64,000 nt of DNA from the NCBI RefSeq assembly GCF_020253525.1, contig NZ_JADCBK010000002.1:1-64000 (forward strand), in the 5' to 3' direction. The number at the start of each line of letters is the position of its first letter. Position 1 is the first letter of the stretch. Source of the DNA: Aquidulcibacter sp. (GTDB taxonomy: Bacteria; Pseudomonadota; Alphaproteobacteria; Caulobacterales; Aquidulcibacteraceae). The position numbers were made by a program, and so were the translations under genes. Below are positions 1 to 64,000 of the stretch, one piece after another. Below the pieces are notes generated by a model. It was not told the origin of the DNA, did no database searches, and saw only the letters and a list, made by a program, of their open reading frames with translations.

Positions 1-158
1 AATCCTGATGAAACACAAGGTCGCCACTTCAACCCTGCTTAGTCCCGCTTACCAATCCCCAATAGTCGGCTTAACCCGGACCGAAGCTCCTCCGCATTGG
101 GAACGAGGGAAGGTTACGCGAGGTTTGGATGGTGGGGGATAAGTTTTTATCTATGCGC

Positions 159-325
159 TCCCCTCTCCCTGTGGGGTCGACCTATAGGTCGACGGGAAAG
201 GGGTGAGGGCTTGTAGGGCACAAAAGCTGATTATGTTTAGTCGGTTAAGATGCTCCACCACTTCTTTTTTTGGTGCTGCGTAAGCCCTCACCCCCGTCCC
301 CTCTCCCAGAGGGAGAGGGGAGTTC
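159..325. repeat. Two REP-like palindromic elements in inverted orientation
   Basis: ctcccctctccct...gtcgacctataggtcgac...gggaaaggggtgagggc (about 159-210) and gccctcacccccgtcccctctcccagagggagaggggag (about 286-323) share both termini but face opposite ways; 176-193 is a perfect 18-bp palindrome. Confidence 0.7.
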
Positions 326-335
326 CCCCCACGAT

Positions 336-433
336 GTCATCCCCGCCGGAACGAAGTGGAGAGCGGGGACCCCATGGGATTTTGCGCTCGGAGGTCCCGG
401 ATCGGCTTCGCCGTCCGGGATGACATCGCTTTA
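336..433. repeat. Inverted pair of a 'gatgtcatcccc/ggccgg'-type intergenic repeat; a third partial copy lies at about 667-685
   Basis: gatgtcatccccgccgg on the left and ccgtccgggatgacatc on the right (inverted); gatgccatccccgccgga again at about 667. Confidence 0.6.
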
Positions 434-451
434 AGATTTTTCCGTCTGGAC

Positions 452-591
452 CCATTTTGGTGGAAACGCTGTTTCACCAAAATGGATCATCAAGCATGGC
501 CGCGACATCTGGGTCGTCAAGTGCGCAGCTTCGCTGCGTCGCAAGCGATCCGTTTTCAAAGAAAACGGACACTTGACTACCCAGAGGTCGC
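452..591. repeat. Compound hairpin element: one simple hairpin followed by a three-way-junction structure
   Basis: 452-467/471-485 pair (ccattttggtggaaac/gtttcaccaaaatgg, one bulge). 502-523 and 570-591 form a 22-nt inverted repeat with 2 mismatches, enclosing cgcagc-ttc-gctgcg and tccgttttc-aaa-gaaaacgga. Confidence 0.7.
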
Positions 592-831
592 AAGAACAAT
601 TTCGTTTGCGGCTTGGTGAACCAGAATGGGCACCAAAGCGCTTCTAGATCAATTCTCTATTTTATCGATGCCATCCCCGCCGGAGCGTGAGCTGCGAGCC
701 GGGGCCTCAGGGGACTTTGCGGGGCAAGGCCCCAATTAGAGGATTCAGGGGGGCCTTATAACAAGGGTGACGACGCGCTAGGCAAATCCCACCAATCTGC
801 TTAGGTCAGGTGAGGCTTGGGGGAGGAACAT

Positions 832-1221
832 ATGACAATACTTGCGCGTGGCCTGATTCTGGTTTTGGGCCTTTTCAACTTCGTGATCGGTTTGGGCTTT
901 TTGCTGCAGCCTGCGAAACTCGCAGCCGCCTTCTTTCTGTCGCCCATTGGCAGTCAGGGTCTTGCGACTGTGCGGGCAGATTTCACAGGCTTCTTTATTG
1001 GCGCTTCGGTCTTTGCGCTGTATGGGGCGTGGAAAATGCGGGCCGAGGCCCTTTTGGTTCCAATGGTGATGCTGGGCCTTGCCTTGGCGGGTCGGTTCCT
1101 TAGCCTCGCGCTTGATGGCATGGCACCCACTGCGCCAGCCCCCATGGTGGTTGAAGCCATTATGCTGGCGATTTTATTCTTCGGCTATCGCACGTTCCAG
1201 TCTGCAAGCCCAAAGGCTTAG
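832..1221 (+). CDS. Small integral membrane protein, about four TM segments
   Basis: Start at ATG 832 after gggaggaac RBS; hydrophobic segments (ILVLGLFNFVIGLGFLL, FTGFFIGASVFALYGAW). Confidence 0.7.
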   Translation: MTILARGLILVLGLFNFVIGLGFLLQPAKLAAAFFLSPIGSQGLATVRADFTGFFIGASVFALYGAWKMRAEALLVPMVMLGLALAGRFLSLALDGMAPTAPAPMVVEAIMLAILFFGYRTFQSASPKA

Positions 1222-1332
1222 CGGCAAAATACCCTGTCGGCTTGGACAGGCTGACTGGGGGATAGTTTCGCGTTCATCCTCACCCGTCTCGGCACATGCC
1301 AATCTTGGCGCATTGACCGAGGTGGAACAGCG

Positions 1333-1683
1333 ATGAAGCCAGAAGAGAGATTTCAGTTGGATTGTGCCCGGGCACGTTTTGCCTGTGATGCCGCAGCCTT
1401 CGCGTTAGGGATAAGGGCCGACCTCCTGGTACCCGATCGCGGCACGGCCCAGCACGCCTTTGCCCGGCAAGTGGCCATGTATTTAACCCATGTGGCCTTT
1501 GGTATGAGCCTGCACCGGGTGGCAGTCGCCTTTGCGCGCGACCGCTCGACCGTCGCGCATGCCTGCCATCAGATTGAGGACCGTCGCGACGATCCAAAGA
1601 TTGATGATATGCTCGATCAGCTGGAGGCAGCCCTGCGGGCGGCACCCGCCCCGCGCCTAACTTTCGACAAACAGGCCGCTTAG
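1333..1683 (+). CDS. DnaA domain IV-like (Bac_DnaA_C) helix-turn-helix protein
   Basis: ARQVAMYLTHVAFGMSLHRVAVAFARDRSTVAHACHQIEDRRDD matches the DnaA DNA-binding signature region; no AAA+ domain present. Confidence 0.85.
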   Translation: MKPEERFQLDCARARFACDAAAFALGIRADLLVPDRGTAQHAFARQVAMYLTHVAFGMSLHRVAVAFARDRSTVAHACHQIEDRRDDPKIDDMLDQLEAALRAAPAPRLTFDKQAA

Positions 1684-2111
1684 GCTTGGGAACTGGCCAA
1701 AGCGTCTTTGGCTACATCTTGCATCCGCAAAGCCATCGCTTTGAGACCATTTGACCGCTGTGGCGTGAGCGCATCGCCTAGGCCCAAGGCCTGAAAAGCG
1801 GCTTGTGCGTCGAGTGCCAAAATCTCCGCAGGTGCACGACCCGAATAGAGCCGGACCAAAATCGCGAGCAGGCCCTGAACAATGGCGGCATCTGACTGAC
1901 CGCGAAACTCAATGAGCCCAGTCTCGGGATCGGTTGTTGAAACAAGCCAAACTTGACTTGCACAGCCCCGCACCTTGGCGACTTCCACCCGCTCGCTTTC
2001 GTCTAAAGGCGGCAACGTGCGCCCCAAGTCGATGACATAGCGGTAGCGCTCCTCCCAATCGTCGAGAAAGGAGAATTCTTCGATGAGGTCTTCCAGCCGT
2101 GGGTCGCTCAT
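1680..2111 (-). CDS. SufE family protein
   Basis: EEFSFLDDWEERYRYVIDLGRTLPPL...KVRGCASQVWL is the SufE core with the conserved Cys. Confidence 0.92.
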   Translation of the reverse strand: MSDPRLEDLIEEFSFLDDWEERYRYVIDLGRTLPPLDESERVEVAKVRGCASQVWLVSTTDPETGLIEFRGQSDAAIVQGLLAILVRLYSGRAPAEILALDAQAAFQALGLGDALTPQRSNGLKAMALRMQDVAKDALASSQA

Positions 2112-2118
2112 CTGTGGA

Positions 2119-3219
2119 TTATCGAACTGTTTTGGCCATGCATTTGGCAATTTCACCTAAAGGATGTTCAGCCAAGCAGAAGGAGCGTTCATAGGGCTGT
2201 TTTGTGGCTGCATTGCACATTTGCATGTTCAGACGCGAGGAGTTCACGCAGCTAACCAAGCGCGGATCGCGCATTAGGGCTTCGGTATCTTCCCGGCGAT
2301 CAGCAGGCCCACCAATTGCCGACAGGGCTGCCAGCGATACCATGCGATCAATCGGCGACCAAGCGCGAATAGGCTCAGCCAAAGTGATCCCGTCGCGAGC
2401 CGATTGGGTGGACAGCCGCACGCTGCGCTGAAGGCTTAGGGTGCGCATTTGGGTTGATTGTGGCGACAGATTGGCTTCGGGCATCGCCGAGAAGTTGACG
2501 GCAAGATCGGTTGCGGGCACCGGGGCGACCAAGGTGCGCAGGGCCGCATTTCGGGCTTTAGAATCAGCCGTACTGACTTTTGCCCACGCATATTTCTGCC
2601 AATCATAGGCGGCTTGTTTGAAGGCATCGCCTTCTTCCTGAATCTTAGCAGCATCGGCCAAAAGGGCACGTGCTGCAAGCTGGGCTGCTTGCTCCCCGCC
2701 GGGCAGGCTGCGCGCAAATGCGATTTCGCCGCGCAATTTGGCAATCAAGGCATCCCGGCCCATCCGGGCTTCTAGTTTGCGCACTTCGCCAACAAATTCA
2801 TCCTGAGTCGCTGCCCAAGCCGCGCCATAGGCGACCATGCCGAGGGCCAATCGATCTGAATTGAGGTGGCGGGCAATACGTTCGGTGGATTGTGTGAGGG
2901 CGCGGCCTGTGGTGATCGACGCGACATTGAGGGCCTCTACATCGGCGGCATAGGCGGCATAAAGGGCGGCATGGGCACCTAATGTGTTCGCGCCAGTTGG
3001 AAGGGCGAGGCCCACCGGGCCTTTTGGTGCGGCTGGGACTGCAACGGCCTTGGTCGCCGGGGCCTTTTTGGCGGGAGCCTTGCGGGCAGGGGCCTTCTTC
3101 GCCGTAGCCTTGGTGGCGCTAGCCTTTGGACGTTGTTGGGCGGAGGCATCGACACTAATGGCCAAACCTGCACTAACGAACAGCGTCGCAACGGCACATG
3201 CGAGCCACTTTTTGCTCAT
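2119..3219 (-). CDS. Exported hypothetical protein with Lys/Ala/Pro-rich N-terminal region
   Basis: Signal peptide MSKKWLACAVATLFVSAGLAISVDASA, then KATAKKAPARKAPAKKAPATKA; RBS aggag 6 nt upstream of ATG. Confidence 0.8.
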   Translation of the reverse strand: MSKKWLACAVATLFVSAGLAISVDASAQQRPKASATKATAKKAPARKAPAKKAPATKAVAVPAAPKGPVGLALPTGANTLGAHAALYAAYAADVEALNVASITTGRALTQSTERIARHLNSDRLALGMVAYGAAWAATQDEFVGEVRKLEARMGRDALIAKLRGEIAFARSLPGGEQAAQLAARALLADAAKIQEEGDAFKQAAYDWQKYAWAKVSTADSKARNAALRTLVAPVPATDLAVNFSAMPEANLSPQSTQMRTLSLQRSVRLSTQSARDGITLAEPIRAWSPIDRMVSLAALSAIGGPADRREDTEALMRDPRLVSCVNSSRLNMQMCNAATKQPYERSFCLAEHPLGEIAKCMAKTVR

Positions 3220-3372
3220 ATCCATCTCCTTTAAGCGCCCCACCGCTTGTCCCTACACCTTATGCCAGAGGGTGTCTGAATAAATCACAACCAAAATTAC
3301 GCAAAAATTCCCAAACTTCACCAGTCACGCGAACTCAGGCGACTTTCCGATCGCCTTCGGCTAAAAGCGGGT

Positions 3373-4740
3373 GTGGACGCGACACAACACTCAGATTTGG
3401 CTGATTCCAAAGTCGGCGGAAAGGCTTGGGCCGTATCGGACCAACCCCTAACCCCTGCGCAATGGGCCAGCGGCAGCAGTGCGGCCTTGGCTGCAATGGC
3501 TTTAGCTTATGCCATTTGGCTGGGTGAACCGCGATTGCTTTTTGGCCTGTCCTGCGTCGCCATCTGCACCATGACGGCTTTTCTTGTCACCTCTTACACC
3601 AATCAAGCCCGCCAAGCGGTGATCATCCCCGTGCTGTGGGCGGGGGCGGCTCTGGGCTTAGGCAGTTTAGAGGGGGGGACGAATGGCATTGCCTTTGCCG
3701 CGGTGATTTGGCCCTTGCTCGCCGCTGGGGCGGCCGGTGTCGCGCTGATTAATGGCATTGCTGCCGCCCTGTGTGTGGCCGTTGCTTTACTGATGTTAGC
3801 ACCGCTCTTGCCCAGTAACGTCAGTTTTGCCGCTGGGTCGTGGGGCGCGCTCATCCCAAAGCTCTTGGTGGCTTGGGCCAGTGCGGCTTTGGCTTTAGCC
3901 ATCTGCGCGCGCGCTGGTGGCGTGATTGAACGGGTGCGGCGCGCGGCCCGCGACCAGGCAAAACAGGCTTTAGACAGCCGCGATGCGGCGCAGGCTGAAA
4001 CCCGCATGGCGCAAGCAGAAAGCCATGATCGGGCCCGATTTATGGCAGAGATGAGTCACGAAATTCGTACGCCACTCAATGCGATACTGGGTTTTGCTGA
4101 TACGATGCGTGAAGGTGTGTTTGGCCCGCTTCCAAAAGGCTATGAAGATTATCCGGGTCTCATTCATACCAGTGGCAGCCATTTGCTCGATCTTGTTTCG
4201 GACTTGCTTGATATCTCAAAAATCGAAGCGGGCCGCTATGAAGTCCGGCTGGAGGATATTCGGCTTGATCAGTTTCTGTTTGAGGCGATTGCCCTTTCAA
4301 GTGGGGCGGCGCGTTCTGCGGGGGTGCAGATCCGCCATGAAGTTGGACCACCCATCAGCGTGCGGGCCGATGCGCGCGCGATGCGTCAGATCGCCTTCAA
4401 CCTTTTGTCAAACGCGATTAAGTTCACGCCAAAAGATGGCTCGGTAACGCTGCGAATTCGCCCCGATGCCACAACAAGGCAGGCTTGTTTGGAAATTGAA
4501 GATGATGGGGCGGGGATCAGTCCAGCAGACCTTGCCCGTATCGGACAACCTTGGGCGCAAGGCGATAATCAAAGCCGCGCCAATAGCCGCGTGGTGCGCA
4601 GCTCTGGCTTAGGTTTGGCGGTAGTGAAGCGCTTGACCGAACTACAGGGCGGTCGCTTCTGGCTTGAGAGCACATTGGGCAAAGGCACCATTGCAAAGGT
4701 CAGTTTGCCTTATGCCAATTTGGACAAGCCACTGTCCTAA
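3373..4740 (+). CDS. divJ: Membrane sensor histidine kinase, DivJ/PleC type
   Basis: Multi-TM N-terminus; H-box MAEMSHEIRTPLNAILGFADTM; HATPase N and G boxes (NLLSNAIKFTP, GLGLAVVKRL). The symbol rests on multi-TM architecture plus proximity to cckA/flagellar genes and is tentative. Confidence 0.72.
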   Translation: MDATQHSDLADSKVGGKAWAVSDQPLTPAQWASGSSAALAAMALAYAIWLGEPRLLFGLSCVAICTMTAFLVTSYTNQARQAVIIPVLWAGAALGLGSLEGGTNGIAFAAVIWPLLAAGAAGVALINGIAAALCVAVALLMLAPLLPSNVSFAAGSWGALIPKLLVAWASAALALAICARAGGVIERVRRAARDQAKQALDSRDAAQAETRMAQAESHDRARFMAEMSHEIRTPLNAILGFADTMREGVFGPLPKGYEDYPGLIHTSGSHLLDLVSDLLDISKIEAGRYEVRLEDIRLDQFLFEAIALSSGAARSAGVQIRHEVGPPISVRADARAMRQIAFNLLSNAIKFTPKDGSVTLRIRPDATTRQACLEIEDDGAGISPADLARIGQPWAQGDNQSRANSRVVRSSGLGLAVVKRLTELQGGRFWLESTLGKGTIAKVSLPYANLDKPLS

Positions 4741-5561
4741 AATTCGGCAGCAAAGGTAAAGGCTGCCACCAAATCCCCGACTTCCACCAAAAGACGGGTC
4801 ACCGTACCCGAGCGATTGGTGATTTCAATCTCAAATGTGTCGCGAGGATCGGCATTGAGTACGGCGCGCGTGGTTGCATCGGAAAAGACAAATAAGGTCC
4901 CGGCTCGCGGCCGCGATTCTACCCTTGCGCGGGTTGCCGCAGGCCGTCGCGAGGCGGCGACATGAATGGTTGTGCCGTTGCGCAAAGGCGGGGAGAGGGT
5001 TCTGCTGGGCTGTGGTGGGCCAAGCTTGGTGAGGTCGCGCAAGAATAATCGTGCGCCCGATGCATCGACATCTGGGGTCTCTACCGCAAAGCTTAAGCCC
5101 GTTCCGCTTGCCACCAGACCCGCCCGTGTGGCGCTGCCTGTGTCTTGAACCGCACGCCATATGTCTTTGCCACCGCGATCAACCCGCCACGCCCGCACCG
5201 GGCCCGCATAGGTACCGGTCAATTGAGCGCGCCAGCCCTTATGGGCCGCAATGATGCGTTGGGCTTCGGTTTGAACGGCAGGATCGCGACAGGCTTTGGC
5301 GGCTGCGGCTGTTTTGGCTTGGCTTGCGATCAGGTCGAGGCGCTGCGTGCTGGATCCAGACCGCAGGGCAGCACCACGGGCTTGGGCGGTAAAGCCCGCC
5401 AAGGCGCGCCGAGGACCGCTTTCAAGCAGTTTACAGCGTTCATCAATGGCCCGCATTGCCATGCGCTCAGCGTAGCTGCGCTCTAGCCCATTAACTTGGG
5501 CGTGGCTTGCAACCGGCACCAAGAGTGTCAAACAAATTGCGGCACGATGAAAGAAAATCAT
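4737..5561 (-). CDS. Exported hypothetical protein
   Basis: Signal peptide MIFFHRAAICLTLLVPVASHAQ; full-length ORF. Confidence 0.7.
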   Translation of the reverse strand: MIFFHRAAICLTLLVPVASHAQVNGLERSYAERMAMRAIDERCKLLESGPRRALAGFTAQARGAALRSGSSTQRLDLIASQAKTAAAAKACRDPAVQTEAQRIIAAHKGWRAQLTGTYAGPVRAWRVDRGGKDIWRAVQDTGSATRAGLVASGTGLSFAVETPDVDASGARLFLRDLTKLGPPQPSRTLSPPLRNGTTIHVAASRRPAATRARVESRPRAGTLFVFSDATTRAVLNADPRDTFEIEITNRSGTVTRLLVEVGDLVAAFTFAAEF

Positions 5562-5619
5562 GGCATCTATCTACAGTCGCCACTCTTTCACTTCGATTAA
5601 GCCCGGTGCACACAAAGCC

Positions 5620-5961
5620 ATGAGCAGCAGCGATCTCCGCAGTGATATCTGGGTGCAAGCGCTTTTGCGCACGGCGCAGAGTCTTGGCGCTGCGGGTTTT
5701 GTCGTGCGTAAAGGGGATGAAACCGCGGGCGCAGTCCTGGTGAAAGTCGCGCGTCTCGATGGCACGGCGCGCTTACTCATTCCCGCGCGGGATGGGGCTG
5801 GAGAGCGCATTTATCTTGATCTCACAGGTAAAACAGCGGGGCCGGACGAGCCCTCCATCGATGCTTATTTGTCTAAACGAGCCTCTCAAGACCAGGACAT
5901 TTGGATCGTCGAAATTGAAGACAAGCTGGGCAGAAGTTTTCTCTCAGAGCGCGTGGACTGA
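5620..5961 (+). CDS. DUF1491-like protein
   Basis: DIWVQALLRTAQSLGAAGFVVRKGDETAGAVLVKV matches the remembered DUF1491 pattern; internal ATG 5620 preferred over 5560. Confidence 0.75.
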   Translation: MSSSDLRSDIWVQALLRTAQSLGAAGFVVRKGDETAGAVLVKVARLDGTARLLIPARDGAGERIYLDLTGKTAGPDEPSIDAYLSKRASQDQDIWIVEIEDKLGRSFLSERVD

Positions 5962-6010
5962 TTGTTAACCCAAGTGCTCTAAGGTCTCGTTCTCGACTGG
6001 AGACGTTTGG

Positions 6011-6397
6011 ATGCTTTTTCTCTTCAATGACCGCGTTCTCATGCTAACGGGTAATGCCGACGCGGTGATCAATGCAGGCATTCCGGCAACGGCAGTCGCA
6101 CGTTACACCCTCAATGATTCCATTTTGGCCGTTCAGACCGCGATCATGGAAATGCCAAATTTGGCATCAGAAGCCCCACAAAAGGCTGCCGCTTTGGCTT
6201 GGCTGATTGCCAGCCGCAGCGACGCCAATGCGATTTTGTTTATCGCGCCGCCAAAATGTCGACGTCCACAAGAAGTCGGTTTCCGCTTGGCAACCGTTTC
6301 GCTGACAACTTTGGGCAGCCTCAAGGCCCAACAGGATGCGGGCCGGTTGACGCCTGGCATTATCAATACTTCTGTCTGGCAGTCTGCCGCGGCCTAA
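6011..6397 (+). CDS. Hypothetical protein
   Basis: ORF with plausible start (gactggagacgtttggATG); no recognised domain. Confidence 0.6.
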   Translation: MLFLFNDRVLMLTGNADAVINAGIPATAVARYTLNDSILAVQTAIMEMPNLASEAPQKAAALAWLIASRSDANAILFIAPPKCRRPQEVGFRLATVSLTTLGSLKAQQDAGRLTPGIINTSVWQSAAA

Positions 6398-6527
6398 GCC
6401 GGGCCTAGATTTCCTATTGCTCTAAGGCCTTTAATTGTGACAAGGCCTCGGCTAGATGGGGGGCTCAAGGGCTTGAGCATTCAGGCCGTTTCCCGATTTA
6501 CCCATTCGTCTTAGTCAGGCCCCAATC

Positions 6528-8132
6528 ATGTCAGCCGAACTCGCGCGTGAAGTTAAGCGCCGTCGCACCTTTGCCATCATTTCCCACCCAGACGCCGGCA
6601 AGACCACGCTGACTGAGAATCTCTTGCTGATGGGCGGGGCCATTCGTGCCGCAGGGGCAGTACGTGCCCGCGGCGAACAGCGCCGGACGCGTTCGGACTG
6701 GATGAAGATTGAGCGCGAACGCGGCATTTCGGTTTCGGCGTCTGTGATGACGTTTGAGCATGATGATTGCATCATCAATCTGTTGGATACGCCGGGCCAC
6801 GAAGACTTTTCTGAAGACACCTATCGCACGCTAACCGCGGCAGATTCGGCCGTTATGGTGCTGGACGCAGCTAAAGGGATTGAGCCGCAGACCTTGAAAT
6901 TGTTTGAGGTTTGTCGCCTGCGCGATATCCCAATCCTGACCTTTATCAATAAGATGGACCGCGAAGCTCAAGATCCGATGGAATTATTGGACGAAGTGGC
7001 TTCCAAGCTTGCGCTTGACCCCGCGCCAATCTTCTGGCCGCAGGGCTCCGGCAATCGTTTCCGCGGTATGGTGGATTTGCGCAATGACCGCTTTACCGTA
7101 TTCCGTCGTCCACAAGTGGGCGATACGGGTCCATTGGTGCATGATACGATGGACCTGTCGTCTAACGCGATTGCCGAAGTCTTGAACCAAGCGGAGATGG
7201 AGGAATTGCGCAGCTCGGCTGAGTTGGTGCAAGGCGGCTATCCGGCCTTTGACCTTCAATCCTATCGCGAAGGCCATATGACGCCTGTCTTCTTTGGCTC
7301 TGCGCTACGCCAGTTCGGGGTACGCGAGTTGTTGGACGGTCTGCGCGACTATGCGCCCTCGCCACGCGACCAAAAGGCGCTCGATAAAGGGGTTGAAACC
7401 CAAGTCCAAGCCGACCGCGAGGAAGTCACCGGGTTTGTCTTCAAGATTCAAGCCAATATGGACCCGGCGCATCGTGACCGCGTGGCGATGGTGCGCTTGG
7501 CCTCTGGCAAGTTTCAGCGTGGTATGCGGTTGAAAACAGGGTCAGGCAAGCAGATTGGCGTGCATGCGCCTTTGATGTTTGTGGGCCAAGACCGCGAAAT
7601 CACCGACGAAGCTTGGGCGGGCGACGTCATTGGCGTGCCAAACCATGGTGTGCTGCGTGTTGGCGATAGTCTGTCGGAAACCGGCCAGGTGAAGTTTGCG
7701 GGCATTCCAAACTTTGCCCCGGAAATCTTGCGTCGCGCCTCGGTAAAAGATCCGCTGAAGGCCAAGCATTTGAAGAAGGCGCTGGAATCCTTGGCAGAAG
7801 AGGGCGTGACCCAATTATTCCGTCCCCATTTTGGTTCAGACCTGATTGTGGGTGCAGTTGGGCCCTTGCAGTTTGACGTGTTGGTTGAGCGTCTGGCCGC
7901 CGAATATGGGCTGCAAGTCGTGTTTGAAACTTGTTCCTTTAATGGTGTGCGCTGGATTGCCGCCGACAGCGCGGCTGATCTCGAGCAATTTGCTGATCGC
8001 AATCGCGCGGGCATGGGTACCGATTTAGACGGCGCAGACGTCTTCCTTGCAAAGAATGCGTGGGAAATCGGCTATGTCGCAGAAAAGTTTCCGAAAATCC
8101 GCTTCACCAATGTGCGGGAGCGGATGATCTAG
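6528..8132 (+). CDS. prfC: Peptide chain release factor 3
   Basis: FAIISHPDAGKTTLTENLLL, ERERGISVSASVM, DTPGHEDFSEDTYRTL, NKMDR. Confidence 0.97.
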   Translation: MSAELAREVKRRRTFAIISHPDAGKTTLTENLLLMGGAIRAAGAVRARGEQRRTRSDWMKIERERGISVSASVMTFEHDDCIINLLDTPGHEDFSEDTYRTLTAADSAVMVLDAAKGIEPQTLKLFEVCRLRDIPILTFINKMDREAQDPMELLDEVASKLALDPAPIFWPQGSGNRFRGMVDLRNDRFTVFRRPQVGDTGPLVHDTMDLSSNAIAEVLNQAEMEELRSSAELVQGGYPAFDLQSYREGHMTPVFFGSALRQFGVRELLDGLRDYAPSPRDQKALDKGVETQVQADREEVTGFVFKIQANMDPAHRDRVAMVRLASGKFQRGMRLKTGSGKQIGVHAPLMFVGQDREITDEAWAGDVIGVPNHGVLRVGDSLSETGQVKFAGIPNFAPEILRRASVKDPLKAKHLKKALESLAEEGVTQLFRPHFGSDLIVGAVGPLQFDVLVERLAAEYGLQVVFETCSFNGVRWIAADSAADLEQFADRNRAGMGTDLDGADVFLAKNAWEIGYVAEKFPKIRFTNVRERMI

Positions 8133-9217
8133 GCTGCTTGAGCAGAGACGTTTGCCCGTAAACGCAAGAAGCGCAAAGCGCGCTGAGCGGCTTCTGGCGG
8201 CACATCATTATACATATTGCCAAGGATTTGGGCCTGACCCATGCCCTCATTGCCAAGCACCAAGACGGCAATGGTCACAAACAAAGCGCGCTCAAAATTG
8301 GCAGCCCGGCACACCATAGCCATGGTGTCGATATCTTTTTTCTCAAACAAGAGAGCCGTTTGATAGAAATCGAGGCCGGTGAAATCGCCGAAAGCGATCA
8401 TGAATTTGGTCGATTCCTTGTTGCGCCACAGGGTCGGCAACATCGCGCGATTAATCGCATTGGCAGCTTTTTGCTTGGTGAATTCGCGGTGCACCGTTTC
8501 AAAGTCTGCCGGCAAGGTGCCGTTCACAACCGCAACACGTGTCTGGGCACGGCGCATGGCGCGTTCGACTTCTTCTTCGGTAAATTCTGAATTCCGCTCA
8601 AGGATCTCGCGCCGCATTGGGCCTTCGACGATTGTATAGAGACGGTTCAAATGCTCCGGTGAAATGACTTTACGCTCAGCGATCGGGCGATGCAGATCGG
8701 GATTATTGGCCGCACGATCCACGATCTTATCAAAGGTCTCGTCAGAAACCTTGGCAGTTTGGTTGCTCACCAACGAGGCAACAACCAAATCATTCCCGTG
8801 CGAGACCAAGGCATCGGACAATTCCTCACCCACATCTGGGCGCTGGGTCACGACCATTTGGTGCGCATGACCACGGGTTTCGACGACGCGGATCAGATCA
8901 TCTTGGGTCAACGAGGTTGAGCGACGCAGGATCGGGCCCGCAATGCCAATTTCCTCATCATTCGCCATCATCACGGCCAGCGTGCGTGGCGCTTCGCCAC
9001 CAGCAAAACGTTGGGCCAATTCTTTGCGGACTTCTGTATCCAGCTCATAAGCCACTTTAGCAATGAGATCGCCAAAGAGCTTGGTCTCAACCGGACTTTG
9101 GTTTTCCTGAGAGTCGAAGAATAAATCAGTTACTTCATTAAGCAGGACGCGACGTTTTTCGCTGGAGCTTTCGCTCGCAACCTCTAATAGCTTAGCGTAT
9201 CTTTCGCCAACTTGCAT
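8129..9217 (-). CDS. DUF2336 domain-containing protein
   Basis: LLNEVTDLFF...LAQRFA...RSTSLTQDDLIRVVE...AERKVISPEHLNRLYTIVEGPMRREIL pattern typical of DUF2336. Confidence 0.85.
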   Translation of the reverse strand: MQVGERYAKLLEVASESSSEKRRVLLNEVTDLFFDSQENQSPVETKLFGDLIAKVAYELDTEVRKELAQRFAGGEAPRTLAVMMANDEEIGIAGPILRRSTSLTQDDLIRVVETRGHAHQMVVTQRPDVGEELSDALVSHGNDLVVASLVSNQTAKVSDETFDKIVDRAANNPDLHRPIAERKVISPEHLNRLYTIVEGPMRREILERNSEFTEEEVERAMRRAQTRVAVVNGTLPADFETVHREFTKQKAANAINRAMLPTLWRNKESTKFMIAFGDFTGLDFYQTALLFEKKDIDTMAMVCRAANFERALFVTIAVLVLGNEGMGQAQILGNMYNDVPPEAAQRALRFLRLRANVSAQAA

Positions 9218-9296
9218 CTCAGTTTCCCGTTTCTGCGTCTGTCCTACAGGATAAGCGTAAACATTTGGTGGTCAGAATTCATCAAAATGAAAAAAC

Positions 9297-10484
9297 TTAC
9301 CCGCCGGGACCACCGCCCAATCGGGGCTCGCGGTCAATGTAGGAAGGGTTACGGGCACGGTCGCGCGCTGCTTGGTTCAGGGCGCTTTGGCGAGACGACG
9401 TGGATTGCTCGGCCCGTGGCGTCCCGCGCGCGCCTTTTGGTTTGCTAGCGGGTTTTTGGGCATCAGGGTTGGCAGATTCTTCTTCACCACCAAGGCTCGA
9501 AGGATCTGGCTCGAAGCTTTGGCTTGGCTTGGTTGATCGTGGTTGGGGTGCTTGTGGTACAGGCACGGTTCCAGCCAAGGGGTCTGGACGCACTTCGCCA
9601 TTGGCTGCAGCGCGTTGACGCTCTTGTTCAACTGCTTCCCACTCACGTTGAACAGCATAGGCAGGTTGACCCGTGGCACGGGCCGAATTGATTTGGGCGC
9701 GCCGCATGGCAGCGGCATCAACCATGCCGTCGGAGCCTCTAAATTTTGATAAATCAGTGGCTTGCTGGGCTGGCGCAGGGCTTTGCATCGGGGGGGCGGC
9801 TGGCATGGCCGGCGGTGCTGGCGGTGGCGTAAAGCTCATTTGCGGCGGCGTTGGTGCTGCCATAGGTGCAGTCATTGCGGCGGGAGCCTGCGGCATATCA
9901 AAAGCGGCTTGAGGGGGTTGCTGCGATGGCATGTCACGCACGCTGCTGCGGGGTGTACCGCGTGCGCCTGACCGGGTTTGGCTGGCTTCTACCGGTGCGG
10001 CGGGCCGTGGGGCCGCTTGTGGGGAAAACTCCATCCGCGCCGCAGGTGGGGCAGGGGGCGGGGCAATGGGCGCACCTTGATTGGAGCCGGGTGCAGCTTG
10101 GGGTGTGCGGGCGCGGGGGTCGAGCCAGGGCGCTGGGCGCACTTCATAATTGCCAGAGCCCTCGCCATAACGCCCTGTCGGGGTCAAAACGGCCGTTCTG
10201 CGGGGTAAGCCTGATTCGAAGCCTGGTTGGCGCGATGGGCTTAATGACTGCGACAGCGCACACATGCGTGGCGGTGGCCCCATCTTTTTCTTGGAGCGGC
10301 TTGTTGTTTCCCCTGTCGCAACGGCCCCGCCAAACGACCAGGACGCACACATTCTGTCGCTCGTACAAGCCTTTGCGCAAGAATCAGCGCTTGCCGCTGG
10401 AAATTGTGAATAGGCGGCATTCTGGGCGAAACTGGGACCAGCAAGGGCAAAGGCCAGCCAGAAGGCGAAATCACGCGCACGCAT
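9297..10484 (-). CDS. Exported protein with PAN/apple-like N-terminus and long Pro/Ala/Gln-rich region
   Basis: Signal peptide MRARDFAFWLAFALAGPSFAQ, then FPAASADSCAKACTSDRMCASWSFGG, then low-complexity Pro/Ala/Gln. Confidence 0.65.
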   Translation of the reverse strand: MRARDFAFWLAFALAGPSFAQNAAYSQFPAASADSCAKACTSDRMCASWSFGGAVATGETTSRSKKKMGPPPRMCALSQSLSPSRQPGFESGLPRRTAVLTPTGRYGEGSGNYEVRPAPWLDPRARTPQAAPGSNQGAPIAPPPAPPAARMEFSPQAAPRPAAPVEASQTRSGARGTPRSSVRDMPSQQPPQAAFDMPQAPAAMTAPMAAPTPPQMSFTPPPAPPAMPAAPPMQSPAPAQQATDLSKFRGSDGMVDAAAMRRAQINSARATGQPAYAVQREWEAVEQERQRAAANGEVRPDPLAGTVPVPQAPQPRSTKPSQSFEPDPSSLGGEEESANPDAQKPASKPKGARGTPRAEQSTSSRQSALNQAARDRARNPSYIDREPRLGGGPGG

Positions 10485-10562
10485 ACATTCTCTCCTAATA
10501 TAGGAGGTATCGGTGCCGTGCGCCGGTTAAGGTAGAATTAAGTTTGGATTCAAATCGCAGAT

Positions 10563-12395
10563 TTAGGCGTTTGCAGCCAAAGATTCTTTAAGTTCCAACA
10601 GCGCCAGCCATTCATCTTCGTGCGCTTGTAATTGGGCGCGGGCTTGCACGGCCTGTGCGGATGTCTTTTCAAATTTGGCTGGATCGCGGCTGTAAAGATT
10701 GGGATCGTTGAGCGCTTCTTCCAAGTGGCCGATTTGGGCCTCAAGTTTCGGGATCAAGCCTTCAAGCTCGCTTAATCGTCTCTCGTCCTTATAGGAGAGT
10801 TTCTTGGCCGCCGCCTTCACCGCGGGTTCTTGGGCGGGCGCCGCGCTGGGCTTTGGCTTAGAGGCCTGCTGATGGCCCAGAATGGGGATGCCTTGGCGCA
10901 TCAGATCGGTCCAACCGCCCGGGGTCTCTACCCAAGTCCCGTCGCCACGGGGCGCTAAAGTAGCGGTTACAACCCCGTCCAAAAAGGCCCGATCGTGGCT
11001 GACGAGCAGGACCGTGCCGTCATACTCCGCCAGCATATCTTCGAGCACGTCCAAGGTTTCCATGTCGAGGTCATTGGTCGGCTCGTCCAGCACCAACACA
11101 TTGGAGGGCTTGGCCAAAGCAAGGGCCAAAAGGACCCGGTTGCGTTCCCCACCACTGAACGAGCCCACGGGTTGGCGCAAATGGCGGCTGTCGAACAAAA
11201 AGTCTTTGGCATAGGCGGCAACATGTTTGGGCCGTTCGCGCACCATGATCTGGTCTCCGCCTGCTGGGGCGAACGTATCCCAAAGTGTCGCTTTGGGGTC
11301 GAGGGCGGCACGTGACTGGTCGAGATAAGCGATGGTGAGGTTTTTGCCCATGCGGGTTGTCCCCTTATCGGGCTCTAAATTGCCAACCAGCATCTTAATC
11401 AAAGTTGATTTGCCCACGCCATTGGGGCCAACAATGCCTAGCCGATCGCCGCGCACAACCCGCAGATCAAGGTTCTTGATAATGTCGGCGCGGCCGTCAA
11501 AGCCTTTTGAGACGCCTTTGGCTTCAAACACCAATTTACCTGATGTGGTGCCTGTGTCGGCCTGAAGCGCGGCGGTATCCTTGCGCACCAACGCGGCCTG
11601 GCCTTTGCGGGCCTCACGCATGTCCATCAAACGGCGGAGACGGCCTTCATTGCGGGTGCGGCGGGCTGTTACCCCGCGCGCCAACCAGCGGGCTTCATCT
11701 TCGAGCGTTTTGTCTAGTTTCTCTAGCGCTTTACGGTCTTGTTCCTCAATACTGGCTGCCCAGGGCTCAAACTTTGAGAAGGGTGCATCGAGGCGCCGCA
11801 CAATCCCGTTGCGCAACCACAGACAGGAGGTGGAGACGGCCGACAGGAAAGCTCGGTCGTGGCTGACAACCAAAACTGCTCCAGAAAACTGCTTGAGACG
11901 ACGCTCTAATTCTTCAATGGCTGCGATGTCGAGGTGGTTGGTCGGCTCATCTAACATCAAGAGGTCGGGGTCGGCTGCCAAGGCGCGGGCAAGGGAAGCG
12001 CGGCGGGCCTCCCCACCAGACATGCCGGTGACCGGGCGGTCGGGGGCAAGACCAAAACTATGCAGTTCTGCCGCAGCGGCGGCTAGGCGCGCGGCCTCGT
12101 CGCGGTCGTGGGGTACATCTTGTGCTGCCCATTCTAACAGGCTGGTCGCGCCGCTAAAGTCGGGCTCTTGGGTCTGGGTTGCCGCATGCGTGCCATGAGA
12201 AACAACGCGTTCGCCCGAGTCATAATCAAGCAGGCCTGCTAGCACCGCCATCAAGGTCGATTTGCCTGCACCATTCGCCCCGACCAGTGCTGCCCGCTCG
12301 CCACGGCGCAAAGTAAGGTCGACGCCTGAGAAGACAGGCGCGCCGCCACGCTTCAGCGCAATATCCTTGAGTTGGATGACAATATCTCGGCTCAT
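10563..12395 (-). CDS. ABC-F family ATPase (Uup-like)
   Basis: Two Walker A motifs (GANGAGKST, GPNGVGKST), two signature motifs (MSGGEARRAS, FSGGERNRV), C-terminal coiled coil. Confidence 0.93.
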   Translation of the reverse strand: MSRDIVIQLKDIALKRGGAPVFSGVDLTLRRGERAALVGANGAGKSTLMAVLAGLLDYDSGERVVSHGTHAATQTQEPDFSGATSLLEWAAQDVPHDRDEAARLAAAAAELHSFGLAPDRPVTGMSGGEARRASLARALAADPDLLMLDEPTNHLDIAAIEELERRLKQFSGAVLVVSHDRAFLSAVSTSCLWLRNGIVRRLDAPFSKFEPWAASIEEQDRKALEKLDKTLEDEARWLARGVTARRTRNEGRLRRLMDMREARKGQAALVRKDTAALQADTGTTSGKLVFEAKGVSKGFDGRADIIKNLDLRVVRGDRLGIVGPNGVGKSTLIKMLVGNLEPDKGTTRMGKNLTIAYLDQSRAALDPKATLWDTFAPAGGDQIMVRERPKHVAAYAKDFLFDSRHLRQPVGSFSGGERNRVLLALALAKPSNVLVLDEPTNDLDMETLDVLEDMLAEYDGTVLLVSHDRAFLDGVVTATLAPRGDGTWVETPGGWTDLMRQGIPILGHQQASKPKPSAAPAQEPAVKAAAKKLSYKDERRLSELEGLIPKLEAQIGHLEEALNDPNLYSRDPAKFEKTSAQAVQARAQLQAHEDEWLALLELKESLAANA

Positions 12396-12476
12396 GCGTG
12401 GCAAGTGTCTGCGCTGTGGACGAAGGTCAAGGTCGCCGCGCAGAAGTGGGCCTGATCACACTGCGAAAGGGTAGGT

Positions 12477-14033
12477 ATGGCTCTTGTGCGTGTTCACGAT
12501 TTCGTGTTGCCTGACAGGACAAAGTTCGTCAGCCAGAAAGCAAGCACCGTGTCTCTGCGCCACTTCATCCTATCCGCCTCCGCCTTGGCTTTGTCCGTAT
12601 CTGCCACTTTGGTTGCGGGATGTGCCACTACTTCTGCGGCACAACCAGCAGCAGCACCGGCAACCGCACCCGCGGCAAAGCCGAAAGCTGCGCCAAAGCC
12701 CATCATTAAGGGCATGGATAGTCATGGTGCGCTGGATCCTTTTCCATCGACCTACAAGCCTTTGCCGGGGGTGCCGACCGCCATTGTCGGCGCGACAATT
12801 CTGACTGCTGCGGGCCAAGAAATTGAAAATGGCACGATTGTCTTCTCAGAAGGCAAGATTGTCGCTGTCGGCAAAGATATTGCCATCCCCGAGGGGGCAA
12901 AGCGCGTGGATGGGCGCGGCAAGTTTGTCACCCCCGGCATTATCGATATTCACTCGCATTTGGGCGTCTATCCCAGTCCCGGCGTGCAAGCCAATTCGGA
13001 CGGTAATGAAGCCACCGACCCCAACACAGCCGAAGTGTGGGCGGAACATTCGATCTGGCCACAAGACCCCGGTTTCAACCGCGCGCGCGAAGGCGGCATT
13101 ACCAGCCTGTTGATCCTGCCAGGTTCGGCCAATTTATTTGGTGGCCGGTCTGTGACGCTCAAAAATGTGCCCGCCATCACGCAGCAGGGGATGAAGTTTC
13201 CAGGCGCGCCATATGGCCTCAAAATGGCCTGCGGCGAGAACCCCAAGCGCGTCTATGGCTCGCGCTCGCGCGCGCCTTCTACCCGTATGGGCAATATTGC
13301 CGTAGCGCGGCGAGCCTGGATTGATGCAGCCGACTATAATCGGCGATGGAATGATTATCGGGCCAAAGTCGCCGCCGGGGAATCCGCCGGTGATCCGCCC
13401 AAGCGCGATCTCAAGCTTGAGACATTGGCTGGCGTGCTCAATGGCGATGTTTTGATCCAAAACCATTGCTATCGCGCTGACGAAATGGCCCTGATGATCG
13501 ATATGGCCAAGGAATTTGGCTATAAGATCACCACTTTCCACCATTCTTCTGAGGCCTATAAGCTGGCCCCTGTGCTCAAAGAGGAAGACATCTGCTCGGC
13601 CACGTGGGCCGATTGGCAGGGCTTTAAGATGGAATCGCTCGACGGCATTGCTGAAAATGCCGGTATCTTGCAGGCCTATGGGGCGTGCGCGATTATCCAC
13701 TCTGACGACGCCACCATGATCCAGCATCTCAACCAAGAAGCGGCCTTGGCGATGGGCGCGGCAGCGCGCGCTGGTATTCCCGTATCGCGCCTTGATGCGA
13801 TCAAATGGATCACCGCCAATCCCGCGCGCGCCATGGGCATTGCGGCCAAGACGGGCTCTCTGGAAGTTGGCAAGATGGCCGACATTGTGGTGTGGGACCG
13901 CGATCCGTTCTCAACTTATGCCCTAGCCCAAACCGTCTATATTGACGGCGGCATCGCCTATGACCGTAACGACCCGGCCACCCATGCCCGGTCCGACTTT
14001 GACCTTGGTCGCCCTAGCTTGGAGCAGAAATAA
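12477..14033 (+). CDS. Amidohydrolase family protein, probable lipoprotein
   Basis: GKFVTPGIIDIHSHLG, NPARAMGIAAKTGSLEVGKMADIVVWDRDPF; lipobox-like SATLVAGCATT. True start could be GTG 12549. Confidence 0.9.
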   Translation: MALVRVHDFVLPDRTKFVSQKASTVSLRHFILSASALALSVSATLVAGCATTSAAQPAAAPATAPAAKPKAAPKPIIKGMDSHGALDPFPSTYKPLPGVPTAIVGATILTAAGQEIENGTIVFSEGKIVAVGKDIAIPEGAKRVDGRGKFVTPGIIDIHSHLGVYPSPGVQANSDGNEATDPNTAEVWAEHSIWPQDPGFNRAREGGITSLLILPGSANLFGGRSVTLKNVPAITQQGMKFPGAPYGLKMACGENPKRVYGSRSRAPSTRMGNIAVARRAWIDAADYNRRWNDYRAKVAAGESAGDPPKRDLKLETLAGVLNGDVLIQNHCYRADEMALMIDMAKEFGYKITTFHHSSEAYKLAPVLKEEDICSATWADWQGFKMESLDGIAENAGILQAYGACAIIHSDDATMIQHLNQEAALAMGAAARAGIPVSRLDAIKWITANPARAMGIAAKTGSLEVGKMADIVVWDRDPFSTYALAQTVYIDGGIAYDRNDPATHARSDFDLGRPSLEQK

Positions 14034-15382
14034 TGAAACCCGTTGCTCTTGCTCTCGCTTTGGCAGTTTCAGCCCCCGCACTGGCGGTTGCTGATCCTAT
14101 CGCCATCATCAATGCCAAGATCGAAACCGTGGGGCCAGCCGGCACCCTCTCCTCTGCAACCCTTGTGATGGACAGGGGTAAGATTGTCGCCATTGGCGCT
14201 TCGGCCGCCATTCCCAAGGGCGCACAAATCATTGACGCCAAAGGGGCCGTGGTTACGCCCGGTCTGGTCGCCGCCACCACCAGCCTTGGCATTTCGGAGA
14301 TTGAGCAAGTCCCCTCCACGCGCGACGATGGGGCAGGGGGGCAGATTGGTGCTGCCTTTAATCCTGCAGCGGGCGTCAATCCCGACGCCCCCACAATTGG
14401 TCTCGCGCGCCTCAATGGTGTGACACGAGCCTTCCTCACCCCGGTAGCGGGTCGTTCTGGCAATGGGGCCCATGCCCATGACGACAGTGCCTTTGATACC
14501 GCAGGCGGGCATGAACAAGACGATCCAACCTTGTTTGCTGGCCAAAGCATCGGCATTAATTTGGCAGCAAACTCGCCCGACCTGATCTTCAAGACCAATG
14601 CAGGCATGGTGTTGGAATTTGGCGAGTCGGCTGCTGCTGCGGCAGGTGGTTCGCGCGGGGCATCTTTGATCATTCTTAAGCGCGTCTTGGCCGATGTGCG
14701 CCATTTTGCAGCCAACCGCGCCGCCTATGACAAGGGCGAGGGCCGCGACCTGATGGTCAGTCGCCTTGATTTGGAAGCTTTGGTGCCCGTGGTACAAGGC
14801 AAGTCGCCTCTCTTGATCCGGGTATCGAGCGCCAATGATATTCGCCAAGTCTTGAAACTGGCGAGGGAAGAAAAACTATCCGTGGTTTTGGAAGGGGCAG
14901 AAGAAGGCTGGCGGGTCGCGTCTGAATTGGCTTCCGCAAAAGTGCCCGTCATCATCGACAGCCAAGCCGCTCTACCGGCAAGTTTTGAGACCTTAGGCAC
15001 CCATTTGCGCAACGCCCAAATCCTGTATCAAGCAGGCGTTCAAGTCTCGATCATGGGCAGCCGGGACTATAACAATCTGCGACAAAGCCGGATGAATGCA
15101 GGCACAGCTGTCGCCCATGGCTTGCCCTATCAAGCAGCCCTCGCTGCCATTACCTTAAATCCCGCCAAGATTTGGGGCGCGGACCAGGAGATTGGCTCCC
15201 TCGAGCCGGGCAAAGCCGCCGATGTCGTCATCTGGTCAGGCGATCCACTGGAAGGCCAAAGCTATCCACTTGCGGTCTATATCGCAGGCCAAGCCCAACC
15301 CATGACCAGCCGCTCTACCGAACTCGCCGCCCGCTACAAACCCAGCACCGACGGCATCGCACGCCCTGCTTATCGGAATTAA
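14033..15382 (+). CDS. Amidohydrolase family protein, second tandem copy
   Basis: Signal peptide MKPVALALALAVSAPALAVA; GAVVTPGLVAATT, NPAKIWGADQEIGSLEPGKAADVVIWSGDPLE; TAATG overlap with upstream gene. Confidence 0.9.
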   Translation: MKPVALALALAVSAPALAVADPIAIINAKIETVGPAGTLSSATLVMDRGKIVAIGASAAIPKGAQIIDAKGAVVTPGLVAATTSLGISEIEQVPSTRDDGAGGQIGAAFNPAAGVNPDAPTIGLARLNGVTRAFLTPVAGRSGNGAHAHDDSAFDTAGGHEQDDPTLFAGQSIGINLAANSPDLIFKTNAGMVLEFGESAAAAAGGSRGASLIILKRVLADVRHFAANRAAYDKGEGRDLMVSRLDLEALVPVVQGKSPLLIRVSSANDIRQVLKLAREEKLSVVLEGAEEGWRVASELASAKVPVIIDSQAALPASFETLGTHLRNAQILYQAGVQVSIMGSRDYNNLRQSRMNAGTAVAHGLPYQAALAAITLNPAKIWGADQEIGSLEPGKAADVVIWSGDPLEGQSYPLAVYIAGQAQPMTSRSTELAARYKPSTDGIARPAYRN

Positions 15383-15403
15383 GATTTGTTGAAATGGCCT
15401 ATG

Positions 15404-17335
15404 CTAGCGCACGGGCCGGGACCCGATTCGGCTGCTGCCCGTCGCCGCGGGGGCGGGGCTTGCCTTGGTGGGGCTTGATTTGCCGCGTGCCATTTTGGCG
15501 GCTTTGGGCTCTTCTTCGAACAATTCGGCCAGCTTATCGACAATCGCCCCGCCCAATTGCTCGGCATCCACGATGGTCACGGCGCGGCGATAATAGCGCG
15601 TCACATCATGGCCGATGCCGATGGCGATCAACTCCACCGGGCTATAGTCTTGGATTTTGGCGATGGTGTCGCGCAAATGGCGTTCCAAATAGGCCCCCGA
15701 ATTGACCGACAAAGTGCTGTCATCCACAGGCGCGCCGTCAGAAATCACCATCAGAATGCGGCGCTGTTCGGGCCGGGCCAGCAGGCGGTCATGGGCCCAA
15801 TCCAAGGCTTCGCCATCGATGTTTTCTTTGAGAAGGCCTTCGCGCATCATCAGGCCCAGATTACGCCGCGCCCGACGCCATGGCGCGTCCGCACTTTTAT
15901 AAATAATGTGGCGCAGATCATTCAGGCGACCGGGATTGGCAGGCTTGCCCGCCTTCATCCAGCTATCGCGCGATTGTCCACCTTTCCAAGCCTTGGTGGT
16001 AAAGCCCAAAATTTCGGTCTTAACGCCGCAGCGCTCCAGCGTGCGGGCCAGAATATCGGCGCAAATGGCAGCAATCATGATGGGTCTGCCGCGCATCGAG
16101 CCCGAGTTGTCCAACAAAAGCGTCACAACCGTGTCGCGGAAGTTGGTATCATCTTCCATCTTGAAGGTGAGGGGGGCCAAAGGCTCGGTCACCACGCGCG
16201 ACAGGCGGGCGACATCGAGTACGCCTTCTTCCAGATCAAACTGCCAGCTGCGGTTTTGCTGAGCCATCAGACGGCGCTGCAAGCGGTTTGCCAAGCGGCC
16301 AACAACGCCTTGAAGCTGGGTCAATTGGGCGTCGAGATAGCTGCGCAAGCGGGCCAATTCTTCCCCGTCGCACAGGTCTTCGGCACCCACCGTCTCGTCA
16401 AAGGCCTTGGTATAGATTTTATAGGCAAAGCCATCGCCATCACCCGGTCTGAAGTTGGGTCGGACGGGCGTAGTGCCTTCATCGACTTCGCTGTCATCAT
16501 CATCAGACGAGTCACTATCATCAGCCTCGACGCGCACCTGCACATCTTCTTGCTCGCTGCCTTGCGACTCGCCGCGCTGGGTATCTTCCTGCTGCTCGCC
16601 GCCTTCTTCCTGCTGATCCTCATTCTGGCTGGGGTCGGGTGGGGGCTGGTCGGCGCCATCGGGCTCTTCGCCATCTTCATCAGACGGATCAGGTTCTGCC
16701 CCCAATTCATCGCCGAGGTCGAGGTCGCGGATAAGGTCGCGTGTTACTTCGGCAAAGGCCTTTTGATCGCCCAAGCGTTCAGTCAGGCGATCAATGGTCT
16801 CGCCCGCTTTGGCTTGCACTTCATCGCGCCACAAATCGGCAATACCGCGCCCGGATTCAGGGGGGGCAAGCCCGGTCAGGCGTTCGCGCAGCAACAGGCC
16901 CAAGGCATCGGCCAAAGGCGCGGTTTGCCGGTCGGTCATGCGGGCATAGCCCTTTTTCTCGCACGTCTCGACCAAAGCCGCGGTTAGGTTTTGTGCAACC
17001 CCCGGCATGGCCAAAGCGCCAATTGCCTCAATGCGGGCTTTCTCAGCAACTTCATACAGAGCACGCGCACGCGGGCCTTCGGGCATGGCGGCATTATGGG
17101 CCGCTAAATCATGGTGAGCGAGGCGTAGTGCGGCGGCATCGGCATGACCACGCAAACGCGAGACTTCTTGCTCACCCAAGGCGCGCGCCGGATGGGGCAA
17201 GCCAATACGATTGCCCGACACACTTGGCCCATCGGCAGAGAAGCTGACCTCCACCTCCTCAGTACGCGATAAAGCACGCGCCGTATGGGTGATCACACGT
17301 TTGAAAACGTCTTGAGGGGTTTCTTTGCTCGCCAT
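15404..17335 (-). CDS. cobT: Cobaltochelatase CobT subunit
   Basis: VWA MIDAS motif [14 protein letters not shown], acidic middle region, [57 protein letters not shown]. Confidence 0.96.
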
Positions 17336-17420
17336 AGTCAGACTGACATAAGCCGGAGCCGTAGGCCTGTCACGCCTCTATGTGCGTTGATTTCAGTGGG
17401 GGTGTTAGTTCAATTAACCG

Positions 17421-17876
17421 CTACGGGTGCGAAGCTGCAACTTGCTGCCTAAAAAAAATATCTATCAATCTTTCCTTCAATGCACGTCTACTGCCATTTG
17501 TAGCAGCTGCTGCCTCAATCATCACAATGTGGGAGTGAGCCGGTCCTTCACTTGGCTCGTGCTCCACTATAAATCGGCTGCCGCAATTGCCAACGATTCG
17601 GTGTATCTCGAAGTTTACTGCTTGCCAAAAGCCCCAATACTGGGTTGCGTTTCCTTTCGCAGACTTTGCACGCGCGGCTTCAAATCCTGAAGCGTGAACC
17701 CCTTGCGCTGTAGCAATTTCAACCCAATCAACAGATTCGTGACGCCTCAATTCTGGCGGGAATTTCGGGGTTGAAAAATGGAAAATCTCTTCAAATCGCC
17801 ACTTACCATTTTCACCCATATTGGGCGTATAAATTCTGCGAGCTAAAATATTGTCTTCTGGGATTGTCAGTTTCAT
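17421..17876 (-). CDS. Hypothetical protein, third gene of TIGR04255-associated operon
   Basis: ATG 17876, 5 nt after the stop of the preceding gene; A+T-rich; contains HEPSEGPAHSHIVMI. Confidence 0.7.
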   Translation of the reverse strand: MKLTIPEDNILARRIYTPNMGENGKWRFEEIFHFSTPKFPPELRRHESVDWVEIATAQGVHASGFEAARAKSAKGNATQYWGFWQAVNFEIHRIVGNCGSRFIVEHEPSEGPAHSHIVMIEAAAATNGSRRALKERLIDIFFRQQVAASHP

Positions 17877-17881
17877 CGATT

Positions 17882-18427
17882 TTAGCCCAAGATCAATGCC
17901 CGAACCTTGGAAGCGATTGATGTGGCACTTCCATCTAAAATATCTTCATGCTGCCATTTCCCATCTGATCTTGTAATGATGTACTGTGATTTTTCAGACA
18001 GACCGACGATTAGATGACGATTGCCAACTTCGCCCCAAAAAAAGTCGATTATCCCATCCCCGGCGAAAGAATACTTTGGCAATGCCGATAGGATAGGCAG
18101 ACTTTGTACAAAATTTATTACAATGGTTTTCGTACCAAGATCTAATTCTTTAAATTCCTCGATATCTTGAAAATCAGCGAATAAACTTCTCAGCAGATCG
18201 TCTCTTCCACTTTCCCAAAGCGTCCGTTCAAATTCATTATATTGTCTGTTCGCAAAGAAAATCGCACTTGGACGAACAAAATAAAATTGTGCGTGCTCCG
18301 TTGTTTGCCGGACGGGTAACTGAACCGATGGTTCAACAAGATTATTCCAAAGTGGAAGTTCGTTTAGCTGAGCAGTATGGGTATACGGAGAGGCGCTCGC
18401 TCCCCACCAGTCACTGTTGTTAAACAT
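17882..18427 (-). CDS. Hypothetical protein, second gene of TIGR04255-associated operon
   Basis: Overlaps the upstream ORF by 8 nt; C-terminal YSFAGDGIIDFFWGEVGNRHLIVGLSEKSQYIITRSDGKW predicted beta-rich. Confidence 0.72.
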   Translation of the reverse strand: MFNNSDWWGASASPYTHTAQLNELPLWNNLVEPSVQLPVRQTTEHAQFYFVRPSAIFFANRQYNEFERTLWESGRDDLLRSLFADFQDIEEFKELDLGTKTIVINFVQSLPILSALPKYSFAGDGIIDFFWGEVGNRHLIVGLSEKSQYIITRSDGKWQHEDILDGSATSIASKVRALILG

Positions 18428-19220
18428 GTCTGTAGGCTCCCCAAACCTCTATCCTGAATTTTTCAGATGTTACAGTGTTAAATTTCTCAGTTATCTGACT
18501 GTGGGCGCGATCAAACCAAGTTGAAATGCCTTTGTGATCAAGTGCTTCAGGTAGACCTCTAGCAATAAGCTCAAGCCGTACTTCGTGGCCTTCCATAGGT
18601 TGACGCGTTATTAATTGAATGCCGACATGGAGACGGCCATCGATGTCTTTGAGTTTAGAGGAAAATGTTTGCGACAAACCATCGATTTGTATTGGTAAGT
18701 TGATTGCGATCAAATCCTTTAAAAAAGGTATCGCTTCAGACAACCTAACAACTTCGCGATTTGGCGGAATTATGAGGTTTACATAAACCAACTCAACTTG
18801 GGTCGTCTTGGGCTCACGTCCAAATTCCGATAGCCAAAACTCCCTCAACGCACCCAGAATCCTCAAGAATTCGTCCAAAGCGCTTTCGAAGCTTGGATAT
18901 ACCGTTTTGCTCTCCGCGCGTCGCCAATTGAATACTAGTTTGCTATTTTGAAACTGTACCAGTTTAGATTGGTCCTTACTGATCATCCAAGCTCTAGGAA
19001 TCTCTACCTGCCCAGGGAAAAACATTTGCTGGGTGATCTCAGTACCAAACGGCCTCTCAATTGCAATTTCCATTGGTGGCTGCGTTAGAGGAGTTGGGTA
19101 ATCGTCTCTAAGGAACTCTGTGAACCTACCCAAATGCACTGCTTGAAAAGTCGGTTCCGGCTCAAATTGAAAGGCTATTGCCATTTCAGCCAGTGGGGAT
19201 GCTTTGTATTTCGTCCGCAT
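18420..19220 (-). CDS. TIGR04255 family protein (sporadically distributed, function unknown)
   Basis: N-terminal ASPLAEMAIAFQFEP; RAWMISKDQSKLVQFQNSKLVFNWRRAE...YPSFESALDEFLRILGALREFW...TTQVELVYVNLI matches the family pattern. Confidence 0.82.
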   Translation of the reverse strand: MRTKYKASPLAEMAIAFQFEPEPTFQAVHLGRFTEFLRDDYPTPLTQPPMEIAIERPFGTEITQQMFFPGQVEIPRAWMISKDQSKLVQFQNSKLVFNWRRAESKTVYPSFESALDEFLRILGALREFWLSEFGREPKTTQVELVYVNLIIPPNREVVRLSEAIPFLKDLIAINLPIQIDGLSQTFSSKLKDIDGRLHVGIQLITRQPMEGHEVRLELIARGLPEALDHKGISTWFDRAHSQITEKFNTVTSEKFRIEVWGAYRHV

Positions 19221-19383
19221 CGTGTCTGGGGTCCTCAAAGTCGTATTAAGCGCTCGCAATCGTATCACTGTTTAAGGAATGTTGTATACGGAAAACAGGT
19301 AAACAACCCTCTTATCTGACTCGGGTACATATAAATCTGGAATTGCTTAGCCTTATGCGGCTTACAAACAAACTTTCCAATAG

Positions 19384-19429
19384 TTCCAGAGCAGCTTTGC
19401 TGTGGGGAAATGGGTTTCCCTGTCTGGAA
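19384..19429. repeat. Small three-way-junction inverted repeat between fadB-like gene and the island operon
   Basis: Outer ttccaga/tctggaa enclosing cagc-ttt-gctg and gggaaa-tggg-tttccc. Confidence 0.6.
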
Positions 19430-19474
19430 AGGTAATGGCCCTCCAGCGTTTCTTTGCAAGAGGGCCTGATAAGT

Positions 19475-21676
19475 TTATGCGGCCTTTTTCGCGGCCTCGC
19501 CGCCAAAGCGGCCATAGAAGGTTTCGCCGTTTTTCGCCATGTCTTTCAAGAGCTTGTTTGGCTTAAAGCGGGGGCCGTATTTCTTGGCCAAGCGCTCGGC
19601 TTCGGCAACGAAATTGGCGATGCCAATGCCGTCCATAAAGCTGACTGTGCCGCCGGTATAGGGCGCAAAGCCCCAGCCGAGGATAGAGCCGATGTCGGCG
19701 TCGCGTGGGTCGGTGATAACGCCTTCCTCAAAGCAACGTGCGGTTTCCAGAGCCTGACGATAGAGAAGGCGGTTCTTATATTCTTTCACCATAGCAGGAT
19801 CTGCCTCGTGGATCTTGGTTGGCACGACCGAGGTCAGGCCCGGCCAAATCGCCTTGGTGCCGTCTTCCTTATAGTCATAGAAGCCCTTTTTGTTCTTGCG
19901 GCCAAAGCGACCAAGCCCTTCGACCATTTCTTCGATGATCAATTGGCTGGGCGTGGCCACCCATTTATTGCCCAAGTCCTTTTTGGTTTGCTGCGCGACC
20001 TTATAGGCAAGGTCGAGGGCTACTTCGTCTGCCATAGACAATGGCGGCACGGGCATGCCGGTCATGCGGCCCACATTTTCAATGATGGCTGGCTTAATGC
20101 CTTCGGCCAACATTTCTTGGCCTTCTTGCACATAGGTGCCAAAGCAACGGCTGGTGTAGAAGCCGCGGCTGTCATTGACCACGATGGGGGTCTTTTTGAT
20201 CTTCAAGACATAATCAACCGCCTTGGCCAAGGTTTCTTGCGTGGTCTTTTTGCCCATAATGATTTCAACCAGACCCATTTTGTCGACAGGGCTGAAGAAG
20301 TGCACGCCGATGAAATTCTTGGGCCGCTTGGATGCGGTGGCCAAGCTGGTGATGGGTAGGGTGGAGGTGTTGGAACCAAAGACTGCGTTCGGGCCCAACA
20401 TGGCTTCGGCCTTCTGGGTCACATCGGCCTTGATCTCGCGGTTTTCAAATACGGCTTCGATCACGAGATCCGACTTCTTGACATGGGCATAGTCGGTGGT
20501 TTGCGTGATGAGGGCCAAGACGGCATCGGCCTTTTCTTGGGTCATTTTGCCGCGCGAAACAGCCTTATCGAGCAACTTCTTGGAATAATCCTTACCCTTT
20601 TCAGCGGCTTCTTGGCTTTGGTCGATCAGGACGGTTTCAATGCCGGCCATCGCCTGCACATAGGCAATGCCTGCCCCCATCATGCCAGCACCCAAAACCG
20701 AGACCTTTTTGATCTCATATTTGTCAAAGCCTTGTGGACGGTTCGCACCTTTGGCGAGGGCTTGGGTCGACAAGAAGAGCGAGCGCACCATGGCCTTGGC
20801 CGAGGGGCTTGCCATGTTTTTCAAGAAATAGCGTGTTTCGATGCGCAAGGCCGCGTCGATGGGAACTTGCACGCCTTCAAACACCGCGCTCATGATCGCC
20901 TTTTGGGCGGGGTAATTGCCATAAGTGGTTTTCGACAACATAGCATTGCCGCCAACAAAGGTCATGCCGCCACCGGGGGAATAGGGGCCGTCTTTGACGC
21001 GATAGCCCTTAACGTCCCAAGGCGCGACCGCATTTGGATTGGCCAATACCCAAGCCTTGGCTGCTGCAACGGTTTCGCCGGCTGGCACAACGGCACCGAC
21101 GACACCCTTCTTCAAGGCTTCTTGTGGGTTCATGCTGGTGCCTTGCAACAAATGCGGCATGGCATTCATCACGCCAATGAGGCGTGGCAGGCGCTGTGTC
21201 CCGCCTGCACCGGGTAGCAGGCCGACTTTAGCTTCTGGCAGGCCGAATTGGATCTTTGGATTGTCGGCCGCCACGCGGTAATGGCAGGCCAAAGCGATTT
21301 CCAGACCGCCACCCAGTGCCAAGCCTTCGAGCGCACAAGCCACAGGCTTGCCGCAGGTTTCAAGCGCACGCAGCGAACGGTTCAGGCTGAAGCCTTGTTC
21401 GAACGACTTCTTCAGCTTTTCATCTTCAGAGAGATTCTTGTCGGCATCCATGCTGCCGCCACCGATTTCGCCAAGGTCAGCACCTGCGCAGAAACCATTG
21501 TCTTTACCCGAATAAAGCACGGCGCCTTTGATGGCATCATTGCCTTTAATCTCGGCGACCAATTCGCCCATTTCTTTCATCACGCCACCGGTGATGGTGT
21601 TCATGGTCTTGCCTGGAACATCAAATGCGATGTGCAACACGCCATCAGCATCGAGGTTGGTTTTGAAATTTTCCAT
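19475..21676 (-). CDS. Multifunctional enoyl-CoA hydratase / 3-hydroxyacyl-CoA dehydrogenase (FadB/FadJ type)
   Basis: ALEGLALGGGLEIALACHYRVA, GLPEAKVGLLPGAGGTQRLPRL, VSVLGAGMMGAGIAYVQAMAG, GVHFFSPVDKMGLVEII. Confidence 0.96.
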   Translation of the reverse strand: MENFKTNLDADGVLHIAFDVPGKTMNTITGGVMKEMGELVAEIKGNDAIKGAVLYSGKDNGFCAGADLGEIGGGSMDADKNLSEDEKLKKSFEQGFSLNRSLRALETCGKPVACALEGLALGGGLEIALACHYRVAADNPKIQFGLPEAKVGLLPGAGGTQRLPRLIGVMNAMPHLLQGTSMNPQEALKKGVVGAVVPAGETVAAAKAWVLANPNAVAPWDVKGYRVKDGPYSPGGGMTFVGGNAMLSKTTYGNYPAQKAIMSAVFEGVQVPIDAALRIETRYFLKNMASPSAKAMVRSLFLSTQALAKGANRPQGFDKYEIKKVSVLGAGMMGAGIAYVQAMAGIETVLIDQSQEAAEKGKDYSKKLLDKAVSRGKMTQEKADAVLALITQTTDYAHVKKSDLVIEAVFENREIKADVTQKAEAMLGPNAVFGSNTSTLPITSLATASKRPKNFIGVHFFSPVDKMGLVEIIMGKKTTQETLAKAVDYVLKIKKTPIVVNDSRGFYTSRCFGTYVQEGQEMLAEGIKPAIIENVGRMTGMPVPPLSMADEVALDLAYKVAQQTKKDLGNKWVATPSQLIIEEMVEGLGRFGRKNKKGFYDYKEDGTKAIWPGLTSVVPTKIHEADPAMVKEYKNRLLYRQALETARCFEEGVITDPRDADIGSILGWGFAPYTGGTVSFMDGIGIANFVAEAERLAKKYGPRFKPNKLLKDMAKNGETFYGRFGGEAAKKAA

Positions 21677-21775
21677 ATGCGTATCTCCAAAATTCCGGGT
21701 CTTGGCCTCGCCTCGAGGTCGGGCGTCGGCCAGCAAGCGGGCAACCAAGCTGCCCGCGTCACAGGTCAGGTGGGC

Positions 21776-22987
21776 TTAAACCCGCTGGATGATGGTGGCA
21801 GTGCCCATGCCTGCGCCGACGCACAGGGTGATGAGGGCCGTTTCCTTGCCTGTCCGCTCCAACTCGTCGAGCACGGTGCCAAGGATCATGCCGCCGGTAG
21901 CACCCAAGGGGTGGCCCATCGCGATCGCCCCGCCGCACACATTGATCTTGTCATGTGGGATGTTGAGGGCCTGCATAAAGCGCAAAACAACCGAGGCAAA
22001 GGCTTCATTGAGTTCGTAGAGATCAATGTCTTCTGGCTTCATGCCAGCTTTTGCTAATGCCTTGCGGGCAACAAATTCTGGGCCGGTCAACATGATCGAA
22101 GGCTCTGACCCGATTGAGGCCATGGCGATGATCTTGGCGCGTGGCTTCATGCCCGTGGCCTTGGCCATCTTCTTATTGCCGATCAAAACCGCCGAAGCGC
22201 CGTCCACAATGCCCGAGCTATTGCCCGCATGATGCACGTGGTTGATGGTTTCCAATTCCGGATAGCGCTGTTGGATGATGGCATCAAAGCCTGGCATCAT
22301 TGTGCCTTGGGCGATGAAGCTGGCGTCTAGCGAAGCAAGGCTCTGCATGGTGGTATCAGGGCGCATATGCTCGTCATGGGCTAGGATGATGGCACCCATT
22401 TGGTCTTTGACGGGCACGATGGAATTGGCGAAGCGGCCTTCTTTCCAAGCCGTCGCCGCGCGCTTTTGGCTTTCCACCGCATAGGCATCGACGTCATCGC
22501 GAGAGAAGCCGTATTTGGTCGCAATCGTGTCGGCGCCAATGCCTTGTGGGGCAAAATAGGACTTGATGGCGATTGATGGGTCAGAGGCCCAAGCACCGCC
22601 GTCAGAGCCCATGGGCACACGGCTCATGCTTTCAACGCCACCACCAATGGCCATATCGGCTTCACCGGAAATGACTTTGGCCGCTGCCATATTACAAGCT
22701 TCCAGGCCCGACGCGCAGAAGCGGTTGATCTGCACGCCAGCGGTGGTTTCCGCATAATCGGCGTTCAGCACTGCGATGCGGGCGATATCGCTGCCTTGCT
22801 CGCCAACAGGGCTTACGCAACCCAGAACGACGTCGTCGACTTTAGAGGTGTCTAGATTGTTGCGGTCCCGAATGGCCTGCAAGGTTTGGGTGGCTAAGCT
22901 CAAAGCCGTTACTTCATGCAACGACCCGGTATTGCGACCTTTCCCCCGGGGGGTACGGACTGCGTCATAGATAAATGCTTCGGCCAT
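21776..22987 (-). CDS. Acetyl-CoA C-acetyltransferase (thiolase)
   Basis: [69 protein letters not shown]. Confidence 0.96.
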
Positions 22988-23003
22988 TTTGGCGCTCCCT
23001 TTG

Positions 23004-23441
23004 TTATACGTCTGCTTTAATCTGCAAGGGCGTGATCGCCAAGGCAGAAGTGGCTTTGGCGGAGATTTTTCCCCGACAATCATAGAGGTCAGCTTCAGCG
23101 AACATGACGCTGGGACCTTTGTTGGTGATGCGTGCGGCGACCTCAATCTTGCCGACCCGAACTGGGCGCAGATAATGGACGTGCAAATCAATCGTGCTGG
23201 CAAAGCTCTTGGGGGCGACTTTCAACATCGCCATCATGCCCATGACATCATCCAGCATGGCGGAAAGAAATCCGCCCTGAATATAGCCAGTTGGATTGGC
23301 AAATTCGGGCTTGCCCGCAAATTCAACCCGCGCGGTTCCGGCCTTCACATCCATCTCAATCAGCTTGAAGCCCAAAGTTTGTGAGCTTTGCGACGGCTGT
23401 TTCATGCCGATGTCGAGGAAGGTTTGGGCGTGGTCGGTCAT
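23004..23441 (-). CDS. PaaI-type hotdog thioesterase
   Basis: [22 protein letters not shown] hotdog motif. Confidence 0.9.
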
Positions 23442-23887
23442 GCACCAATCCTCACGGGGCAGGCCAAAGAATTGCCAATATAGCAAGCCTTATGGGCCTT
23501 ATGGTGCAAGAGGTCGACGTCGGCAGCTCCTGGAATGTTGGCACCACCCCAGCTGATCTTGGGGTTCAGGACCACTTCCACAAAGCGCTCAACCCCCGCA
23601 TCATCCTTGCCCAAGGTGCCGACTGGGGCATCTTGATAGCTATCGACAATGAAGCCAGCCTGTTTGGCAAAGGCTAAGAAGAACATCATGTGGCAACTGG
23701 CCGTCGCCGCCACCACCATCTCTTCAGGGTCAGCTGCCGGCACTGTGTTGGACGGCAACGGCAGGGCGGTTGTCACGGCGATACTCACCCCGCCATCAAA
23801 GCTTGCCTGATGGGTACGGGCATAATGGCCGTCGGTGAAGACGGCGTCTCCGCGTTTCCAAACAATGGAGGCGGTATGTTGGCTCAT
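23438..23887 (-). CDS. OsmC family protein
   Basis: DPEEMVVAATASCHMMFFLAFAKQAGF; ATGA overlap with thioesterase. Confidence 0.92.
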   Translation of the reverse strand: MSQHTASIVWKRGDAVFTDGHYARTHQASFDGGVSIAVTTALPLPSNTVPAADPEEMVVAATASCHMMFFLAFAKQAGFIVDSYQDAPVGTLGKDDAGVERFVEVVLNPKISWGGANIPGAADVDLLHHKAHKACYIGNSLACPVRIGA

Positions 23888-24168
23888 CCCTTGGCCCCAT
23901 CCAGCAAGAGCTGGACTTCATATGCCATCAGGCCTGTCGTCATTTGTTCAAACAAATAGGCGCGATGTTCGGGGATGTTGTCTGCCTGCATATCCTCAAT
24001 CGTTTCTTGAAAGCTCTCAACAGCCAGTTGATTGATTTCATCTTCGGTTGCGGCATGGGCCAAGGCCAAGCGGACCGAAAGCGCACGCAAATTGTCATCG
24101 TTTGGCTCTGGGTTTGCCTCGATCAAAGCAAGCGCATCAGCAATGGCGGAGTGGAGGGGGTCGTTCAC
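23884..24168 (-). CDS. Small hypothetical protein (94 aa, probably helical)
   Basis: GTG start overlapping the upstream acyl-CoA dehydrogenase stop by 4 nt; its stop overlaps the OsmC start by 4 nt. Confidence 0.75.
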   Translation of the reverse strand: MNDPLHSAIADALALIEANPEPNDDNLRALSVRLALAHAATEDEINQLAVESFQETIEDMQADNIPEHRAYLFEQMTTGLMAYEVQLLLDGAKG

Positions 24169-25328
24169 AAGGTCCTCGCAATCAAAACTTTCATGACTTC
24201 ATTGGCCCCGCCATAGATCCGCTGAACGCGGCTGTCGCGCCACATGCGCGCAATGGGCATTTCATTCATATAGCCCCAGCCGCCATGCAATTGTAGGCAT
24301 TCGTCCATCACTTCATTTTCAACGTCCGAAACCCAGTATTTCGCCATGCTGGCGGTAGCAGGGTCGAGCTTGCCTTCCAGCAAAAGCTCGATGCAGCGGT
24401 CACAAAAAGCGCGCGCAACGGTTGCTTTGGTCTTGCATTCGGCCAGTTTGAATTGGGTGTTTTGGAAGTCCATAATCGACTTGCCAAAGGCCTTGCGCTC
24501 TTTGACATAGGCGATGGTTTCTGTCAGCGCGCGTTCCATGCTGGCAACGCCCTGAATGCCGATTTGTAGGCGTTCACTAGCCAATTGCTCCATCAATTGG
24601 ATGAAGCCCATGCCCTCGACGGGACCCAAGAGATTGGACGTTGGTACACGCACATCGTCGAAGAAAAGCTCAGACGTATCTTGGGCGTCTTGACCTACTT
24701 TGTCCAGGTTACGGCCGCGACGGAAGCCTTCGACTTCGTTGGTTTCCACCACGATCAGGCTTGTCCCCTTCGCCCCTTGGGTCGGGTCGGTCTTGGCGAC
24801 CACAATGATCAAATCGGCCGTCGCACCATTGGTGATAAATGTCTTAGAGCCATTGATCACATAATGATTGCCGCTTTTGACGGCGGTGGTTTTAATCCCT
24901 TGCAAGTCAGAGCCAGCACCAGGCTCGGTCATGGCAATGGCGCCAACCAATTCACCCGAAGCCATTTTTGGCAACCATTTCTGCTTCTGCTCTTGGCTGC
25001 CATAATGTTTGATATAAGGCGCGATAATGGCGTTGTGCAAAGGCAGGCCAAAGCCATCAATGCCCATGGTGCCCATCACATCCATAATCACGGCTTCATG
25101 GCGGAAATCGCCCCCACCACCATCAAATTCTTCCGGCATAGACACACACAGGAGGCCAGCTTGACCCGCTTTGGTCCACATCTGCCGGTCCACAATGCCG
25201 TTTTCGCGCCATTTGGCGCACACTTCAGGCGGGGCTTCCTTGGCAAAGAACCCACGGACCGAATCCTCGAACATGGTAAGCTCTTCGCTATCGCGCCAAA
25301 CGGCTTTCGGCATGGTGATGGCTGTCAT
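24165..25328 (-). CDS. Acyl-CoA dehydrogenase
   Basis: [55 protein letters not shown]. Confidence 0.97.
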
Positions 25329-25367
25329 GGTGTTTCTCCCTTGAGCGTCGACGTTTTGTTGTTGTTT

Positions 25368-25434
25368 GTCCCCTCCCGCGAAGGGGGAGCGGATGAGAAC
25401 GGGCCCTGTCCTCCCCCGCGACCGGGGGAGGATA
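25368..25434. repeat. Pair of REP-like G/C hairpins between two acyl-CoA dehydrogenase genes
   Basis: ctccc-gcgaa-gggag-type hairpin, then tcctccccc-gcgacc-gggggagga (25409-25432). Confidence 0.5.
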
Positions 25435-25437
25435 ATT

Positions 25438-27219
25438 TTAGAACTCCTCGGCGCTCAGCGCCATCACGGGTGCGGCACCGGTTTTGACTTTGGCCAAATG
25501 GCTGGCGATTTCGGGCAAGATACGGTCGACAAAATAGCGGCCGGTCTTGATCTTGGTGTCATAGAAGGGCTCGGTGCCAGCCTTGGCATAGGCCGCCTTA
25601 GCCATCAGGGCCCACATATAGGCAAGCCCTGTCAGGCCGAACACATGGAGATAATCGTGGCTGGATGCCCCGGCATTATCAAAATTGCTCATGCCATTGG
25701 CCATCAGCCACATGGTGGCATCTTGCAATTGCGCGCGGGCAGAAGCGAGGCCTGCGATAAAGGGGGCGAGGTTTTCATCGCCCTCATGCTCGGCCACAAA
25801 TGCGTCGATCTCCGCAAAGAAGGTTTGGATGGCCCGGCCGCCATTGGCCGCGAGCTTGCGACCCACGAGGTCGAGCGCTTGCACGCCATTGGTACCTTCA
25901 TAAATCATGGCGATTTTGCTGTCGCGCAGGAACTGGCTGGCCTGATAATGCTCAGTAAAGCCTGAGCCACCATGGACTTGCAACGCGTCAGAGGCATTCT
26001 TGTGGCCCTTGTCGGTCAAATAGGCTTTGAGGACAGGGGTCAGAAGGCTCATATAATCGCCAGCCTTTTGGCGGACGGCTTCGTCTGGGCTCTTGTGTAA
26101 GAGGTCGCCATAAAGGGCGGTCCAGTACAAGAAGGCGCGACCGCCTTCAGTATGGGCTTTGATGTCCATCAACATGCGGCGGACGTCTGGGTGCACCAAA
26201 ATATTGTCGGCGGGCTGATCTGGCTCTTTCGGGCCGGTCAGGCTGCGGCCTTGGCGGCGGTCCTTTGCGAAAGCAAGCGCTGCTTGATAGGCCGATTCAC
26301 CAACCGCCATGCCTTGCAGGCCGACGCCGAGGCGGGCTTCATTCATCATCACGAACATGATGGACAAGCCCTTATTGGGCTCGCCAATCAAATAGCCCGT
26401 GGCTTCTTCATATTGCATCACGCAGGTGGCATTGCCGTGAATGCCCATTTTTTCTTCAAGGCCCACACAGGTCACGGTGTTGCGCGCACCCAAGCTGCCA
26501 TCGGCATGCACGATGAATTTTGGGACGATGAAGAGCGAAATGCCCTTAACCCCTGCTGGCGCGCCTTCGATACGGGCGAGGACCAAGTGAATGTGGTTTG
26601 ATGTCATCGAGTGTTCGCCACCCGAGATCCAGATCTTTTGGCCCGAAATCTTATAGGTACCATCCGCTTGGGGAACGGCTTTGGTACGCAAGAGGCCCAA
26701 GTCCGTGCCACAATGGGGCTCGGTCAAATTCATCGTACCGGCCCATTCCCCGCTGGCGAGCTTGGGCAGATAGAGGTCCTTCTGCTCGTCTGTGCCGCCT
26801 TCATGGATTGCCGAATAGCAGCCATGGGTGAGGCCCGGATACATGCCAAAGGCCATATTGGCTGACGATGTCATTTCACTATAGGCCATGTTTACCACAT
26901 GGGGCAGGCCTTGGCCGCCATAGGCGGGGTCTGCACTTAAAAGCGGCCAGCCAGCCTCAACCAGCGCATGATAGGCTTCGGTGAAGCCGTCTGGCACGGT
27001 GACCGTATTGTCTGGGTTTAGCTTGCAGCCTTGTTTGTCACCGACCGAATTCAACGGGGCCAGCACATTTTCGCAGAATTTCGCGCCTTCTTCGAGGATT
27101 TGGTCGCGCACATCCTTTGGCGCGTCCGCAAACCCTTCGAGGTTGGAAAACCGGTCTAATTGTAACACATCATCAAATAAAAACTTCATGTCGCGAACGG
27201 GTGCTTGATAGCCCATCAT
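25438..27219 (-). CDS. Acyl-CoA dehydrogenase, long form with extended C-terminal domain
   Basis: TEPHCGTDLGLLRTKA, VHGGSGFTEHYQASQFLRDSKIAMIYEGTNGVQALDLVGRKL. Confidence 0.96.
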   Translation of the reverse strand: MMGYQAPVRDMKFLFDDVLQLDRFSNLEGFADAPKDVRDQILEEGAKFCENVLAPLNSVGDKQGCKLNPDNTVTVPDGFTEAYHALVEAGWPLLSADPAYGGQGLPHVVNMAYSEMTSSANMAFGMYPGLTHGCYSAIHEGGTDEQKDLYLPKLASGEWAGTMNLTEPHCGTDLGLLRTKAVPQADGTYKISGQKIWISGGEHSMTSNHIHLVLARIEGAPAGVKGISLFIVPKFIVHADGSLGARNTVTCVGLEEKMGIHGNATCVMQYEEATGYLIGEPNKGLSIMFVMMNEARLGVGLQGMAVGESAYQAALAFAKDRRQGRSLTGPKEPDQPADNILVHPDVRRMLMDIKAHTEGGRAFLYWTALYGDLLHKSPDEAVRQKAGDYMSLLTPVLKAYLTDKGHKNASDALQVHGGSGFTEHYQASQFLRDSKIAMIYEGTNGVQALDLVGRKLAANGGRAIQTFFAEIDAFVAEHEGDENLAPFIAGLASARAQLQDATMWLMANGMSNFDNAGASSHDYLHVFGLTGLAYMWALMAKAAYAKAGTEPFYDTKIKTGRYFVDRILPEIASHLAKVKTGAAPVMALSAEEF

Positions 27220-27240
27220 GTATCTCCCTTGACAGCCGGT

Positions 27241-27281
27241 AGCGGCTGGTTGGTTTTGAAACTCAAACCGAACCAGCCGCT
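27241..27281. repeat. Strong inverted repeat (16-bp stem) between merR and acyl-CoA dehydrogenase
   Basis: agcggctggttggttt / tgaaactc / aaaccgaaccagccgct, one bulged base, no adjacent U-tract on the minus strand. Confidence 0.7.
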
Positions 27282-27348
27282 GGCCTATCCTTGTTGTTGT
27301 CGTCGTTTTTCTTCGTGAGGGCCCTGAGCAGGCCTTGCCTTGGCTTTT

Positions 27349-27840
27349 TTAAGAGGCTTTTTCGTTTACAAAGGTGGCATCTTCGCCATCGAGGCGGGCA
27401 CGCGCGACCGCGTCATAGGCAGATGCCCCGGCCACTGCCAGATCAGCAGGGGCCTTCGCCAATTGCTCATTGAGCCATTGGACGCCGTTTTCGAGAGTCT
27501 CGATCGACCCAACAATGTCTTCACGCTGACGCTTCAACAGCTCAATTTGCTTGATATATTTGTCGCGTGTGCGCTGCATCTGGGTGCGCTGATTGTCGCC
27601 CAGATCATAGAGGTCGATCATCTCGCGGATTTCCGACAAGGAAAACCCGACCCGCTTACCGCGCAAAATCAGCTTCAAGCGGGCACGGTCACGTACCGAA
27701 TAATGCCTGTTCAGGCCTTCGCGTGCTGGGCTTAAAAGCCCTTTGTCTTCATAAAAGCGCAAAGCGCGGGCGGTCGCACCAAATTCACGCGATAATTCAC
27801 CGATCGTCCAAACCCTGTTCTTCTCAGTTTGATCAGACAT
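27349..27840 (-). CDS. MerR family transcriptional regulator
   Basis: VWTIGELSREFGATARALRFYEDKGLLSPAREGLNRHYSVRDRARLKLILRGKRVGFSLSEI; start at ATG 27840, not the longer ORF. Confidence 0.93.
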   Translation of the reverse strand: MSDQTEKNRVWTIGELSREFGATARALRFYEDKGLLSPAREGLNRHYSVRDRARLKLILRGKRVGFSLSEIREMIDLYDLGDNQRTQMQRTRDKYIKQIELLKRQREDIVGSIETLENGVQWLNEQLAKAPADLAVAGASAYDAVARARLDGEDATFVNEKAS

Positions 27841-27877
27841 AAAAGACCTCCAGAGGTGACCTTGGACTCGCGTGTGG

Positions 27878-27900
27878 CTTACGTTTACGCACACGTCAAG
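27878..27900. promoter_or_regulatory. Candidate MerR-type operator
   Basis: cttacgtttacgcacacgtcaag, imperfect palindrome (CTTACGT ... ACGTCAAG) 38 nt upstream of the MerR start. Confidence 0.4.
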
Positions 27901-28038
27901 TAAAATCTTAGTGTTACCGGCCCCACGGGATTGGGGAAATGCCAGTCTCGCTACCCCGCTTGCACGAACCCGCGTGCTTCTTCTTTGGTTTTCAGCTTTG
28001 TTGCGAGCCCGAAACAAAGTGAGTGGGGAAAACCAGTC

Positions 28039-28509
28039 GTGCGTATCAAACTGTGGAATGTTGCTTTGGCTGTTGGCGGGTTGGTGGCTTTGGCCAGTGT
28101 TTCGGCTGAAGCAGGGGCCTATCGGCGGCCCATGGATGCAGCAAGTGTTGCAGCCCCCATCCCAAACCAAGATGTTTCTTCCTATGGTCAGGGTGAGCAT
28201 ACCGGTCGTTCCAACAGTGGTCGGACAACCCCTACGGGCTATCCGGCCGAGACTGAGGTCAATTTTGCTTGGAATGGCATGGAAGGGCCCGCTTATGGCT
28301 ATGGCTATACGCTCAATCTGCCTGCCGATGGCAATTGGCGCTTTATTGAGCCGCGATGCTATGGCAGCCGGACCGGCCAGGTCTGTGTTGAGGGTCATTG
28401 GGTGCGCCGCAAACCCGGACGCTGCGAAGAGGTAACCGCCCACAGTGTGCGTCGTGGCAATTATATCCGCATGGTGCCGCCGGGCCCTGTTGCCAGTTGT
28501 CGACGCTAA
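28039..28509 (+). CDS. Exported hypothetical protein
   Basis: GTG start 28039: MRIKLWNVALAVGGLVALASVSAEAGA signal peptide; Cys-containing C-terminus. Confidence 0.7.
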   Translation: MRIKLWNVALAVGGLVALASVSAEAGAYRRPMDAASVAAPIPNQDVSSYGQGEHTGRSNSGRTTPTGYPAETEVNFAWNGMEGPAYGYGYTLNLPADGNWRFIEPRCYGSRTGQVCVEGHWVRRKPGRCEEVTAHSVRRGNYIRMVPPGPVASCRR

Positions 28510-28547
28510 GGCTGGTCTCGGCCGCCTAAAGCCGCTAACAATGCGGT

Positions 28548-29024
28548 ATGCTGGACGATCAGGATCAGGCGCGGGATGCCTATTGGATGGGGCGGGCTTT
28601 TGAGCTTGCAGAGCAGGCCGCCCGCTTGGGCGAGGCCCCGATTGGGGCTGTTTTAGTGGATAGCAAAACCCAAGTCCTGGTTGCTGAAGCCCATAATGAG
28701 CCGATTACTTTGCACGATCCATCTGGTCATGCTGAAATCTTGGCGATCCGGCGGGCGGGGGAGGCTTTAGCCAATTATCGGCTGGCCCCAGACCTAACCC
28801 TTTATGTGACCTTAGAGCCCTGCACCATGTGCGCTGGCGCTATCAGCCACGCCCGCATCGCCCGTTTGGTTTATGGCGCGTCGGACCCCAAAGGTGGGGC
28901 AGTGGAGCATGGGGTTCGGTTTTTTGAGCAAAAAACCTGTCATTGGCGACCCAAAGTGACAGCGGGTATCTTGGCGGATCGCTGCGCCGAGATTTTGCGC
29001 ACGTTCTTCCGTGCCCGGCGCTGA
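28548..29024 (+). CDS. tadA: tRNA-specific adenosine deaminase / CMP-dCMP deaminase family
   Basis: HAEILAIR and PCTMCAGAISHARI zinc motifs, AP(I)GAVLV N-terminus. Confidence 0.93.
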   Translation: MLDDQDQARDAYWMGRAFELAEQAARLGEAPIGAVLVDSKTQVLVAEAHNEPITLHDPSGHAEILAIRRAGEALANYRLAPDLTLYVTLEPCTMCAGAISHARIARLVYGASDPKGGAVEHGVRFFEQKTCHWRPKVTAGILADRCAEILRTFFRARR

Positions 29025-29246
29025 TAGAGCCCTTCCATTTCAGAGTGAGCCATTTGACCGTTTAATCGGCCCGTTGATTTTGACCAGAAAATACAATAAT
29101 TACCCATTGGTTATACGGCGAGATACTGTTCTTAAAGGACCACTTCCTCGCGATATAGGTGGATCAAATGAAGGATTCCCAGTTTCGGGGTCAATTCAGA
29201 CCGCAAGAATTAAAATATCATTGTAATCAATAAATAAGAGAGTGCC

Positions 29247-29669
29247 TTGGCGTTAGCATACCATCCAAAACGCGGGACAATTGTCTGTGTGGATTTTGAC
29301 CAGGGCTTTCGAAAGCCAGAAATGGTAAAGAGGAGGCTATGTGTTGTTATGTCGCCGCCCATTGAAGCGCGTGTGGGACTCTGCACGGTGGTGCCATTAA
29401 GCACGACGATGCCAAACCCAAGCCAAAGATATCATTGTAAGTTGGATATCCCCTTCCGTTTGCCTGAACCTTGGGGAAATGTCAGCCGCTGGGTGAAGGG
29501 TGACATGATATGTGCAGTAGGGCTTCATCGCCTTGATCTGTTGCGTTTGGGCAAAGATTTAACTGGAAAGAGGATTTACCAGCTAAGTAAGCTTCCTGCG
29601 GCACAGATGAGAACCATAAGTAATTGCGTGCTTTATGGCCTCGGCCTTCCCCCTTTGACTCAAGGGTAA
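29247..29669 (+). CDS. PemK/MazF-like toxin-fold protein
   Basis: PKRGTIVCVDFDQGFRKPEMVKRRLCVVMSPP...LCTVVPLSTT matches the MazF/PemK core pattern. Confidence 0.8.
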   Translation: MALAYHPKRGTIVCVDFDQGFRKPEMVKRRLCVVMSPPIEARVGLCTVVPLSTTMPNPSQRYHCKLDIPFRLPEPWGNVSRWVKGDMICAVGLHRLDLLRLGKDLTGKRIYQLSKLPAAQMRTISNCVLYGLGLPPLTQG

Positions 29670-29776
29670 TGTCGCGATAGATTTGTGATGTGACGGCTCT
29701 GCCTTGGCATCCGTATTAAGACCCTACCAAGGGCCATTGATCATGAAGAGATAAGCAATCTTTTGGTCAATGCTTT

Positions 29777-29807
29777 AAAGCCCTTCGGCGAGAGCCGAAG
29801 GGCTTTT
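29777..29807 (+). terminator. Rho-independent terminator
   Basis: aaagcccttcggc-gaga-gccgaagggctttt, 13-bp perfect stem. Confidence 0.9.
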
Positions 29808-29890
29808 GCTTGTCGTGGCGCACTCTGAACTGAGGGGCCCTTCTTATTCGCGAGGGGAATCACTAGATAGGTGTGCTCAAGGAGCCCCTC

Positions 29891-30856
29891 ATGTCAGAAA
29901 CTCGCCATGCCCCCGTCCTTATCATTGGTTCTGGGCCTGCCGGCTATACAGCCGCCATTTACGCCGCCCGAGCCATGCGCCAGCCCGTGCTGGTCGAAGG
30001 ACCCCAACCCGGCGGGCAACTGACCATTACGACCGAAGTCGAAAACTATCCGGGCTTTGCGGATGTTATCCAAGGCCCTTGGCTGATGGAACAAATGCGC
30101 GCCCAGGCAGAGCATGTTGGCACGCAAATCATTTCCGACTGGATCATGGAAGTTGATCTGACGAGCCGCCCCTTTAAGGCGATCGGCGATGGTGGCCAAG
30201 TCTATACCGGCGATACACTTATTATTGCGACGGGTGCGCAGGCAAAATGGCTGGGCCTGCCTGAAGAACAAGGCCTATGTGGCTTTGGCGTCTCGGCCTG
30301 CGCCACATGCGATGGCTTCTTTTATCGCGGCAAAGAAGTGGTCGTCATCGGCGGCGGGAATACCGCCGTTGAAGAAGCGCTTTTCCTAACCAATTTTGCT
30401 AGCAAAGTGACCTTGGTGCACCGCCGTGCGGAATTGCGGGCAGAACGGATCTTGCAAGACCGCCTGTTTGCCCATCCCAAGGTCGAAGTGGTTTGGGATA
30501 GTGCGGTGGAAGAAATCTTGTCTGACCCCGAACCAAAGTCTGTAACCGGGGTGCGCCTGAAGAATTTGAAGACAGGGGCGCTTTCCGACCTACCTGCCCA
30601 TGGCGTGTTTGTTGCCATTGGCCACAAACCCGCAACGGATCTGTTCATTGGCAAAGTCGCTATGCGCGATAATGGCTATATTATTGTTGAGCCTGGCACG
30701 ACGCGCACCAATGTGCCAGGCGTGTTTGCCGCGGGCGATGTCGCTGACGAAACCTATCGTCAGGCTGTTACTGCTGCGGGCCTTGGCTGCATGGCGGCGT
30801 TGGAGGCTGAGCGTTTCCTTGCAGAGCATGGACAGGAAGCCACCGCTTCGGTCTGA
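29891..30856 (+). CDS. trxB: Thioredoxin-disulfide reductase
   Basis: GSGPAGYTAAIYAARA, CATCDGFFY redox motif, GGGNTAVEEALFL, GVFAAGDVADETYRQAVTAAGLGCMAALEAERFL. Confidence 0.98.
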   Translation: MSETRHAPVLIIGSGPAGYTAAIYAARAMRQPVLVEGPQPGGQLTITTEVENYPGFADVIQGPWLMEQMRAQAEHVGTQIISDWIMEVDLTSRPFKAIGDGGQVYTGDTLIIATGAQAKWLGLPEEQGLCGFGVSACATCDGFFYRGKEVVVIGGGNTAVEEALFLTNFASKVTLVHRRAELRAERILQDRLFAHPKVEVVWDSAVEEILSDPEPKSVTGVRLKNLKTGALSDLPAHGVFVAIGHKPATDLFIGKVAMRDNGYIIVEPGTTRTNVPGVFAAGDVADETYRQAVTAAGLGCMAALEAERFLAEHGQEATASV

Positions 30857-31082
30857 TCGAGCGGGCGATAGGAAAAGCAGGCTGCGGCGCAAGGCCTATC
30901 ACGGTCTTGTGAACTTGGCCCGCGGTGTATTCACGCTTCAGTGCCTTGCGCATCGAGGCCACAGCCCCATATGCAGCCCACTACCGCAGTCCGGGCCCCT
31001 CTGGCGATCAAGGCGTTGATCGTGATGTCGGATTGATTGTTCTCGTGGAAGACGCAGCCAATAAGTGGGGGGACCGGGGCTT

Positions 31083-32144
31083 ATGGATGCTCTGCCTTTT
31101 TTAACCGCCGTTTACGCGGGCCAGCCAATATGGCTGTGGCTCGCCTTTTTGTCGTTCATCGGTTTCTTATTGTGGCTTGATCTTGGGGTCATCAACAATA
31201 AGGACGGGGTGGTTTCGGCATCGAAATCTGCCAAAATGTGGGCGGCTTTTGCCAGCCTTGCCGTCGCCTTCGGGGCTTATGTCTATTTCGTCTATGAACC
31301 CGATCCGCGATATTACAATAGCCCAGACAATCTCAACCAACAGGCGGTGATCCAGTATTTCACTGGCTATCTGTTGGAAACGGCGCTGGCCTTTGACAAT
31401 ATCTTCGTCATCGGCATGATTTTCACCTTCTTTGCTGTCCCGCGCGAATATCAGCACCGTGTGCTGTTCTGGGGTATCATTGGCGCGATTGTATTCCGGG
31501 CGATCTTCATTGGCTTGGGCTCCGCCGTCGTGAATGAATTCACTTGGGTGCTCTATATCTTCGCGGCCTTCTTGATCTTCACCGGCTACAAAATGTTGTT
31601 CGGTGGCGACCATGAGATGAAGCTGGAAGACAACCCCGTCTTGAAGTTCGTCAAGAAGCGTATGCGCGTGACTGAAACGATCGAGAACCACAATTTCTTC
31701 GTCAAGAAGCCGCATCCAGATGGTTCGGGTAGGTTGGTTCTGTGGGCAACGCCTTTGTTCTTGGCCTTGATGATGGTTGAGTTGGTCGACATCGTTTTCG
31801 CCGTTGACAGCGTGCCTGCTATCTTCGCCGTTACCCGCGACCCATTCATTGTCTACACGTCCAACATCTTCGCGATTTTGGGCCTGCGGTCGATGTATTT
31901 CATGTTGGCTGAAGCCGTCGAGCGCTTCAAATATCTGAAATATGGCTTGTCGTTGGTGCTGGTTTTGATCGGTTGTAAGATCATCTGGAACTTCGGTCTG
32001 TCGAAAGAGCTCAAGATGGTGCCCTATATGGAACCACATTGGTCGCTGATTGCCACCTTGACGCTTTTGGGCGGCGCAATTGCCTACTCCTTGTGGAAGA
32101 CCCGCAAGACCGACGCGTCATCGGACATCAAGCCAGCTGAATAA
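31083..32144 (+). CDS. TerC/Alx family membrane protein
   Basis: ALAFDNIFVIGMIF, LVLWATPLFLALMMVELVDIVFAVDSVPAIFAVTRDPFIVYTSNIFAILGLRSMYF. Confidence 0.95.
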   Translation: MDALPFLTAVYAGQPIWLWLAFLSFIGFLLWLDLGVINNKDGVVSASKSAKMWAAFASLAVAFGAYVYFVYEPDPRYYNSPDNLNQQAVIQYFTGYLLETALAFDNIFVIGMIFTFFAVPREYQHRVLFWGIIGAIVFRAIFIGLGSAVVNEFTWVLYIFAAFLIFTGYKMLFGGDHEMKLEDNPVLKFVKKRMRVTETIENHNFFVKKPHPDGSGRLVLWATPLFLALMMVELVDIVFAVDSVPAIFAVTRDPFIVYTSNIFAILGLRSMYFMLAEAVERFKYLKYGLSLVLVLIGCKIIWNFGLSKELKMVPYMEPHWSLIATLTLLGGAIAYSLWKTRKTDASSDIKPAE

Positions 32145-32170
32145 TCGGCTCGGCCACAAATCAAAAAAGA

Positions 32171-32201
32171 AGGGCGGGACCGCAAAGTCCCGCCCTTTTT
32201 T
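32171..32201 (+). terminator. Rho-independent terminator, possibly bidirectional
   Basis: agggcgggac-cgcaaa-gtcccgccct followed by ttttt, preceded by caaaaaag. Confidence 0.9.
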
Positions 32202-32202
32202 G

Positions 32203-32421
32203 TCAGAAATCCGATGGTGGCGTTTGATTGGACTCTACGGATGTGGCGCAAGTGCGCAAGGGGCGGCAGACCTCTTTGTCAGGCTCTCGAATATGCTCAA
32301 TCAGCATCACCATAATGACCATCGTCATCACGAGAATAGCTATCATGGCTTCTAGGCTGATCGGTACGGCGGCGCGAATTTCAGCCAGCCATTTCTTCCA
32401 AGGACTGCCGTCTTCGACCAT
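32203..32421 (-). CDS. Small single-TM hypothetical protein
   Basis: VPISLEAMIAILVMTMVIMVMLIEHI TM segment; start overlaps polyprenyl synthase stop (TAATG). Confidence 0.6.
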   Translation of the reverse strand: MVEDGSPWKKWLAEIRAAVPISLEAMIAILVMTMVIMVMLIEHIREPDKEVCRPLRTCATSVESNQTPPSDF

Positions 32422-33431
32422 TAGTTCAGGCGGGCGACAACATAATCTGCAAGATTGGCCAGAAGGGCCGGGATGACCCCCTCAGGCAGGAGGGCGAGGG
32501 CTGCTTTCGCTTCGGCGATATGGCCCCGGGCTTCATCCAACGTGGCCTCAACAGCCCCACGCAGACGCATGGTCTGGATTGCAAAGGCAAGGTCCTCGTC
32601 TTGATGCTTGCGCGCCAGAACCCGTTGCCAGAATAAACGCTCTTCCCCTTGCGCGCGCTCAAGCGCAATGATCAAGGGCAGAGTTGCTTTGCCTTCGCGG
32701 AAGTCATCGCCGGTATTCTTGCCCAAGCTTTGGGTGAGACCGCCATAATCAAGAGCATCATCAACAAGTTGGAAGGCGAGGCCAAGTTTCAGTCCGAACT
32801 TTGCAAGTGCTGCAACCATCTCATCTGAAGCCCCGGCAGTAATGGCGCCGGCCTCACAAGCAGCCGCAAACAAGGCCGCAGTCTTTGCTTCGATCACTTG
32901 ATAATAGCGCTCACGACTGGCTTCACCGCGATTGGTGGTGGCCAGTTGCAGCACTTCACCTTCGGCAATGGTGCTGGCAGCTTTGGCCAGAATATCCAAC
33001 ACCCGCAGAGAGCCCGTTTCCACCATCAGATTGAAGGCACGGGCAAAGAGAAAGTCGCCGACCAGAACGCTGGCCTTATCGCCCCAGATCAGATTGGCAG
33101 CGCGCTTGCCGCGCCGAAGTGACGATCCATCGACCACATCATCATGCAGCAAGGTGGCCGTGTGAATGAACTCAACCGCTGTGGCGAGCTTGATTGCAGG
33201 CTCCCCACCTCCGCCACAGGCGCTTGCTGAGGCCAAAGTCAATAAGGGGCGCAAGCGCTTACCACCCGCATCGACCAAATGATGGGCCACGTCGGGGATC
33301 AAGCCAACTGGGCTTTCCATGCGTGCCGCAATTTCGGTTTCGGTCGCCGCCAATTCCGATGCCAACACGGCCGCGAGCGCTTCAGTCGGATTAACCGACA
33401 CGGCATCAACTGGGCGAGTGGTGACATTCAC
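32421..33431 (-). CDS. Polyprenyl diphosphate synthase
   Basis: GGKRLRPLL, LLHDDVVDGSSLRRG (first DDxxD-type motif), AFQLVDDALDY. Confidence 0.95.
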   Translation of the reverse strand: MNVTTRPVDAVSVNPTEALAAVLASELAATETEIAARMESPVGLIPDVAHHLVDAGGKRLRPLLTLASASACGGGGEPAIKLATAVEFIHTATLLHDDVVDGSSLRRGKRAANLIWGDKASVLVGDFLFARAFNLMVETGSLRVLDILAKAASTIAEGEVLQLATTNRGEASRERYYQVIEAKTAALFAAACEAGAITAGASDEMVAALAKFGLKLGLAFQLVDDALDYGGLTQSLGKNTGDDFREGKATLPLIIALERAQGEERLFWQRVLARKHQDEDLAFAIQTMRLRGAVEATLDEARGHIAEAKAALALLPEGVIPALLANLADYVVARLN

Positions 33432-33603
33432 GACAACTTGTTCCTTATAAGTCTTTTAATTCCATGCCCTCTTGAGGGGGCTTGGGTCAAGCATGTGCTG
33501 CTTCCAACCTTGGCGTTCAAAACAGTTTAGTTGACAGAGACCCGATTTCCCGTCTCAACCAAGCGCCTGTACACGTAGTTGGGATACATATTTGGACGCC
33601 CGT

Positions 33604-34344
33604 ATGATCGAAACAACTCATGATATATTCCTGAAGGGGGCTTTGACCATAGAGCAACCCAGCAAGGGGTACCGGGCGGGTACAGATGCTGTTTTGTTAG
33701 CGGCTGCGGCAGCCGCCATTCCAGCAAAAAAAATCCTAGAGGCAGGCTGTGGGGTGGGTACGGCCTTATTGAGCCTTGCTTGCCTGCGCGCTGATTCGGA
33801 CCTCGCGCTGATTGGCCTGGAGAAAGATGAGGCAGCCTGGTCATTGGCCTCGGCAAATGCGGTTCGCAATAAGGTGGCTGGTGAGGTGCAATTTGTGTTG
33901 GGCGATGTTTTGGCACCCGATGAGGCCTTTTTGGGCCAATTTGACCTCGTCTTTTCCAACCCTCCGTACTTCGACGATGATCACGCGATCCGCGATCCTG
34001 ATGTATCGCGCCAGGCTGCCTATATATTGGGGGCACCTTTGGATGTGTGGATCAAGGCCATGTTGGCAATGGCCAAGCCGAAGGGCCGTTTCTTGATGAT
34101 CCATCGGGCAGATCGCTTGCCAGACATTCTCGCAGCGCTTCGGGGAAAGGCGGGGGATATTGGAATCTGCCCGGTCCGGCCGCGTGCCGGGGATCCGGCA
34201 AAACGGGTCCTTGTTTCTGCCCGCAAAGGCTCTCGCGCGCCGCTGCGCCTATTGGCTGGGATCGACATGCATCCGCCTGTGGGGGAGGGCCGCTTTAGTG
34301 CGGACTATCAAGCGATTTGCGACGGTGGGGCTTTGGCCGTCTAG
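33604..34344 (+). CDS. N6-adenine-type methyltransferase (TrmN6-like)
   Basis: KGYRAGTDAVLLAAA, ILEAGCGVGTALLSLA, FDLVFSNPPYFDD. Confidence 0.9.
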   Translation: MIETTHDIFLKGALTIEQPSKGYRAGTDAVLLAAAAAAIPAKKILEAGCGVGTALLSLACLRADSDLALIGLEKDEAAWSLASANAVRNKVAGEVQFVLGDVLAPDEAFLGQFDLVFSNPPYFDDDHAIRDPDVSRQAAYILGAPLDVWIKAMLAMAKPKGRFLMIHRADRLPDILAALRGKAGDIGICPVRPRAGDPAKRVLVSARKGSRAPLRLLAGIDMHPPVGEGRFSADYQAICDGGALAV

Positions 34345-34428
34345 ACCTAGCGGCCACTTCATCGTAACGCCTTATTGGAAGCGGCAAGCCGACAAAACAG
34401 CCGCCCTCTTTTTTGCTCAGGAGTGCCC

Positions 34429-35541
34429 ATGACCGACGTGTCTGCCTTGTTTCAGCCCCTCACCATTCGCGGTGTGACGATCCCAAACCGCATTGCCATG
34501 GCCCCCATGACGCGCTCTTTTTCGCCCAATGGTGTACCGGGACAGAATGTAGCTGATTATTATGCGCGTCGAGCTGCAGCTGATGTGGGCCTGTTGATCA
34601 CCGAAGGCACGGTTACGGACCGAAAAGGCGCATCCAACGACCCGAACGTGCCCCGCTTTCATGGTGCAGACGCTTTGGCAGGTTGGGCCAAAGTGGTAGA
34701 AGACGTCCATGCCCAGGGCGGCAAGATAGCCCCCCAGATTTGGCACCAAGGCATGATGCGCAAGCCCGGCACGGGCCATTATCCCGATGCGCCGACCGAC
34801 AGCCCTTCCGGCCTCACCCATACAGGCAAGTCCGTTCTGCCTGCACCGACTACGGAAGAAGTTTGGGACATGGTGCAGGCCTATGCGCGTGCTGCTGGCG
34901 ATGCGGCTAAGCTGGGCTTTGATGCGATCGAAATCCATGGCGCACATGGCTATTTGATCGATGAATTCTTCTGGGATGTTATGAATACCCGAACCGACCG
35001 TTATGGTGGCTCTTTGCCAGAGCGCGCGACTTTTGCGGCAGAAATTGTTGCCGAATGTCGCAAGCAAGTGGGCCCCGATATGCCGATTATCCTGCGCTTC
35101 TCGCAATGGAAGCAGCAAGATTACACCATTAAGCTGGCCCATACCCCACAAGAGCTCGAAGCCTTCCTAGCCCCGATTGTGGCTGCAGGCGTCGATATGC
35201 TGCATTGCTCGCAACGGCGCGTCTGGGAAGCCGAATTCCCCGATGTGGATGGTGAAAATGGCCTCAATTGTGCCGGTTGGACCAAGAAAGTTACAGGCGT
35301 TCCCACCATCACGGTAGGCTCCATCGGGCTCTCGAGTGATTTTGCCGGTTCTTTCCGCGGTGAGGGTTCAGCCAAAGCGCCCCTCGATGATGTGGTCCGC
35401 CGCTTAGAGAAGGGGGAATATGACATGGTCGCCATCGGGCGCGCCTTGTTGCAGGACCCTGAATGGGCCAAAAAGGTCAAAGAAGGCCGTACCGATGATC
35501 TGATGGATTACGATGGTAAGGCTTTGGCGACTTTGTATTAA
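34429..35541 (+). CDS. NADH:flavin oxidoreductase / old yellow enzyme family
   Basis: IPNRIAMAPMTRSFSPNGVPGQNVADYYARRAAADVGLLITEGT, FDAIEIHGAHGYLIDEFFWDVMNTRTDRYGGSL. Confidence 0.95.
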   Translation: MTDVSALFQPLTIRGVTIPNRIAMAPMTRSFSPNGVPGQNVADYYARRAAADVGLLITEGTVTDRKGASNDPNVPRFHGADALAGWAKVVEDVHAQGGKIAPQIWHQGMMRKPGTGHYPDAPTDSPSGLTHTGKSVLPAPTTEEVWDMVQAYARAAGDAAKLGFDAIEIHGAHGYLIDEFFWDVMNTRTDRYGGSLPERATFAAEIVAECRKQVGPDMPIILRFSQWKQQDYTIKLAHTPQELEAFLAPIVAAGVDMLHCSQRRVWEAEFPDVDGENGLNCAGWTKKVTGVPTITVGSIGLSSDFAGSFRGEGSAKAPLDDVVRRLEKGEYDMVAIGRALLQDPEWAKKVKEGRTDDLMDYDGKALATLY

Positions 35542-35561
35542 GACCCAAGTCGTTGCATAAG

Positions 35562-35596
35562 ATGGGCCTGCCCGCTGTGGTCAGGCCCATTTTTCT
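35562..35596 (+). terminator. Rho-independent terminator
   Basis: atgggcctg...caggcccat followed by ttttctt. Confidence 0.85.
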
Positions 35597-36738
35597 TATG
35601 AGGCGGTTGCGAGTTCTTCTTCGGCCTTCGCGGCGCGCATTTCTTCGGCCTTGGCTTCCACCAGTTCCACAATATGCTCAATCATATCGTCGTTGGAGAG
35701 CTTGTGATGGGCTTTGCCGGCCATATAGACCATGCCTGCACCCTTGCCGCCGCCGGTAAAGCCTAAGTCCGTATAGAGCGCCTCGCCCGGCCCATTGACC
35801 ACGCAGCCAATGATGGACAGGGAGATTGGCTCTGACACATGGGACAGACGGCTTTCCAATGCTTCGACGGTGCGTATCACGTCAAAGCCTTGGCGGGCGC
35901 AGGACGGGCAAGCAATGATGTTCACGCCACGTGTGCGCAGGCCCAAGCTCTTGAGAATGTCATAGCCGACGCGCACTTCCTCTTCAGGCTCTGCCGAGAG
36001 CGACACACGGATTGTATCGCCAATGCCAGCCCACAAGAGCGAACCAATGCCAATGGCCGACTTTACGGTACCGGAGCGGGCGGCCCCGGCCTCTGTCACG
36101 CCCAGATGTAGTGGGCAATCAATCGCCTCGGACAAGGCTTGATAGGCGGCAACCGTCAAGAAAGTGTCGGACGCTTTGACCGAAATTTTGAACTCATGAA
36201 AGTCGAGCTCTTGCAGAATGCGTGCGTGATCGAGCGCGCTTTCCACCATGGCCTCAGGGCAGGGCTCACCATATTTTTCAAGAAGATCGGCTTCCAGCGA
36301 CCCGGCATTGACGCCAATGCGGATCGAGCAACCATTATTGCGCGCAGCATTGACCACTTCGCGCACCCGTTCGGCAGAGCCAATATTGCCCGGATTGATG
36401 CGCAGACAAGCCGCGCCCGCTTCAGCGGCTTCAATCGCGCGCTTATAGTGGAAATGAATATCCGCCACGATGGGCACTTTGGCAGCGCGCACGATGGTTT
36501 TTAGGGCAGCGGTAGACTCAACATCCGGGCAAGACACCCGAATAATATCCACGCCGACTTCTTCGCAGCGCCGGATCTGGTCAATCGTGGCCCCGGCGTC
36601 TGGGGTAGGCGTATTGGTCATGGTCTGGACGCTAATGGGCGCATCGCCCCCGACGGCGACTTTCCCCACCATGATCTGACGGGACTTGCGCCGCACAATG
36701 GTGCGCCAAGGGCGGATATGTTCCAGACCAGTCGCCAC
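35596..36738 (-). CDS. ispG: (E)-4-hydroxy-3-methylbut-2-enyl-diphosphate synthase
   Basis: [62 protein letters not shown]. Confidence 0.97.
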
Positions 36739-36910
36739 GTCGATACCTCTTGCTTCCGTTTGCCTAGAAAGGCTGATCTTCTAAACGGGATGGGACGCGC
36801 TATCGTGGCCAGAGCCACAAGATGCGAAGTCCATCACCCACACGCTAACGCGTAGGCGTAACTATAGGACGGCTTTCAGAGAAGTTCCAGTCACGAGCCT
36901 GTGCGGCTGG

Positions 36911-37957
36911 TTATTGGGGGGCAGGAGCTGCGGCCTTTGCCGGAGCAGGTGCTGGTACCGCTGGAGGCGGCACAACCGATGAGGTTGTCGCACGTGAGGC
37001 TGCAGGTGCCGCGCTAGCAGGTGCTGACCCAACAGCTGGAATAGTTTGGCTTGTGGCGGGCTGATCCTGCGCCAGTTTGGCCGCAAGTTTGGCGGCCTCT
37101 TCAGCGGCTAAGGCTGCAGCGGCTTCAGCTTCGGCTTTCGCTTTGGCCGTTGCAATGGCTTCAAAATCAGGCACGCGCCAATTGACGACTTTGATCCCGG
37201 CTTCACCAACGATCGCCGTCTCACCATAGCCGCTGGCTTCTAGCACGCCCCCAAATGGTGCCGAGACGAACCAGCGTCCAAGCCCATCGGTGGAAATACT
37301 CTCATCCTTGCGCAGAATGCGATCGGTTACCAAGGCACCATCTTCACCCCGCAGCGTAATGCGCACGTCTTGCAAGGCCTTCAAAGTCGACAAGGGTTGA
37401 ACATCGGCCGTGGCTTGCACGGGCCCCTTGGGTTGCGCTTCGGCCCAAGCTTTGATTTTCTCGTCGGGCGGGGCAACGACATCAACCGGTTGTGGCTTAA
37501 TCGCGTGCAAGCTCGCCCATACGATCAACCAACCCAACAGCGCCAAGGCGACGACCGCACCGACTGGGGCGACAAATTTTGAAGGCTGGGTTGCAATTTC
37601 CGACTCGCGTCGGCGTTGCACGGGTTCCCACGCATCGCGGAACTCACTCACCAAACCATCGCAATCGACAAGGCCCAACAACTCACCATAGGCACGCACA
37701 TAGCCAAGCGCATAGCCAAGGCCAGGTAGTTTCTGGAATTGCATCGACTCAATGGCGGCAACCTGCTCTGGCTTGAGTTTAAGGGCACCGGCAACTTGAT
37801 GAATGGATAGCTCTTGATCGCGGCGGGCAGCTTGCAAACGAGCGCCCGGACCATCCGCATCTGGATTGTCTACAGAGCCCACCAGACGCAAATGCGCACG
37901 CCCTGCATGGAGCGTCTTGGCTGCGTCTAACGTGCGTGCGGCCTCTGCCGGACTCAT
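36911..37957 (-). CDS. RodZ-like HTH and single-TM protein
   Basis: GARLQAARRDQELSIHQVAGALKLKPEQVAAIESMQFQKLPGLGYALGYVRAYGELLGL, TM PVGAVVALALLGWLIVWASL, C-terminal DUF4115-like region. Confidence 0.85.
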   Translation of the reverse strand: MSPAEAARTLDAAKTLHAGRAHLRLVGSVDNPDADGPGARLQAARRDQELSIHQVAGALKLKPEQVAAIESMQFQKLPGLGYALGYVRAYGELLGLVDCDGLVSEFRDAWEPVQRRRESEIATQPSKFVAPVGAVVALALLGWLIVWASLHAIKPQPVDVVAPPDEKIKAWAEAQPKGPVQATADVQPLSTLKALQDVRITLRGEDGALVTDRILRKDESISTDGLGRWFVSAPFGGVLEASGYGETAIVGEAGIKVVNWRVPDFEAIATAKAKAEAEAAAALAAEEAAKLAAKLAQDQPATSQTIPAVGSAPASAAPAASRATTSSVVPPPAVPAPAPAKAAAPAPQ

Positions 37958-38031
37958 CGTGTCAATCCTTAATCTGTACACCGCACCACACTGCGGGCAT
38001 TTAGTTTAGAAATCCTTAGCGCGATTTCGTG

Positions 38032-40293
38032 TCAGTTTACTATAACCTTGTGTGTTTTTGCATAGTCTTTCAGTGCATTGCGGAGGTGCCCGTCGCCTTT
38101 GAGCAACAAAGACATCAAGGTTTTGGAGAATTCTTCCCCATTGAGGGACATCAGCATTCGTTTGACCGGACCGATTCCCGCAGCTGGCATCGAAAGGCGG
38201 GTAAAGCCCAAACCAATCATCGCCATCGCTTCCAGAGGACGACCGGCATGTTCACCACAAATGGAGATCGGGGTTTGGCCTGCGCTGTCGCGAATATGCT
38301 TCAGGAAGGTGAGTGCTGGCCGCGAGAGAATGTCATAGCGGTCCGCGACTTTCGCGGTGCCTCGGTCAGCGGCAAAGAAGAATTGCATCAGGTCGTTGGT
38401 GCCAATCGATAAGAAGTCGGCATGTTCGGCAATAGAGGCGGTATCCCAAGCCAAAGCGGGGGCCTCGATCATCGCACCTGCTTCAACTCGGCTTGGGCCA
38501 AGCCGACCATTGGCGCGCGCCCAAGCCAATTCTTTTTCCAACAATTCCCGCGCGCGATGGAACTCATCCACAACGGCCACAAGTGGGAACATGACGCGCA
38601 AAAGCCGGCCTTCGGCAGCCCGAACAAGGGCGCGCAATTGGTAGCGCGAGAGGCCAGGCCGATCGAGACCCATGCGCACAGCGCGCCAACCCATAGCAGG
38701 GTTTTCCTCCCGCTCTGTCGGCATATAGGCGGCAACCTTATCGCCACCGAGGTCCAAGGTCCGGAAGGTGACCGGTCGGCCTTTGGCAAGGTCGAGCGCT
38801 TCGGTGTAAAGCGCCGTCTGGGCATCAAGGCGGGGCAGTGAGTCTGCAATCATGAATTGGAACTCGGTGCGATAGAGGCCAACGCCACTGGCCCCAGTTG
38901 TTTCCAATTGCTCTAAATCAATGGCCAGACCGGCATTGAGCAATAAGTCTATTGTTCGTCCGTCTAATGTTTGGCTCGGCAAATCTTTTGAGGCGGCAAA
39001 CAATTGCTGTTCGGCACTTTGGGCTTCAAACCGGCTATGCAAAGCCTGGGAGACCATTCTGTCCGGCCGCAGATAGGCTTGGGCTTCATTGCCGTCCACA
39101 ATAATGGTGTCGCCTGCTTCAACGCGGGAAAGCAAATTGGGCAATTGGCCCAGCATCGGCACGCCCATCGCTTTGGCAACAATAGCCGCATGGGAGGAGG
39201 GGGAACCTTCTTCCAGCAAGATCGCTTTGATGCGGCCACGACCATATTCGAGCAGCTCGGCAGGGCCAATGTCGCGGGCAACCAGAATGGAATCCTCCGG
39301 GGCCTCCTTGCGGTCACCGGTATCGCCCGACAAATAGCGTAGCAGGCGATTATCCAGCTCTTCCAAATCGTGCAGGCGGTCGCGAATATAGCCGTCCTTG
39401 GCACTTGTCATGCGGGCGCGGTGCTCAGACCGCACTTGCTCGACAGACGCCTCTGCCGTCAGACCGTTTCGGACCCCATCGCGCAACCGGCGTTCCCACG
39501 AGCGGTCTTGGCTTAGCAGATGAAAGGTCTCTAATACTTCAAAGGACGTGCCCCCAAGGGTCTGCACATCCCCTGCGAGCAGGGCTTCGAGGCCCGAGCG
39601 CAATTTGGCCAGACCTTCATCCAGCCTCTGTTCTTCTGCTACGGGGTCATCGGACAAATAGCGCGTTGGCTCAACGTCCGGGTCGTGCAGCAGCGCCTGT
39701 CCAGAGGCGAGACCACGCGAATAAGCTTTGCCTTTTAAGGTTTCTGGGGCGGTGGGCTTGATCTGAAACTCAGATAAGGCCCCGGTCAGGTCTTCAACCG
39801 AGACGATTTCGGCCAAAACCGTCGCGATCAGTTGGAGCGCTTCAATTTCGTCATCTTCGTATGTACGCGCATAGCGGTTCTGGACAACCAAAACCCCGAC
39901 AACCCGGCCACTCCGAAGGACTGGCACCCCCATGAAGGATTGGAACGGGTCTTCCCCAGTTTCAGGGCGGTAGGAAAAGCGGGGATGCTTTGGCGCATCG
40001 GCCAGACTAATCGGCTCAACCCCTTCTGCCACCAAGCCAACCAGCCCTTCGCCCGCCTTCATCCGCGTGCGGTGGATGGCATCACGCGATAGGCCTTCGG
40101 TCGCAAATAGCTCCAGCGACCCATCTGAGCGGCGGAGATAAATCGAGCACACATCTGCTACCATCGTCGTGCCAATCTGCGCGACGATCCGGTCTAGGCG
40201 GGTTTGGGTGTCGACGTCCTGTACCATGACATCGCGCAGGCGACGCAATAGAACGCGTGACCCCCCCGCATTGCCAGAAGAAACAGGGCTCAT
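38032..40293 (-). CDS. ptsP: Phosphoenolpyruvate-protein phosphotransferase, GAF-EI type (EI-Ntr)
   Basis: N-terminal GAF domain; LLEEGSPSSHAAIVAKAMGVPML; GVGLYRTEFQFM; SIGTNDLMQFFFAADRG; ICGEHAGRPLEA. Confidence 0.96.
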   Translation of the reverse strand: MSPVSSGNAGGSRVLLRRLRDVMVQDVDTQTRLDRIVAQIGTTMVADVCSIYLRRSDGSLELFATEGLSRDAIHRTRMKAGEGLVGLVAEGVEPISLADAPKHPRFSYRPETGEDPFQSFMGVPVLRSGRVVGVLVVQNRYARTYEDDEIEALQLIATVLAEIVSVEDLTGALSEFQIKPTAPETLKGKAYSRGLASGQALLHDPDVEPTRYLSDDPVAEEQRLDEGLAKLRSGLEALLAGDVQTLGGTSFEVLETFHLLSQDRSWERRLRDGVRNGLTAEASVEQVRSEHRARMTSAKDGYIRDRLHDLEELDNRLLRYLSGDTGDRKEAPEDSILVARDIGPAELLEYGRGRIKAILLEEGSPSSHAAIVAKAMGVPMLGQLPNLLSRVEAGDTIIVDGNEAQAYLRPDRMVSQALHSRFEAQSAEQQLFAASKDLPSQTLDGRTIDLLLNAGLAIDLEQLETTGASGVGLYRTEFQFMIADSLPRLDAQTALYTEALDLAKGRPVTFRTLDLGGDKVAAYMPTEREENPAMGWRAVRMGLDRPGLSRYQLRALVRAAEGRLLRVMFPLVAVVDEFHRARELLEKELAWARANGRLGPSRVEAGAMIEAPALAWDTASIAEHADFLSIGTNDLMQFFFAADRGTAKVADRYDILSRPALTFLKHIRDSAGQTPISICGEHAGRPLEAMAMIGLGFTRLSMPAAGIGPVKRMLMSLNGEEFSKTLMSLLLKGDGHLRNALKDYAKTHKVIVN

Positions 40294-40425
40294 TCACTTC
40301 CTCGAAACGGTGCGGTGTGGCACCCGCACGGGCAGGACCACACCATAAGTCGCCTTCCTCATACAAGAGAAGGGATAAACTGTCCTTCAAAGCGACAGCA
40401 TTTTTTGCTGCAAGCTGCACAAAAC

Positions 40426-41670
40426 TTAGGCAGCGTCGAGCCCATAGGCCGTATGCAGGGCCCGTACAGCCAATTCTGTATAGGAGCTATCGATCAGAAC
40501 CGAGATTTTGATCTCGGACGTCGCGATGTTTTCAATATTGATCCCCTTTTTCGACAGGGCATCAAACATGATACGGGCAACGCCGACATGCGAGCGCATG
40601 CCAACACCGATTACAGAGACTTTTGAGACGTCTTTTTTGACTTCGACTTGCTCAAAGCCAATTTGCTCTTGGGCCGCACTCATCAGCGCCATGGCGCGAT
40701 CGGCTTCACGCTCGGGCACGGTAAAGGTCATATTGACCGCGCCTTCGGTGCGGGAGGGAGCTTGGACGATCATGTCCACATTGATATTGGCTTCGGCCAA
40801 GCGGCCAAAAATATCGGCGGCGACGCCGGGGTGATCCTGCAAAGCTTTCAGCGACACTTTGGCTTCGTCGCGCGAATAGGCAATGCCCGACACGATTTGC
40901 TTTTCCACAATTTCATCCTCATCACAGACCAAAGTTCCAGGGTTTGGCTCACCGGGTTCAACAAAGCTCGACAAGACGCGAACGGGCACACGTTTGGCCA
41001 TGGCCAATTCGACCGACCGCGTTTGCAAGACTTTGGCCCCAAGCGAGGCCATTTCGAGCATTTCCTCATAGGAGATTTTTTCAAGGCGTTGGGCCTTGGG
41101 CACCATGCGGGGGTCGGTCGTATAGACCCCGTCAACATCGGTATAAATGTCGCACCGCTCGGCCTTTAAGGCTGCCGCTACGGCGACGGCAGACGTGTCT
41201 GACCCACCCCGACCCAACGTCGTGATACGGTCTTCTTCGGTCACGCCTTGGAAGCCCGGGATAACGGCGACTTCGCCGGAATCAATCGCTGCGGCCACTT
41301 CATCGGCATCAATGTCGGAAATGCGGGCAGAGCCGTGGGTAGAGCTTGAAGCCACGCGGATCTGCCAGCCCTGCCATGACCGGGCAGGGATGCCCATGCT
41401 GCGCAGGGCAAGGGCCAATAGACCCGTTGTCACCTGTTCGCCGGTCGCAACCACCACATCATATTCATCGTCGAATAGTTCGGGCGGCAGGCCTTCGCCC
41501 GCTTGGCGGGAAAGTTCGACCAAGCGATTGGTCTCGCCCGACATAGCAGAAACCACCACCGCGATCCCGCGCCCAGCTTCACGCTCAGCACTGACCAGAC
41601 GCGCAACGCGACGGATACGTTCGACGTCTCCTACAGAGGTTCCACCAAACTTCATCACCAGACGCGACAT
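40426..41670 (-). CDS. lysC: Aspartate kinase
   Basis: [38 protein letters not shown], two ACT domains. Confidence 0.97.
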
Positions 41671-41820
41671 GCTTCTTTGCTCCTCAGCTATGCCATTAGA
41701 CGCAGAAATCTGCTGTTACAAACAGACGATGGCTCTCGACGCGCGCGCTCTTCGCTCTATGAAGTCTTAAGGTCAATCCTTTTGCATGTTGCAAACTGTC
41801 ATACAGGTGAGTTGAACCCA

Positions 41821-42603
41821 ATGCCGAAAGCCACCCAAGACGCGACACTGGAGATGCCGCCACGCTCGCCCTCGATCGATCCGGCTGAAGTGGCCAAGTT
41901 TGCAGCCATGGCCGAAGACTGGTGGAACCCCTATGGCAAATTCCGCCCTTTGCACAAGTTCAACCCCACGCGGCTGCGGTTCATTCGCGAAACAGCCGAA
42001 GCCCACTTCGGACTAACGTCTGGTTCGGATCAGCCGCTTAAAGGACTGAAACTTCTGGATATTGGCTGTGGCGGCGGGCTGTTGAGTGAGCCAATGACAC
42101 GCCTGGGAGCCAAGGTTACTGGGGTGGATGCGACCGAGCCCAATATCAAGACGGCCATGACCCATGCAGCCCAAATGGGCCTTGAAATTGACTATCGTCA
42201 TGGCACCGCCGAAGGCTTGTTGGCGGCAGGCGAGGGCCCCTTTGACATCGTGCTCAATATGGAAGTGGTAGAGCATGTGGCCGATGCAGCAGCTTTTCTA
42301 AAGAATACTGCCCAATTAGTGGCACCAGGTGGATTGATGTTTGTCGCGACCATTAACCGCACCCCAAAAGCTTTGGCCCTCGCCATCATTGGGGCTGAAC
42401 GAATCTTGCGTTGGTTGCCGCCGGGCACGCATGAGTATGACAAGCTGGTCAAGCCGTCTGAAATCCAAGCTGCGCTCAAGACAGAAGCGGGGCTTAGCCT
42501 CGATCAGCCAATCGGTGTCAATTACAACCCCTTGATGGACCGTTGGTCCTTGGGATCTGACACCAGCATGAATTATATGATTGTGGTGCGCAAAGCGGCC
42601 TGA
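41821..42603 (+). CDS. ubiG: Bifunctional 3-demethylubiquinone / 2-polyprenyl-6-hydroxyphenol O-methyltransferase
   Basis: [61 protein letters not shown]; start at 41821, not 41503. Confidence 0.96.
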
Positions 42604-42647
42604 AGCCTATGTTCCTTGGTGGTGCTTGGTGACCGAGCCAAGACGAA

Positions 42648-42743
42648 AACAGGACCAGAGCCCGGGGGCTTGGTCCTGTTCTCACCGTGCGGCATTTGCC
42701 GCGTGTCGATTCTCGAGGATGAAGGGTGAAAACTACCCTTCAC
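42648..42743. terminator. Convergent hairpin cluster between ubiG and recA
   Basis: aacaggacca...tggtcctgtt (42648-42680), gcggca/tgccgc, and gaagggt-gaaaact-acccttc near the recA 3' end. Confidence 0.55.
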
Positions 42744-42749
42744 CACGCG

Positions 42750-43841
42750 CTACATATCGTCCATGTCGCCATCATCAGAGACAGGATCACCCGCCAAGAC
42801 TTCGGCTAGAATACCTGCGTTTTGGCGCACTTTATGCTCAATCTCAGCAGCCATTTCAGGATTTGCCTTCAAGAAAGCGCGGGCATTGTCTTTGCCTTGG
42901 CCGATCCGCGTGCTGTCGTAAGAATACCACGAGCCGGATTTCTCAACGATCCCAGCTTTCACGCCCAGATCAATCAATTCACCCTGCTTGGAGATGCCTT
43001 CGCCATAAAGAATATCAAACTCAACTTGTTTGAATGGCGGGGCGACTTTGTTTTTGACCACTTTGACGCGGGTGACATTGCCCACCACATCTTCCTTGTC
43101 CTTGATCTGGCCGATCCGGCGAATGTCCAGACGGACCGAGGCATAGAATTTCAGCGCATTGCCGCCAGTTGTGGTTTCTGGATTGCCGAACATCACGCCG
43201 ATCTTCATACGGATTTGGTTGATGAAGATCACCAAAGTTTTCGAGCGCGAGATCGAACCGGTCAATTTGCGCAAAGCTTGGCTCATCAAGCGGGCTTGTA
43301 GACCGGGCAGGCTATCGCCCATGTCCCCTTCGATTTCTGCCTTGGGCGTCAAGGCCGCAACCGAGTCGATCACCAAAACGTCGACCGCACCAGAACGCAC
43401 CAAAGTATCGGTGATTTCGAGAGCTTGTTCGCCCGTGTCTGGCTGCGAGATCAACAGATCACTCAAATCTACACCGAGCTTGCGGGCATAAATGGGGTCG
43501 AGTGCATGTTCGGCGTCAACAAAGGCACACACCCCGCCACTCTTTTGAGCTTCGGCAATACAGTGCAGCGCCAATGTGGTTTTACCCGAGCTTTCAGGCC
43601 CATAGATTTCGATGATCCGGCCGCGGGGCAGACCACCAATCCCGAGGGCAATATCGAGACCTAAAGAACCCGTCGAAACGGATTCAATTTCAACCGCTGC
43701 GCCTTGTTCCCCCAAGCGCATGATCGAGCCTTTGCCAAAGGCACGCTCAATCTGAGACAGGGCCGATTCGAGTGCTTTTTCTTTGTCCATATCGTTTTTT
43801 TCCACCAAGCGAAGCGCTGCATTTGAAGCCTGAGTAGCCAT
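42750..43841 (-). CDS. recA: Recombinase RecA
   Basis: [74 protein letters not shown]. Confidence 0.99.
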
Positions 43842-43953
43842 CTTTGAACCCCTTTTCACGATTCCCGCCTGCATCGGCACAATGGGCTCAGTGGAGCTGT
43901 GTGCAAACCAGACCTTGTCACGTCATGAGGAGTTTGTATCTGATATGTTCTTA

Positions 43954-43968
43954 GAACACAAGTGGAAC
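43954..43968 (-). promoter_or_regulatory. LexA/SOS box of alphaproteobacterial type upstream of recA
   Basis: GTTC-CACTTGT-GTTC on the minus strand (GAAC-N7-GAAC on plus), 113 nt upstream of the recA start. Confidence 0.88.
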
Positions 43969-44018
43969 AAAGTGGATTAATCTACTTTTTTATAATTTAT
44001 ACGACCGATTTTGACGTA

Positions 44019-45923
44019 TCAAGCCGCCGCGAGTTCTGTTTTCACCCGTTCTGCCAATTGTGCCAGCGTAAATGGCTTTGGCAAGAAGGAGATGGAGCGC
44101 TCATCTTCTAGGGTTTGTGCAAAGTCTTGCTCAGCATAGCCAGACATAAACACGATGCGGGCGTGGCCTAAATAGGGCTTAGCGGCCTTAAGAAGGCCTG
44201 GCCCATCAAGACCCGGCATGACCACGTCGGATAAGACGAGGTCAAAGCTATTGGGGTCGTTTTCGAGAATTTCGAGTGCTTCTTCCCCGTCGCCAGCGGA
44301 GGTCACATGATAGCCGCGTTGGGTCAAAAGACGGGTCGCGATATTGCGAACACCCTCTTCATCTTCGACGAGCAAGATCCGTCCGCGTCCAGCCAAATCC
44401 ATCGGCCGGGCTTCGGCGATTTGGGCTTGGGCTTGGGGCAAGTCGTCGCTGACTTCGTCGGCTGTGGTGGCAGGCAGGAAGACGTGGAATGTCGTGCCTT
44501 CATTTTCCACCGAGTCGAGGGCGATAAAGCCGTCGGACTGTTTGATGATGCCATAAACAGTGGCAAGGCCAATGCCCGTACCCTTGCCTTGCTCTTTGGT
44601 CGTAAAGAAGGGTTCAAAGATTTTTGTGGCAATATCTTGGCTCATGCCGGTGCCAGTGTCGGTCACCGAAATCATCGCCCAATCGCAATTTTCAATATCG
44701 GCGATGCTAAGGCCCTTAAGTGCGGCGCGCACGTCTTGGGTGGTCGCGCGTTTTGTGCGCACGGTGACTGAGCCTTTGCCCTTGCCAGACATCAAGACCG
44801 CATCGCGAGCATTGGTAACCAAGTTCATGAACACGGTTTCAAGCTGTTGTTTGTCGGCGCGCACATTGGGAAGGTCACGGCCATGGGTAATTTCAAAGAC
44901 GATCCGCTCATCCAAGACTTGCCGCATCAAAACCGCAAACTCGGTCAAAACCGCGCCAACATCGAGAACGTCACGCCGGAAAGTCTGCTTGCGGGCATAG
45001 GCCAATAGCATTTTGACCAGTTCTGCCGCCCGTGCGCTGGTGTTTTGAATGCTTTGCAATTCGCCATAGCTGGGGTCGCCGACAGGATGGCGCGCCAATA
45101 AGGCATCGCAATTCAGCGTGATCACCAAAAGGAAGTTATTGAGCTCGTGGGCGACGCCACCGGCAATTTGGCCAACCGCCTGCATCTTGCTGGTCTGGGC
45201 AAGGCGGTGTTCCATCTCCCGCCGGGTTGAGACGTCAACCAAGAGAAGAGCCGCACCATCATTTTCGTCTTCCAAGAGCCAGCCTTCGCAGGTCTGACCG
45301 CCCGTAGTGGCCATATCCAGCTCGATGGCACGTTGCCCGCCCACTTCGAGGCGGTCCAGATCATCGACATGGGCCGGGGCAACAAGTTCAGAGAGTTTTG
45401 CGCCTTTGCCGGCACCAGCAATCCGGATGAAGGCTGGATTGGCTTCTTGAATAATTGCGTGGCGCGCGTCGCGCCGATCCAAGCGGGCAAAGCCAACCGG
45501 CGCTTCGGCGATTAGACGTGCAAGGCCTGTTAAAAGAGACGAGGTTGTTTGGACGGCGAGGGCTGCTTGGGAAACCGAGGCGGCACCATCTTGGGCCGTT
45601 GCTTGAGGCTGTGCGGGGCTTTCGACCTTCGTCAGGCGGACCAAAGCATGCTCGCCAATCGCACTCACCCGAACCCGCATGTCGCCTTGGGTTTCATCTA
45701 AGCTCAACGCACGGCGAACCGCCTTAGACGCCCGAAATGCGCAGGCCTGATCCAACAGGCTCATCAGTAGGGGATCAATTGAGACCGGCCGATACAGAGC
45801 GTCATATGCAGCATTGGCGGCTAGGAAGCGCCCAGAGCGTGTAAAGAGGGCAGCAGGCCCATCCATACTTGCCAGCCAGTCGTGCGACTCCGACCGGGAA
45901 AACATCTTCAATAGTCCAGCCAT
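44019..45923 (-). CDS. cckA: Hybrid sensor histidine kinase CckA
   Basis: KMQAVGQIAGGVAHELNNFLLVITLNCDALL, LLAYARKQTFRRDVLDVGAVL, C-terminal REC (ILLVEDEEGVRNIATRLL...LVLSDVVMPGLDGPGLL); adjacent to flhB. Confidence 0.9.
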   Translation of the reverse strand: MAGLLKMFSRSESHDWLASMDGPAALFTRSGRFLAANAAYDALYRPVSIDPLLMSLLDQACAFRASKAVRRALSLDETQGDMRVRVSAIGEHALVRLTKVESPAQPQATAQDGAASVSQAALAVQTTSSLLTGLARLIAEAPVGFARLDRRDARHAIIQEANPAFIRIAGAGKGAKLSELVAPAHVDDLDRLEVGGQRAIELDMATTGGQTCEGWLLEDENDGAALLLVDVSTRREMEHRLAQTSKMQAVGQIAGGVAHELNNFLLVITLNCDALLARHPVGDPSYGELQSIQNTSARAAELVKMLLAYARKQTFRRDVLDVGAVLTEFAVLMRQVLDERIVFEITHGRDLPNVRADKQQLETVFMNLVTNARDAVLMSGKGKGSVTVRTKRATTQDVRAALKGLSIADIENCDWAMISVTDTGTGMSQDIATKIFEPFFTTKEQGKGTGIGLATVYGIIKQSDGFIALDSVENEGTTFHVFLPATTADEVSDDLPQAQAQIAEARPMDLAGRGRILLVEDEEGVRNIATRLLTQRGYHVTSAGDGEEALEILENDPNSFDLVLSDVVMPGLDGPGLLKAAKPYLGHARIVFMSGYAEQDFAQTLEDERSISFLPKPFTLAQLAERVKTELAAA

Positions 45924-45956
45924 GCTTCTTCGCCCCAAACCGGTCCAAAGATGCAC

Positions 45957-47060
45957 CTATGCGGCGTTTTGGACTCGACTCTGGAGAGAATCACCTGATT
46001 TGCGCCGCGCGGCTACACCCAAAATCACTCCAATGATTTTTGCTACAGCTTGATAATGTTCAGCCGGGATTGTCTCTTCGAGATCAACGCTCGCATAGAG
46101 GGCACGTGCCAAGGGCGGATCTTCGATAATTGGCACATCGGACTCGGTGGCAATTTCGCGAATTTTCAAAGCCAGATTATCGACGCCTTTGGCCACACAA
46201 ACCGGCGCAGGGGTTTCGCCTGCCACATAGAGTAAGGCGACGGCATAGTGGGTTGGGTTGGTGATAATGACGGTTGCTTCTGGCACTTTTGCCATCATGC
46301 GATTGCGCCCGCGTTGCATCCGAATTTGACGCAGCTTCATTTTGATCTGCGGGTCACCTTCTAACTTCTTATACTCGTCCTTTTGCTCTTGCTTGCTCAT
46401 GCGGTTACGCTTGATCCAAGAAAAACGCTGAATTGCATAATCGGCCACGGAAGCGACGGCAATAATGCCGATCAGCGCGAAGCACAGCTCCAAAAGAATC
46501 TTGACCAGAACCGGCATCAAAGCGGCCGGCTCCATCGCCACCAAGATTTGCATTTCCTTGGCATGGGGGGCCAAGATCGCATAAGCAACCCAGCAAATAA
46601 TGATCAGTTTCACCACGGTCTTGGCGAAGGTCAAAAGGGCTTCGGCCCCGAACAAGCGCTTGAAACCGGCTATGGGGGAGATTTTCTCAAGTTTCGGCTT
46701 CATCTTTTCGCCGGTGAATAAGAAGCCTGATTGCACCAGATGCCCGGCAAGGCCCGCAATGAAAATGGCACCCACCGTTGCGCTCATCAGAATGGCGAGG
46801 CGCCCACCGACATCCAGGCTGAGCCGCTGCAGCGCCCCGCTATCGACAGCAAATTGTTCTGGCCGTTCGATAAAAATCGTCATGTAGCGGGCCAAATCAT
46901 TGGCGCTGTGCAGGCCAAGGGTCAGCAGAACCGCAACGCCCGCAGTCAAGACAAACAAGGTCGCAATATCTTGCGATTTGGGAACGTCGCCCTTTTTTCG
47001 TGCCTCATCCAGTTTGTACTGACTGGGGGCTTCGGTTTTTTGGGATTCATCTTCTTCCAT
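45957..47060 (-). CDS. flhB: Flagellar type III secretion protein FlhB
   Basis: ESQKTEAPSQYKLDEARKKGDVPKSQD; autocleavage region VIITNPTHYAVALLY (NPTH). Confidence 0.98.
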   Translation of the reverse strand: MEEDESQKTEAPSQYKLDEARKKGDVPKSQDIATLFVLTAGVAVLLTLGLHSANDLARYMTIFIERPEQFAVDSGALQRLSLDVGGRLAILMSATVGAIFIAGLAGHLVQSGFLFTGEKMKPKLEKISPIAGFKRLFGAEALLTFAKTVVKLIIICWVAYAILAPHAKEMQILVAMEPAALMPVLVKILLELCFALIGIIAVASVADYAIQRFSWIKRNRMSKQEQKDEYKKLEGDPQIKMKLRQIRMQRGRNRMMAKVPEATVIITNPTHYAVALLYVAGETPAPVCVAKGVDNLALKIREIATESDVPIIEDPPLARALYASVDLEETIPAEHYQAVAKIIGVILGVAARRKSGDSLQSRVQNAA

Positions 47061-47069
47061 CGGGCGGCC

Positions 47070-47819
47070 TCAATTCAAAGACCGGCCAGCGGTGGCGATG
47101 GCTTCAAGCCACACCAACATGCCTGCGCCTGCGGTGATCGCAAACAACATGATGCCCAACAGAACCTGCACAGGTTGGGCAATGAAGAAAACTTGGATGG
47201 CAGGTGCAACGCGGTTGATAATGCCCAAAGCGACGTTGATGACGATGCCAAACAGCAACAAGGGGGCGGTGATTTGAATGGCCAAGGAAAAGGCTTGGCT
47301 GAAGGCGCGTAAACTAAACTGCGCGATATCGCCCAAGGGTAAAGGTCCGCCCGGCAAGAAGTTCTCGAAACTTTTTGCGGCCCCTGAAATGAAAAGGTGA
47401 TGGACATCGCTCTGAAACACGAGTGCTGTCCCCAAAAGCGCCAAAAAGGTGCCGAACACCGCCCCTTGCTGCTGCTGGGACGGGTCAAACGCCATCGCCA
47501 TGCCAAGGCCTGTCTGCATGCCCGCAATCGCCCCCGCCGTGGCCAAAGCGGAAAACAAAATGCGGGTGGTAAGCCCCAGCGACAGACCGATTAGAATTTC
47601 CTTGCCGATGGCCAGAAACATCAAAGAAATATCCGACGGCAAGGGGCCAATCTTGCTGGAGACGACAGGTGCCAAAGTAAAGGCAATGAAAAGGGCGACC
47701 ATCAAGCGTGCCCGCGTCGGCACAAATTGGTCGCCAATACCCGGTGCGAGCATCATCAACGCGCCAACGCGCGCAAAGACGAGACCAATTACCCATACTG
47801 TCTGGGGCAGGAGTTCCAT
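47070..47819 (-). CDS. fliR: Flagellar biosynthesis protein FliR
   Basis: VFARVGALMMLAPGIGDQFVPTRARLMVALFIAFTLAPV, GKEILIGLSLGL; gene order. Confidence 0.97.
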   Translation of the reverse strand: MELLPQTVWVIGLVFARVGALMMLAPGIGDQFVPTRARLMVALFIAFTLAPVVSSKIGPLPSDISLMFLAIGKEILIGLSLGLTTRILFSALATAGAIAGMQTGLGMAMAFDPSQQQQGAVFGTFLALLGTALVFQSDVHHLFISGAAKSFENFLPGGPLPLGDIAQFSLRAFSQAFSLAIQITAPLLLFGIVINVALGIINRVAPAIQVFFIAQPVQVLLGIMLFAITAGAGMLVWLEAIATAGRSLN

Positions 47820-47831
47820 CCGCGGGACCCG

Positions 47832-48104
47832 TTAGCCCGCGCCGCTTGACGCAACTTTAGTCATCATTTGCGTCATAAATTCGCCCAGCATCCCGCCCAT
47901 CAAGGGCAGAAACAAAAGAAGCGCCGCAAAGATCGCAAGGATTTTAGGAACAAAGACAAGGGTCTGTTCCTGGATCTGCGTTAGGGCCTGCAACAGCCCG
48001 ATAACCAAGCCCACAGCCAAACCAACCAGCATGACCGGTGCCGACATCGCGATTGTCAGCCAAATTGCATCACGGGCAACATCGAGGACTTCTGGGGCGT
48101 TCAT
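47832..48104 (-). CDS. fliQ: Flagellar biosynthesis protein FliQ
   Basis: ARDAIWLTIAMSAPVMLVGLAVGLVIGLLQALTQIQEQTLVFVPKI. Confidence 0.97.
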   Translation of the reverse strand: MNAPEVLDVARDAIWLTIAMSAPVMLVGLAVGLVIGLLQALTQIQEQTLVFVPKILAIFAALLLFLPLMGGMLGEFMTQMMTKVASSGAG

Positions 48105-48177
48105 CGTCAGCTTCTCCGACTCAGGGCGTGTTCAAACCAATTCTAGTTTCGCCCGAGTATGGGATGGCTTGGCATGG

Positions 48178-48192
48178 TTAACAAAGTCTTGA
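48178..48192 (-). promoter_or_regulatory. Candidate CtrA binding site upstream of fliQ
   Basis: TTAA-CAAAGTC-TTGA, 7/8 match to TTAA-N7-TTAA, about 75-90 nt upstream of the fliQ start. Confidence 0.45.
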
Positions 48193-48227
48193 TAAATGCG
48201 TTTCTGGGCTGATTTCCGGCGGTAGAA

Positions 48228-48845
48228 ATGATGGATTTTGAAAAAGTTGAAGTCAAAAGTCGGGAAGAGCTGCGCGCCTGGTTGGCCGAGAATGCCGAGG
48301 CCTTTGGCAGAAGTATTTGGCTTGTAACCTTCAAAAAGGGCAGAGGCCCAAGTGTCAGCTATGATGACATTGTTGAAGAGGCCATTTGCTTTGGCTGGAT
48401 CGATTCCCGAGTTGCTAAACTGGATGACGACAGAACGATGTTGCTGTTGTCGCCACGGCGCGCTTCAAGTTCGTGGTCTGCCGTGAACAAGCAGCGGGTC
48501 GAAAAGCTTTTGGAACAGGGCCTGATCACCCCGCGCGGGCTTTCCATGATTGAACAAGCCAAAGCCAGTGGCGCATGGGACCGTTTGAATGAAGTCGATG
48601 CCTTGATCGAGCCAGACGATCTCAAATCCGCATTGACGGCAACAGCTTTTGCCATGGAGAATTGGAACTTAATGGCGGCCTCCAGCCGGCGCGGTATCTT
48701 GGAGTGGATTGGCGCTGCGAAACGACCCGAAACACGGGCAGAACGGGTGGAGCGCACCGCTCAACTTGCCGGCAAAGGCCTAAAGGCCAACTTCCCGGAT
48801 GGCCGCAATAGGATAGCTGGCGCAATCGGGCCAAAGACGGCCTAA
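48228..48845 (+). CDS. YdeI/OmpD-associated family protein
   Basis: REELRAWLAENAEAFGRSIWLVTFKK...VSYDDIVEEAICFGWIDSRV...LLLSPRRASSSWSAVNKQRVEKLLEQGLI. Confidence 0.92.
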   Translation: MMDFEKVEVKSREELRAWLAENAEAFGRSIWLVTFKKGRGPSVSYDDIVEEAICFGWIDSRVAKLDDDRTMLLLSPRRASSSWSAVNKQRVEKLLEQGLITPRGLSMIEQAKASGAWDRLNEVDALIEPDDLKSALTATAFAMENWNLMAASSRRGILEWIGAAKRPETRAERVERTAQLAGKGLKANFPDGRNRIAGAIGPKTA

Positions 48846-49507
48846 AGCATGTCCTCATAGAAGGCACCAGCCTTCAAGGCCTGATCGATAAGGTGAATTT
48901 CAAGGATCCAACAAGCAGGCGACGGCGTCTTGCCAAAAGCCTTCAGTTTGCCGCTGTGATGGACACGGTGCGGAAAAGCGCCGATCCGGTGGCCTGATGC
49001 CCCTTCGAGTGCCAAGGTCCGGCCGCGCTTGGCAGCTTCTGCCTTAGCAAAGTCATATAGTTCGGGGCCATTGGCTCCAGTTTCGGCCCAATGGGCCTTG
49101 ACCGCTGCAAACACCGCTTTGGAATCTTCGATCAGGTTCTGATAGGCGGGAACTTGGCCTAAAGTGAAGCCTGAACCGACATCGCCTTCATGGCCGTCAT
49201 AGCAAGGGCCGATATCGAGGAAAAAGATATCATCGGCCTCCAAAACATGGGGCGCGGCTGGCACTTCACCAAAGGGCAAAAGCGTATTGGGGCCAAAGCG
49301 TACTTGGCTTGCATGCCACAGTCTTTCAGCGCCGCTATCGAGAATGGCTTGATCGACAATGGCTTTGCCGTCGAGATCATTCATACCGGGCTCAATCATA
49401 GCTGCCGCGCGGGCTAAAGTCTCCCAAGCCCGCGCTTGCGCCGCTTGTTGCAACCCCAAGCTGAAATGGGCGTGATGAGCTTCGCGGGGATCGAGCAAAC
49501 CAGTCAC
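48842..49507 (-). CDS. M24 (aminopeptidase P/methionyl aminopeptidase-like) family protein
   Basis: DDIFFLDIGPCYDGHEGDVGSGFTLG; EGASGHRIGAFPHRVHHSG. Confidence 0.85.
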   Translation of the reverse strand: MTGLLDPREAHHAHFSLGLQQAAQARAWETLARAAAMIEPGMNDLDGKAIVDQAILDSGAERLWHASQVRFGPNTLLPFGEVPAAPHVLEADDIFFLDIGPCYDGHEGDVGSGFTLGQVPAYQNLIEDSKAVFAAVKAHWAETGANGPELYDFAKAEAAKRGRTLALEGASGHRIGAFPHRVHHSGKLKAFGKTPSPACWILEIHLIDQALKAGAFYEDML

Positions 49508-49975
49508 TTAGCCGCGCCCACGATAGGGCGGCACGCCTTGGTCAGGAATCCAGACGCCCTCTGGCGCAGGTCCCGTCGCGTAGAAGACGTCAATCGGAAT
49601 GCCACCGCGCGGGTACCAATAGCCCCCGATCCGCAACCAAGTTGGGGCCAATAGCTCAACCAAGCGTTTGCCAATTGCCACAGTGCAATCCTCGTGGAAT
49701 GCCCCATGATTACGGAAGCTTGTGAGAAACAGCTTCAAACTTTTGCTTTCCACCAGCCAGTCGCCGGGCACATAGTCGATGACCAAATGCGCAAAGTCGG
49801 GCTGCCCCGTGACTGGACATAGGCTTGTAAACTCGGGTGCCACAAAGCGCGCGAGATAGGCGGTGCCTGGATGGGGATTGGCGACGCGCTCCAGCACAGC
49901 CTCTTCGGGAGAAGCATAACCACGTACGTCTTGGCCGAGGGTGCCCAGACCCTCATAAATAGAAGAATTGCTCAT
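49508..49975 (-). CDS. queF: NADPH-dependent 7-cyano-7-deazaguanine reductase
   Basis: [51 protein letters not shown]. Confidence 0.97.
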
Positions 49976-50208
49976 GGGGCTCATGTAGCGCTAAATCGGG
50001 CTTCGTGCACCTCGTCACTGCACGCCGCATACACCATCATCCAGCATCTGCGCCAATTTGTGCTTCAATCCGATCAAGAGTGCAGCGGAGGCGATGATTA
50101 GCACGTTGTTTTGTTGCCAATCTGGGCAGAGGGCACTAGCGTGAGGTCACGGGGGTGAAAGCGACCCAAAAGTGTCGCACCCACATGAACCTGTTTAAGG
50201 GGGGTTGA

Positions 50209-51747
50209 ATGGCTGAAACCAAACCGGCGACCGGACTTAGTCGAATTTTCGCGCGTAAGTCTGTCGCTCAAATCATGAGCGAGAACGAAAAGAGTGAGTT
50301 GAAGCGGACCCTTGGTCCAATCAATTTGGTGCTTTTGGGAATTGGTTGCATCATCGGGGCCGGTATCTTTGTTCGGACGGGTAATGCTGCTGCCTTGCAC
50401 GCAGGCCCTGCTGTGATGTTGTCCTTCGTCGTCGCAGGTCTCGTCTGTGCCTGTGCCGGTCTTTGCTATGCAGAATTGTCCTCAACTTTACCTGTTTCAG
50501 GCTCTGCTTACACCTATTCCTACACGACCTTGGGCGAATTTGCCGCTTGGATCATGGGCGCACTCTTGCTGCTGGAATATGGGCTTGCGGCCTCTGTGGT
50601 GGCGGTAGGCTGGTCTGGCTATGTTGTCAGTCTTTTAGGCGACTTTGGCCTTATCATACCACCAGAATTCACCGGTCCCATGAACCATGTGACGACCTTG
50701 AAAGACGGCACGACTTTGACCACTTTGTTCAATGTCCCAGCCTTTTTGGTAACCTTGGTTCTGGCCTGTTTGTTGACCATCGGGATTTCTGAATCCAGCC
50801 AAGTCAACAACATAATTGTGGCGATCAAGGTCACGGTGATCGTGGCATTCATTCTGATCGGCGGCTATAAAGTCCTCACCCACTTACCTGAATTGTCACA
50901 GAATTGGGTGCCGTTCATTCCGGAAAATGAGGGTGAGGGCAAGTTCGGGTGGGAAGGTGTCTTCCGCGCTGCCTCCATCGTCTTCTTTGCTTATATCGGC
51001 TTTGAAGCGGTTTCGACCGCTGGCCAAGAAGCCAAGAACCCGAAAAAGGACATGCCAATCGGCATCATTGGTTCCTTGCTCGTCTGTACCGTCCTCTACA
51101 TGCTGGTGGCAGCCGTTTTGACCTTGTTGGTCAATTACAAGGAATTGAACGTGCCTGACCCAGTGGCTGTGGCTGTGGATTCCATGGGTCCTCAATGGGC
51201 ATGGTTTGCCATGACTATTAAGGCCGGTGCGATCATTGGTCTGACGTCGGTGATCTTGGTTCTCATGTATGGTCAAACCCGGATCTTCTACGCGATGGCC
51301 CGAGATGGTCTCCTGCCAAAGATCTTCTCACGCGTGCATCCCAAGTTCCAAACCCCTTGGATCAACACGATTGTGGTTGGTATCATTGTGGCATTTGCGG
51401 CCGGCTTGTTCGACATCAACGTCTTGGGCGATGTGACTTCGGTTGGAACCTTGGCCGCCTTTGCCATCGTCTGCGTCTCGGTGATTTGGTTGCGTCAGGC
51501 GCGTCCAGACCTGCCACGAGGCTTCAAGGTCCCCTTGTACCCGATCTTGCCAATCTTTGGCATTTTGTCGTGCGGGGCGTTGATCTTCACGGTGGAACAG
51601 CGCGTTCTGCACTTCTTCTTTATCTTCTTGGCAGGCGCCACGGCAGTCTATTTCCTCTATGGGATGTGGAATTCCAAGCTTGCCAAAGGTGAATTCGTGA
51701 CGGGTCATGAGCCTCCCGCAAACGAATTGCCACACAAACTCGACTAG
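50209..51747 (+). CDS. APC family amino acid permease
   Basis: GPINLVLLGIGCIIGAGIFVRTGNAAALHAGPAVMLSFVVAG...AELSSTLPVSGSAYTYSYTTLGEFAAW; about 12-14 TM. Confidence 0.94.
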   Translation: MAETKPATGLSRIFARKSVAQIMSENEKSELKRTLGPINLVLLGIGCIIGAGIFVRTGNAAALHAGPAVMLSFVVAGLVCACAGLCYAELSSTLPVSGSAYTYSYTTLGEFAAWIMGALLLLEYGLAASVVAVGWSGYVVSLLGDFGLIIPPEFTGPMNHVTTLKDGTTLTTLFNVPAFLVTLVLACLLTIGISESSQVNNIIVAIKVTVIVAFILIGGYKVLTHLPELSQNWVPFIPENEGEGKFGWEGVFRAASIVFFAYIGFEAVSTAGQEAKNPKKDMPIGIIGSLLVCTVLYMLVAAVLTLLVNYKELNVPDPVAVAVDSMGPQWAWFAMTIKAGAIIGLTSVILVLMYGQTRIFYAMARDGLLPKIFSRVHPKFQTPWINTIVVGIIVAFAAGLFDINVLGDVTSVGTLAAFAIVCVSVIWLRQARPDLPRGFKVPLYPILPIFGILSCGALIFTVEQRVLHFFFIFLAGATAVYFLYGMWNSKLAKGEFVTGHEPPANELPHKLD

Positions 51748-51771
51748 GATCTTGTCCTAGGTGAAATCTCT

Positions 51772-51799
51772 GCGGCGGGCCCTCGGGTCCGCCGTTTTC
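51772..51799 (+). terminator. Rho-independent terminator after permease
   Basis: gcggcgggccctcgggtccgccg followed by tttt. Confidence 0.7.
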
Positions 51800-51861
51800 A
51801 GTTGAGGGGGCATGCGCGCCCGGGGTGGTCAAACCAGGCTGCGCAGGATAGGCCCTTGGCC

Positions 51862-52611
51862 ATGGAACGTATGAGAGCAGATTTGTTACTGGTGGCGCGT
51901 GGTTTAATCGCCACCCGCGCCAAAGCGCGAGAAGCCATTGAGGGGGGGCTGGTTCGCTCTGGTGACCGCGTCATCGCAAAACCTTCAGAACTTCTAGAGC
52001 CAGACTGCCCGCTAACGGCGCAACTGGCTTATCATTGGGTGTCGCGTGCTGGGCTGAAATTAATCGCCGCTTTAGACGCCTTTGGTGTGATGGCGACAGG
52101 CCGCTATGCCTTAGATATCGGGGCATCCACAGGAGGCTTTACCCAAGTGCTGTTAAGCCGGGGTGCGGCCCATGTTGTCGCCGTTGATGTCGGGCGCGAT
52201 CAGTTGGACGCAAGCCTGCGGGGTAACCCCGCCATTACATCGCTGGAAGGCACCGATGCGCGCACTTTAAGCTCGGCCGATTTGGGCGAGCCTGTGCCTG
52301 ACCTTGTCGTGGTAGATGTAAGCTTTATCGGGTTGGAAAAAGTCTTGCCTTCTGTTCTACCCCTTGTCGCGCCAAGCGCAGATCTCGTGGCGTTGGTAAA
52401 GCCACAATTTCAAGCAGGGCCTTCACGCGTGGGCAAGCGCGGCCTCGTCGATCCAGCAATAGCGGCAATCATTGCGGAAGAAGTCCGCCAAGAACTCGAT
52501 GGCCTGTGTGGCTTCAAGGTTTTAGGCCTGATTGAAAGCCCGATTGCCGGGGGCGATGGCAATCGGGAATATTTGCTGCATGCACGGCGCGTAGCCGCAG
52601 AGACGCTTTAG
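51862..52611 (+). CDS. TlyA family rRNA methyltransferase / S4-domain protein
   Basis: MRADLLLVARGLIATRAKAREAIEGGLV, ALDIGASTGGFTQVLLSRGAAHVVAVDVGRDQL. Confidence 0.95.
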   Translation: MERMRADLLLVARGLIATRAKAREAIEGGLVRSGDRVIAKPSELLEPDCPLTAQLAYHWVSRAGLKLIAALDAFGVMATGRYALDIGASTGGFTQVLLSRGAAHVVAVDVGRDQLDASLRGNPAITSLEGTDARTLSSADLGEPVPDLVVVDVSFIGLEKVLPSVLPLVAPSADLVALVKPQFQAGPSRVGKRGLVDPAIAAIIAEEVRQELDGLCGFKVLGLIESPIAGGDGNREYLLHARRVAAETL

Positions 52612-53207
52612 CGCGTGCAGACCATGCAAGGTGGCGGGAAGCTGCCCGGATGCAAGCCGCCAGTCATCGGAACAGGCTGGGTGCCGACATAGGACGCGCG
52701 CGGCACTTGCGCAGGCCGGGGAACATCGGCTGGGGCGGCAAAGAGAGGCCCACGCCGCTCTCGGCCATAATAGGAATGTGGCGAGGGCTGATACCAATCC
52801 CCACCAACCACGCGCTGCGCACGCGGTGCGGGTGGCGTGAGTTGAGGCGCATGCGGGCGCAGGTCTTGATCTTCAGATAGGTTGGTTGGGCAGGTCACGT
52901 TGGCGCCACCAATTTGTGATCCCACAAAGGCTCCGACCACAGCACCAACTAGGATTCCCTCAGGCTGAACGGCTGCGGCCGCTAAAGCTTTGCCTGCAAT
53001 GCCCCCACCAACTGACCCAATCACGCCACCGGCTGCCCGCGCACCGGATTTGGCCTCAGCACAGGAACCCGAAAAGGCTTCTGGCTGCCCCATGGCGCGC
53101 GGCATAGCGGCGCGCTCCGGATCGCCATGGGCTAAAGCTGGAGTCACTCCAAAAATGGCGGTCGCCCATAGGGTTGCGATCAGAATCGGGTGGATGGCTT
53201 GGCGCAT
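52608..53207 (-). CDS. Exported glycine-zipper protein
   Basis: Signal peptide MRQAIHPILIATLWATAIFGVTPALA; GVIGSVGGGIAGKALAAAA...GILVGAVVGAFVGSQIGG. Confidence 0.75.
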   Translation of the reverse strand: MRQAIHPILIATLWATAIFGVTPALAHGDPERAAMPRAMGQPEAFSGSCAEAKSGARAAGGVIGSVGGGIAGKALAAAAVQPEGILVGAVVGAFVGSQIGGANVTCPTNLSEDQDLRPHAPQLTPPAPRAQRVVGGDWYQPSPHSYYGRERRGPLFAAPADVPRPAQVPRASYVGTQPVPMTGGLHPGSFPPPCMVCTR

Positions 53208-53245
53208 TGTCGTCTCCCAAGAAGTCAAAAATCAACGTGTGCCGA

Positions 53246-54031
53246 TCAATAGCCGGGTGGACGCCAGCCTTGCGGGCATTGGCAGACCCAAGTTTGTTGC
53301 GGCGGCAAGGTCTGCCCATCTGGCGTCGTCACGGTCTGGATACTCCAGCCGCAAATCATGCCGCCCTGTTGCATCGTCGCGGCAGGCGCAGGCCAAGACG
53401 ACATGCCCCCTTGGCTCGACCAACTGCTCATCGAGGAAGAAGATGACCAGGACGAACTGCTCGATGCGCTGCTTTCATGAGCTAACGCGATCGATGAGCC
53501 ATTGGCGGCAGCTTCATAGCTGCTTGCGCGGTCCTTGATTGGGTCCACATAGGGCCGGTTCTCATACACCCAAGCAGAAGAATGGGTGTGCGTGGTCTGT
53601 GCGCGCTTAGGCTTTGGCTGGGGACGACGGTGGTTTGAATGGACCGCGGCACCACGTGTACGGGCCTTGGTGGCGCGGGCCTTTGGTTTGCCACGATCAT
53701 GATAGCCATCGCGATAGCCATCGCGGTAACCGTGGCGATAGGCTTGCTGCATGTGTTGGTGATGCTCCGCGTGGTGTCCGCCATGGGCTTTTGGCTCACG
53801 CACGACTTCTTCGCGCACAAAGGTTTCGGTTGTAGCCGGTGCCACGGTCACGCTTTGTGTGACTTCATGCTGTGACATGGTCGATGAGGTGGAAGACGAA
53901 CTTGAACTGCTGCTGCTACTGCCCATCGTGCTTGAACCCGAGGCGCCGGGGCACGTCATGTAAACACATTGAGCAAAGGCAGGGGCTGCTAACAAGCCCG
54001 AAAGCGCCACACCAAGTAAAACACTGCGCAT
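53246..54031 (-). CDS. Exported Ser/His/Tyr-rich protein with C-terminal CGW...PDG...WxC motif
   Basis: Signal peptide MRSVLLGVALSGLLAAPAFA; poly-Ser runs; HGYRDGYRDGYHDRG; CGWSIQTVTTPDGQTLPPQQTWVC. Confidence 0.7.
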   Translation of the reverse strand: MRSVLLGVALSGLLAAPAFAQCVYMTCPGASGSSTMGSSSSSSSSSSTSSTMSQHEVTQSVTVAPATTETFVREEVVREPKAHGGHHAEHHQHMQQAYRHGYRDGYRDGYHDRGKPKARATKARTRGAAVHSNHRRPQPKPKRAQTTHTHSSAWVYENRPYVDPIKDRASSYEAAANGSSIALAHESSASSSSSWSSSSSMSSWSSQGGMSSWPAPAATMQQGGMICGWSIQTVTTPDGQTLPPQQTWVCQCPQGWRPPGY

Positions 54032-54196
54032 ATTCAAGTCCTTTTCTGGGACGTTCGAATCAAATCTCGACGAAATTCTTTCGTCACTTCGGTTCACTAT
54101 GCCAAACTCTTCACCATTTTGCGCTGTTCTTCACCAAAACAGGGAAAAGAAAACACAGGCCTAGCTAAGATCCATGGCGGTCGATTTGGCACGACA

Positions 54197-54229
54197 AAGC
54201 CGCCCCCCTTGTGAGGAGGGAGGCGGCAA
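54197..54229 (-). terminator. G/C-rich hairpin, probable terminator of the 54.2-kb gene
   Basis: gccgccccccttgtgaggagggaggcggc; minus-strand tail ctttgt. Confidence 0.5.
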
Positions 54230-54246
54230 AGCGGTGGGTTCTGGAT

Positions 54247-54846
54247 TTAGTTGACGACTTGCCATTCGCCGCGATTATCACGGCACATCCAAACTTGCTG
54301 ACGCTCATAAAGACCGTCTGGACGACGCAGGGCGGCTTCACCCCAGCCGCATTCTTGGCGACTTACGACAGGTGGGGTGTAGGTGGCTTGGTAAGCGCGA
54401 TCATGATCGCGGCGGTGGTCGCGACGGCCCGAACGATAGTCGACAAAGCGATCATCACGTGAATAGCCATAGTCCTTGTAGCCATTATTACGATAGCCTT
54501 CTTGGCGCTCTTGGCGCTGGTTAGGCTCATAACCGCGATAGACGGGGTCGTCGCAAGCAACGCGGCTCTTGGCAATTTGCGAGCCTGCAACTGCACCGAC
54601 AACCGCACCCAGAACAGTGCCTTCCTTGCGGGCATTACGTCCAGCCAATTGCTTGCCCAAAACCGCACCAGCAACCGCACCAATGGCACCACCGGCCAAG
54701 CGATTGTTGTTCAGGCTTTGTTGGCAGTCTTGGGGGACCGAACCATAAGTGGGATAGCTATTGTCATAGGTTTGGGCAGAGGCCATGGCAGGGGCTGAAA
54801 GGGCCAGTGCGGCAGCCAAGCTTGAGAAAATCAATGTACGCATCAC
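54247..54846 (-). CDS. Exported glycine-zipper (17-kDa surface-antigen-like) protein
   Basis: LAGGAIGAVAGAVLGKQLAG...GTVLGAVVGAVAGSQIAKS; C-terminal CGWGEAALRRPDGLYERQQVWMC. Confidence 0.8.
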   Translation of the reverse strand: MMRTLIFSSLAAALALSAPAMASAQTYDNSYPTYGSVPQDCQQSLNNNRLAGGAIGAVAGAVLGKQLAGRNARKEGTVLGAVVGAVAGSQIAKSRVACDDPVYRGYEPNQRQERQEGYRNNGYKDYGYSRDDRFVDYRSGRRDHRRDHDRAYQATYTPPVVSRQECGWGEAALRRPDGLYERQQVWMCRDNRGEWQVVN

Positions 54847-54948
54847 GATGCTCCTTTACAGAGAAGACCCATGAGATAGAGGGGGCAGGTGCAGGCCTTC
54901 TGTGAAAGCTAACTTGCAACATCCTCCCTGAACGGCGCATGAGCAGAT

Positions 54949-56202
54949 ATGAACAAAAGCATTCAGGAAACTCTCACGCTCAACATTGAGCATATAGGCG
55001 CACGCGGAGACGGTGTTTCGCGTGATCAGGACCGTGCGGTCCATGTGCCTTTCACCTTGCCGGGCGAACAAGTCGAAGCGAACCAACGCGGCGATCGGGC
55101 AACTTTGGTTAAAGTCTTGCAGCCTTCGAAAGAGCGGGTTGAGCCGGTATGTGGCCACTTTAGTGTCTGTGGCGGCTGTTCCCTGCAGCATTGGGCGGAA
55201 GGCCCCTATCTGGCTTGGAAGGCGGGTTTGGTGGAGCGGGCATTGCAACGTGTTGGTATCGACATAGCCCTACCGCCAACCCAGCCTGCTTGGGGTCAAG
55301 GGCGCCGACGGGCGACTTTTCATGGCAAGCATGCAGGTCCACGCTTTTTGTTTGGCTTTACCCAAGCCAAAACCCATCAGATTGAGCCGATCAGCGCATG
55401 CCCGGTTTTAACGCCGGGCCTCAATGCTGCCATTCCCCGCTTAGCAATCCTTGCAGAGGCGCTCGCGCCCAAACAGGAAACCATCGACCTCTTGGTAACG
55501 GAGACCCCGGTGGGTCTTGATGTCGATGTGCGCAATGCCGGCAGGATTGATAAGTTTGAGCGTAAAGGACTCGAACGTTTGGCAGTCCTTGCGGAAGCGG
55601 CAGAGATTGGACGGCTAACACTGCATGGCCAGACGGCATTAACCCGCGTCACCCCGCGCGTAAAAATGGGCCAAGCGATTGTCGAATTGCCCGCTGGGGC
55701 GTTTTTGCAGGCGACGCGTGCCGGTGAGGAGGCTTTGGCAGCCCGAGTCTTGAAGTGGACCGAAGGCCGGAAGCATGTTGCCGACCTGTTTGCTGGAATT
55801 GGCACCTTTGGGTTGCGGCTGAAAGAAAAGGCCCAAGTGCGTGCCATTGAATCTGACGTCCAAGCTGTGGCCGCGATGAAAAAGGCTTCAGACGGTTTGG
55901 CAGGGGGAAAAACATTGATTGCCGAGGCCCGCGACTTGTTTCGGGCACCTCTCGCGCCCTTGGAGATGAAAGGCCTAGATGCCATCGTCTTTGACCCACC
56001 ACGGGCGGGGGCGGAAGCCCAAAGCGCCCAGATTGGACGATCCAAGATTGATCTGGTGGTGGCGATCTCGTGCGATCCAGCCAGCTTTGCCCGCGATGCC
56101 CGTATTTTGATCGACGGCGGGTATCGCCTTGCGGAGATCGAGACCTTTGATCAATTCCGCTTCACGCCGCATGTCGAAATCGCGGCCAAGTTTGTGCGGT
56201 AG
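54949..56202 (+). CDS. Class I SAM-dependent RNA (uracil-5) methyltransferase (TrmA/RlmD type)
   Basis: TRAM domain; CGHFSVCGGCSLQHW Fe-S cluster motif; ADLFAGIGTFGLRL; VFDPPRAGAEAQ; VAISCDPASFARD. Confidence 0.95.
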   Translation: MNKSIQETLTLNIEHIGARGDGVSRDQDRAVHVPFTLPGEQVEANQRGDRATLVKVLQPSKERVEPVCGHFSVCGGCSLQHWAEGPYLAWKAGLVERALQRVGIDIALPPTQPAWGQGRRRATFHGKHAGPRFLFGFTQAKTHQIEPISACPVLTPGLNAAIPRLAILAEALAPKQETIDLLVTETPVGLDVDVRNAGRIDKFERKGLERLAVLAEAAEIGRLTLHGQTALTRVTPRVKMGQAIVELPAGAFLQATRAGEEALAARVLKWTEGRKHVADLFAGIGTFGLRLKEKAQVRAIESDVQAVAAMKKASDGLAGGKTLIAEARDLFRAPLAPLEMKGLDAIVFDPPRAGAEAQSAQIGRSKIDLVVAISCDPASFARDARILIDGGYRLAEIETFDQFRFTPHVEIAAKFVR

Positions 56203-56207
56203 GCCAC

Positions 56208-56654
56208 ATGCCCTTTTGGATCGACACCAAACTCGCCGACATGACCGAGGCCCAATGGGAAAGCCTGTGCGATGGCTGCGGCAAATGCTGCCTGATCCGA
56301 CTAGAAGATGAAGATACTGGCGACATCCACACAACCGACGTGCATTGTAAGCTGTTTGATTCAGGTTCGTGCCGCTGCAGTAATTACGCCGAGCGTAAGA
56401 CCCACGTACCCGATTGTGTGAAGTTGACACCAGAGACCTTGGGTGAGCTTACATGGCTGCCCATGACCTGCGCTTATCGGCTCGTGCAAGAGGGCAAGCC
56501 CCTGTTTGATTGGCATCCCTTGGTCAGTGGGGACCCTAACAGCGTGCATAAGGCAGGTATGAGCGTTAAGAACCAGACAGTTCCAGAAGGTAAGGTTAAA
56601 GTTCGCCACTTGGTTCGGCGCATCAAAATCTGGCCCGGCGAAGAAAACGCTTAA
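56208..56654 (+). CDS. YcgN/UPF0260 family cysteine-cluster protein
   Basis: WESLCDGCGKCCLIRLEDEDTG...VHCKLFDSGSCRCSNYAER...CVKLTPE. Confidence 0.93.
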   Translation: MPFWIDTKLADMTEAQWESLCDGCGKCCLIRLEDEDTGDIHTTDVHCKLFDSGSCRCSNYAERKTHVPDCVKLTPETLGELTWLPMTCAYRLVQEGKPLFDWHPLVSGDPNSVHKAGMSVKNQTVPEGKVKVRHLVRRIKIWPGEENA

Positions 56655-56662
56655 CGCCTTAG

Positions 56663-57598
56663 CTAGAGATCACGCGCCGAGAATGTGTCGCACGCGCGCG
56701 TATCGCGACTTTCAAGTCCCTTCTTAAACCAAGCCATGCGTTGCGCGCTTGTGCCATGGGTGAAGCTATCGGGCACCGCAAAGCCTTGCGCACGCTTTTG
56801 CAGGCGATCATCGCCAACCGCACTGGCAGCTCCCAGTGCTTCTTCAAGGTCACCGGGCTCGAGGGCTTGGGTAATGTTGGACTGGCCTGCCCAGAGGCCG
56901 GCATAGCAATCGGCTTGAAGTTCAGTTCGAACCGCCAGGGAGTCCGCGCCCTTGCTTTGCCCCTGTTGACGCATCGCGCGGTTGGCTTGGGGAAGGATTC
57001 CTGTGACATATTGGACGTGGTGGGCAACTTCATGGGCGATCACATAGGCTTGGGCGAAATCGCCTTGTGCCCCCAGACCCCGGTCCATTTCTTCAAAGAA
57101 GCTCATGTCCAAATAGATTTTTTTGTCACCTGGGCAGTAAAAGGGTCCAGTCGAGGCGCTGGCCGCCCCGCAGGGCGAGCTGGTTTGGCCGTTAAACAAA
57201 ACCAAGGTTGCAGGGGTGTAAGTGGCCCCGTTCTTGGCAAAATAACTGGTCCAGAAGTCTTCAGTTGAGCCCAGTACCGCCGCCACACGATCTGCGGTCT
57301 CAGCTTCACTTCGGCTTGAATTGGCTTTTTGATCCAGACCGTTGGGTTGACCTGTGTCGGCTTGAAAGCCTCCTGATTGGCTTACAGATCCAGAGCTGGC
57401 ACCCAAAATCGACATCAAGGTGCCTAAGGTGTCGCCACCACCAAAAAAGACCAGCAGCAAAACGATGACAATCATGGCTAGGCCACCCCGGCCTCGCAAT
57501 GGAAGCCGTGGGCCACCCCCGCCGCCAAAGCCGCCACCGCCACCCCCGCCACGACGATCTTCAATATTGCTCGATCGGCGGATGTCATCCAAACGCAT
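56663..57598 (-). CDS. Neutral zinc metallopeptidase (YpfJ-like)
   Basis: MRLDDIRRSSNIEDRRG, FYCPGDKKIYLDMSFF, YVIAHEVAHHVQYVTGI. Confidence 0.94.
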   Translation of the reverse strand: MRLDDIRRSSNIEDRRGGGGGGGFGGGGGPRLPLRGRGGLAMIVIVLLLVFFGGGDTLGTLMSILGASSGSVSQSGGFQADTGQPNGLDQKANSSRSEAETADRVAAVLGSTEDFWTSYFAKNGATYTPATLVLFNGQTSSPCGAASASTGPFYCPGDKKIYLDMSFFEEMDRGLGAQGDFAQAYVIAHEVAHHVQYVTGILPQANRAMRQQGQSKGADSLAVRTELQADCYAGLWAGQSNITQALEPGDLEEALGAASAVGDDRLQKRAQGFAVPDSFTHGTSAQRMAWFKKGLESRDTRACDTFSARDL

Positions 57599-57690
57599 GG
57601 CGTGCCCCTTCTACTCACTCGACCCCATTTTGAGGCGGCTTACACTTAACCCCCTTGCCACCGGCTCGCGCAAGCCCTTCTAGTGCGAGC

Positions 57691-58386
57691 ATGACTGCTG
57701 CCCCGCTTTCCATTGTCATCCCAACCCTCAATGCCATGCCCAGATTGGCCGATTGCTTAGCCAGCTTAGTGGCAGGGCTGGGGGCAGGCCTCATCCGTGA
57801 TGTGGTAGTTGTGGACGCTGGCTCAACCGATCAAAGTGCGGAGCTTGCCCTCGATATGGGGTGCCATGTTCTACAATTAGGACCTGAGGGCCGGGGTAGG
57901 GGGCGTCAGCTGGCCGCGGGAGCCAAGGTGGCCAAGGGAGATTGGCTCTTGTTTCTACATGGCGATTCAATCCCGCTGGAAGGCTGGATTGGCGCGTGTG
58001 AAGCCCATATGGCGCATCGACCAGACCAAGCCGCTTATTTTCGATTACAGTTTGACAGCCAAGAGCGGTCTGCCAAGCGCATTGCTTTCTGGGCCAATTG
58101 GCGCGCCCGCCTCCTCGGCCTTCCCTATGGAGATCAAGGGCTTCTGATATCGCGTAGCCTGTATGAGGCGGTGGGTGGCTATCTGGAGCTTGCCTTGATG
58201 GAAGATGTCGCATTGGTGAAAAAATTGGGTAAGTCGCGACTTGGTCCCCTGAATGCTGGGGTTGAAACCAGCGCGGAGCGATATCGACGCGGCGGATGGT
58301 GGTATGTACCCTTGCGCAATCTGTCGCTTTTGACTGCTTATCTGTGCGGGGTTTCACCTGATCGGCTCAAGGGTTGGTATCGGTGA
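57691..58386 (+). CDS. TIGR04283-type glycosyltransferase (arsenosugar biosynthesis-like)
   Basis: LSIVIPTLNAMPRLADCLASL, VVVDAGSTDQSAELA, DWLLFLHGDSIPLEGW, GLPYGDQGLLISRSLYEAVGGYLELALMEDVALVKKLG. Confidence 0.88.
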   Translation: MTAAPLSIVIPTLNAMPRLADCLASLVAGLGAGLIRDVVVVDAGSTDQSAELALDMGCHVLQLGPEGRGRGRQLAAGAKVAKGDWLLFLHGDSIPLEGWIGACEAHMAHRPDQAAYFRLQFDSQERSAKRIAFWANWRARLLGLPYGDQGLLISRSLYEAVGGYLELALMEDVALVKKLGKSRLGPLNAGVETSAERYRRGGWWYVPLRNLSLLTAYLCGVSPDRLKGWYR

Positions 58387-58976
58387 AGCCGAAACTTCTT
58401 ATCTTCGCAAAGTCGCCGCGCATGGGCCTAGCAAAGACCCGCCTGGCGCGTGGAGTCGGAAAGGTTGCCGCTTGGCGCACGAAACGGCGTTTGGATGCCT
58501 TGACGTGCCGCGTCGCCCGCTCAAACCGTTGGGAAACCTTATTGGCGGTCGCGCCCCAACAGGATTTTGCTGCATCATTTCCCGGTGTTTGGCCCGCCAA
58601 TTTGCGCCGTGTCGGGCAAGGGCAAGGTGATTTAGGACAGCGGATGGCGCGGGCCTTGATCCGGTTTGGTCGCACGCCAGTCTGTATCATTGGGTCGGAT
58701 TTGCCAGATTTGAAACGGGCAGATTTGGTAACAGCTTTCAGGGCCTTAACGCGCGCAGATGTCGTATTGGGGCCTGCAACTGATGGCGGCTATTGGCTGA
58801 TTGGCATGGCCCCACGCGCAGCGCGTCGGGCGCAGCTTGCGCCTGTCCGCTGGTCTAGCCCGCACACGCTTGCCGATACATTAGCGTGTCTACCCCCTCG
58901 TTGGCGGGTTGCCTTTCTGCGCGAGCTTGAAGATGTCGACGATGCAGCTAGCCTAAAGCGTTCAACGCAAAGATAG
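58383..58976 (+). CDS. TIGR04282/DUF2064-type glycosyltransferase (arsenosugar biosynthesis-like)
   Basis: LLIFAKSPRMGLAKTRLARGVG, IIGSDLPDLKRADLVTAFRAL, VVLGPATDGGYWLIGM; GTGA overlap with upstream gene. Confidence 0.88.
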   Translation: MKPKLLIFAKSPRMGLAKTRLARGVGKVAAWRTKRRLDALTCRVARSNRWETLLAVAPQQDFAASFPGVWPANLRRVGQGQGDLGQRMARALIRFGRTPVCIIGSDLPDLKRADLVTAFRALTRADVVLGPATDGGYWLIGMAPRAARRAQLAPVRWSSPHTLADTLACLPPRWRVAFLRELEDVDDAASLKRSTQR

Positions 58977-60755
58977 GACCCCGGTGCTCGCCAGGCCGGC
59001 AGAGCCTGTTGCACCGGTTGCGCCGACAGGCGTGCTCGAACCCAAGCGGACACTGGCGCTAGCCAGACGCGGGTTATCTTGCGGTTCATAAGTTGGCGGA
59101 AGGCCACGGGCCAGCTTTTCAAGGCTTGGTGCACGCTGGCCAAAGCGGCGATGGTAAATCCACATATTGCTCATCACACGCTCTGCATAGACGCGGGCTT
59201 GGCCATTGGGGGCGGCTTCCATGAACATCAATGTGTCTTCTGCACCCTTAACACTCGCACTCCAACGGGTCACATTTCCGGGCCCGGCATTATAGGCCAT
59301 GAAGGTGCGGGTTAGGCAGTTTGAAACCACGCCCATCGCCATCATTTTTTCAAGATAGGCTTCCCCCAAAGTGACGTTCAATGTGGTGTCATTGAGCAAG
59401 CGCGGATTGCTTGCCAAATCCCGACGGCCCGTCATCCACGCGGCCGTTCGCGGCATGACCTGCATCAAGCCCCGAGCGCCAGCATAGGATTTTGCATCTG
59501 TGTCAAATTTCGATTCTTGACGCATCACTGCCAACACAACCGCACGGTCAAGCACAAACTCGCCACCCACAGGGCGGAATTGGTCGGGGACTGGGTAGAG
59601 CGCTGCCAAGGCTGCTGCCGATGAGGACTGCGCGATCCTTTCGGCTACGGGGTCCAAGTTCAAGCTACGGGCCACGGCCAGATAGCCTAAATCGTCTTCG
59701 GCTCGCGCGCGGCTCCAACTATTGAAAAGCTCAGCCTCTGCATCCGAAAGGCGGCCAACCTCTTTCAAAGCCGCCGCACGGCGTACCCCTGGATCGGTGC
59801 GCATCAATCGGGCTGCGCGATCCCTCTCATCTTGAGCTTGGGGAATGCGCAATGTATCCCAGCGTCCGAGCCGCGCCAGCGCCAATTGCCCATAAAAGGT
59901 CAAAGGATTGGAAGCTGCTTGCTCCAAAAAGGATTGCGTCCTGCCCTTATCACCCAGCTTTTCAGAGGCACGTGCGGCCCAAAATGCCCCGGCAGAGCGC
60001 GCCCAATCGTCACTTGCGTTCCAATTGGCAGCGGCGGTGAACATGGTTTGAGCGGTTGCAAAATCGCCTAAGCGATAAGCAGCAAGGCCGCCAATCCAAC
60101 CAGCTTGCCCTGATTGAGGGCCAGTTACCGCTTCTCGTGCCATGGCAAGCGCTGTTTCATCATCGCCAGCATAGAAGCGCGCGGCCAAGGTATCAATTTG
60201 TGCACGATGGGCGCGTGTCGCGCCCTGACCAATGGGAATGGGAATAAAGCTTGGCTCACGCACCACCCCCATGGAGCGGCGGGTCGGCACGGGGTCGGGC
60301 CGTTTCAGGCGGAAGGGTGTCGGGACTACCCCCATAATACGGGCTGCTTGAATGGCATCTTCCTGTGCCGCTTGAGCACGCTCATACACGGCGCTCGCCC
60401 CAGCAACATCACCCCAGCGCTCCAGCCAAGCGGCCATAGCGGGCAGATCGGGCGGTGTCGCCGGTGAGACTAAGCGTGCGCGTTCCACATGCGGCTTCAA
60501 GGTGCCATCGGAAATCGTCGGCAAGATATCCTCAAGAACAGCTTTTTGATTAGCGGTGGCTGCCGCAAAGGCCCTGCGGTAATTGGCTTCATCACTGCTG
60601 GTGAGGATATCTGGGCCCGCAACTGTGCCCCGCAATGCGACAGCCGGTGCTGCGGTCTGCGCAAGGGCTGCCGTCGATAAACAGGCAAAGCCAAGGCAGC
60701 TGGCAACCAGAATCGGCCTCACGAAAGCGCGCTTAAGTCCGCCAATTTGTGTCAT
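58962..60755 (-). CDS. Soluble lytic murein transglycosylase (SLT domain)
   Basis: VLAVMRQESKFDTDAKSYAGARGLMQVMPRTA, FMAYNAGPGNVTRW. Confidence 0.95.
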   Translation of the reverse strand: MTQIGGLKRAFVRPILVASCLGFACLSTAALAQTAAPAVALRGTVAGPDILTSSDEANYRRAFAAATANQKAVLEDILPTISDGTLKPHVERARLVSPATPPDLPAMAAWLERWGDVAGASAVYERAQAAQEDAIQAARIMGVVPTPFRLKRPDPVPTRRSMGVVREPSFIPIPIGQGATRAHRAQIDTLAARFYAGDDETALAMAREAVTGPQSGQAGWIGGLAAYRLGDFATAQTMFTAAANWNASDDWARSAGAFWAARASEKLGDKGRTQSFLEQAASNPLTFYGQLALARLGRWDTLRIPQAQDERDRAARLMRTDPGVRRAAALKEVGRLSDAEAELFNSWSRARAEDDLGYLAVARSLNLDPVAERIAQSSSAAALAALYPVPDQFRPVGGEFVLDRAVVLAVMRQESKFDTDAKSYAGARGLMQVMPRTAAWMTGRRDLASNPRLLNDTTLNVTLGEAYLEKMMAMGVVSNCLTRTFMAYNAGPGNVTRWSASVKGAEDTLMFMEAAPNGQARVYAERVMSNMWIYHRRFGQRAPSLEKLARGLPPTYEPQDNPRLASASVRLGSSTPVGATGATGSAGLASTGVLSLR

Positions 60756-60911
60756 GTCACTTTGGGTCAAACCATCTGGGCCCTTCGCCGAAGTGCTTGA
60801 TAAACTCTGGAAATCCATAAGCTTACCAAACCAACTTGCCTGCTTGCCCTGACCATTTTGGTCAGAGGTCCATGACGCCCTCGCCCGACCTAACGGGCAT
60901 TTTGGGCGGAT

Positions 60912-61766
60912 TTAACCGCCTTTTGCCCCGTTTCTGCCCTTGGTGGCAACGCCCAAAGCTGAGATTTTCTGTTCAAATCTTAATAAATCTTGCCAGGCGA
61001 GCGCTTTGTCGCGCGGCCTGTTCAACAGATAGGCAGGCGAAATAAGGCATTGGGCATAGATTGATGCTCCTGTGGCCTCCAACCCTAGGCGATATTCAAA
61101 CGACCGAGTACGCAACTTCATAATGCCATCGGACGTGTTGAGAAGCGTTTGACCAGTCAGACCGCCCACCATAAGTACCGCTTTAGGCGCGGCAAGTTCG
61201 ATATGGCGCACCAAGAAGGGACGGCACAAAGCGACTTCCTCGGCGGTTGGATTGCGATTGCCCGGTGGACGCCAAGGTATGAGGCAGGTCAGATAGCAAT
61301 CCTGCTGCCGATCAAGCCCGATACTGGCTAACATTTTCGTGAGCAATTCGCCCTCGGGCCCCTGAAATGGCTTGCCCAGTTCATCATCCTCGCGAACGGC
61401 AGTTTCCCCGATGACCATGATATCGGCACCAACCCGACCATCGGCAAAGACGGTGGTGCGTGCATTGGCCTTTAACCCGCAACCATCAAAGCTCTCCAAA
61501 GCTTTATAGAGCGCGTCTAAACTCGAGCAGGATTGGGCTAGTCGATGGGCTTCAGCGAGCGCATCGACTGGTTTTTTGGCGTTTGTGACGCGCGCGGGTG
61601 TAACTTTTGTCTCTGGAGCGGGGGCTTCTGCGGCTTGACGTTGTAAAGCTTGGGTGCGTGCCCGTAGGGCGGGACCCAAATCACACGGCTCGAGTCCTGC
61701 CAGTTCCCACCAGTGCGCCAATGCTTGGGCAGCGGCTTCTACAGTTAAACTTGGGCGTACATGCAT
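60912..61766 (-). CDS. Uracil-DNA glycosylase superfamily protein (family 4-like), divergent active site
   Basis: ALESFDGCGLKANARTTVFADG...GKPFQGPEGELLTKMLASIGLDR...IPWRPPGNRNPTAEEVALCRPFLVRHIEL...SPAYLLNRPRDKALAWQDLL; start at 61766. Confidence 0.88.
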   Translation of the reverse strand: MHVRPSLTVEAAAQALAHWWELAGLEPCDLGPALRARTQALQRQAAEAPAPETKVTPARVTNAKKPVDALAEAHRLAQSCSSLDALYKALESFDGCGLKANARTTVFADGRVGADIMVIGETAVREDDELGKPFQGPEGELLTKMLASIGLDRQQDCYLTCLIPWRPPGNRNPTAEEVALCRPFLVRHIELAAPKAVLMVGGLTGQTLLNTSDGIMKLRTRSFEYRLGLEATGASIYAQCLISPAYLLNRPRDKALAWQDLLRFEQKISALGVATKGRNGAKGG

Positions 61767-61947
61767 GCCTTCAGCAATCCTATCGCAGATTTTGCGGCGG
61801 TTTGGGCGCCTAACTGGTCTTGACCTTCGTCCTTTAAGACCTCGATAAGCATTCGTGAGGCTGATGACAAAGGCAATCTGAAATTTGTCCTCATGCGATA
61901 ACAGTCTAACTGATCCATGTAGGGCCGAGGCGAAAAGGGGAGTGACG

Positions 61948-63609
61948 ATGGCTTTTGACGCGATTGAGCGTGAATCGATGGAATATGACGTCCTAATCAT
62001 TGGAGCTGGACCAGCAGGTTTGGCAGCTGCGATCCGTTTGAAACAGCTCAATGAAGATTTGGCTGTCGCGGTGCTGGAAAAAGGCGGCGAAGTTGGGGCG
62101 CATATTCTCTCAGGCGTTGTTGTCGACCCAAAGGCTTTAGACGAGCTGTTGCCTGAATGGCGCGATGCGCCAGATCGGCCTTTGACCACGCAAGTAGAAA
62201 AAGACGAGCTGAAGCTCTTAGGGCAAGCGGGTGGTTTGCCTCTGCCCAATTTCATCATGCCACCCCTGATGAATAATCATGGCAATTTTATTGGCTCTTT
62301 GGGCAATGTTTGCCGTTGGCTGGGCGCCAAGGCGGAAGAATTGGGCGTGGAAATCTACCCAGGCTTTGCGGCTGCCGAAGTTGTCTATGATGAGGCAGGT
62401 GCGGTCAAAGGCGTGCAGGTCGGCGATATGGGCATCACCCGCGAAGGCGAGATGGGTCCAGACTTTACCCCCGGCATCAATATTTTCGCCAAATATACCC
62501 TGATCGGGGAAGGTGTCCGTGGTTCGCTGGCCAAGAAAATCATCGCCAAATATGGCCTTGATGACGGCAAAGAGCCACAAAAATATGGCATTGGCCTCAA
62601 GGAAGTTTGGCAAGTCGCGCCCGAGAAGCATAAGCCCGGTCTGGTTCAGCATGCCTTTGGCTGGCCTTTGGATTGGAGCACCGGTGGGGGCTCATTCCTC
62701 TATCACTGGGGCGATAATCTGGTCTCTGTCGGCTATGTAGTGCACCTAAATTATAAGAACCCATGGCTGAGCCCATTTGATGAGTTCCAGCGCTTCAAGC
62801 AGCATCCTGATGTCCGCCCAACCTTTGAGGGCGGCAAGCGCTTGTCTTATGGCGCGCGCGCCATCACCGAAGGCGGCTTGCAATCTGTGCCTAAACTGCC
62901 ATTCCCCGGCGGGGCGCTCATTGGCTGCTCGGCGGGCTTTGTGAATGTGCCGCGCATCAAGGGTAGCCATAATGCGATGAAGACCGGCATGCTGGCCGCA
63001 GAAACCGTTGCAGCAGCCATTGCTGCTGGTCGATCTGGCGATGTGTTGGAAGAGTATCAGGCAGCTTACGAGGCTAGCTGGGTCTATAAAGACCTTCAAT
63101 TGGTGCGCAATGTGAAGCCACTTCTCTCAAAGTTTGGCACGATCGTCGGCCTCGGCCTCGGCGGTATTGATATGTGGTGCACCACGGTGTTTGGCGGTTG
63201 GTCGCCCTTTGGTACACAAAAACATGGCAAAACCGATGCCGCCAGCCTGTTGCCGGCTGATCAATGCCCGAAGATTGAGTATCCAAAACCTGATGGTGTT
63301 GTGAGCTTCGACAAATTGTCGTCGGTCTTTTTGTCCAACACCAATCATGAGGAAAACCAGCCAATTCACTTGAAAGTGGCAGACCTCGCTTTGCAAAAGT
63401 CGAGTGAATTGGAAGTCTTCGCAGGTCCCTCCAACCGCTACTGCCCAGCAGGTGTTTATGAGTGGGTTGAAGATGGGGCTGGAAAGCGCTTCCAGATTAA
63501 TGCGCAGAACTGCGTCCATTGCAAAACTTGCGACATTAAGGACCCCAATCAGAACATCACATGGACCACGCCTCAAGGCGGGGAGGGGCCGATTTATCAA
63601 AACATGTAG
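61948..63609 (+). CDS. Electron transfer flavoprotein-ubiquinone oxidoreductase
   Basis: YDVLIIGAGPAGLAAAIRLKQ, C-terminal 4Fe-4S NRYCPAGVYEWVEDGAGKRFQINAQNCVHCKTCDIKDPNQNITWTTPQGGEGPIYQNM. Confidence 0.97.
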   Translation: MAFDAIERESMEYDVLIIGAGPAGLAAAIRLKQLNEDLAVAVLEKGGEVGAHILSGVVVDPKALDELLPEWRDAPDRPLTTQVEKDELKLLGQAGGLPLPNFIMPPLMNNHGNFIGSLGNVCRWLGAKAEELGVEIYPGFAAAEVVYDEAGAVKGVQVGDMGITREGEMGPDFTPGINIFAKYTLIGEGVRGSLAKKIIAKYGLDDGKEPQKYGIGLKEVWQVAPEKHKPGLVQHAFGWPLDWSTGGGSFLYHWGDNLVSVGYVVHLNYKNPWLSPFDEFQRFKQHPDVRPTFEGGKRLSYGARAITEGGLQSVPKLPFPGGALIGCSAGFVNVPRIKGSHNAMKTGMLAAETVAAAIAAGRSGDVLEEYQAAYEASWVYKDLQLVRNVKPLLSKFGTIVGLGLGGIDMWCTTVFGGWSPFGTQKHGKTDAASLLPADQCPKIEYPKPDGVVSFDKLSSVFLSNTNHEENQPIHLKVADLALQKSSELEVFAGPSNRYCPAGVYEWVEDGAGKRFQINAQNCVHCKTCDIKDPNQNITWTTPQGGEGPIYQNM

Positions 63610-63757
63610 GATTTGGCTGAACACCGGCGCGGATTGCGATCACATTTCACAGGCTGGCCTAAGTCTAGCCCTTGTTTGGTCACGCAATCAGCGCCAGTTT
63701 AGTCAGTGACCTATCCTCGGTCATTCCATCTATCCACGCTACCAGCAGGATATTGCC

Positions 63758-64000
63758 ATGCGCCTTAGAGCTGTCCTTTTTGCGACCACCACCATCCTCA
63801 TGGGCTCAATGCTTATGGCACCGATGGCTTGGGCTGCAGCACCGCCCACCATTGAGCGTACCCCCGATGCGGATCGAGCCAGCGCGATTGCGCGCGAGCG
63901 CGCTTATGCGGGCCTTAGCCTTGGTGACGCAATCCGGCAGGCCTTAATTGACGATGATTTGGAGTTTGCCTTCAAGTCTCTTGCCGCTTTGGGACGGGCA
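63758..64000 (+). CDS. Exported hypothetical protein, truncated by window end
   Basis: MRLRAVLFATTTILMGSMLMAPMAWAAAPP signal peptide; ORF open to the window edge. Confidence 0.65.
   Translation, partial: MRLRAVLFATTTILMGSMLMAPMAWAAAPPTIERTPDADRASAIARERAYAGLSLGDAIRQALIDDDLEFAFKSLAALGRA

Follow-up and report, generated by a model that had tools for sequence, protein, structure and literature searches.

Three small genes on the minus strand of Aquidulcibacter sp. lie between a cobT-like and a fadJ-like gene, the names of the flanking genes being taken from a reading of their translations, and raise the question of whether they form a single mobile unit and what such a unit might do. The window, meaning the whole stretch of 64,000 nucleotides analyzed here, had received an earlier sequence-only reading that proposed a horizontally mobile module with a role in defence, stress or signalling, in which a TIGR04255-like protein is coupled to two unknown partners. 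TIGR04255 is the NCBIfam family sporadTIGR04255, of unknown function; the entry describes one protein, and the family is not mentioned in the main texts of the published papers searched.

Gene Organization, Composition and Insertion Site

Gene 1 (18420..19220) encodes the TIGR04255 protein of 266 aa, and is followed by gene 2 (17882..18427; 181 aa), a candidate antitoxin or adaptor, and gene 3 (17421..17876; 151 aa), a candidate effector or toxin. All three are oriented on the minus strand, and the coordinates confirm the tight coupling first described for them, with an 8-nt overlap between genes 1 and 2 and a 5-nt gap between genes 2 and 3. Gene 1 starts with ATG, with an alternative in-frame GTG possible at 19268. 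The whole inserted cassette, delimited by the break in homology with genus relatives and by composition, spans 17401..19473 on the same strand, exactly filling the interval between cobT and fadJ, in agreement with the position earlier given between cobT and a beta-oxidation block. This 2.07 kb insert has a G+C content of 44.5% compared with 56.5% for the remainder of the window, with values of 0.44, 0.42 and 0.47 for genes 1 to 3 and third-position values (GC3) of 0.43, 0.38 and 0.41, as opposed to 0.58-0.66 in four neighbouring genes. It is the lowest-G+C stretch of its size in the window; none of 579 non-overlapping sliding windows of insert size is as low, the minimum elsewhere being 0.525. 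The foreign composition remarked on in the sequence-only reading is thus borne out.

All nine genomes of the genus contain cobT, and the sequence lying 5′ of the gene was compared across them. In six relatives homology to the window stops at approximately 17400 and restarts at approximately 19474, at the fadJ stop codon (window 17335-19475 compared with L065, L067, L068, L069, L070 and L071). The site between cobT and fadJ consists of just 105 and 108 bp in two of these genomes, holds a vapBC-like pair, identified by reading, in three (accompanied in one by an extra ORF), and holds a different ORF in the last. In the remaining two relatives fadJ does not adjoin cobT within the stretch compared. 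As the site is empty, occupied by VapBC or occupied by another ORF in relatives, it constitutes a small insertion hot spot in the genus, and the window cassette is one among several alternative occupants of it. The vapC gene is shortened in L065.

Within the genus, TIGR04255 is present in one genome of nine; at the level of the order it occurs in 14 of 299, and in the class and phylum samples in 20 of 385 and 24 of 299, respectively. The cassette is therefore accessory and not conserved at this position. Each of the 13 other cassettes in the order has a lower G+C content than the DNA flanking it, the mean difference being 11 points. Four of the 13 adjoin thiC (L021, L022, L027/L097 and L028), possibly making this neighbourhood another hot spot for insertion. 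Decayed cassettes also occur, with an in-frame stop in gene 1 of L085 and a shortened gene 3 in L043, as expected of accessory genes undergoing gain and loss.

Gene 1 Encodes a TIGR04255 Protein with a Predicted TBP-like Fold

The gene 1 product matches TIGR04255 with 81 bits against a cut-off of 30, over profile positions 1-248 of 252 (NCBIfam), so that what had been called TIGR04255-like is a true, full-length member of the family. It has no Pfam match. An AlphaFold2 model of the protein (pLDDT 90.8) has the order beta-alpha-four strands-alpha, then beta-alpha-three strands-alpha, resembling in prediction the two beta-alpha-beta-repeat-alpha halves of the TATA-binding protein (TBP) saddle. 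TATA-binding proteins are the top Foldseek matches of the model among PDB chains (E 9.5e-5, probability 1.0, TM 0.26-0.38); against a viral library the top match is a protein without a name (E 1.1e-7, TM 0.47/0.60), with TFIID-like proteins next. The likeness has limits: TM does not exceed 0.38 to PDB chains, gene 1 has no sequence similarity to TBP, and an internal repeat found no support at the sequence level, the two halves being unalike in profile comparison. A SecB-like identity was set aside, since SecB is absent among the best 50 Foldseek matches listed and TBP comes first. The fold of gene 1 is accordingly predicted to be closer to the TBP saddle than to SecB. Across 79 sequences, twelve positions are invariant (P9, E12, Q18, Q89, Q91, W99, Y108, Q141, E143, Y146, F247 and W260), most of which sit on or beside strands of the model and may form a candidate binding face.

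Recurrence of the Three-Gene Unit

Single-sequence searches with genes 2 and 3 found no relatives. The orphan verdict that this implied was overturned by profiles built from TIGR04255 neighbourhoods, in nearly all of which two small co-oriented genes lie directly 3′ of gene 1. In a first set of 57 loci an adjacent gene-2 ORF is present in 52 and a gene-3 ORF in 48, in the order gene 1, gene 2, gene 3 and with frequent overlaps. A second set of 82 further loci was obtained by a pattern search using the alignment of the gene-1 subfamily, from taxa including Pseudomonadota, Acidobacteriota, Planctomycetota, Nitrospirota, Myxococcota and Chloroflexota; here the gene-2 profile matches directly 3′ of gene 1 in 78 loci and the gene-3 profile in 68. 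The exceptions inspected in this set are contig ends, broken copies and other partner types, with a few lacking a recognisable partner. Gene order is thus conserved across more than 120 loci, and the two families do accompany TIGR04255. The sequence-only reading's description of the partners as unknown needs amending, in that they belong to recurrent families that can be exchanged for unrelated pairs. Each of the three outcomes which that reading named as refuting it was looked for, and none was found: the partners co-occur with TIGR04255, the composition is foreign and the position is not conserved, which supports the proposal of a horizontally mobile module. A gene 2-gene 3 pair of the window's own family also occurs at L180 (1480-2279) with no TIGR04255 gene, a sign that genes 2 and 3 may be able to function on their own as a pair.

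Gene 3 of the window belongs to a cluster of 27 gene-3 proteins and scores 43 bits against a family profile built without it. In an alignment of 67 members of this R / SVD / PxH family, R13, S48 and H114 are conserved. Its structure model is poor (pLDDT 62) and gives no Foldseek match below E 0.1, and on both grounds a weak likeness to KH domains and to the Prp protease was set aside; no nuclease motif was found. Gene 2, which carries the motif DG-x-x-x-x-x-W (DGIIDFFW), joins 28 other gene-2 proteins in a cluster of 29 (single linkage, E 1e-3). Its score against a profile built without it is just 11 bits, making it the weakest of the family assignments, and gene 2 may tentatively be placed as a divergent member of the gene-2 family. 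Neither gene 2 nor gene 3 has a significant match in Pfam, NCBIfam, PADLOC or PHROGs, and no toxin or antitoxin family was matched. None of the three window proteins matches PADLOC-DB 2.0.0 at E values up to 10, and 76 related gene-2 and gene-3 proteins give weak PADLOC matches at most (PDC-M32, AbiEii), which were disregarded.

Partner Exchange and Co-inheritance

In some TIGR04255 lineages the gene 2-gene 3 pair is swapped for unrelated pairs in the same positions. In one alternative the partner carries a T/S-Q-x-C-D motif and frequently follows a helix-turn-helix (HTH) protein; these HTH gene-2 proteins weakly match antitoxin models for Xre and MqsA. Other alternatives are proteins in which His and CATF Cys motifs are conserved, and DUF7689, which is not mentioned in the main texts of the published papers searched. 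At a single locus, L035, position 3 is occupied by a tightly coupled PemK/MazF toxin (67.9 bits); a search for the antitoxin identity of its gene 2 confirmed none.

Partner type is structured by the gene-1 tree, requiring seven changes on it compared with 17.4 when shuffled, and the distances of genes 1, 2 and 3 are correlated (Spearman 0.38-0.60), none of 500 permutations being as high. The cassette behaves as a co-inherited unit in which the effector end is replaced now and then.

Several further observations concern the alternative gene-3 proteins. The T/S-Q/N-x-C-D motif appears in variants such as QTCDI, NTCDM and TQACDLE, with TIGR04255 upstream, at L018, L019, L025, L034, L036, L037, L041, L044, L054, L082, L159, L167 and L182-L186, and the proteins of this type that were scanned are unnamed by Pfam and NCBIfam. 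The His/CATF Cys proteins (L032, L033 and L075) resemble papain-like or NlpC/P60 peptidases by eye. A HEPN identity for gene 3 of L049 and L055, suggested by its sequence, found no support in Pfam or PDB searches and was rejected.

Plasmids, Viral Contigs and Neighbouring Genes

Seven plasmid records were returned by a reverse search that started from one of the alternative gene-3 proteins. All five plasmid loci inspected, from Rhizobium, Sinorhizobium, Sphingomonas, Kocuria and Chroococcidiopsis, have TIGR04255 upstream, and on a Mycobacterium plasmid the cassette follows mobF. The carriers in Rhizobium, Sinorhizobium, Kocuria and Chroococcidiopsis are conjugative or mobilizable plasmids, and some copies lie by relaxase or integrase genes. 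A copy detectable by the window-type gene-1 subfamily is present in one of 72,556 plasmid records, and most sampled copies are chromosomal and outside element contexts. Two putatively viral IMG/VR contigs (L095 and L096) contain complete cassettes, suggesting that some cassettes may travel with prophages; among annotated phages no relative of gene 1 was found.

The 148 nearest neighbours in the second set were compared with PADLOC and Pfam, with matches to DISARM DrmA and DrmD, DpdE, ZorD, a type I restriction subunit, mad2, mad3, AbiJ, Abi_C and integrases, while most cassette neighbours are ordinary chromosomal genes. These matches are suggestive of defence-gene enrichment near TIGR04255 loci, in a count made at cassette loci. 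Of the earlier proposal, mobility is supported, and a defence role is one possibility beside other accessory functions, no activity being assignable to gene 3. Vsr, HsdS and DUF262 proteins were also seen among the neighbours by eye.

Likeness to Known Systems

In toxin-antitoxin-chaperone (TAC) systems, SecB-like chaperones serve several toxin-antitoxin families (PMC5105189), and the chaperone of the anti-phage system CmdTAC acts as the sensor of a phage capsid protein (PMC11618068). The cassette is like TAC in having three small adjacent genes and a constant component combined with several unrelated pairs, and in being mobile. It differs in that the third component, gene 1, was examined for a SecB-like fold and is instead predicted to be TBP-like, and in that window genes 2 and 3 match no toxin or antitoxin, a PemK/MazF protein occupying position 3 in L035 only. 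Since a SecB-like component was not found, the analogy with TAC is confined to the logic of the system. Type II toxin-antitoxin systems (MazEF/PemIK, VapBC) share with the cassette small coupled genes, sporadic distribution and low G+C, and are linked to it by the L035 toxin and by the VapBC pairs at the window's chromosomal site in relatives; the cassette departs from them in having three genes and in that window genes 2 and 3 fall outside known toxin and antitoxin families. To the NCBIfam entry for TIGR04255 the present analysis adds a constant cassette of three genes in which the partners can be exchanged.

Possible Function of the Cassette

The three genes recur as a unit that is mobile, is inherited together and occasionally has its pair replaced. 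We tentatively read this unit, at somewhat short of even confidence, as a mobile three-component conflict cassette in which a toxin-antitoxin-like gene 2-gene 3 pair is combined with a constant gene 1. In this scheme the effector or toxin would be gene 3, with gene 2 as its antitoxin or other partner. Gene 1 would be a constant regulator-sensor whose predicted saddle might bind a partner protein, a nucleic acid or an invader-derived trigger. It would hold the complex of genes 2 and 3 inactive, and the activity of gene 3 would be released upon infection or stress, following the logic of toxin-antitoxin-chaperone systems with a third component of a different fold. The conserved gene order, MazF in L035, the HTH gene-2 proteins, the pair standing alone in L180, and the gene-1 tree and distance correlations argue for such a toxin-antitoxin-like reading, as do the plasmid reverse search, VapBC at the shared site and the DISARM, Dpd, Zorya, MADS, restriction and Abi genes near some copies. 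Against it, no toxicity or enzyme activity of gene 3 is known or predicted, MazF occurs at a single locus, the HTH matches and the family link of window gene 2 are weak, neighbours are mostly ordinary, and the cassette is absent from PADLOC. The broader proposition, that the cassettes constitute an undescribed modular immunity or toxin class of many phyla, in which a TBP-fold sensor-regulator is joined to unrelated effector pairs (R/SVD/PxH, T/S-Q-x-C-D, Cys-His and MazF), has a substantial chance of being right, though well short of even.

An anti-phage system without toxin-antitoxin logic, in which phage nucleic acid or protein is sensed by gene 1 and the invader is attacked directly by gene 3, with gene 2 serving as adaptor, would also account for the sporadic, low-G+C, mobile distribution and for the several copies adjoining known defence genes, and the predicted TBP-like gene 1 would suit nucleic-acid binding. 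We consider it unlikely, as the pair also occurs without gene 1 (L180), the swap for MazF and a small partner fits toxin-antitoxin logic better, and gene 3 has no nuclease motif. The conjugative or mobilizable plasmid copies and the relaxase and integrase neighbours would suit a cassette that serves plasmids or integrative elements in maintenance, transfer or regulation, aiding its carrier and not host defence; with most sampled copies chromosomal and outside elements, and so few plasmid records carrying the window-type subfamily, this explanation is quite improbable. A role outside conflict, as an accessory operon of metabolism or stress response, has a similarly low probability, if anything a little lower: it would agree with the lack of a known activity, the predominance of housekeeping genes among the neighbours and the cassettes near thiC, but very fast divergence, exchange of partner pairs, consistently low G+C relative to the host in the order, a site shared with VapBC and plasmid carriage all speak against it. 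That genes 2 and 3 are unrelated orphans lying by chance 3′ of a TIGR04255 gene, as the failure of single-sequence searches might indicate, is hardly credible in light of the gene-3 profile evidence and the widely conserved order.

Under the toxin-antitoxin-like reading preferred here, a gene 1 that regulated unrelated toxins would represent a second solution to the task performed by the SecB-like chaperone in TAC systems. TIGR04255, carried by approximately 5-8% of sampled phylum genomes and known only as sporadic, gains a three-gene context with exchangeable partners, and this defined context makes its function directly testable and brings with it several undescribed candidate effector families.

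The Leader of Gene 1

The low-G+C leader 5′ of gene 1 (19221..19473, minus strand) yielded no match exceeding expectation in a promoter search. It contains an imperfect 13-nt direct repeat (19234-19246 and 19253-19265, 77% identity) that may be due to chance, and is a possible operator.
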